From positions 1 to 22,979 of the IMG/VR virus record IMGVR_UViG_3300046660_000471: a stretch of DNA of 22,979 nucleotides; one strand, 5' to 3'. This document shows positions 1-22,979 of this stretch, in pieces; within the stretch, counting starts at the first letter, position 1; each line of letters starts with the position of its first letter. The translations under genes and the position numbers were made by a program. This DNA comes from a virus. Below the pieces are notes generated by a model. It made no database searches. It had not been told where the DNA came from and saw only the letters and a program-made list of their open reading frames with translations.

Positions 1-141
1 GAAGGGCAGGTTCTCGGCGTGGTCGCGGCCGTCCTCGGTCTGGTCGGTGGTGAAGCCGTTCAGCGCGTCGAGGACGCGAAGACCCGTGACGCCCTTCTGA
101 CCCCGTCGCCTGTTCATTCGAACCTGGCCGACGAAGGCTAA
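1..141 (+). CDS. C-terminal end of a small rightward protein, possibly holin-like
   Basis: The first frame is open from base 1 and ends at TAA 139-141, giving 46 residues of a protein whose start lies outside the window. The visible part begins with a hydrophobic Val/Ala/Leu/Gly-rich stretch (about residues 4-17), followed by a charged segment (EAVQRVEDAKTRD) and a polar tail. One membrane helix near the end of a short protein, at the edge of a rightward block and followed by a strong terminator, fits a lysis-cassette membrane protein of an actinophage. The holin label is only an inference from context and hydropathy. Confidence 0.5.
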   Translation, partial: EGQVLGVVAAVLGLVGGEAVQRVEDAKTRDALLTPSPVHSNLADEG

Positions 142-210
142 GCCGCGTAGGGCGGTGGCCGGCAAATGCCTCCGACCGGCCCTCAGCACGTCCTACACGG
201 CCAGGACGAA

Positions 211-239
211 CCCCCCGCACCCTTCTGGGTAGCGGGGGG
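211..239. terminator. Bidirectional hairpin terminator between convergent genes
   Basis: CCCCCCGC (211-218) pairs with GCGGGGGG (232-239), and ACCC/GGGT extends the stem inside. On the plus strand it is followed by CTTTCGTC. It lies between the end of the rightward gene (141) and the end of the leftward regulator (250), so it probably serves both. The remaining bases 142-210 show no gene. Confidence 0.8.
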
Positions 240-249
240 CTTTCGTCGT

Positions 250-1596
250 CTAGACGGCCCTCGAAGCGGGGGCTATGGCCCGTGCTCGCTCGTACAACTC
301 GGCGGCCTGGTGGTGCTTCATATATGGCCGGATGAGAGAGCGCATGTTGTTGATGCGCTGGTCTGCCCGGCCCGACTGGACTAGCGGATAGTCGTCGAGT
401 GCTTCGTTCCATGTCTTCACGGCCTCTTCGAGGTGCCCGACCTGAAGTTGCCGTTCGGCGAGCATGGCGCGCATGCGCACGTTGCCTCGGCGGTAGACCG
501 AGAAGCGAAGCTTGTTGCTCTCCTTCAGGGCGTCAATCGACCCTTCAACGTCGCCCAGCTCGAAGCGCACTTGACTGATGTGGTAGTTGAGCGCGGCCGG
601 ATCGTATGAGCCGAAGGCTTTCGATCGGCTCTCGGCCCGTTCCATTGCGGCTTCCGCTTCTCGGATGCGGCGAAGTGCTTCCGTGCGGTTGCCCTGTTGA
701 GCCGCGGAGTGTGCCTGTTGCCCCGTGATGAAGGCGAGCATGCGTGGCCCGGCCTTCGGCGACGCTGCGGCGGCGGCGTCCGCCAGGCGCACGGCATCGG
801 CCCCGTGGCCCAGGTCGACGGCTTGCACGCTCATGCCTCGAAGGGTGGTGCAGTAGGTGAGGTGGTCCTCGGATGCTCCGGCAAGTTCGAGGGCCTTCAG
901 GTAGTAGCTCTGTGCCAGGCCGTGAAGCCCTTCGTCTACGGCCATGTACCCGGTGAGGTAGCTCAGATCGGAAGCGGCCGAGAGCATCGCTTTCCGTACG
1001 TCGTCCGGGCCGTCCGCACGGAGGTACGCCGCAACGGTGTTGACGAGAAAGGTTGCGGCCATGGGGCGCGCGTGGCGGCCCCCGAATTGGTCGTCTAGCT
1101 CAGACACCTTCTCGGTCATCTGTATGACCATGTCAACGTCAGAGAAGCCGATACGACCAGCTCGGCCACTGTGGAGTGCGTCCACCCGGCCTAGAACGTC
1201 CGGCCATCCGGGGATCGTGAGGGCAACCGAGTACAGACCGGCCCCGAGCACGCTTCGGCGTGAGGGGTCCATGTCTTGCCTTCCGAGGTGCACCAACCCT
1301 TCAACCGTACTCGGGTGGTCCTCGGTCTTCGCCTTCGTCTTAGGGGCAAGAAGCCCGGCCTCGGCGTGCGTGACCTGTCGCCCCAGGCGGCGGGAGAGTG
1401 CTTCGAGGATCAGGGGCCGAACCTTCTCGCGCGGCATGGTGCCGCTTAGCCAGTGGCTGACGTTCGTCTTGTCCGTACGGACGGACAACCCCGCTTCGTC
1501 GCCTGCCCGGTTGATGGCCGTGGCTAGCTGCCCGAGTGTCCAGTCAGCTTCGCGGAGTAGCCTGCCCAACCCCTCGTTGGGCTCTCGCTCTGCCAT
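250..1596 (-). CDS. XRE-type helix-turn-helix regulator with TPR-like C-terminal region
   Basis: 448 residues from ATG at 1596, chosen because GGGGAG lies about 7 bases upstream. The open frame continues to 1809, but the added 71 residues look like translated promoter DNA. Residues about 8-60 form a helix-turn-helix of the XRE/Cro type (LGQLATAINRAG, then TNVSHWLSGTMP). The rest is alpha-helical with repeated Ala/Leu/Tyr spacing typical of tetratricopeptide repeats, the architecture of many Streptomyces XRE regulators that sense a peptide or protein partner. It stands alone, convergent with the rightward block and divergent from two small genes. No copy of the phage operator was found near it, whereas its upstream region carries a different repeat (GTTGAAA). 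It could be a cargo (lysogenic-conversion) regulator, or less likely the immunity repressor. Confidence 0.8.
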   Translation of the reverse strand: MAEREPNEGLGRLLREADWTLGQLATAINRAGDEAGLSVRTDKTNVSHWLSGTMPREKVRPLILEALSRRLGRQVTHAEAGLLAPKTKAKTEDHPSTVEGLVHLGRQDMDPSRRSVLGAGLYSVALTIPGWPDVLGRVDALHSGRAGRIGFSDVDMVIQMTEKVSELDDQFGGRHARPMAATFLVNTVAAYLRADGPDDVRKAMLSAASDLSYLTGYMAVDEGLHGLAQSYYLKALELAGASEDHLTYCTTLRGMSVQAVDLGHGADAVRLADAAAAASPKAGPRMLAFITGQQAHSAAQQGNRTEALRRIREAEAAMERAESRSKAFGSYDPAALNYHISQVRFELGDVEGSIDALKESNKLRFSVYRRGNVRMRAMLAERQLQVGHLEEAVKTWNEALDDYPLVQSGRADQRINNMRSLIRPYMKHHQAAELYERARAIAPASRAV

Positions 1597-1610
1597 AGGT
1601 CGACTCCCCG

Positions 1611-1782
1611 CACTTTCAACGCTTTCAACCCTGCCCGAGGCTTCAACGGTACCGCCGTGCGTGGTCGCGCGGTTGCGTAGTGGGACAACGTCAGCGAGAG
1701 GGCAGCGGATGAAGTCACATGCGCAGGCAGGGGAAGCGTTGAAACGTCCTGAAGGGCAGGCCGGCAGAACCGTTGAAACGGT
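1611..1782. promoter_or_regulatory. Cluster of GTTGAAA repeats in the divergent promoter region
   Basis: The 300 bp between the regulator (start 1596) and the rightward small gene (start 1897) holds five copies of a GTTGAA-type motif: TTTCAAC at 1614-1620 and 1623-1629, TTCAAC at 1642-1647, CGTTGAAACG at 1737-1746 and the dyad ACCGTTGAAACGGT at 1769-1782. Copies on both sides of the gap, one palindromic, suggest operator sites for the adjacent XRE regulator. A copy of the leader element GTCAGCGAGAG lies on the plus strand at 1690-1700. I could not fix -35 and -10 boxes with confidence. Confidence 0.5.
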
Positions 1783-1896
1783 CTGGATCTCGGCGGGCGG
1801 GTTCTTCACGGTCGCTCCGGCCTGGTGGCCACGGAGCTTCGCGCCCCCGACAAGGACCGTGGTCGAGCGCGTCGAGCGCGGGCTAGGGCGGCTTCT

Positions 1897-2094
1897 GTGA
1901 CCGCCCCGAAGACGACCATGTCAGCGGCCCCGGTGCTCACGGGTCCCAGGCTCGAACCCGTACCGGTCGACGGTTGCGACGTATGCGCGGCCCTGGCCGA
2001 CCAGCGCGCAGAGTGGCGCAAGGTTGGGGACTTCTCGAAGGTCTCAGACTGCAACGTCGAGATGGCACAGCACCCGCACAAGGGCCGCGGGTGA
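1897..2094 (+). CDS. Small conserved Streptomyces-type protein with CxxC
   Basis: 65 residues from GTG 1897 (AGGGCGG lies upstream); ATG 1918 is an alternative start giving 58 residues. The sequence contains PVPVDGCDVCAAL, an acidic/basic middle and DCNVEMAQHPH near the end. Its two close cysteines (CDVC) and the Cys/His-containing tail could hold a metal, but no function is known to me. Small proteins of this general look occur beside XRE-type regulators in Streptomyces, and here too it diverges from one. Its stop overlaps the next start (GTGA at 2091-2094), so the two are translationally coupled. Confidence 0.6.
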   Translation: MTAPKTTMSAAPVLTGPRLEPVPVDGCDVCAALADQRAEWRKVGDFSKVSDCNVEMAQHPHKGRG

Positions 2095-2330
2095 CCTCTG
2101 CTCCAGAACGCCCGAAGCGGCGGGCGGGCCGTCGCCCGAACGATCCTGGGCCGTCCACCTTCAATGAGTGGTGGCGCTCGATCGCGGACGTGTGCGGGAC
2201 GTGCTTCGGGCACCGGACGATTTGGTGTCCCGTGTGCTGCGGCTTCGAGGGTTGCGGAGCGTGCGGCCACCGGACGAAGGTCAAGTGTCCGGAGTGCGCG
2301 GGCGGCATGCTCGACCCAATCCAGTGGTAA
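2091..2330 (+). CDS. DnaJ-type zinc-finger small protein
   Basis: 79 residues from GTG 2091, which overlaps the preceding stop by four bases. After a basic N-terminus (PERPKRRAGRRPND), the C-terminal half carries a dense set of cysteines: CGTC, CPVC, CGAC and CPEC, each pair followed by Gly-rich turns, as in the DnaJ central zinc-binding region. It may therefore bind two zinc ions and act in protein or nucleic-acid contacts. It forms a two-gene rightward unit with the gene before it, divergent from the XRE regulator, and ends at a shared terminator. The biological role is unknown. Confidence 0.65.
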   Translation: MTSAPERPKRRAGRRPNDPGPSTFNEWWRSIADVCGTCFGHRTIWCPVCCGFEGCGACGHRTKVKCPECAGGMLDPIQW

Positions 2331-2337
2331 CGACGAA

Positions 2338-2357
2338 GGGGCCCCCGTAGGGGCCCC
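2338..2357. terminator. Bidirectional terminator
   Basis: GGGGCCCC, loop CGTA, GGGGCCCC, followed on the plus strand by TTCTGTTAT. It sits between the end of the rightward pair (2330) and the end of the leftward gene at 2363. Confidence 0.8.
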
Positions 2358-2362
2358 TTCTG

Positions 2363-2737
2363 TTATGCAGTCTCGCCCCGAAGTTCGTGACGGTGCTTGA
2401 GCCAGAGCTGATGAGCGACAACCCCCGCCATTTTCGCGGCGGTTGCTATGTCCTCGGTCCCGTAGTTCTCGGTGAGCCAGACCCGATATACGCGGTCTTC
2501 TTCGGCCCGCTTCGCGGCGACCTTCTTAGCGGCTATGGACTGAACTTCGGCCTTGACCTTCTTCTGAGTCCATCCGGCGGCCTTCGCCGCGCAACTGGTC
2601 CCGAAGTAGTGGTCAGTGTCGTCGTTCCCGTCCGCGTCAAGCTCGATCATCTGAACCGTTCCGCGAAGCTCGACCTTCCCGCAGAGTTCACAGTTCGTGA
2701 TCTCATCCGTGAAGCCGCCGACTCGAAAAGCCTTCAT
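2363..2737 (-). CDS. Hypothetical zinc-finger-like protein
   Basis: 124 residues; ATG 2737 has a good Shine-Dalgarno (AAGGGGAACGGCC before the ATG). The N-terminal half has a CELCGK knuckle (residues about 17-22) and a later YFGTSCAAKAAG, which could complete a treble-clef-like zinc site. The middle is a Lys/Ala-rich helical stretch and the C-terminus is amphipathic (AGVVAHQLWLKHRHEL). I recognise no enzyme family. It is a single-gene cassette with its own operator-bearing promoter at 2781-2837 and a terminator at 2338-2357. Confidence 0.75.
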   Translation of the reverse strand: MKAFRVGGFTDEITNCELCGKVELRGTVQMIELDADGNDDTDHYFGTSCAAKAAGWTQKKVKAEVQSIAAKKVAAKRAEEDRVYRVWLTENYGTEDIATAAKMAGVVAHQLWLKHRHELRGETA

Positions 2738-2780
2738 GGCCGTTCCCCTTTTGAGTTTTCATCCGGGCCGTTGGGCCCGT

Positions 2781-2837
2781 CTCTCGCTGACAAGAGAAAC
2801 GTAGCACGTTTAAACGGGGATGCCAAATACTAGGTTC
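2781..2837 (-). promoter_or_regulatory. Operator-bearing early promoter with leader element
   Basis: Read on the minus strand: operator GAACCTAGTATTTGG (2837 to 2823) runs into -35 TTGGCA (2826-2821), then 17 bp containing the palindrome GTTTAAAC (2808-2815), then -10 TACGTT (2803-2798). Five bases further begins the leader element TGTCAGCGAGA (2791-2781), followed by a short GGGCC/GGCCC hairpin before the Shine-Dalgarno. It drives the gene starting at 2737. Confidence 0.75.
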
Positions 2838-2849
2838 AGAAATGAAGAA

Positions 2850-2871
2850 GGCCCCCGCCGAAGCGGGGGCC
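2850..2871 (-). terminator. Hairpin terminator with TTCG loop
   Basis: On the minus strand GGCCCCCGC, TTCG, GCGGGGGCC, then TTCTTCATTT. It ends the transcript of the gene at 2883-3065 just before the next cassette's operator. Confidence 0.8.
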
Positions 2872-2882
2872 TCTTGTTCGTC

Positions 2883-3065
2883 CTAGCCGTTCACAGCCGC
2901 ACGGCACCGGTCACAGACACAGTCTCGGTCGTGCACCGAAGTGCACCCCTCGGAGAAGGGCGACTGTCCGGCGTCGAGGACCGTTCCGCAGTTCCGGCAG
3001 AAGCTCACGCTCTCTTCGACGAAGAGGCACCAGCGGTGAACGCCCTTGCGGAGACTAACGCTCAT
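2883..3065 (-). CDS. Small zinc-ribbon protein
   Basis: 60 residues from the second ATG (3065), preceded by AAGGGAAGA; an ATG five codons earlier (3080) would place that Shine-Dalgarno inside the gene. The protein has CRNC (about residues 23-26) and CVCDRC near the C-terminus, separated by a loop, a pattern for one or two zinc sites. HDRDCVCDRC resembles the knuckle of many phage zinc ribbons. No enzyme motif is present. It is a monocistronic cassette with promoter 3103-3159 and terminator 2850-2871. Confidence 0.7.
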   Translation of the reverse strand: MSVSLRKGVHRWCLFVEESVSFCRNCGTVLDAGQSPFSEGCTSVHDRDCVCDRCRAAVNG

Positions 3066-3102
3066 TATTCTTCCCTTCATCCGGCCCCGGTTCGGGGCCG
3101 TT

Positions 3103-3159
3103 TCTCGCTGACAAGGGAAAGACTAGGCTGTTTAAACGGGCGTGTCAAATACTAGCTTC
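3103..3159 (-). promoter_or_regulatory. Operator-bearing early promoter with leader element
   Basis: Minus strand: operator GAAGCTAGTATTTGA (3159-3145), -35 TTGACA (3148-3143), 17-bp spacer containing GTTTAAAC, -10 TAGTCT (3125-3120), then leader TGTCAGCGAGA from about 3113. The leader continues into a GGCCCCGAACCGGGGCC hairpin directly before the Shine-Dalgarno. The perfect -35 box and TAGnnT -10 box make this one of the clearest promoters of the set. Confidence 0.8.
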
Positions 3160-3172
3160 AGGGAAAGCAGAA

Positions 3173-3192
3173 GGGCCGGATCACTCCGGCCC
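3173..3192 (-). terminator. Hairpin terminator
   Basis: On the minus strand GGGCCGGA, loop GTGA, TCCGGCCC, followed by TTCTGC. It lies 5 bp after the stop of the gene at 3197-3496. Confidence 0.75.
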
Positions 3193-3196
3193 CGAC

Positions 3197-3496
3197 CTAC
3201 TCGCTAAGCCCCTTCGCGTTCGCCCACTCGTCCACCTGCCACGCGTCGACACGGACCACGGATGCCGTGTGTCCGGCCTTCTCGTACGCGGCCCGCACGG
3301 CTCGACCGGCGAAGGCCCCCACGTCCCAGAGGGAGGGAACGCGCACCGTTAGGGTCCACTCGCTCACGTCCGGCCACAGTTGAGCGGTGGCCCCGTAGTC
3401 GACAAGTTCGCTGGTCACGGCGTCGAGAGCTTCGCCATTCGCGGCCAGGTCTAGGCCGGCATGTCGGACGCGAACAATGCCCTGGTAATCCTTCAT
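3197..3496 (-). CDS. Hypothetical protein, about 99 residues
   Basis: ATG 3496 follows GAAGAGAAGG at a 9-base distance. The sequence alternates hydrophobic and polar residues (GIVRVRHAGLDL, WTLTVRVPSLWDVGAFAGRAVRAAYEKAGH), suggesting a compact alpha/beta fold. I recognise no family, cysteine cluster or catalytic motif. Unlike its neighbours it has no clear operator promoter. The hairpin of the upstream gene (3530-3551) comes directly before it, and its leader has only a degraded GTGTCAGCAGA. It is probably expressed by read-through from the upstream cassette. Confidence 0.7.
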   Translation of the reverse strand: MKDYQGIVRVRHAGLDLAANGEALDAVTSELVDYGATAQLWPDVSEWTLTVRVPSLWDVGAFAGRAVRAAYEKAGHTASVVRVDAWQVDEWANAKGLSE

Positions 3497-3529
3497 CGTT
3501 TAAACCTTCTCTTCTGCTGACACAGTGAG

Positions 3530-3551
3530 GGGGGCCGGTCGCCCGGCCCCC
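3530..3551 (-). terminator. Strong hairpin, leaky terminator or mRNA processing site
   Basis: Minus strand GGGGGCCGG, loop GCGA (GNRA type), CCGGCCCCC. There is no T-rich tract after it, and the next gene (3197-3496) has no promoter of its own. Partial termination or stabilisation of the upstream message seems more likely than a full stop. Confidence 0.6.
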
Positions 3552-3558
3552 GGTGAGG

Positions 3559-3753
3559 CTACAGAACCCCGAACCGCTTCGCTACGGCCTGATTGTTCAG
3601 TTGCCCGCGCCCGTTCGTGTTTCGGCTTATCCACTCGGGCGGGTTGCCATTGGTCGGGAAGCACAGCCAACCATGCGTGCGCTTCTCGACTTTGAACCCC
3701 GCATCTTCGATTGCCTTTGCGAGACCTTCCGGGGTCCGCTTCACCTTTGCCAC
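3559..3753 (-). CDS. Hypothetical small protein
   Basis: 64 residues from GTG 3753, preceded by AAGGAAGG. The N-terminal half (KRTPEGLAKAIEDAGFKVEKRTHGWLCF) resembles a small alpha-beta module. The second half is rich in Asn/Gly/Arg (NGNPPEWISRNTNGRGQLNNQ) and ends in a predicted helix. The size and the N-terminal helix followed by strands superficially recall HicA-like double-stranded-RNA-binding folds, but the catalytic GSH motif is absent and no antitoxin gene is adjacent. I therefore leave the function open. It is the first gene of a cassette with promoter 3777-3823. Confidence 0.65.
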   Translation of the reverse strand: MAKVKRTPEGLAKAIEDAGFKVEKRTHGWLCFPTNGNPPEWISRNTNGRGQLNNQAVAKRFGVL

Positions 3754-3776
3754 CGTGGTTCCTTCCTTGCCGTGTC

Positions 3777-3823
3777 TCTCGCTGACAAGGGGAACGTTAC
3801 TAGTATTTGGAATCCTTCGTCAA
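3777..3823 (-). promoter_or_regulatory. Promoter with the operator in the -35/-10 spacer
   Basis: Minus strand: -35 TTGACG (3823-3818), 18-bp spacer filled by GATTCCAAATACTAG, -10 TAACGT (3799-3794), then leader TTGTCAGCGAGAGA ending near 3777. Here the operator is inverted relative to the promoters at 2781 and 3103 and lies between the boxes, where a bound protein would directly block RNA polymerase. Confidence 0.75.
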
Positions 3824-3905
3824 GCGGCTAGGTGGTTGGGTTCTTGCTGTTGTCTTTCGTCTTTCTCCATGCCTCGGGTGCCTAGAGCGGGTGGAGTGGA
3901 TTGGA

Positions 3906-4371
3906 CCCCCCCTTGAAGCAAGCAATAGGCCCCCCACGTATGGAGGTTACTCACTTCAAGAGGGGAGCCTGTCAAACGTACCTCGGTACGCCTGTCACGG
4001 TATGTCGCTTACAGGACCGGTTAAGGGAATTAGCCTCACCGCAGGGCCGGGAAGTGTGATCGAAGCTAGGGGCCGCATGCCCGGCCCCTCTGCGGGGCCA
4101 CCGGTCCGGGCCTGCCTTCACCCGGTCTGTTCGTCACTCGGTATGCCGTTCCCTTGCGGGCTTCTCTACCTTCCGGGGGCTGAATCCGGAGTCGGTCTTT
4201 TGGTGAAGCGGAGCCGTTCTCTTACCGCTAACTCTCTGGACTCCCCCAGTCGTCACCTGGGGGCCGCAGGAGCGGTTTCCTGGGCCGCTCTCCCTTGGCA
4301 TGTCGTCTCCCTGGGGTGCCATCCCCCGGGCCGTCCTACGCGGCCACGGCTCGAAGTGATCAAGCCGTGCG
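3906..4371 (-). ncRNA. Candidate large structured noncoding RNA, about 465 nt
   Basis: No frame here encodes a credible protein, yet the DNA is packed with hairpins. A promoter (-35 4407-4402, -10 4383-4378) predicts a start near 4371, one or two bases before a 10-bp stem (arms 4360-4369 and 4345-4354). Further stems: 4329-4333/4341-4345, 4270-4275/4285-4290, 4243-4249/4257-4263 (7 bp), 4172-4176/4186-4190, 4151-4160 (GCAA loop in minus-strand RNA), 4069-4075/4082-4088 competing with 4083-4088/4094-4099, 3977-3990, and a closing stem 3908-3918/3954-3965. That stem encloses 3931-3946, which has a UACG tetraloop. Two stems (4345-4369 and 3931-3946) need a U-G pair that exists only in minus-strand RNA, supporting leftward transcription. 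Family unknown. The 3' end is inferred from the last stem; no T-tract follows. Confidence 0.6.
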
Positions 4372-4377
4372 GCACGG

Positions 4378-4463
4378 ACGTTACTAGTATTGAAACTAGA
4401 CAAGCAACCTAGACCTTGGGTGATGCGCGCCACACGTTTACACGTTTTCCCAATCCTAGGTTC
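4378..4463 (-). promoter_or_regulatory. Promoter of the structured RNA with several operator copies
   Basis: Minus strand: -35 TTGCTT (4407-4402), 18-bp spacer containing GTTTCAATACTAG, -10 TAACGT (4383-4378). Additional operator-like CTAG elements lie at 4392-4399, 4406-4412 and 4449-4463 (CCCAATCCTAGGTTC). Unlike the protein-gene promoters, the GTCAGCGAGA leader is missing, so the RNA would start directly in its first stem. Confidence 0.6.
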
Positions 4464-4476
4464 CGGACATGAAGAA

Positions 4477-4501
4477 GGCCCCCGCAAAGTGCGCGAGGGC
4501 C
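4477..4501 (-). terminator. Hairpin terminator
   Basis: Minus-strand GGCCCTCGC pairs with GCGGGGGCC (9 bp, one U-G pair that exists only in leftward RNA), followed by TTCTTC. It stands between the hairpin-rich segment 4502-4654 and the promoter of the structured RNA. Confidence 0.7.
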
Positions 4502-4654
4502 GGTGGCCGGCAAATCCCCCAGGAAGGCCCCTGACCAGCTCTCCAGGACTCCCAGGGGGCCAGGTGGGGGAACGGACCAGGAACGCCGTTCAGGCCGCTA
4601 GAGGGCCGCTCAGACGCTCCGCGGTGCCCCGTCGACCAGTCCCCGGACACGCAA
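4502..4654 (-). other. Gene-free, hairpin-rich spacer between two tandem terminators
   Basis: I see no credible gene. The only long minus frame (start 4650) runs through a terminator and has no Shine-Dalgarno. The segment can fold (GGCCCC/GGGGCC stem around 4526-4560; AACGG/CCGTT around 4572-4590) and carries one copy of the octamer GGCCGGCA. It could be a second small RNA made by read-through from the gene at 4698, or a degraded cassette. Confidence 0.4.
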
Positions 4655-4680
4655 ACGGCCCCCGCCGAAGCGGGGGCCGT
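4655..4680 (-). terminator. Hairpin terminator with TTCG loop
   Basis: Minus strand ACGGCCCCCGC, TTCG, GCGGGGGCCGT, then TTTGCG. It ends the membrane-protein gene at 4698-4964. Confidence 0.85.
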
Positions 4681-4697
4681 GGTCGAGCTGGTCGCGG

Positions 4698-4964
4698 TTA
4701 CACGTCCTGACGAAGGACGTTGCCGAACTCATCGAGCGTCAGGATGAGTCTCTTCGGCTTCGTCACGAAGTACAGGATCAGCCACACGGGAAGCCACATG
4801 CCAACACTGATCAGAGTCAAGATCAGGTGAAGGACGTGGTTCGTCCCCTTGCCCTTCACCATGACCGCCTGTGCGTCGCTCTGAGACTCGACACGGAATC
4901 CCCCGGCAACTTCCCGCGAAACAGCCTGGGCCAGGTTTCGGCGGTGCTCAATCTCGGCGCTCAT
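4698..4964 (-). CDS. Small membrane protein
   Basis: 88 residues; ATG 4964 follows GAAGGGAAGCGCA. The N-terminal half is soluble and amphipathic (HRRNLAQAVSREVAGGFRVE). Then comes a hydrophobic pair of segments at about residues 43-68 (HVLHLILTLISVGMWLPVWL), enough for one long or two short membrane helices, and a short basic/acidic tail (TKPKRLILTLDEFGNVL). This layout is common among small actinophage and Streptomyces membrane proteins of unknown role. Its promoter (TTGAAT, 18 bp, TAGCTT) lacks the phage operator, so it may be made in lysogens. A superinfection-exclusion role would fit but is speculation. Confidence 0.75.
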   Translation of the reverse strand: MSAEIEHRRNLAQAVSREVAGGFRVESQSDAQAVMVKGKGTNHVLHLILTLISVGMWLPVWLILYFVTKPKRLILTLDEFGNVLRQDV

Positions 4965-5000
4965 TGCGCTTCCCTTCTCGCTGACTGTTGAAGCGAGATC

Positions 5001-5030
5001 AAGCTATGTGCCTGGTGGTGGCGAATTCAA
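5001..5030 (-). promoter_or_regulatory. Operator-free promoter of the membrane-protein gene
   Basis: Minus strand: -35 TTGAAT (5030-5025), 18 bp, -10 TAGCTT (5006-5001), then a diverged leader containing GTCAGCGAGA around 4977-4986. No CCAAATACTAG element is present here. A GTTTAAAC palindrome lies further upstream (5059-5066). Confidence 0.6.
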
Positions 5031-5084
5031 CATCAGGAAACGTGATTGAGCGCACGCGTTTAAACCCTCTGGGATAGACACAAG

Positions 5085-5114
5085 AAAACCCCCCATCCGA
5101 AGACAGGGGGTTTT
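5085..5114 (-). terminator. Hairpin terminator
   Basis: Minus-strand AAAACCCCC pairs with GGGGGTTTT, loop region GTCTTCGGATG, followed by CTTGTG. The A/T-flanked stem could work in both directions. It ends the Lsr2 operon. Confidence 0.85.
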
Positions 5115-5128
5115 CAATGCTGCGCCCG

Positions 5129-5605
5129 TTACGCGGCGTGCGCCTTATCGAAGGCTTCGAGGATGCTCGCGGGCACTCGGCCCCGGTCGTTCACGTCGTG
5201 CCCGTTGTCGCGCGCCCACTGGCGGACGGCGGCCAGGTCCCGAGTCGGGCCGGTCGAGCCGATCCGGCGAACCGAGGGCAGACGGCCCCCGCCGACCTTC
5301 CGGCCCGCTCCCAGGTACGGGGCCAGGGCTTCGCGAAGCTTCGCGTTGTTGTCGTCGTTCAGGTCGATCTCATACGACTTCCCGTCGAGGGCGAAGAGCA
5401 CGGTCTGAGACGCTTCCGTTCCGTCGAGATCGTCGACCAGGGTGACGCTTACCTTCTGGGCCATGGCACTTTCCTTCTTCGGGAATTCGATTACGTTCGA
5501 GGGCTTCTTACCAGCGTGACAGCTACAGCCGCAACGCGTACCGCTTATCGTCTCGACGGGGCACGTCGAGTGATGCCCCGTCATGCACCACCCGAGCTTT
5601 CTCAC
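5129..5605 (-). CDS. lsr2: Lsr2 nucleoid protein with an in-frame N-terminal Cys/His module
   Basis: The last 111 residues (from ATG 5464, strong Shine-Dalgarno AAGGAAAG) form a full Lsr2, the actinobacterial H-NS-like protein that silences AT-rich DNA. The N-terminal dimerisation part begins AQKVSVTLVDDLDG; the C-terminal DNA-binding helices (AAVRQWARDNGHDV) end in the minor-groove hook RGR and VPASILEAF. The frame stays open 47 codons upstream to GTG 5605, which overlaps the preceding stop as GTGA. This extension has a zinc-like pattern (CMTGHHSTCP, then CGCSCH). So either a 158-residue fusion and a 111-residue Lsr2 are both made, or only one start is used. Last gene of a two-gene unit with the membrane-Lsr2 protein. 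Confidence 0.9.
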   Translation of the reverse strand: MRKLGWCMTGHHSTCPVETISGTRCGCSCHAGKKPSNVIEFPKKESAMAQKVSVTLVDDLDGTEASQTVLFALDGKSYEIDLNDDNNAKLREALAPYLGAGRKVGGGRLPSVRRIGSTGPTRDLAAVRQWARDNGHDVNDRGRVPASILEAFDKAHAA

Positions 5606-6240
5606 GGACTCACCAGGCTTCCGCCGTGGGCCTTCGCGTACGCCTTCAGCACGTCATCCGGGATGCGCCCGGTCGACTTCACTTCGTACCCCTTCTGACG
5701 TCCCCAGGCCCGAATGATCGCGCTTGAATCCGTGGCCACGGTGACCGAAGGGGCCTTCTCGATCGAGGCCGCGAAGATGGGGGCCTGAACGGCAGGGGCC
5801 TCCCATTGCGGCCACGGCTCTTCGTCCTGGTGCTCTTCGTCCTCGGGGGCCAGGTCGACCAGCTCGACGCCGAGGGGCGTCCGGCGCTTCGTCATGTGCG
5901 TGAACAGGTGGACGGCCAGGGGGACGGCCAGGGAGGGAACGCCCCGGATCACGGGGCCCGGAACGGTGTCCGGAAGACTGTTGGACCAGAGCGAGTAAGC
6001 GAAGAACATTCCGGCGAGAATCCACGGGTAAGCCGTGGCCTTCCAGCCGAAGTCACGGAGCCTGTACGCCACCCATACGGCGATGGTGACGAATCCTTCG
6101 ACGATCAGAGGGTAAATCGCGCTGAGACGCTGATTACCCGAGCTTCCCAGGTAGACGAAGCGGAGGGCTTCATACGAGAGCGTGAACGCGCCCGCGGCGA
6201 TGCCTACAACGACACCAGCGGCGACCTTATCGGCCTTCAT
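5602..6240 (-). CDS. DUF2637-type membrane protein fused to an Lsr2-like DNA-binding domain
   Basis: 212 residues; ATG 6240 follows GGAAGGGGAAAGCAC. Four membrane segments are visible at about residues 7-31, 43-60, 70-87 and 101-116. Sequence marks such as FTLSYEALRF, YPLIVEGFVTIAVWVAY and VPSLAVPLAVHLFTHM match the DUF2637 family, found in actinobacterial plasmids, ICEs and phages. An acidic linker (EDEEHQDEEPWPQ) follows. Residues about 172-206 (SSAIIRAWGRQKGYEV, STGRIPDDVLKAYAKAHG) match the Lsr2 C-terminal DNA-binding domain, with TGR in place of RGR. The protein should tether AT-rich DNA to the membrane. It is co-transcribed with and overlaps the lsr2 gene, so the two may work on the same DNA. 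Confidence 0.85.
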   Translation of the reverse strand: MKADKVAAGVVVGIAAGAFTLSYEALRFVYLGSSGNQRLSAIYPLIVEGFVTIAVWVAYRLRDFGWKATAYPWILAGMFFAYSLWSNSLPDTVPGPVIRGVPSLAVPLAVHLFTHMTKRRTPLGVELVDLAPEDEEHQDEEPWPQWEAPAVQAPIFAASIEKAPSVTVATDSSAIIRAWGRQKGYEVKSTGRIPDDVLKAYAKAHGGSLVSP

Positions 6241-6270
6241 GTGCTTTCCCCTTCCGGCCCCGAGGGGCCG

Positions 6271-6328
6271 TTTCTCGCTGACATTGGGAATCTAGCACTA
6301 GGCACGATCGTATTTCAAGTCTAGTTTC
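6271..6328 (-). promoter_or_regulatory. Operator-bearing promoter of the Lsr2 operon
   Basis: Minus strand: GAAACTAGACTTGAAA (6328-6313) includes -35 TTGAAA (6318-6313), 18 bp, -10 TAGATT (6294-6289), then TGTCAGCGAGA and a GGCCCCTCGGGGCC leader hairpin. A second CTAG lies in the spacer. Confidence 0.7.
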
Positions 6329-6344
6329 AGGGAAGAACGAGAAA

Positions 6345-6366
6345 GGGCCCCCCTTCCGGGGGGCCC
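6345..6366 (-). terminator. Hairpin terminator
   Basis: Minus strand GGGCCCCCC, loop GGAA, GGGGGGCCC, then TTTCTCG. It ends the 37-residue gene at 6373-6486. Confidence 0.85.
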
Positions 6367-6372
6367 TTCTGA

Positions 6373-6486
6373 CTAGCTCTCGTCTCCGAGGCGCTCCCAC
6401 TCGAAGCGGTGAGCGTGATTCGGGTTGTCGTCGCACTCGTCGTGCCAGACACAAACGAGCTTCCAGTTCGGATCGAAGAAGTGCAT
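6373..6486 (-). CDS. 37-residue microprotein
   Basis: ATG 6486 has a good Shine-Dalgarno (AAGGGAAACG) and the short frame ends 7 bp before a strong terminator. The peptide (starts MHFFDPNWKLVCVWHDECDD, then HAHRFEWERLGDES) is rich in Trp, His and acidic residues. It has two cysteines and two or three histidines that could bind a metal ion. A full cassette (promoter 6519-6564, leader hairpin, Shine-Dalgarno, terminator) around such a small frame is strong evidence that it is a gene. Function unknown. Confidence 0.7.
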   Translation of the reverse strand: MHFFDPNWKLVCVWHDECDDNPNHAHRFEWERLGDES

Positions 6487-6518
6487 TTCGTTTCCCTTCT
6501 CTCGGCCCCTGGGGGCCG

Positions 6519-6564
6519 TCTCGCTGACAAGAGAAACGATACTAGTATTTGGAACGCTGCGCAA
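6519..6564 (-). promoter_or_regulatory. Promoter with the operator in the spacer
   Basis: Minus strand: -35 TTGCGC (6564-6559), 17-bp spacer with GTTCCAAATACTAG, -10 TATCGT (6541-6536), leader TTGTCAGCGAGA, then a GGCCCCCAGGGGCC hairpin. Same layout as 3777-3823. Confidence 0.7.
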
Positions 6565-6592
6565 GCGTGTAAACGGTCCGGGAACGAAGAAA

Positions 6593-6610
6593 CCCCCGCC
6601 GAAGCGGGGG
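6593..6610 (-). terminator. Hairpin terminator with TTCG loop
   Basis: Minus strand CCCCCGC, TTCG, GCGGGGG, then TTTCTTC. It ends the gene at 6618-6815. Confidence 0.85.
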
Positions 6611-6617
6611 GCTCTCT

Positions 6618-6815
6618 CTACGCCGTGCCGTACAACAGGGCGACCTTCACCGAGGTAATCAGGCAATCGGCCATCTGTCGGGCCTCGAAGATGCTCCGGG
6701 CCTTCTCTTGGGCCCTTACGGGGTTCTCGGCATCTATGGCGTATCCGAGGACGTACGGCCGTCCCTGGTAGCGGTAACGGAGCCTGGCGTAATAGACGTG
6801 AAGCTGATTGGCCAC
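6618..6815 (-). CDS. Hypothetical small protein
   Basis: 65 residues from GTG 6815, the first start after the neighbouring terminator; longer in-frame extensions read through that terminator and the next gene. It is a compact alpha/beta-looking protein: a Tyr/Arg-rich strand (VYYARLRYRYQGRPYVLGYAI), an acidic turn, a helix (RAQEKARSIFEAR) and a final strand. No cysteine cluster or catalytic motif is visible. The Shine-Dalgarno is weak (AAGAGAGAAC). No operator promoter lies between it and the upstream gene's hairpin at 6855-6876, so it probably depends on read-through. Confidence 0.6.
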   Translation of the reverse strand: MANQLHVYYARLRYRYQGRPYVLGYAIDAENPVRAQEKARSIFEARQMADCLITSVKVALLYGTA

Positions 6816-6854
6816 GTTCGTTCTCTCTTGAGTTGCTGTGTATCGGGGGGGAAG

Positions 6855-6876
6855 ACCGGCCCCCGAAGGGGCCGGT
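6855..6876 (-). terminator. Hairpin terminator with TTCG loop
   Basis: Minus strand ACCGGCCCC, TTCG, GGGGGCCGGT, then CTTCCCC. It ends the gene at 6884-7279. The T-tract is poor, which would allow read-through into 6815-6618. Confidence 0.75.
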
Positions 6877-6883
6877 CGGTCTA

Positions 6884-7279
6884 TCAGCCTTCGTACTCGG
6901 CCACGATCCGGGCCCAGTAGCGGCGGGCCGCTTCGGTGTTCGCCGACCGGGCCAGGTCGAGGAAGTTCGCGGGGGCCTTTCCAGGCCGCTTCGCGGGCTT
7001 CTCCTCGGCCTTCTCGACCTTCGGGGCCTCGGCCTTCTTCGTGGCTTCCAGCGTGGCCAGGGCGGCGGCCTCGCACTTCTTGCACAGCTTCCGGCCACCG
7101 GTCTTACGCGCCGCCTGAAGGGCCTTCTTCAGGTCTTCGTACCCCTTGCCCGTAGCCAGGTTGAAGGATCGAGAGAGGACCGGGCACGCGGTCACCGCGT
7201 AGTTCAGTGCGGAACCCTTCGAACGCTCGGCGATACCGTCGATGTGGTTCGTAGTGCGGTTGTAGCGGATCGTGAACAT
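6884..7279 (-). CDS. Hypothetical protein with CxxC and a Lys/Ala-rich C-terminal region
   Basis: 131 residues from ATG 7279 (GGAAGGAAAAGCCAA upstream). An ATG 11 codons earlier falls inside the 5' leader element and is rejected. The N-terminal half has strands (MFTIRYNRTTNHIDGI) and a Cys in TACPVL; the middle has the pair CKKC (about residues 65-68), possibly one zinc site with the earlier Cys. A long Lys/Glu/Ala/Pro linker (KKAEAPKVEKAEEKPAKRPGK) leads to a C-terminal helix ending ARRYWARIVAEYEG. The basic linker suggests nucleic-acid contact. Single cassette with promoter 7301-7358. Confidence 0.7.
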   Translation of the reverse strand: MFTIRYNRTTNHIDGIAERSKGSALNYAVTACPVLSRSFNLATGKGYEDLKKALQAARKTGGRKLCKKCEAAALATLEATKKAEAPKVEKAEEKPAKRPGKAPANFLDLARSANTEAARRYWARIVAEYEG

Positions 7280-7300
7280 TTGGCTTTTCCTTCCGGGGTC

Positions 7301-7358
7301 TCTCGCTGACAAGAGAAAAGCTACAGCGTTTAAACGCCCGGTGTCAAATACTAGGTTC
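7301..7358 (-). promoter_or_regulatory. Operator-bearing early promoter with leader element
   Basis: Minus strand: operator GAACCTAGTATTTGA (7358-7344), -35 TTGACA (7347-7342), 18-bp spacer with GTTTAAAC, -10 TAGCTT (7323-7318), leader TTGTCAGCGAGA (to 7301). Confidence 0.8.
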
Positions 7359-7380
7359 GATCGGGTCCAGAAACGCCAAA

Positions 7381-7400
7381 GGGCCCCCCGAAGGGGGCCC
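7381..7400 (-). terminator. Hairpin terminator with TTCG loop
   Basis: Minus strand GGGCCCCC, TTCG, GGGGGCCC, then TTTGGCG. It ends the SprT-like gene. Confidence 0.85.
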
Positions 7401-7411
7401 CTGACTGGCCG

Positions 7412-8077
7412 TTAGGCCGCAACTTCCATCACGGTTCCGAAGGGGCAGACCGGCATTCCAACTTCGATCCACTTCGCGGTGGTGCGGACCACGTACCCGC
7501 CACACTCGCACTCGGAAGAGCACTGAACCTTGATCATGCGGGTTCCCTGCTTCTTCGGGCCCGAAGGGGCGGCGGGGGCCTCGGGCTCTTCCGGCTCTTC
7601 CGGAGAGTCCTTCGGGTCTTCCTTCGGCCGGATCGGGGCACCCATGGTGTACAGCTTCGCGTGATCGTAGGGGCCGATAGCCTTCGCAAGTTCCTTCAGG
7701 GTCACGGCAAGTTCCGGGGTGGCCACGGTGGCAGTCATCTTCCCGGTGAGACCGAGCTTCTTAGCGTGCGTCGCGAAGTCCCCCTTGTGGCCGCTCTTAC
7801 AGTTGTCCGCAGCGTGCACCAGCTCATGAATCAGAACGTCGAGGACACGGCCCGCATCGTTCATCTCAGGGCTAATGAATATGTGGTTCAGGCCGTCCTC
7901 AGAGAGCGTGGTCGGCCAGCACTGGCCGAGGATCGTTGCACTCTCGCGCTTCGCGCCGTAGCCGAACCCCACAGAGACGTGAATCTTCTCGGGGAGGGGA
8001 AACCCGATCTCCTCGAACTGCGGACGCAGAGCGTCAATCGCCAGGTGAAGCCACTCTTCGCGGGTGATCTCTCGCAT
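7412..8077 (-). CDS. SprT-like zinc metalloprotease-fold protein
   Basis: 221 residues from ATG 8077 (AGGAAGGGGAACATC upstream). The core carries HELVH (residues 84-88) followed by GHKGD (96-100), the HExxH...H zinc site of SprT/SPRTN-like proteins, whose cellular members cleave DNA-protein crosslinks. An acidic Pro-rich linker (EDPKDSPEEPEEPE) leads to a C-terminal zinc ribbon (CSSECECGGY, then CPFG). The combination of HExxH domain plus zinc ribbon fits a DNA-associated protease or a phage structural protein of the same fold. It is the most upstream of the small cassettes and has two operators at its promoter, so it may be tightly controlled. Confidence 0.8.
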   Translation of the reverse strand: MREITREEWLHLAIDALRPQFEEIGFPLPEKIHVSVGFGYGAKRESATILGQCWPTTLSEDGLNHIFISPEMNDAGRVLDVLIHELVHAADNCKSGHKGDFATHAKKLGLTGKMTATVATPELAVTLKELAKAIGPYDHAKLYTMGAPIRPKEDPKDSPEEPEEPEAPAAPSGPKKQGTRMIKVQCSSECECGGYVVRTTAKWIEVGMPVCPFGTVMEVAA

Positions 8078-8119
8078 GATGTTCCCCTTCCTGCGGTGGC
8101 CGGCATTTCCGGCCCCCGT

Positions 8120-8197
8120 TCTCGCTGACAGGAAGAACGTTACTAGCATTGGGAACCTGTGTCAACGTTTAAACGGTCTACGCCAAAACCTAGTTTC
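8120..8197 (-). promoter_or_regulatory. Double-operator promoter of the SprT-like gene
   Basis: Minus strand: upstream operator GAAACTAGGTTTTGG (8197-8183), a GTTTAAAC palindrome, -35 TTGACA (8165-8160), 17-bp spacer with GTTCCCAATGCTAG (second operator, 8156-8142), -10 TAACGT (8142-8137), leader TGTCAGCGAGA, then a GGCCGG/CCGGCC hairpin before the Shine-Dalgarno. Confidence 0.8.
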
Positions 8198-8211
8198 AGG
8201 GCATACGAAAA

Positions 8212-8237
8212 CGGCCCCCCGCCGAAGCGAGGGGCCG
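8212..8237 (-). terminator. Hairpin terminator of the nucleotide-metabolism operon
   Basis: Minus strand CGGCCCCTCGC, TTCG, GCGGGGGGCCG (11 bp with one U-G pair), then TTTTCG. It lies about 57 bp after the dCMP deaminase stop. Confidence 0.85.
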
Positions 8238-8294
8238 CTGTTCCATCCTTCAAACGTGTCAGCGAGAGAAGGGGAAGGAACGGGTTCGAGAGTA

Positions 8295-8732
8295 TCAGTC
8301 GGACCCTGGCGGAATCCATTCACCACCAGGCCAGACAACGCGCCGAAGGCCGGTCGAGCTGATCAGCGTGCGGCAGCTCGGGCAGGGTGCGCGCGTCACG
8401 TACAGGGTTGCCCCCGCTCGACGCTCTACGGGCGTCCACCTGATCGCGTTGCGCTCCGCATGGTCGGCAATGCAGTTCGAGTAATCGGAGTCTCGGGGGC
8501 ACTCGTCCACGCTGAGACGGCCCCGAGGACAGGCACCAGCGGACAGGCAACCGGGCACCCCTGGCGGGGCCCCGTTGTAGCCCGTTCCGACCGGCACCGG
8601 TAGGCCGGCACCCTGGGCCCCGGGGGCCACAACTACCGCCCCGACAAGGGCTCTTGTGCAATCCGCGCGGCCGGCAACGGCCTCGGCGATGCCCAGAAAG
8701 TACGCGTCCCAGGAAGGCCGCGGGTCGGTCAT
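8295..8732 (-). CDS. Deoxycytidylate (dCMP) deaminase
   Basis: 145 residues, ATG 8732 overlapping the upstream stop (ATGA). It converts dCMP to dUMP, the substrate of thymidylate synthase. The catalytic zinc site is clear: HAERNA (His91, catalytic Glu93) and CPSC (Cys117, Cys120). GYNGAP at 51-56 is the nucleotide-binding turn seen in dCMP deaminases. Four other cysteines (62, 68, 78, 87) could form a second, structural zinc site, as in some phage enzymes. It is the last gene of an operon with ThyX, so the two should act in sequence on the dTMP route. Confidence 0.92.
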   Translation of the reverse strand: MTDPRPSWDAYFLGIAEAVAGRADCTRALVGAVVVAPGAQGAGLPVPVGTGYNGAPPGVPGCLSAGACPRGRLSVDECPRDSDYSNCIADHAERNAIRWTPVERRAGATLYVTRAPCPSCRTLISSTGLRRVVWPGGEWIPPGSD

Positions 8733-9097
8733 GCGAGGAACCTTCGGGTCTCTATCCCTGCCTTCTCGGCAAGGTTGGCGGTCATGGTTGCGCCCTTGCT
8801 GCCCTGGCGGATGAAGGCGAGGCAGATGTCAGGCTGTAGCTCGACCAGCTCGACGTTCCGCAGGAAGCCCGCGCGCTTCCCGTAGCGGTCCCAATCGGCC
8901 GGGCGCCGGATGACGTGCATTCCGGTCGCCCTGGCGTAGTCGTCGGCGAGAGCATCCGCCCCGGTGGGGCAGGCTCCGTGAATCAGCACCGCTTCGCGGT
9001 GGGGGGTCTTCCACTCGTACAAAGCCCGGAACACTTCAAGCTCGATGGTTCTCGGGTCGGCCCAATCGCGGGAGCCGCTTACGAGGATCTTCAGCAA
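8729..9097 (-). CDS. DUF2493/SLOG-family nucleotide-binding protein
   Basis: About 122 residues from TTG 9097, which sits just before the upstream stop. The longer frame (to 9271) lies over the preceding gene and lacks conserved sequence. The protein begins KILVSGSRDWADPRTIE and has VLIHGACPTGADALADDYA and RPADWDRYGKRAGFLRN, the Rossmann-like hallmark pattern of DUF2493 (SLOG superfamily, related to YspA and DprA-like folds). Such proteins are thought to bind nucleotide-derived ligands. It lies between dCMP deaminase and ThyX and is translationally coupled to both neighbours, pointing to sensing or processing of nucleotides. No catalytic role can be assigned. Confidence 0.82.
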   Translation of the reverse strand: MLKILVSGSRDWADPRTIELEVFRALYEWKTPHREAVLIHGACPTGADALADDYARATGMHVIRRPADWDRYGKRAGFLRNVELVELQPDICLAFIRQGSKGATMTANLAEKAGIETRRFLA

Positions 9098-9360
9098 CCG
9101 TCGTCGTTCACGTACACGGGCACCGGGACAACCGTGGTCGAGTGGCCACCATGCGAAGGGGTCGACGGACGGACCGGCCGAGGGGCCGAGGGTCGAGGGG
9201 CCGAGGGCTTCGAGAAGGACGGAACACGCGGGGCAGGTGCAGGGGCCGGACGGGGCACGGTGGCCGCACACGCGGTATCAGCGTCACACGACACAATGCC
9301 GACAACGGCGAGAAGCATTGCAGCCACGGCGAGCGCAACGCGCTTCAGGGTTATGTTCAA
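9091..9360 (-). CDS. Small Pro-rich exported protein, likely lipoprotein
   Basis: 89 residues from TTG 9360, chosen for the Shine-Dalgarno AAAGAGG five bases upstream and its position 11 bp after the ThyX stop. The N-terminus is a signal peptide: Lys/Arg at residues 5-6, a hydrophobic core (VALAVAAMLLAVVGIV), then IVSC, which fits a lipobox with the lipidated cysteine at about residue 25. The mature part has another Cys and a long Pro/Ser/Ala-rich low-complexity stretch (PAPAPAPRVPSFSKPSAPRP). It ends VYVNDDGC. A secreted or membrane-anchored protein inside a nucleotide operon is odd; a role in superinfection immunity is possible but not shown. Confidence 0.6.
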   Translation of the reverse strand: MNITLKRVALAVAAMLLAVVGIVSCDADTACAATVPRPAPAPAPRVPSFSKPSAPRPSAPRPVRPSTPSHGGHSTTVVPVPVYVNDDGC

Positions 9361-9371
9361 CGGGGCCTCTT

Positions 9372-10070
9372 TCAGTACGAGTAAGGAAACTCGGGCACGT
9401 CCTGTACGGCGTGCGGAGCGATGTTCCGAAGGTGGGCGAGGATCAACCCCGCGAAGTCTCGAATCTCCCTGTCGGCGGCCTGGTGCCAACGCTTGCCGAG
9501 GACGTCACGCCAGGCCCGGAGATTCCCGGACACGACGAAGTCAACGGGGGTGGCATTCGGGAGGACGGCCCGAGCGGCTTCGCGCGCTTCCTTCCGCTTC
9601 AAGCCCTGGTCGGCCAGGTGCCGAACCAACACGCTGTAATCGTTCAGGGCGAAGGCGTACGAGTCTCGGACCAGACCAGCGGCCGAGGAATCGGACGCAA
9701 TGGCAGGGGGAAGAACGGGCTCGGGGTGGCTCTTCTCGGTGTCGACGTACCTCTGAGACTCGACCGAGAAGGAAAGGAACCGGTGTCGCTCTAGCTCCAA
9801 GAGAAGGGCACGGGAAACGCCTTCAACGTAGAACGTGACCGACGCGTGTTCGAGAACCGAGAAGTGACCCTGTCGGATGATGTTCCGGAGATAGTCACTG
9901 TTCGCGGCCGTGTCTGGATTCGGCTTCGACCAGCTCTTGTAACACGCTCGACCGGCGAACTCTGCGACCGCGTCAGCATCCGTCACCGGCATATCCGGAT
10001 CGTCGGCCAGGGCCTCGAAACCCTCGGGGAATTCGATAACGCTGGTCGTAGAGACAGGGGTGACCTTCAA
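9372..10070 (-). CDS. thyX: FAD-dependent thymidylate synthase ThyX
   Basis: 232 residues from TTG 10070 (GGAAGGATTCCCC upstream). The ThyX signature RHRxxSxxxxSxR is complete: [13 protein letters not shown] at residues 95-107. [15 protein letters not shown], before it, matches the conserved flavin/dUMP-binding region, and [13 protein letters not shown] downstream is also typical. The length is close to normal for the family. It makes dTMP from dUMP using methylene-tetrahydrofolate and FAD, acting after the dCMP deaminase encoded in the same transcript. An operator (10172-10186) and a long leader hairpin precede it. Confidence 0.95.
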
Positions 10071-10094
10071 GGGGAATCCTTCCGGGAATTGAGA

Positions 10095-10134
10095 GACAGA
10101 GGGGGCCGGGCCGGTTCACCGGTCCCCCTCTGTC
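10095..10134 (-). terminator. Long hairpin between the reductase gene and thyX
   Basis: GACAGAGGGGG pairs with CCCCCTCTGTC (11 bp), with an inner CCGG/CCGG stem. On the minus strand it is followed by TCTCTCAATTCC. It could terminate the reductase transcript, or form the GC hairpin at the start of the thyX leader, as in the small cassettes. Confidence 0.65.
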
Positions 10135-10146
10135 GTTCTGTGCTTA

Positions 10147-10186
10147 GTATCTCGCGCCTAGGGTGGCGGTTCCAAATACTAGGTTC
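10147..10186 (-). promoter_or_regulatory. Operator and probable thyX promoter
   Basis: Minus strand: operator GAACCTAGTATTTGG (10186-10172) overlaps a -35-like TTGGAA (10175-10170). With an 18-bp spacer the -10 would be GATACT. The -10 box is weaker than in the small cassettes, and the GTCAGCGAGA leader is missing. Confidence 0.55.
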
Positions 10187-10193
10187 GTGCCTG

Positions 10194-12260
10194 CTACTTA
10201 ACCGGGCACGCGCCCGAAGCGCACGCTTCGTCGTACGACGCGTCAACGCTCTTCGCGGCGGCCTCTTCGTACTCCTCGGCCGTAATCCGCTCATACGGAC
10301 TCTGCGGCCTGGCGAGGTCCGGGAACACCGTGGTTCCCTTCAGTACGGGCAGGAACCGCTTTAGCGTCTCCTCGGCCTGGTCCTGGTCGAGCTGTCCGGG
10401 AAGAACGTTCACGGTGAAGCTCACCGCGTTGTCAGCAAAGTTCTTCTGATACATGGCCTGAAAGGCCAGCATGTCAGCGAAGCCGATTTCATCGGCAGAC
10501 TCGACTAGCGAGGCCGGCAAACCGAGGGCTTCGACCTCTTCGACCAGCTTTTCCTTCGTGGGAAACTCGACCACAACGGTATTCCCGCTCTTGTCGTACA
10601 CGTCCGTCTCGACGTTGTGCCCCTGGGCGAAGAACGCGTTTACACGCTCCGCCTGTACCGCGTCGACCAGAGAGAACCGAACGCGCCGGATGAAGTGGCG
10701 AGCGTAGATCGGGTGAATGCCTTCAGTAACCCCCGGCATCTTCGCAATGGTGCCCGTGGGGGCAACCGTGGTGAGCTTGACCGGCACCGGGATACGAAGG
10801 TCATGGGCAAACTCGACCGCGGCGGCCTTCACTTCGTTCGCCATGATGCGAAGCTCGAAGGGGAACCTGAAGAAGCTCGGGGCCTTCGAGTATCGGACAC
10901 CCTGTTTCGCCAAATAGCCCTGAACGCCGAAGTGACCAACACCGATCCGGCGATTCCTCGCCAGGGTCTCACGCTGTTTCGGGTCGTTCACGTCACCATA
11001 GGTGGCGCGAATGAGAAAGCGCGTCATCAGTCGGTGAGCTTCAAGGATTCCTTCTAGGTCGCTATCCTCGCTCGACTTCTTCGGCGCGAACGCGTCGAGG
11101 TTGACGTGTCCCAGGTTGCAGTTCTCCCAGGGTTCGAGGGCGATTTCACCGCACGGGTTCGTGGCAATAACCTCGTTCGGCTCCCCGACATTCGACAGGC
11201 TGATATTCCAGTAACCGGGCTCCCCGTTGTCGAGCATTCCGGCAACCGTGGCCGAGTGCACTCGGGCCGCGTGCGCTTCCGGCGCATAGGTCGAATGCTG
11301 GTCCCAACCCTTGAAGCCGTTCAGGGCCTCTATGAACCGATCATCGATCACGACACTGATGTTCGTGGTCCAGTGCTTACCGGTATCGGTCTTACAGCGG
11401 ATGAAGTCGAATACCTGGGGGTCGTCCCACTCGACCATGGACATGCGGGCCGAACGGCGGTTACCGCCGCTCACCACACATTCCGCAATGGCGTGGTCAA
11501 TCTCCATCGCCCCGAGGGGCGACAGGTGCTCGCTCTCGACGGCCCCGTTCATCGTGGCCGCAATGTCGAGCATCATCCGCGCGAAGGGCCGAGGGCCGGA
11601 CGCGGTACCGCCGAAGGTTCGCAGGGGCTCACCAGCTCCCCGGACGCGCGACACGTCATAGACCCTGTCATCGTGCTTCACGTCCTGGCGGTGGTAGGTG
11701 TCGAGAAGGTCGACCAGGGCGACGGCCCAACCCTCGCGCGAGTCTTCGACCGCGAAGGCTCCGCCCCATTCGTGCGAGTAGTCATCAGAGAGCACACCCG
11801 CGGCCTTCATGGCCGCATAGTCCGGGTGCTCGGGGTCGCACACCACATGCACGTTCAGGGGCCGCAGAGGGGCCCCGTAGGGCTTCAGGAAGCGGCTCGA
11901 ATAGTTGGCCCCTACTCCGCCACCTTCCATCAATCGCATGAAGGTGAATTCGAAGTGAGTCGACAGCTTCTCGCCCCAACCGCTCACATGGCAGTTAAAG
12001 AGGTACTGCCTTCCGGGAACGCCAGAAGCCCAGAGGTGACGGCCGGCAGGGAGAATCTTGAAGTCGTACATAAGCTCTATGAGCCGTTCCCGCTCACCGG
12101 GCTTCCGGTGCTTCTCAGGCACCAGGGAAAGGTTTCCGTCGACCACACGGGTAACCGTGTCGAGCCACGATTCCCGGTCGCCATTCGGCTTCACTCGCTG
12201 ATAGGTACGCTCATACACAGTCTCGCCGGTAGGGCCAAAGTTCGGGGCATGGGAAAGCAA
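10194..12260 (-). CDS. nrdJ: Class II (cobalamin-dependent) ribonucleotide reductase
   Basis: 688 residues from TTG 12260 (AAGGAACG upstream). It matches the monomeric adenosylcobalamin-dependent ribonucleoside-triphosphate reductase type. The disulfide cysteine is in LFNCHVSG (Cys90). The radical site NPCGEIALE gives Cys370 and Glu372, and ENCNLGH gives Cys381. The 11-residue Cys370-Cys381 spacing is the same as in the Lactobacillus enzyme. The C-terminus CASGACPVK carries the Cys pair (680, 685) that re-reduces the active site. It turns NTPs into dNTPs without oxygen or a second subunit but needs host vitamin B12 cofactor. It supplies precursors for the replication genes upstream. Confidence 0.93.
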
Positions 12261-12273
12261 AGAGGTTCGTTCC

Positions 12274-12465
12274 TTAATCGTCTTCAGAGACTCGACCGGG
12301 GCAAGCGTGATCCCTTGTCGCTTGCACCAGATCGAACAGGGTTACTTCACGGCCAGGACAACAGGCGCAACCGCCCTGAGCTACGGTCTCCCCGCATTCG
12401 AGGCAGCAGAGTTCCGCGCCCCCGTTGTCCCACCCGATCACTTGAAATTGGCGGTATCGGCTCAC
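12274..12465 (-). CDS. Small zinc-ribbon protein
   Basis: 63 residues from GTG 12465, overlapping the upstream stop (GTGA). It has CCLEC (about residues 20-24) and GGCACCPG (about 31-38), two paired-cysteine knuckles typical of a compact zinc ribbon, then a helix ([14 protein letters not shown]). No function is recognised. It lies between the sigma-like gene and the ribonucleotide reductase, 13 bp before the latter, and is part of the same transcript. Confidence 0.7.
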
Positions 12466-13052
12466 GCCGTGGCACCGATTCGGCGAAGGCCGGGGCCGCT
12501 GTAGCTCTTCGCTTCGTTCTGTCGCTTCACGACACCGTTATTCAGGCTTCGCGTGATCTTGTCGACGGCCCGAGAAAGCCGCATCGTTTCGGCCGAGGAA
12601 AGCGGCTCTCCCTGCTCGTACCGCTTCGCGATTACCTCGGCGTCGAGGACGGGAAGCGCGCTATATGCGCGGTCGAGATCCCAAAGGGCGACCACTACGC
12701 CACCGGAAGCGACGGAAACCCCGTCATCCTTCGTCGGGGCCGTCTCCCACATTTCCGGCTGGAAGAACGCTCGATCGAAGAGCTGTCGCACTTCCGAGGA
12801 CGTGTAAACGTACTCCGCAGAGTGATAGATATACGCGTATCGCTCTCGGCCCGCGTAGCTGATAGCCACGTTGCGGAAGTTCTTCCGAAGCTGACCATCG
12901 GGATAGTCGGTCGCCTCATACGTCGACTTCTTCTCGGTGACGTGAAGAAGGATCTCCTGTCGAATGTCCTCGGCTTCAATACCGGGATACTCCTCGGCGA
13001 CTCGCTGAGCGACGCTCTCGGCAAGCTTCGTGTACTTCGTCCAGTCAATCAT
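12462..13052 (-). CDS. Sigma-factor-like DNA-binding protein
   Basis: 196 residues from ATG 13052 with an excellent Shine-Dalgarno (TTAGGAG). The N-terminal third (AESVAQRVAEEYPGIEAEDIRQEILLHV) resembles sigma-70 region 2, including the acidic DIRQE patch. LRKNFRNVAISYAGRERYAYIYHSAEY follows, and the C-terminus (LDAEVIAKRYEQGEPLSSAETMRLSRAVDKITRSLN) could be a region 4-like helix-turn-helix. Proteins of this kind occur in actinophage replication operons and are often labelled sigma factors, but promoter recognition has not been shown from sequence. It could alternatively be a structural relative with another role. Confidence 0.6.
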   Translation of the reverse strand: MIDWTKYTKLAESVAQRVAEEYPGIEAEDIRQEILLHVTEKKSTYEATDYPDGQLRKNFRNVAISYAGRERYAYIYHSAEYVYTSSEVRQLFDRAFFQPEMWETAPTKDDGVSVASGGVVVALWDLDRAYSALPVLDAEVIAKRYEQGEPLSSAETMRLSRAVDKITRSLNNGVVKRQNEAKSYSGPGLRRIGATA

Positions 13053-13063
13053 TTGCGTGTCTC

Positions 13064-13831
13064 CTAAGCGGCCTTGACGCCGTATGTACGTCCTTCGACC
13101 ACGAAGGTTCCGTTCGGCTTGATAAACACCGGGGCAGGGGTTACCCGGTTCTTGTCGACGTAGAGGATTCCGAAGCCCTGATTCCAGTTGGCGTGACCGG
13201 CCTTCAGGTAGTGGGCACTCTTCAGCTCCATAAGGTTTCCGACCTCGAAGCCGAAGCGTTCCTTGACCAGCTTCGAATTCACGGCCATGTGTTCGTGTTG
13301 GATTCCGAGCTTGTGAGTGTGGCCGCACACGACCGAGTAACCCCACTTACGGGCCAGGGACAGGGCGGTACCGCCCGGCATTCGGGAGCTACCCCCTTCG
13401 TCGCCATGGGCGAGAAGCCAACCGGGGGCAATCTCGTACGGCTCTTCGTGGTAGGTCACGCCGTACTTCTCGAAGTCGAGCAAGCTCGGCACTTCGAGGG
13501 CCTTCAGTCCCATAAGGCCGGGGGCCCTGGTCCTCACGTAGGTAAGGGGCCGGTCCATGTGGTTCGAGCGGCTTACGTGAATGGGCCCGTCATGGACGGC
13601 CCGCAGGCCGGCAAAAACCCGCTTTCCAGCGTCGCAATGGGCCTGAAGGTCACCCTTGTACTCACCCGCGGTGCCGCGCGTCCAACGGCTGATCTGGGGG
13701 AAGTCGACTTCATCCCCCACGCTCGCTATCTCGTCCGGCCGATACTCGGCAATGAAGTTGAGGACGTTCCGCACGGCCCTTCGGTCGTGATACGGAATCT
13801 GCATGTCCGACAGAACGACGATTCGCTTCAA
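13064..13831 (-). CDS. Calcineurin-like metallophosphoesterase
   Basis: 255 residues from TTG 13831, overlapping the methyltransferase stop (TTGA). Metal-site motifs in order: SDMQIPYHD (D-x-Q replacing the usual D-x-H), GDEVDF (GDxxD), SRSNHMD (usual GNHD), LLAHGDEG and VCGHTHKLG (GHTH). This is the full set of a two-metal phosphoesterase, with relaxed first and third motifs. Family members hydrolyse phosphomono- or diesters, including DNA ends and cyclic nucleotides. In a replication operon between a methyltransferase and a sigma-like protein, a nuclease or phosphatase acting on DNA or nucleotides is likely. The substrate is unknown. Confidence 0.85.
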   Translation of the reverse strand: MKRIVVLSDMQIPYHDRRAVRNVLNFIAEYRPDEIASVGDEVDFPQISRWTRGTAGEYKGDLQAHCDAGKRVFAGLRAVHDGPIHVSRSNHMDRPLTYVRTRAPGLMGLKALEVPSLLDFEKYGVTYHEEPYEIAPGWLLAHGDEGGSSRMPGGTALSLARKWGYSVVCGHTHKLGIQHEHMAVNSKLVKERFGFEVGNLMELKSAHYLKAGHANWNQGFGILYVDKNRVTPAPVFIKPNGTFVVEGRTYGVKAA

Positions 13832-14466
13832 GGCTTCTCTTTCTCGACGTGGGCGAGCAACTGCGCGCCGAGGTGGCGCGTGTATGCGGGCGGTATCGCT
13901 TCACGCAATTCGCGTCGACTCATCCACGGGCATTCCATGATTTCCCGAGCTAGCTCGGCACCAATGAAGTTCCCTACGATGTGCATGAATTCGTGAGGCT
14001 GGCAGACGCGCCCCATCTTGTTTTGAGGGGCGACGTGTTCCGGATGATCCGGGGCGGTTAGCGGTATGGACCCTTCGAAGATTCGGTGTCGATAGGTCCG
14101 AAGCCCGAACATGGCTCCGCACAACATGACCGGGTCTTTCAGGGGGGCACCCTTTACGTTCTCGATGATGTAAGGCTTTCCGGTCGCCACTAGGGCGGAC
14201 CGAACGTCATCGATCGATAGGGGGTGTTCGTTGTCGCGTATTCGCTGGGCCCAGGAATAGCCCTGGCACGGTGGCGATGCGTGGATAGCGTCGAATTCGT
14301 GGCCGATCTCGGCGAGGATTTCGAGGGCGTCGCCCTGCATGAATTCGTACGGGTAGTGGCGTTGGGGGTTGATGTCCACCCCGACCACTTCGAAGCCCGC
14401 TTGTGCGTATCCAGCACCAGCACCACCAGCACAGCAGTAAAGGTCAAGCAGTCGAGGCTTTCCCAA
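13828..14466 (-). CDS. Small C5-cytosine DNA methyltransferase
   Basis: 212 residues from TTG 14466. Motif I is LLDLYCCAGGAGAGYAQAGF; motif IV ASPPCQGYS has the catalytic Cys67; motif VI is ENV (102-104); motif VIII is RTYRHRIF; motif X is PPAYTRHLGAQLLAHV. It is thus a complete m5C methylase core, but there is hardly any room for a target-recognition domain between motifs VIII and X (about 50 residues against 80 or more in stand-alone enzymes). It may recognise a short or degenerate site, or need a partner. Possible roles are protection from host restriction or base modification. The start codon lies inside a copy of the phage operator. Confidence 0.88.
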   Translation of the reverse strand: MGKPRLLDLYCCAGGAGAGYAQAGFEVVGVDINPQRHYPYEFMQGDALEILAEIGHEFDAIHASPPCQGYSWAQRIRDNEHPLSIDDVRSALVATGKPYIIENVKGAPLKDPVMLCGAMFGLRTYRHRIFEGSIPLTAPDHPEHVAPQNKMGRVCQPHEFMHIVGNFIGAELAREIMECPWMSRRELREAIPPAYTRHLGAQLLAHVEKEKP

Positions 14467-14476
14467 TACTAGTTTC
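14462..14476 (-). promoter_or_regulatory. Operator copy overlapping a stop and a start codon
   Basis: Minus strand GAAACTAGTATTGGG. The TAG inside it is the stop of the gene at 14469-14705 and the TTG inside it is the start of the methyltransferase. No promoter boxes are evident, so it may act as a transcription roadblock within the operon (a stoperator-like site). Confidence 0.6.
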
Positions 14477-14705
14477 CGCGCTCAAAGAGAATGGCGAGGC
14501 GGCGAAGGCGAATGTCCAGCATGGCCGCATACACGGCCAGGTCTTGAGCCTCTTCCCTGGCGTACTGAAGAAGCTCGGGGAAGGGCATCTTCTCGAACTT
14601 CTGCCCGTCCTGCTCTTCGTACTGTTCGGCACCGATGCCGAGGATTCGCCCTCGGCACTCGTCGATGAAGTGGCCTACCTCGTCGGCCAGTTCCTCACTG
14701 GTCAT
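14469..14705 (-). CDS. Small helical phage protein
   Basis: 78 residues from ATG 14705, overlapping the primase stop (ATGA). It is almost entirely helical and acidic: EELADEVGHFIDECRGRILGIGAEQYEE, then GQKFEKMPFPELLQYAREEAQDLAVYAAMLDIRLRRLAILF. The repeated acidic heptads faintly recall the MazG-like pyrophosphohydrolase fold, but EExxE/ExxD metal motifs are not convincing. I therefore call it a conserved-looking small protein of unknown function, probably working with the primase or methyltransferase on either side. Confidence 0.65.
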   Translation of the reverse strand: MTSEELADEVGHFIDECRGRILGIGAEQYEEQDGQKFEKMPFPELLQYAREEAQDLAVYAAMLDIRLRRLAILFERGN

Positions 14706-15310
14706 CGCTTGATCTCCAATCGGTCTAGAAGGGCTTCACGGCCGTTCTCTAGAACGTACGAATTCACGTCGTGTCCGGCCGGCATGGGGCTTATCCGGGC
14801 GCTCTTGATCTGTTCGGCGACCTTCTCGGCGAACTCCATTCCTTGCCCCTTGTCGTCCTGGTCGGCCAGGATGTACACGGCCTTATAGCCCTTGAAGCAC
14901 CGGGCAAAGTAGGGCTTCCATGCGCTCACACCGGCGATACCGATTGCGGGAATCCCCGCTTCGTTCGCCGCTATCGCGTCGAATTCGCCTTCACAGATGG
15001 CGATATGGTCCGAGGGGACGAGAAGCGCATTCGCGTTGTAGATGCGCGGGGGGTCACCGGGGACGCTGCGGTATTTCGGTCCGTCCCCGTCGCCGAGTCG
15101 ACGGAATCGCACCGTCATTACTCCGGCCCTGGTGAGGTAGGGAACCGCTAGCATTCCTCGGGCGGTTTCATGCCCCGGCAAGGGGCTTTCGACGTAGCCC
15201 AGCCTGAAGGATGCTGCGTTGTCCTCGGACAGGCCCCGACTCTTCAAATACGCCACGGCGGCGGGGCTTCTGGTTAGGTCCCCCTCGTATCGCGCCGTAG
15301 CTTCCTCCAA
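14702..15310 (-). CDS. Primase, TOPRIM (catalytic) part, in a separate frame
   Basis: This frame is open from just after a TGA near 15366; the only start codon I see early in it is TTG 15310 (202 residues). It carries the TOPRIM core of a DnaG-type primase: HIAICEGEFDAIAANEAG (catalytic Glu), AVYILADQDDKG (the DxD metal site), and the RNAP-like basic stretch TVRFRRLG before it. The zinc-binding domain lies upstream in another frame (15168-15557). A +1 shift near 15330-15363 would join both into one primase of about 285 residues. Otherwise the phage makes a two-part primase. It primes DNA synthesis with the DnaB-like helicase upstream. Confidence 0.88.
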   Translation of the reverse strand: MEEATARYEGDLTRSPAAVAYLKSRGLSEDNAASFRLGYVESPLPGHETARGMLAVPYLTRAGVMTVRFRRLGDGDGPKYRSVPGDPPRIYNANALLVPSDHIAICEGEFDAIAANEAGIPAIGIAGVSAWKPYFARCFKGYKAVYILADQDDKGQGMEFAEKVAEQIKSARISPMPAGHDVNSYVLENGREALLDRLEIKR

Positions 15311-15557
15311 GAAGCTTTTCTGCGCAGGATCGGGTACAAGAGAAATCGCGGCATCCTTCCTGGTCGGCGATCACGTCAAAGCTGTCGCCCGAGATATCGC
15401 AAGCGAAGCAACGGAATCGGTTCTCTTCAGTGCACACAGAAGCCGAAGCGTTTCGGTCTTCATGAAAGGGGCACTTCATCTTTCGGAAGCGCGATCCTTC
15501 CGGCACATCCGTTGCGCCGTAGTGCTCTAGCACTTCCGCTATCGGGGGCTTTTCCAT
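15168..15557 (-). CDS. Primase, CHC2 zinc-finger part
   Basis: Start ATG 15557 after AAGGGAGGGCGG (an upstream in-frame TTG at 15578 overlaps the operator). The first 65 or so residues form the CHC2 primase zinc domain: KMKCPFHEDRNASASV and RFRCFACDISGDSFDVIADQEG. After EG the frame drifts into sequence with no family resemblance and ends at 15168, while the adjacent frame takes up primase-like sequence (GDAAISLVPDPAQK, LEEATARYEGDL). The real end of the functional protein is therefore probably the shift point near 15330-15363. Coding overlap of about 200 bp between two frames is unlike the compact 4-bp overlaps elsewhere in this operon. Confidence 0.8.
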   Translation of the reverse strand: MEKPPIAEVLEHYGATDVPEGSRFRKMKCPFHEDRNASASVCTEENRFRCFACDISGDSFDVIADQEGCRDFSCTRSCAEKLLGGSYGAIRGGPNQKPRRRGVFEESGPVRGQRSILQAGLRRKPLAGA

Positions 15558-15574
15558 CCGCCCTCCCTTACGTT

Positions 15575-15589
15575 CCAAATACTAGTTTC
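15575..15589 (-). promoter_or_regulatory. Operator copy between the resolvase and primase genes
   Basis: Minus strand GAAACTAGTATTTGG, 18 bp upstream of the primase ATG and 16 bp after the resolvase stop. A -35-like TTGGAA lies in it, but any -10 box would fall inside the primase gene, so it looks like a roadblock site rather than a promoter. Confidence 0.6.
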
Positions 15590-15604
15590 GTAGGGGTGGC
15601 GGAA

Positions 15605-16024
15605 TCAAAGAGCGGGGAAGACCCGAATCCTTGCGCCCGGTTCCCTGCCGTCCGCGTAAAGCTTCGCGGCTTCGAGGGTGACCACCTGGGCGTCATCCCC
15701 GAAGGCTCCGCCTGCCTTTAGGCCGTCGAGGGTCGAGCGACACAGCTTGTCGAGGTCGGGATACTTCGCCGGATACAGAGGGGCATCCGCCCTGAGCTGG
15801 TCGGCAAACCGACCGGTGCGGTAATGGCTCTTCGGTCGCTTCAACCGGAAGATCACGAAGACACCGACATACGGCCAGGGGTCGAAGGTGTGGTTCGCGG
15901 CCTCGGTCGAAATGGCGCTACGCCACGGCTTGACCTTCTTCGAGGACTCCACCATTCGACCCCCGCCAACATGCCTCTTACTGCCCTGGGGGGCAGGGAT
16001 GCCGTTCACGTCTATCTCGATCAT
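15605..16024 (-). CDS. rusA: RusA-family Holliday junction resolvase
   Basis: 139 residues from ATG 16024, overlapping the helicase stop (ATGA). It begins with a strand and the typical GIPAPQGSKR turn and has KRPKSHYRTG and the acidic metal site PDLDKLCRSTLDGL plus GDDAQVVTLEAAKLYAD. The three aspartates in PDLDK and GDDAQ match the catalytic residues of RusA-type endonucleases. It cuts four-way junctions formed during replication and recombination and is a dimer in the known family. Its place between a helicase and a primase fits resolution of branched DNA before packaging. Confidence 0.9.
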   Translation of the reverse strand: MIEIDVNGIPAPQGSKRHVGGGRMVESSKKVKPWRSAISTEAANHTFDPWPYVGVFVIFRLKRPKSHYRTGRFADQLRADAPLYPAKYPDLDKLCRSTLDGLKAGGAFGDDAQVVTLEAAKLYADGREPGARIRVFPAL

Positions 16025-16815
16025 CCGGTGAGCCTCATTCGCTCCATGTCGGCATCGAGATAAAGAGTCATGGCGCCGGAAGCGTCAGCCTTCCCGGTCC
16101 TGTTCTTCACGACGGATACGCCCATCTGTCGAGAAGCGTCGTCGCCGATCCGGTGAAGGGTGAGGATCATTTCCGGCACGCGGCCTATCTGTCCCTTGAT
16201 CTGAGACAGGGGAACGGGCTGGTTACCGTCGTTGCTGTCGCCCTTTACGTGGTGCAGGGCGACCACGCACGCACCCGTCATGCGGGCAAGCTCATGAAGG
16301 TACTCACAGACCTTCTCTAGGGCGACATAGGAATTACTGTCGCCCTCGGCGTCCGGCTGAACGTTGCTCAGGTTGTCAACGATGATGAGTTCCGGCCATG
16401 CCCCGTAAGTGACCGCGAAAGCCTTCAGCTCCCCTTCGAGGTCGTCAATCGAGAGAGACGCGGTGAAGTCCCACCGGAGGTGATCGAAGCCGTCAAGCTG
16501 AGCTTCTACGGCCTTCGTGTTGCCATGCTCTAGGGCGTTCTCGATATCTCGCGTAGCCCAACCGGACACGTTCGCAGCACACCGGACAAACATGGTTTGC
16601 GGGTCGGTGTCCGCGCTGAAATAGAAGGCCGGCACACGGGCGTGAAGGGCCAAAGCCATACTGAGAGCAGACTTACCGACACCAGGGGCCGCAGAGATAA
16701 TCGTGAACTGTCCTCGGCGGAAGTGCACGGTATTCGCGGCGAAGGTCTTAAAGAGGGTAGGAAGGGGTTCGCCGGTCTTTCCAGCGTCGCCCTTAGCTCG
16801 AACGATCGTGTACAA
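16021..16815 (-). CDS. DnaB/RecA-like replicative helicase ATPase
   Basis: 264 residues from TTG 16815 (GAAGGACCGCCC upstream). Walker A is SAAPGVGKS (residues 41-49) and Walker B is ELIIVDNLS (Asp147). TGACVVALHHVKG matches the sensor strand (H4-like region) of the DnaB C-terminal domain, and SQIKGQIGRVPEMILTLHR and SVVKNRTGKA carry the arginine/lysine elements typical of hexameric DnaB-type ATPases. The N-terminal primase-interacting domain of bacterial DnaB is missing, as in many phage helicases. It probably unwinds the phage fork with the split primase downstream. Confidence 0.88.
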   Translation of the reverse strand: MYTIVRAKGDAGKTGEPLPTLFKTFAANTVHFRRGQFTIISAAPGVGKSALSMALALHARVPAFYFSADTDPQTMFVRCAANVSGWATRDIENALEHGNTKAVEAQLDGFDHLRWDFTASLSIDDLEGELKAFAVTYGAWPELIIVDNLSNVQPDAEGDSNSYVALEKVCEYLHELARMTGACVVALHHVKGDSNDGNQPVPLSQIKGQIGRVPEMILTLHRIGDDASRQMGVSVVKNRTGKADASGAMTLYLDADMERMRLTG

Positions 16816-16835
16816 GGGCGGTCCTTCGAGGGGGC

Positions 16836-17135
16836 TTAGTTGGCAGACCAGACAGGCAGGGGGGCACAGTTGCGGTAACGGCTCTTCCGGAATTCGCCCG
16901 TGGTCGAGATAAGGCCGCGCTTCGCGGCTCGACGCATCACGGGACCGAGGGCGCGAGGCTCCCGCGGCTTGATAAGACCGGCGTCCCAGAGATCGTCAGT
17001 AGTGAACTCTTCGAGGTGCCCGGAAAGCTCGGCGACGAAGCCGAGGGCGTACCGCTTCCATTCGTCGTCGGTGTTCGCGTCGACCTGGGCAATAGCGGCG
17101 TCACGCTTCGCGGTGGCGGTGGCGAAAGAAGGCAT
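16836..17135 (-). CDS. Small winged-helix-like replication protein
   Basis: 99 residues from ATG 17135 (AAGGGAGATACAGCC upstream). The sequence SGHLEEFTTDDLWDAGLIKPREPRALGPVMRRAAKRGLISTTGEFRKSRYRNC looks like a winged helix: helices, then a basic wing and a short strand. It ends in PLPVWSAN. Proteins of this look lie directly before DnaB-like helicases in actinophages and may be helicase loaders or origin-binding factors. I infer that role from position only. It begins a transcription segment downstream of the operator at 17211. Confidence 0.65.
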   Translation of the reverse strand: MPSFATATAKRDAAIAQVDANTDDEWKRYALGFVAELSGHLEEFTTDDLWDAGLIKPREPRALGPVMRRAAKRGLISTTGEFRKSRYRNCAPLPVWSAN

Positions 17136-17210
17136 GGCTGTATCTCCCTTGACGGGTTTAAACGGGGTGAGGGGGTGCGCGTTGATTCCGGTAGCCGCGC
17201 CCCTACCGTG

Positions 17211-17225
17211 CCAAATACTAGTTTC
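17211..17225 (-). promoter_or_regulatory. Operator copy between the zinc protein and winged-helix genes
   Basis: Minus strand GAAACTAGTATTTGG, joined to -35-like TTGGCA. No good -10 box is found 17-18 bp on (best match CTACCG at 15 bp), and GTTTAAAC (17157-17164) has moved close to the start codon. It is either a weak promoter or a roadblock site. Confidence 0.6.
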
Positions 17226-17229
17226 GGCC

Positions 17230-17664
17230 CTACTTAATGAACTCCAGAGAGCACGCGTCCGGGGTTCCCTGCGGGGCAGGGCAGGCCCACGCCTTCCACA
17301 TGCCAGGCTTGTTCCGGTAAGGCTTCTCCAGGAATCGCTTCGTGCCGTGCGGGCAGGTGGGCGCATTCCCATAGGGGGTCTGGCCGGCATTTCCTCCGGA
17401 AGGGGCCTGAGAGGGCGCCTGAGCGCCGTTCTGGCCGCCCTGGTCAAACTGTCCGGGGTGAGCCACCGGACGCGCCCCAAGCTGGGCCCCAAGGATCTCT
17501 TCGGCCCGCAGCGCGGTAACCGCACCGCCGACGAGAGCCGAGACACCCGAAGCCGAGTAGCCGTCGAGAATGTCGGTCAACTCCCCCAGGCTCTCGGCCT
17601 TGATGACGACCCAGGAAGCATCGTGGCCGCCATGGGCCTTCATGGTCACGCTGATCTCAGGCAC
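17230..17664 (-). CDS. Putative recombination accessory protein with zinc ribbon
   Basis: 144 residues from GTG 17664, overlapping the end of the nuclease gene by 8 bp. The N-terminal half (EISVTMKAHGGHDASWVVIKAESLGELTDIL) has alternating strands like an oligonucleotide-binding or amphipathic domain. A Gly/Gln/Ala/Pro-rich linker follows (FDQGGQNGAQAPSQAPSGG). The C-terminus has CPHGTKRF, then MWKAWACPAP and DACSLEF, a Cys-rich ribbon seen in actinophage proteins next to exonucleases. The Gly/Gln linker and position after a RecB-type nuclease suggest a single-strand-binding or annealing role, but there is no diagnostic motif. Confidence 0.65.
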   Translation of the reverse strand: MPEISVTMKAHGGHDASWVVIKAESLGELTDILDGYSASGVSALVGGAVTALRAEEILGAQLGARPVAHPGQFDQGGQNGAQAPSQAPSGGNAGQTPYGNAPTCPHGTKRFLEKPYRNKPGMWKAWACPAPQGTPDACSLEFIK

Positions 17665-18487
17665 TTACAGTCTCCTCATAGGGATATTGGCTCGCGTCGA
17701 TTCCGTTGAAGTCGCAATATCGCCGGACCGTACAGGTGCGGCACGCGTCGCCAGGGTTGGGAAGGAAGAGGCCGAGTCGTACGGCCTTATCCATGTTGCG
17801 GAACCATCGGGTGACTTTCTCTCGCGAGTAGTTCTGAAGGTTCCAAGGTTCGGTGGGGGCGTTGTTCTTCGCCATGAAGTAATCGCCGAAGCCAGGCTTC
17901 ACGCCGAAGAGATCGTCTAGGGCGTGGTCGTAAATGGCTAGCTGAAAGGCCGTGTCAGGGAGCTTCGTTCCGGTCTTCAGGTCGCGCACCCGTAGGTGGC
18001 CGTCCGGGTACTCCATCACCTGATCGATGAACCCGCGGATCGTGATTCCGCCGAGGTCGAGCGTGAACGGAAGCTCGACGGCGGGCATTCCGTCGACCGG
18101 TTGCCAGACACGTTCCGGGGCCTCTATCGCGTATTCGAAGTACGCTTCTACCTGATCCCGACCGCGCTCTCTGCGCCTCTTGATATCGGTCTCAGGCTTC
18201 GTCACGCCACCGGTAAGCCATCGGGAAGTGTCAGGCTCGACGGCCAGGGCGGCGGCCATCTCCCGATCCCAGGCTTCTTCGTACCATTCGGTCATCTGGT
18301 CGGGGCCGTAGGCCCTGAAGGACCGTTCCCACTTCTCGATAGCCTCATGAAAGGCCGTGCCTTGAATGAACCATGCGGCTTGATTCTGGGGGGCCTTAGC
18401 GATCTTCTCTAGCCTGTACGCCTCACCGCATCGGACGAAGCTCGAATACTGCGAGACGGACCGGTGAGTTAGGGGGGCCGCGCTCAC
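17657..18487 (-). CDS. RecB/Cas4-type PD-(D/E)XK exonuclease with iron-sulfur cysteines
   Basis: 276 residues from GTG 18487, overlapping the upstream stop (GTGA). Nuclease motifs: GTAFHEAIE (His47), RGFIDQV (Asp155), VRDLKTG (Asp169 and Lys171) and QLAIYDHAL (the QxxxY motif). One cysteine near the N-terminus (Cys20) and three at the C-terminus (ACRTCTVRRYC) form the four-cysteine iron-sulfur cluster of Cas4/AddB-type nucleases. It degrades or trims double-stranded DNA ends, producing single strands for recombination-dependent replication. The small protein upstream and the zinc protein downstream are translationally coupled to it. Confidence 0.92.
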   Translation of the reverse strand: MSAAPLTHRSVSQYSSFVRCGEAYRLEKIAKAPQNQAAWFIQGTAFHEAIEKWERSFRAYGPDQMTEWYEEAWDREMAAALAVEPDTSRWLTGGVTKPETDIKRRRERGRDQVEAYFEYAIEAPERVWQPVDGMPAVELPFTLDLGGITIRGFIDQVMEYPDGHLRVRDLKTGTKLPDTAFQLAIYDHALDDLFGVKPGFGDYFMAKNNAPTEPWNLQNYSREKVTRWFRNMDKAVRLGLFLPNPGDACRTCTVRRYCDFNGIDASQYPYEETVSA

Positions 18488-18735
18488 TCGCTAACCGGGG
18501 TCTCGACGGCCAGGGCGACGTTCTCAATCTCGCCCACGAAGGCCGCCATGGTGACCCCGTCCACGAACTTAGGAACGGCAGCGTTCGAGAGCTTCACGGT
18601 CGTGCCGTTCACGACCAGCTCGACCACGTTCCGGCCCATGCCAGCATCGAAGGTCGGGCGGACAGTGATCGGGTGGCCGTCGAGGTCGGCGAACTTCATG
18701 GCGGGGGTGTTCTTCGTCGTGTCGAAGGCGCTCAT
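18484..18735 (-). CDS. Small hypothetical protein at the head of the replication operon
   Basis: 83 residues from ATG 18735 (GAGAGAGAG upstream). It appears to be an all-beta or alpha/beta protein with repeated strand-like segments (HPITVRPTF, NVVELVVNGTTVKLSNAA, ENVALAVETP). No family is recognised. It shares a GTGA overlap with the nuclease gene, so it is likely a nuclease partner. The operator at 18755-18769 lies 20 bp before its ATG. Confidence 0.65.
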   Translation of the reverse strand: MSAFDTTKNTPAMKFADLDGHPITVRPTFDAGMGRNVVELVVNGTTVKLSNAAVPKFVDGVTMAAFVGEIENVALAVETPVSE

Positions 18736-18754
18736 GTTGGACTCTCTCTCTGTT

Positions 18755-18769
18755 CCAAATACTAGGTTC
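18755..18769 (-). promoter_or_regulatory. Operator copy at the head of the replication operon
   Basis: Minus strand GAACCTAGTATTTGG, with TTGGAA at its end. The start codon follows only 20 bp later, so a -10 box at the usual distance would lie at the ATG. This copy may block transcription coming from upstream; otherwise the message would be nearly leaderless. Confidence 0.55.
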
Positions 18770-18782
18770 AGGGCATGAAGAA

Positions 18783-18807
18783 GGGGCAGCTACTTCCTAA
18801 CTGCCCC
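18783..18807 (-). terminator. Hairpin terminator
   Basis: Minus-strand GGGGCAG pairs with CTGCCCC (loop of 11), followed by TTCTTC. It ends the gene at 18848-19138. Confidence 0.75.
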
Positions 18808-18847
18808 TGCTATCTATATTCGCTTGTCGACCGTAAGTCTTCATCGA

Positions 18848-19138
18848 TCATTCGAAGACCCAATACGCCGTGGTGTATTCGTCACCATGACCACACCCGA
18901 GAGTGTCGCTGTGCCATCCCCGCAAGGGCATGCACCTTTCGGGGATCATCCCTCGGCCAAGCTCGACGTCCTCGGGCTCGGCGTTCGTGCGACAGTGCGC
19001 GAACTCAATCCGAGTGCCGTTCTTATAGCGCACTCTGGCAATCGTCAAGATCTGCGGGAGGTCCCAGAGAATGTCTACTCCCTGAAGGTCCACACCCGCG
19101 TGGTTCAAATCCAGTCCCGTGGAATTCCCCAAGAGCAT
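18848..19138 (-). CDS. Hypothetical protein
   Basis: 96 residues from ATG 19138 (GGGACGATGCGCA before it). It has a strand-like middle (ILTIARVRYKNGTRIEFAHC), an acidic segment (NAEPEDVELGRG) and a Cys/His-rich end (RCMPLRGWHSDTLGCGHGDEY). The Cys and His could form one zinc site. The base composition is slightly less GC-rich than the replication genes. No function is recognised. It sits between the WhiB-type gene and the replication operon with its own terminator, and there is no obvious promoter of its own. The exact start is uncertain. Confidence 0.55.
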   Translation of the reverse strand: MLLGNSTGLDLNHAGVDLQGVDILWDLPQILTIARVRYKNGTRIEFAHCRTNAEPEDVELGRGMIPERCMPLRGWHSDTLGCGHGDEYTTAYWVFE

Positions 19139-19287
19139 TGCGCATCGTCCCGACTGACGTAGCCACCAATAGCGATCATCGCGCCCGCTGCTTCCCCCCT
19201 GGGGATGCGTGCTTGTTGAACCTTAACGGATTCTTTGCGCTTCCTTACACTTCTCTCACATCTGATCTGGCGGTTTTGCCAAACCAT
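19105..19287 (-). CDS. Doubtful short reading frame
   Basis: A 60-residue frame from ATG 19287 with no Shine-Dalgarno; the ATG lies inside the stem of a hairpin (19284-19301). The first half is basic (RCERSVRKRKESVKVQQARIPRG), the second ordinary (AAGAMIAIGGYVSRDDAQCSW). It overlaps the next start by 34 bp. It could be a small basic protein or a leader translated by chance. I keep it only because it would otherwise leave a 190-bp gap. Confidence 0.3.
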   Translation of the reverse strand: MVWQNRQIRCERSVRKRKESVKVQQARIPRGEAAGAMIAIGGYVSRDDAQCSWGIPRDWI

Positions 19288-19301
19288 TGCACTCGCAATG
19301 G
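19284..19301 (-). terminator. Hairpin, probable terminator after the WhiB gene
   Basis: CCATTGC pairs with GCAATGG (loop GAGT on the minus strand), then TTTGGC. Another hairpin, GTTGCC/GGCAAC at 19321-19337, overlaps the WhiB stop codon just upstream. Confidence 0.5.
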
Positions 19302-19328
19302 AACGATCATGAGAGGGTCCGTTGCCTA

Positions 19329-19664
19329 TCAGGCAACAAGGCCAGTCATTCGGCGAAGCCGATCGGCCAACGTCTTTCTAGGAATGCCTAGTTCACGCGA
19401 CATGGCCGAGATCGACATGTTGTCAGCGCGCATACTGTTGATCTTAGAATTAGTCCATTCTTCGATCAGGACTACGCGGAACCGCTTCGCGGCTCTTCGC
19501 TCCTCGGGGGACTGTCCACCCCATACACCAAACTCTTCATCTTCGCCTATTTCGGCACACTCGGTGCGTACCGGGCAGAAGCCGCACGCCTGCTTGGCGT
19601 GGTCTATCTCGGTGGGGTTCTCGGAAAACCAGTAGTCAGGGTTTCCTTCACATGCGTTCGTCAA
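19329..19664 (-). CDS. WhiB-like protein with a C-terminal helix-turn-helix
   Basis: 111 residues if TTG 19664 is the start; the frame is open further upstream, without a better start or ribosome site. The four iron-sulfur cysteines are present: Cys5, Cys27, Cys30 and Cys36 (QACGFCPVRTEC), followed by the WhiB turn GVWGG (46-50). WhiB-like proteins are redox- or NO-sensitive regulators unique to actinobacteria and their phages that bind the primary sigma factor. Residues about 68-108 (INSMRADNMSISAMSRELGIPRKTLADRLRRMTG) are a separate helix-turn-helix, which normal WhiB proteins lack. It probably adds its own DNA specificity. Promoter 19749-19805 carries the phage operator. Confidence 0.85.
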   Translation of the reverse strand: MTNACEGNPDYWFSENPTEIDHAKQACGFCPVRTECAEIGEDEEFGVWGGQSPEERRAAKRFRVVLIEEWTNSKINSMRADNMSISAMSRELGIPRKTLADRLRRMTGLVA

Positions 19665-19748
19665 TTGGGCCTCGCAATACCGGGGGGTGTCTGACTGCTT
19701 GGTGTTGGGTGCGTCCCCGGCATTCGTTGCCGGTTCCTCCGCGTCCCT

Positions 19749-19805
19749 CCCTCGCTGACATACCTATACTCGCCCGAATCCCCTGGCGGAGTCAAATACT
19801 AGGTT
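19749..19805 (-). promoter_or_regulatory. Operator-bearing promoter of the WhiB gene
   Basis: Minus strand: operator GAACCTAGTATTTGA (19805-19791) overlapping -35 TTGACT. A -10 GAGTAT follows at 18 bp (TATAGG is three bases further), then ATGTCAGCGAGG, the diverged leader element. Confidence 0.65.
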
Positions 19806-19818
19806 CAGGGCAGCAAAA

Positions 19819-19845
19819 AGGCCGCCCTTCCCGCAGAAGGACGGC
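19819..19845 (-). terminator. Hairpin terminator of the candidate repressor gene
   Basis: Minus-strand GGCCGTCCTTC pairs with GAAGGGCGGCC (11 bp, one U-G pair), followed by TTTTTGC. This is the best T-tract in the window. Confidence 0.9.
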
Positions 19846-19881
19846 CCTCGATGCTTCCCCCCGAGGCTAGCCGTAGAGCGG

Positions 19882-20364
19882 CTAGCGACTGCCCGAGGGG
19901 TCTACGACTCTAGGAATGCTCTCAGTGTCACCAGGCTTACCCGCTCGAACGAGACTGTCCCCGTCCTCGGGGCGCCGCTTCGAGTAGTAGAAGCCACCAG
20001 TGGTTGAAGCGGGATTGGGGGCCATGGTGCGGTCATAGCAGACCACCACATCGGCTTCCTTGATCTCCGCAAGCCACTTATCCAGCATCCGGGCCTTCAC
20101 GGCAGGGATGGTGTCCCCTTGTTCCCGTCGACTGTGCAGGCGAAGCATTGTCGCGGGCTTCGCGTGCGCGTGGTCAGTCCTGATCTTCCAAGGGATGTAC
20201 TTCGAGTGGTCGGGACGGGCCTTAGCCAGACCAGCGTCACGAAGCTGCCAATACACGGCGCCCTTCGTCACGCCGTACATGTCGCCGATCTCTTCATAGG
20301 TCTTGCCCTGGGCGCGTAGCTGTCTCAGTACGTCGCTCGTTGGCAGTTGTCGCGGGGCCGGCAT
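19882..20364 (-). CDS. Helix-turn-helix DNA-binding protein, candidate immunity repressor
   Basis: 160 residues from ATG 20364 (AAGGGCAACCCCC upstream). Residues about 8-45 are a clear helix-turn-helix (SDVLRQLRAQGKTYEEIGDMYGVTKGAVYWQLRDAG). Then comes YIPWKIRTDHAHAKPATMLRLHSRREQGD, and a helical part (VKARMLDKWLAEIKEADVVVCYD) leads to a flexible tail. I recall similar proteins with the PWK...H...MLR core in actinophages, near integrases. It diverges from the integrase across a 397-bp gap holding seven operator-like copies, including one just upstream of its own -35 box, so autoregulation and repression of the whole array is the simplest model. The XRE regulator at 250 is the rival candidate. 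Confidence 0.7.
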   Translation of the reverse strand: MPAPRQLPTSDVLRQLRAQGKTYEEIGDMYGVTKGAVYWQLRDAGLAKARPDHSKYIPWKIRTDHAHAKPATMLRLHSRREQGDTIPAVKARMLDKWLAEIKEADVVVCYDRTMAPNPASTTGGFYYSKRRPEDGDSLVRAGKPGDTESIPRVVDPSGSR

Positions 20365-20404
20365 GGGGGTTGCCCTTTCGTGTGGCTGGCAAGTTTCATG
20401 TCGG

Positions 20405-20450
20405 AAGGTACGGGTGTACCTGACAAGGTGTCAATGGGAACCTAGTCAAG
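20405..20450 (-). promoter_or_regulatory. Promoter of the candidate repressor with upstream operator
   Basis: Minus strand: operator-like CTTGACTAGGTTC (20450-20438), -35 TTGACA (20434-20429), 18 bp, -10 TACCTT (20410-20405). It lacks the GTCAGCGAGA leader. The operator lies upstream of -35, so it does not block the promoter directly. Confidence 0.65.
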
Positions 20451-20761
20451 CGTTCATCCCGTCCAGGTTCGGAACCTAGTTTACACGCGGTAACGATGGG
20501 GGGTTGTACGGCTTAAGCCAAATGCTAGAAACCTTTACGTTCCCGTGTCGTAAGCATGTTCGAACGCAGATGTTCGAAGGGGGTTGCCGACCCCCAGCTA
20601 GGGCCGTACCGTGACGTGTTAAGCCGCGCGTTTCCGCAGGTCAGAGGGCAAATTCCAGTCGCCGCAGACCATGTTCCCAATGCTAGTATCAGAACCTAGG
20701 TTCCGGCGCTTTCACCTGCGGCTACGCGCTTCCAGGTACGGGTTCCAAATCGGAGGTTCGC
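20451..20761. promoter_or_regulatory. Intergenic control region with clustered operator copies
   Basis: This gap has no gene. CTAG-centred sites: GAACCTAGTTTA 20472-20483, CCAAATGCTAGAAAC 20518-20532, CCCAATGCTAGTATC 20676-20690, the perfect dyad GAACCTAGGTTC 20692-20703, CCAAATCGGAGGTTC 20745-20759 (contains the integrase Shine-Dalgarno GGAGG) and, inside the integrase start, CCAAAACTTAGTATC 20780-20794. It also holds the palindrome GGCTTAAGCC 20510-20519. The integrase promoter should be here but I cannot name its boxes. Confidence 0.65.
20556..20578. repeat. Direct repeats, possible integrase arm sites or attP region
   Basis: ATGTTCGAA occurs at 20556-20564 and 20570-20578, 14 bp apart (a little over one helix turn), 184 bp before the integrase start. 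Tyrosine integrases commonly bind such short direct repeats beside attP. No tRNA-like core was recognised, so the crossover point stays unplaced. Confidence 0.4.
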
Positions 20762-21802
20762 GTGGCTCGACGTACAACGCCAAAACTTAGTATCGCGGTG
20801 AGTGACTGGCTTCAGCTCACCATGAGGAAGTCGACTTCCGAGACGATCCACTACGACTACCGCTCGTTGCTGAACCGCTTCACGGCCCGAGTGAATGACT
20901 GCCAGGTGGGCAGTCTCGGCGCTGAGCACGTCGAAGACTTCTTCTATGGCCCTGGGAAGAGCCTCACGGCCTCTTGCGGCCGGTCGACCATGGTCAAACA
21001 CCGTGGCGTCATGAAGCGGTTCTTCGACTACTGCCACCGTCGAGGCTGGTCAAGGTTCAGCGGTGAAGCCATGGTGGCCGAGATCGAGAAGAAGGGCGGC
21101 CGAACCAACCGCAACCGCTACCGCATGACTCGCCCCGAGCTTCGTCGGCTGCTCGACTGTGCAGAGAACCCCCGTGATCGTGCCTTGACTGCCTTCGTGG
21201 CGAACACCGGGGTTCGGATCAGTGAAGCTCTCGCCATGACCGTTCGGGACGTGAGCCTTCCGAAGGGTGAGCTGTACGTGAAGCTGATCAAGACAAACGA
21301 GGAGGAGACGCTTCCCCTGTCGCTCGATCTCGACAGGGAGCTTCGAGACTGGCTCATCTTCTACGGGGACGCCGTGGGCAAGCTCGACCGGAACTATCGG
21401 CTGTTTCCGGCCTACCACAAGAACCGCTTCGTGAAGGGCGGGGGACGTACGCCCCGGAACCTCAATCCCTCGGCGAAGGTCACGAACCCTCGCCTGATCA
21501 TTCAGGGCATGGCGGAGCGTGCCGAGATCGAGCTAGAGCCTGGCGACGGGTGGCACACCGTGCGCCGTAGCTTCGGCCGGATCGTGTTCGATGACGCGTC
21601 GGAAGCTGGTCACGACACGGCCCTTCGCATCACTCAGGCCGCCCTGAATCACAAGCGGGTCGAAACGACCGAGCGGTACCTAGGATTGGACGTAGAGCGG
21701 GCGCGTTACGCCCAGATGATGAAGGGGAAGCCGTTCCTCACCGCGGACGTAGACCCCGGTAAGATCGTCCCGCTTGACGAGAGGAGGGCGGGCCGTGGCT
21801 AG
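20762..21802 (+). CDS. int: Tyrosine recombinase (phage integrase)
   Basis: 346 residues from GTG 20762, with GGAGG five bases upstream. The N-terminal half is a SAM-like core-binding domain (residues about 10-110). The catalytic set is complete: Arg152 in NTGVRISEAL, a likely Lys at 174-177 (KLIKT), His265 and Arg268 in WHTVRRSFGR, His297 in ALNHKRVETT, and nucleophile Tyr306 in ERYLGLD. It inserts the phage at a bacterial attachment site and excises it. A zinc protein gene overlaps its end. It faces away from the candidate repressor. No recognisable excisionase was found nearby, although the WhiB-HTH or the zinc protein could serve. Confidence 0.95.
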   Translation: MARRTTPKLSIAVSDWLQLTMRKSTSETIHYDYRSLLNRFTARVNDCQVGSLGAEHVEDFFYGPGKSLTASCGRSTMVKHRGVMKRFFDYCHRRGWSRFSGEAMVAEIEKKGGRTNRNRYRMTRPELRRLLDCAENPRDRALTAFVANTGVRISEALAMTVRDVSLPKGELYVKLIKTNEEETLPLSLDLDRELRDWLIFYGDAVGKLDRNYRLFPAYHKNRFVKGGGRTPRNLNPSAKVTNPRLIIQGMAERAEIELEPGDGWHTVRRSFGRIVFDDASEAGHDTALRITQAALNHKRVETTERYLGLDVERARYAQMMKGKPFLTADVDPGKIVPLDERRAGRG

Positions 21803-22046
21803 AGAAGTCATCGAGCTAGTGAAGTGCGACGAGTGCGGCAGTGAAGAGGATGTTGAGGGCTTCACGATCATCCGCGAAGGTACGCCCAGGGACGTAGACC
21901 TGTGCGGCACCCATAAGGCGCCCCTGGTCAAGCTGTACGTCCTCGGCGTCGAGGGCGACCCGAGGCCGAAGCCTAAGCGCCGCCCTGGTCGGCCTAGTGC
22001 TCACGCCGTGGTCCCGATCGAGGAATGGGACGGGTCTAGCAACTAG
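21795..22046 (+). CDS. Small zinc-finger protein coupled to the integrase
   Basis: 83 residues from GTG 21795 (GAGGAGGGCGG upstream), overlapping the integrase stop by 8 bp. It has VKCDECGSEEDVEGF and, after a turn, VDLCGTHKAPLVKL, so CxxC...CxxH forms a zinc finger. The C-terminal part is basic (PRPKPKRRPGRPSAHA) with PKRRPGRP resembling an AT-hook. The pair of a zinc finger and AT-hook-like tail suggests DNA binding. Because it is made with the integrase, it might assist or direct recombination. No experimental family is recognised. Confidence 0.75.
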   Translation: MAREVIELVKCDECGSEEDVEGFTIIREGTPRDVDLCGTHKAPLVKLYVLGVEGDPRPKPKRRPGRPSAHAVVPIEEWDGSSN

Positions 22047-22062
22047 GCCAGCAACGCAGAGG

Positions 22063-22091
22063 ACCCCCCGGCCCTGAAGGGCTCGGGGGGT
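22063..22091. terminator. Hairpin terminator between convergent genes
   Basis: ACCCCCC pairs with GGGGGGT (22063-22069 with 22085-22091); GCCC/GGGC forms an inner stem; TTCTTG follows on the plus strand. It lies between the rightward integrase unit and the leftward gene ending at 22100. Confidence 0.85.
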
Positions 22092-22099
22092 TTCTTGTT

Positions 22100-22210
22100 T
22101 CAGTCCTCGTACTCAAAGCCGCAATCAGAGCAACGATAGACAAGGGTCTCGGCGTGCACGTCGACAACTTGCATGTCACAGCCGTATTCCTCGCACGGCG
22201 TGTAGTTCAC
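22100..22210 (-). CDS. 36-residue zinc-ribbon microprotein
   Basis: It runs from GTG 22210, which overlaps the clamp stop (GTGA), to TGA 22100-22102, next to a terminator. The peptide (MNYTPCEEYGCDMQVVDVHA, then YRCSDCGFEYED) has two cysteine pairs, CEEYGC and CSDC, separated by a beta-like stretch, a textbook small zinc ribbon. The translational coupling to the sliding clamp gene and its complete metal site make it a likely real gene. A role with the clamp is inferred from position only. Confidence 0.75.
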   Translation of the reverse strand: MNYTPCEEYGCDMQVVDVHAETLVYRCSDCGFEYED

Positions 22211-22887
22211 CAAAGCCCCTCGGGTCCGACGTTCTCGGCGTGAACGTCCCTGTCAATCGGCATGATCACGCCCTTGAAGGTGGGCCCTATCTTGATCAGG
22301 ATCGGTTCCTTCGCGTTGAAGACGCACATGTCTAGGCAGCGTTCTAGGTTGGCGCCCGAACCTTCGAGCTTGACCTTCGGTGCCTTCACCTTCGAGAAAC
22401 GGGCCAGTAGGGCAGCGTCGAACGCGACCAGCTCGGGCAGGGCCAGGGGTCGGCCGGCAAGCCGTGTAAACAGGTCGTCGATGAAGTCCCAGACAGGTTC
22501 GGCCGTGGCCGACAAGTCCTGTCCGGCCGAAGGGGTGTCGTTGTTGCCAGGACGGAACACCAGGCCGTCACCGGGCCTGAGTTCGAGCTTCCCGAAGCCC
22601 TTCTTATCCTTCCGTCCGGCCGTGTCGAGGTCTGCCAACACCGACCGGTCAACATGGACCGTAAGGCCGCCCTGGGGGCCGCTGTAGTCCTCCACGGGGC
22701 ACCAGTCTTGCCCGATGGCGTATCCGTCCGTACCGGTGGCCCGTAGGCCGTCCGAGGACAGTTCTAGGCGAGCGGTCTTGACCATCGAGCGGGCCGGAAG
22801 GAAGGACAGGGCGTTATAGACAACCCTGGCCATGTCCTCACTCGGAACGGTCGCTACAGCCTCACTCACAGTCGTTCTCGGCTCCAT
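22207..22887 (-). CDS. dnaN: DNA polymerase III beta-type sliding clamp
   Basis: 226 residues from ATG 22887; GTG 22869 is an alternative that overlaps the upstream stop. The N-terminal half (VVYNALSFLPARSMVKTARLELSSDGLRATGTDGYAIGQDW) follows the beta-clamp pattern LSSDGLRxxxTDxYA. The C-terminal end ILIKIGPTFKGVIMPIDR matches the typical last strand of clamps (KPVLI...G.IMPVR). Bacterial clamps have three domains in about 370 residues; this one is shorter, with room for two and perhaps working as a trimer. It would tether a polymerase that is not in this window. Confidence 0.82.
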   Translation of the reverse strand: MEPRTTVSEAVATVPSEDMARVVYNALSFLPARSMVKTARLELSSDGLRATGTDGYAIGQDWCPVEDYSGPQGGLTVHVDRSVLADLDTAGRKDKKGFGKLELRPGDGLVFRPGNNDTPSAGQDLSATAEPVWDFIDDLFTRLAGRPLALPELVAFDAALLARFSKVKAPKVKLEGSGANLERCLDMCVFNAKEPILIKIGPTFKGVIMPIDRDVHAENVGPEGLW

Positions 22888-22960
22888 GAAGGTCTCTGAG
22901 TATCCGTTCCCGCTCCTCGGGGTCGAGCGTGCCGAGGTCGATTACTTCGAAGTCGCTCAC
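22862..22960 (-). CDS. 32-residue microprotein upstream of the clamp
   Basis: GTG 22960 follows GGAAGGAAAAGCCCC and the frame ends in TGA at 22862-22864, overlapping the clamp start. The peptide (begins MSDFEVIDLGTLDPEERERI, ends LRDLHGAENDCE) is acidic and helical. The good ribosome site and the overlap with the clamp gene support it as real, although it could also be a leader that sets clamp translation. Function unknown. Confidence 0.6.
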   Translation of the reverse strand: MSDFEVIDLGTLDPEERERILRDLHGAENDCE

Positions 22961-22979
22961 GGGGCTTTTCCTTCCAGGA

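Follow-up and report, generated by a model that had tools for sequence, protein, structure and literature searches.

A probable large structured non-coding RNA with three pseudoknots in Streptomyces phages and plasmids

OLE is a large, ornate bacterial non-coding RNA with protein partners, and ColE1 RNA II, a plasmid RNA of ~550 nucleotides whose folding matters, primes or controls plasmid replication. ROOL, an RNA of hundreds of nucleotides with multiple pseudoknots, occurs in phages and prophages and forms a homo-octameric RNA nanocage (PMC12286853); it is also found on an L. salivarius megaplasmid and has no known protein partner (PMC12286853, PMC5643018). Deletion of an L. salivarius lncRNA, since equated with ROOL (PMC12286853), lowered the copy number of the megaplasmid (PMC5643018). 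GOLLD is a further large, phage-borne, structured RNA whose function is unknown (PMC12286853).

The locus described here lies in a 22,979-bp virus record of a Streptomyces-type phage, IMGVR_UViG_3300046660_000471 (this whole stretch is referred to as the window), within a gap at 3754-4697. It appears to encode a large structured non-coding RNA of ~505 nucleotides on the minus strand (3865-4371), with the 5' end inferred from its promoter and the 3' end from conservation. Like ROOL, this RNA is hundreds of nucleotides long, has multiple pseudoknots, is carried by both phages and plasmids and has no known protein partner; unlike ROOL, it lacks an Rfam match, occurs in other hosts and does not lie beside tRNA genes. 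It shares with GOLLD a large size, a phage setting, structure and an unknown function, but GOLLD is longer (many >800 nucleotides) and often near tRNA islands, a typical though not strictly defining feature, and its model finds no match here. OLE is likewise large, bacterial and ornate, but has protein partners, whereas we found no protein common to the carriers of the present RNA and no match to an Rfam model. ColE1 RNA II is plasmid-borne, of similar size and dependent on folding, yet no similarity between the two was found.

A search of Rfam 15 at gathering and permissive thresholds returned no family, only weak chance matches such as miRNA hairpins; an earlier reading of the sequence had recognized no specific match. 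The ROOL, GOLLD and OLE models gave no match, and for ROOL none was obtained in the window region even at E-values up to 5. There is no tRNA in the window and none in the plasmids scanned; in related phages, tRNAs lie ~20 kb from the RNA. The resemblance to GOLLD and ROOL suggested in that reading therefore survives as analogy and fails as membership, given the absence of an Rfam match and of an adjacent tRNA island: the two are nearest to the present RNA in behaviour, by analogy only, and it belongs to neither. We found no previous description of the RNA in the open-licence literature (preprint servers were not covered), so that novelty here means absence from Rfam 15 and from a literature search of incomplete coverage.

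The original prediction placed a promoter immediately ahead of a leftward structured RNA starting near 4371. Both hexamers are present exactly where proposed on the minus strand: TTGCTT at -35 (4407-4402) and TAACGT at -10 (4383-4378), the latter within a copy of the repeated element ATACTAGTAACGT. The first stem (4370-4345) follows directly, and the prediction of a large non-coding RNA is supported by this promoter, by 20 homologues with many compensatory changes and by the lack of a conserved reading frame. The proposed 3' end at 3906, giving ~465 nucleotides, falls short, as conservation continues ~40 nucleotides further, to ~3865, with the 3' block CACCCGCTCTAGGCACCCGAGGCATGG retained in phages. 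The exact ends are nevertheless less well defined than the body of the RNA, and both the 5' and 3' ends differ in the plasmid form.

Besides the window, 20 full-length homologues were identified: nine phage-type loci, most of which have the neighbour genes seen in the window, eight plasmids of Streptomyces and three draft contigs from that genus. The closest relative, IMGVR_UViG_3300047447_000267 (L002), shares the flanking genes of the window; its RNA is ~80% identical, and in it long islands of 100% identity are interspersed with many single-base, frame-breaking indels. The other phage-type loci are seven contigs (L018, L022, L023, L025, L036, L037 and L101) and a draft contig of S. antimicrobicus (L044). 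The plasmids are NZ_CP089537, NZ_CP108979, NZ_CP108823, CP107817, NZ_CP063809, NZ_CP108570, NZ_CP023993 and NZ_CP109058, and the three draft contigs come from S. virginiae (L047), S. turgidiscabies (L062) and a further Streptomyces genome (L096). Strains with a plasmid of this kind include S. malaysiensis DSM 4137 and S. chartreusis NBC_00865. The family was opened with DNA patterns derived from the invariant islands and with weak blastn matches to Streptomyces plasmids, and homologues were then confirmed by profile and covariance searches. Sequences outside a 10-sequence profile matched it at E-values from 2.5e-152 to 3.5e-78, and later profile matches included L096 (1.1e-93) and L101 (3.2e-121). 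R1, a 128-position covariance model built on the central 3' domain, recovered four plasmids outside its training set at E <= 2e-16, together with L101 (7e-20) and L096 (7e-15). Other pattern matches (L030-L035, most of L038-L064, L097-L100 and L102) lacked a profile match and were rejected as chance. Prevalence looks low: R1 detected the RNA in 3 of 61 sampled Streptomyces genomes, including the seed genome and that of L047, and in 98 genomes of the class it found the seed only. No convincing homologue was found among deposited phages (INPHARED) by blastn with three queries at the thresholds used.

The fold begins with P1, a 5' hairpin in its phage form (GCACGGCTT...GAGCCGTG, 4345-4370; this and all following elements are on the minus strand). 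In most phages, as in the window, the P1 loop contains the palindrome GATC, which could form a symmetric kissing loop, although this is untested. P2 (4309-4330, loop AUGGCA) has double changes at seven of its eight pairs; in the register given by MAFFT, 70% of its cells are paired. GGCA in its loop (4320-4317) pairs with UGCC (4300-4297) to form the first pseudoknot, PK1 (4297-4320; 96.1% paired), which becomes GGUG/CACC in several plasmids. P3 (4270-4290; 90.8% paired, double changes at three of four pairs) is followed by P4 (4263-4243) with its outer stem (4236-4269, loop GUGACGA), where four of seven inner pairs are double-changed. An H-type pseudoknot, P5/P6 (4193-4229), interleaves GCGG (4228-4225)/CCGC (4211-4208) with CGGCU (4216-4212)/AGACCG (4198-4193); P5 is 97.9% paired with three double-changed pairs, and P6 is 97.7% paired and mostly invariant, with two G-U pairs. 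The P7 hairpin (4172-4190) is 96.8% paired.

P9a joins GUGACGAA (4137-4130) to UUCGAUCAC (4064-4056), with 90.7% pairing and double changes at seven of eight pairs, and encloses P9, P10 and P11 (4056-4137). P9 pairs ACCGG (4126-4122) with CCGGU (4104-4100) in 95.8% of cells (4100-4126), P10 (4083-4099) joins 4099-4094 to 4088-4083 around a GCAGA loop, and P11 (4068-4082) is 89.5% paired with double changes at all three pairs. Mutually exclusive stems at 4069-4099 had been taken as a hint of a switch, a suggestion that finds no support because the alternatives resolve to P10 and P11: all six P10 pairs are double-changed and 99.1% of its cells are paired across 19 sequences, and relatives such as L022 (GUUCCC-GCAGA-GGGAAC) are unable to form the competing stem. 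The third pseudoknot, PK2 (4042-4114), pairs CAGGCC (4114-4109) with GGC-C-CUG (4048-4042). Although it lay outside model building, it is 100% paired, with three pairs double-changed in eight to nine sequences each, and CAGGCC/GGC(C)CUG appears elsewhere as UGGACC/GGU(C)CCA or CGGACC/GGU(C)CCG.

Toward the 3' end lie P12 (4018-4041; helices 6 and 7 of the covariation count) and the hairpins P12b (CCUGU/ACAGG) and P12c (CGUAC/GUACG), which flank the invariant GGCGUACCG (3977-4015) and were identified by eye and not counted. P13 (3903-3969) is a long hairpin of 25-30 bp in all 19 sequences despite their divergence, and the conserved 3' block CACCCGCUCUAGGCACCCGAGGCAUGGAG (3865-3893) is, in plasmids, part of a closed hairpin, CCACCCGC...GCGGGUGG. 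The plasmid form (L026-L028, L047, L062 and L067-L070) has a further conserved run of hairpins 3' of the RNA, GGGCGCUUCGCGCCCGUCCUU and AAGGA..UCCUU; phages have an A-rich tail there. P1, P8, P12b and P12c are less well defined than the other helices.

Compensatory change in homologues had been named as the test of this structure. Across 19 sequences, double changes occur at 46 of the 77 pairs tested; with the partners slid, the count is 5-9 per domain. In the central 3' domain, 95.5% of cells in 35 pairs are paired and 25 of these pairs are double-changed, for a covariation score of 0.576 (0.08-0.12 with partners slid by 1-3 columns). The 5' domain, counted in a plain MAFFT alignment, has 42 pairs, 88.5% paired and 21 double-changed, scoring 0.323 (slid, 0.04-0.094). 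Since R1 alignments are fitted to the model, counts from them lean in its favour; this bias does not extend to PK2, to the 5' count from MAFFT or to the plasmids on which R1 had not been trained. The 5' pairs were chosen by reading the alignment, making the slid control the fairer yardstick. Taken together, covariation is decisive support for a conserved secondary structure, including the three pseudoknots, and a shape kept by matched base changes over evolution very probably means that the RNA does an important job for mobile elements.

The carriers otherwise share almost nothing. When ORFs of at least 90 amino acids were compared between the nine phage-type loci and the eight plasmids, six of them complete and two partial, nothing matched across the two groups except one L002 regulator, which matched two plasmids, and no partner protein common to all carriers was found among such ORFs; small proteins and very distant homologues would be missed. 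At this level of comparison, the RNA seems to be the only feature generally common to phage and plasmid carriers. With no common protein other than that regulator in one phage, the RNA appears to travel alone, which argues against both a cis-acting leader and a common protein partner. In the plasmids it sits in gaps without annotation, although the gene table used is incomplete, and the RNA is usually preceded by a small gene that is RHH-like in several of them. Several plasmids also have a larger protein upstream (L065 18381-19535 and homologues) whose match to the EACC1-associated caspase family is weak (E 7.5e-10) and falls short of the curated cut-off.

Computational analysis establishes that the structure is conserved, which strand encodes it, that no ORF is conserved and that the RNA is spread among Streptomyces phages and plasmids. 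With a complex fold supported by covariation, a promoter of its own and no conserved ORF, the RNA meets the criteria for a large structured autonomous non-coding RNA, in the absence of transcript data. The explanation we favour, at a probability of roughly two in three, is a free-standing RNA of a new class outside Rfam that acts in trans as a particle for mobile elements; function, stability and multimer state are drawn by analogy only. The RNA would be transcribed from its own phage promoter and would fold into a compact, probably stable molecule. The resulting particle, either structural or ribonucleoprotein and conceivably multimeric in the manner of ROOL, GOLLD or OLE, may help the element to establish, keep or copy itself in its Streptomyces host. 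Because the carriers have no common partner protein, its partners might be only host factors or further copies of the same RNA. More tentatively, and with the odds against it, the particle could consist of RNA alone, perhaps as a multimer or cage, making it a portable phage and plasmid module that works in Streptomyces without any element-encoded protein.

A replication or copy-number RNA, priming or controlling replication of the element and so marking an origin, is the alternative that survives best, although we consider it unlikely. The plasmid RNA fills a coding gap of 1.2-1.5 kb and in at least two plasmids lies within ~2.5 kb of par-like genes, but in two others the distance to the par genes is 8-12 kb. 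Also in favour, the L065 proteins scanned include no obvious Rep family, and the copy-number effect in L. salivarius (PMC5643018) points the same way. However, many of the proteins are hypothetical, so a Rep may go unrecognized, and the RNA is present on phages too. Improbable as well is a countermeasure to host defence, in which the RNA would be a decoy or inhibitor tying up an antiviral or anti-plasmid factor. Such a role would suit the carriers (phages and plasmids, besides Streptomyces contigs in which elements of these kinds may reside), requires no shared partner protein and fits the use in phages of the same promoter type as the surrounding genes, yet for a decoy, an RNA of ~505 nucleotides and three pseudoknots is elaborate, and no known RNA of this kind is resembled in Rfam. 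The size, interleaved pseudoknots and invariant unpaired stretches might also suggest a ribozyme that cuts or splices itself or other RNAs. This is very doubtful, as Rfam models for group I and II introns, RNase P RNA and self-cleaving families gave no match (nor did Rfam or ARAGORN for tmRNA), and no recognized gene is interrupted by the RNA.

The promoter is of a type, a TTGac-like -35 with AATACTAGTAACGT, that occurs two to five times per phage record; the window has minus-strand copies at 8144, 4385 and 3801, and related phages have copies too. A shared leader, (C/T)TGTCAGCGAGA, stands after the copies that precede protein genes; its fuller form in the window and related phages is TTC(T/C)(T/C)TGTCAGCGAGA. 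At the copy preceding the RNA, the leader is absent and the first stem takes its place in nine of nine phage records listed, and in most of these a further promoter copy lies 3' of the RNA, before the next gene. This replacement and the further copy argue for a separate, untranslated transcript, transcription itself being inferred. A cis-acting leader or riboswitch is thus hardly tenable: the next gene (3753-3559) is on the strand of the RNA, but has its own promoter element (3795-3810) between itself and the RNA, and the genes that follow differ between phages and plasmids, with no common downstream gene. Upstream of the RNA, an 88-amino-acid gene is related to genes of Streptomyces phages, for example Lannister and Yasdnil. 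Between it and the RNA promoter, the region 4440-4697 contains two GC-rich, terminator-like hairpins (4501-4477 and ~4652-4680) with a 23-nucleotide repeat, CCGGACA..GGCCCCCGC. Elsewhere in the window, a 519-amino-acid protein (250-1809, minus strand) matches PHROG 10886, a transcriptional regulator, and has weak TPR-like Pfam matches.

Against dinucleotide-shuffled controls, the folding of 3880-4375 stands out for the minus strand (z -2.47, none of 100 shuffles matching it) but not for the plus strand (z -0.32). A structured DNA site in place of an RNA, such as a single-strand or transfer origin, is barely credible: covariation alone cannot separate RNA from folded single-stranded DNA, and several plasmid carriers encode MobF relaxases, but 18 of 19 sequences form a more stable P13 when read as minus-strand RNA, the phage promoter is aimed straight into the RNA, and G-U versus A-C cells in the other helices (19 versus 8, p 0.05) lean weakly toward RNA. 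A reading frame conserved in relatives, which would have refuted the original prediction, does not exist in the eight phages besides the window: no frame on either strand is stop-free across the RNA. Indel lengths leave a remainder of 1 or 2 modulo 3 in 340 of 367 pairwise cases among nine phages (cases not independent). A protein-coding reading was accordingly rejected, with gap lengths mostly not multiples of three and the frames closed in the other eight phages. The 201-amino-acid plus-strand ORF at 3807-4412 has no stop-free counterpart in those phages and is attributed to chance.

Few large ornate RNAs are known from phages and plasmids, and what they do remains an open question. The RNA adds a class unrelated to any Rfam family, with a fold backed by covariation, in Streptomyces, where genetics is good, and the plasmid carriers make deletion and copy-number tests simple. 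That phages and plasmids have this same RNA, and almost nothing else, in common suggests a service to mobile DNA in general.
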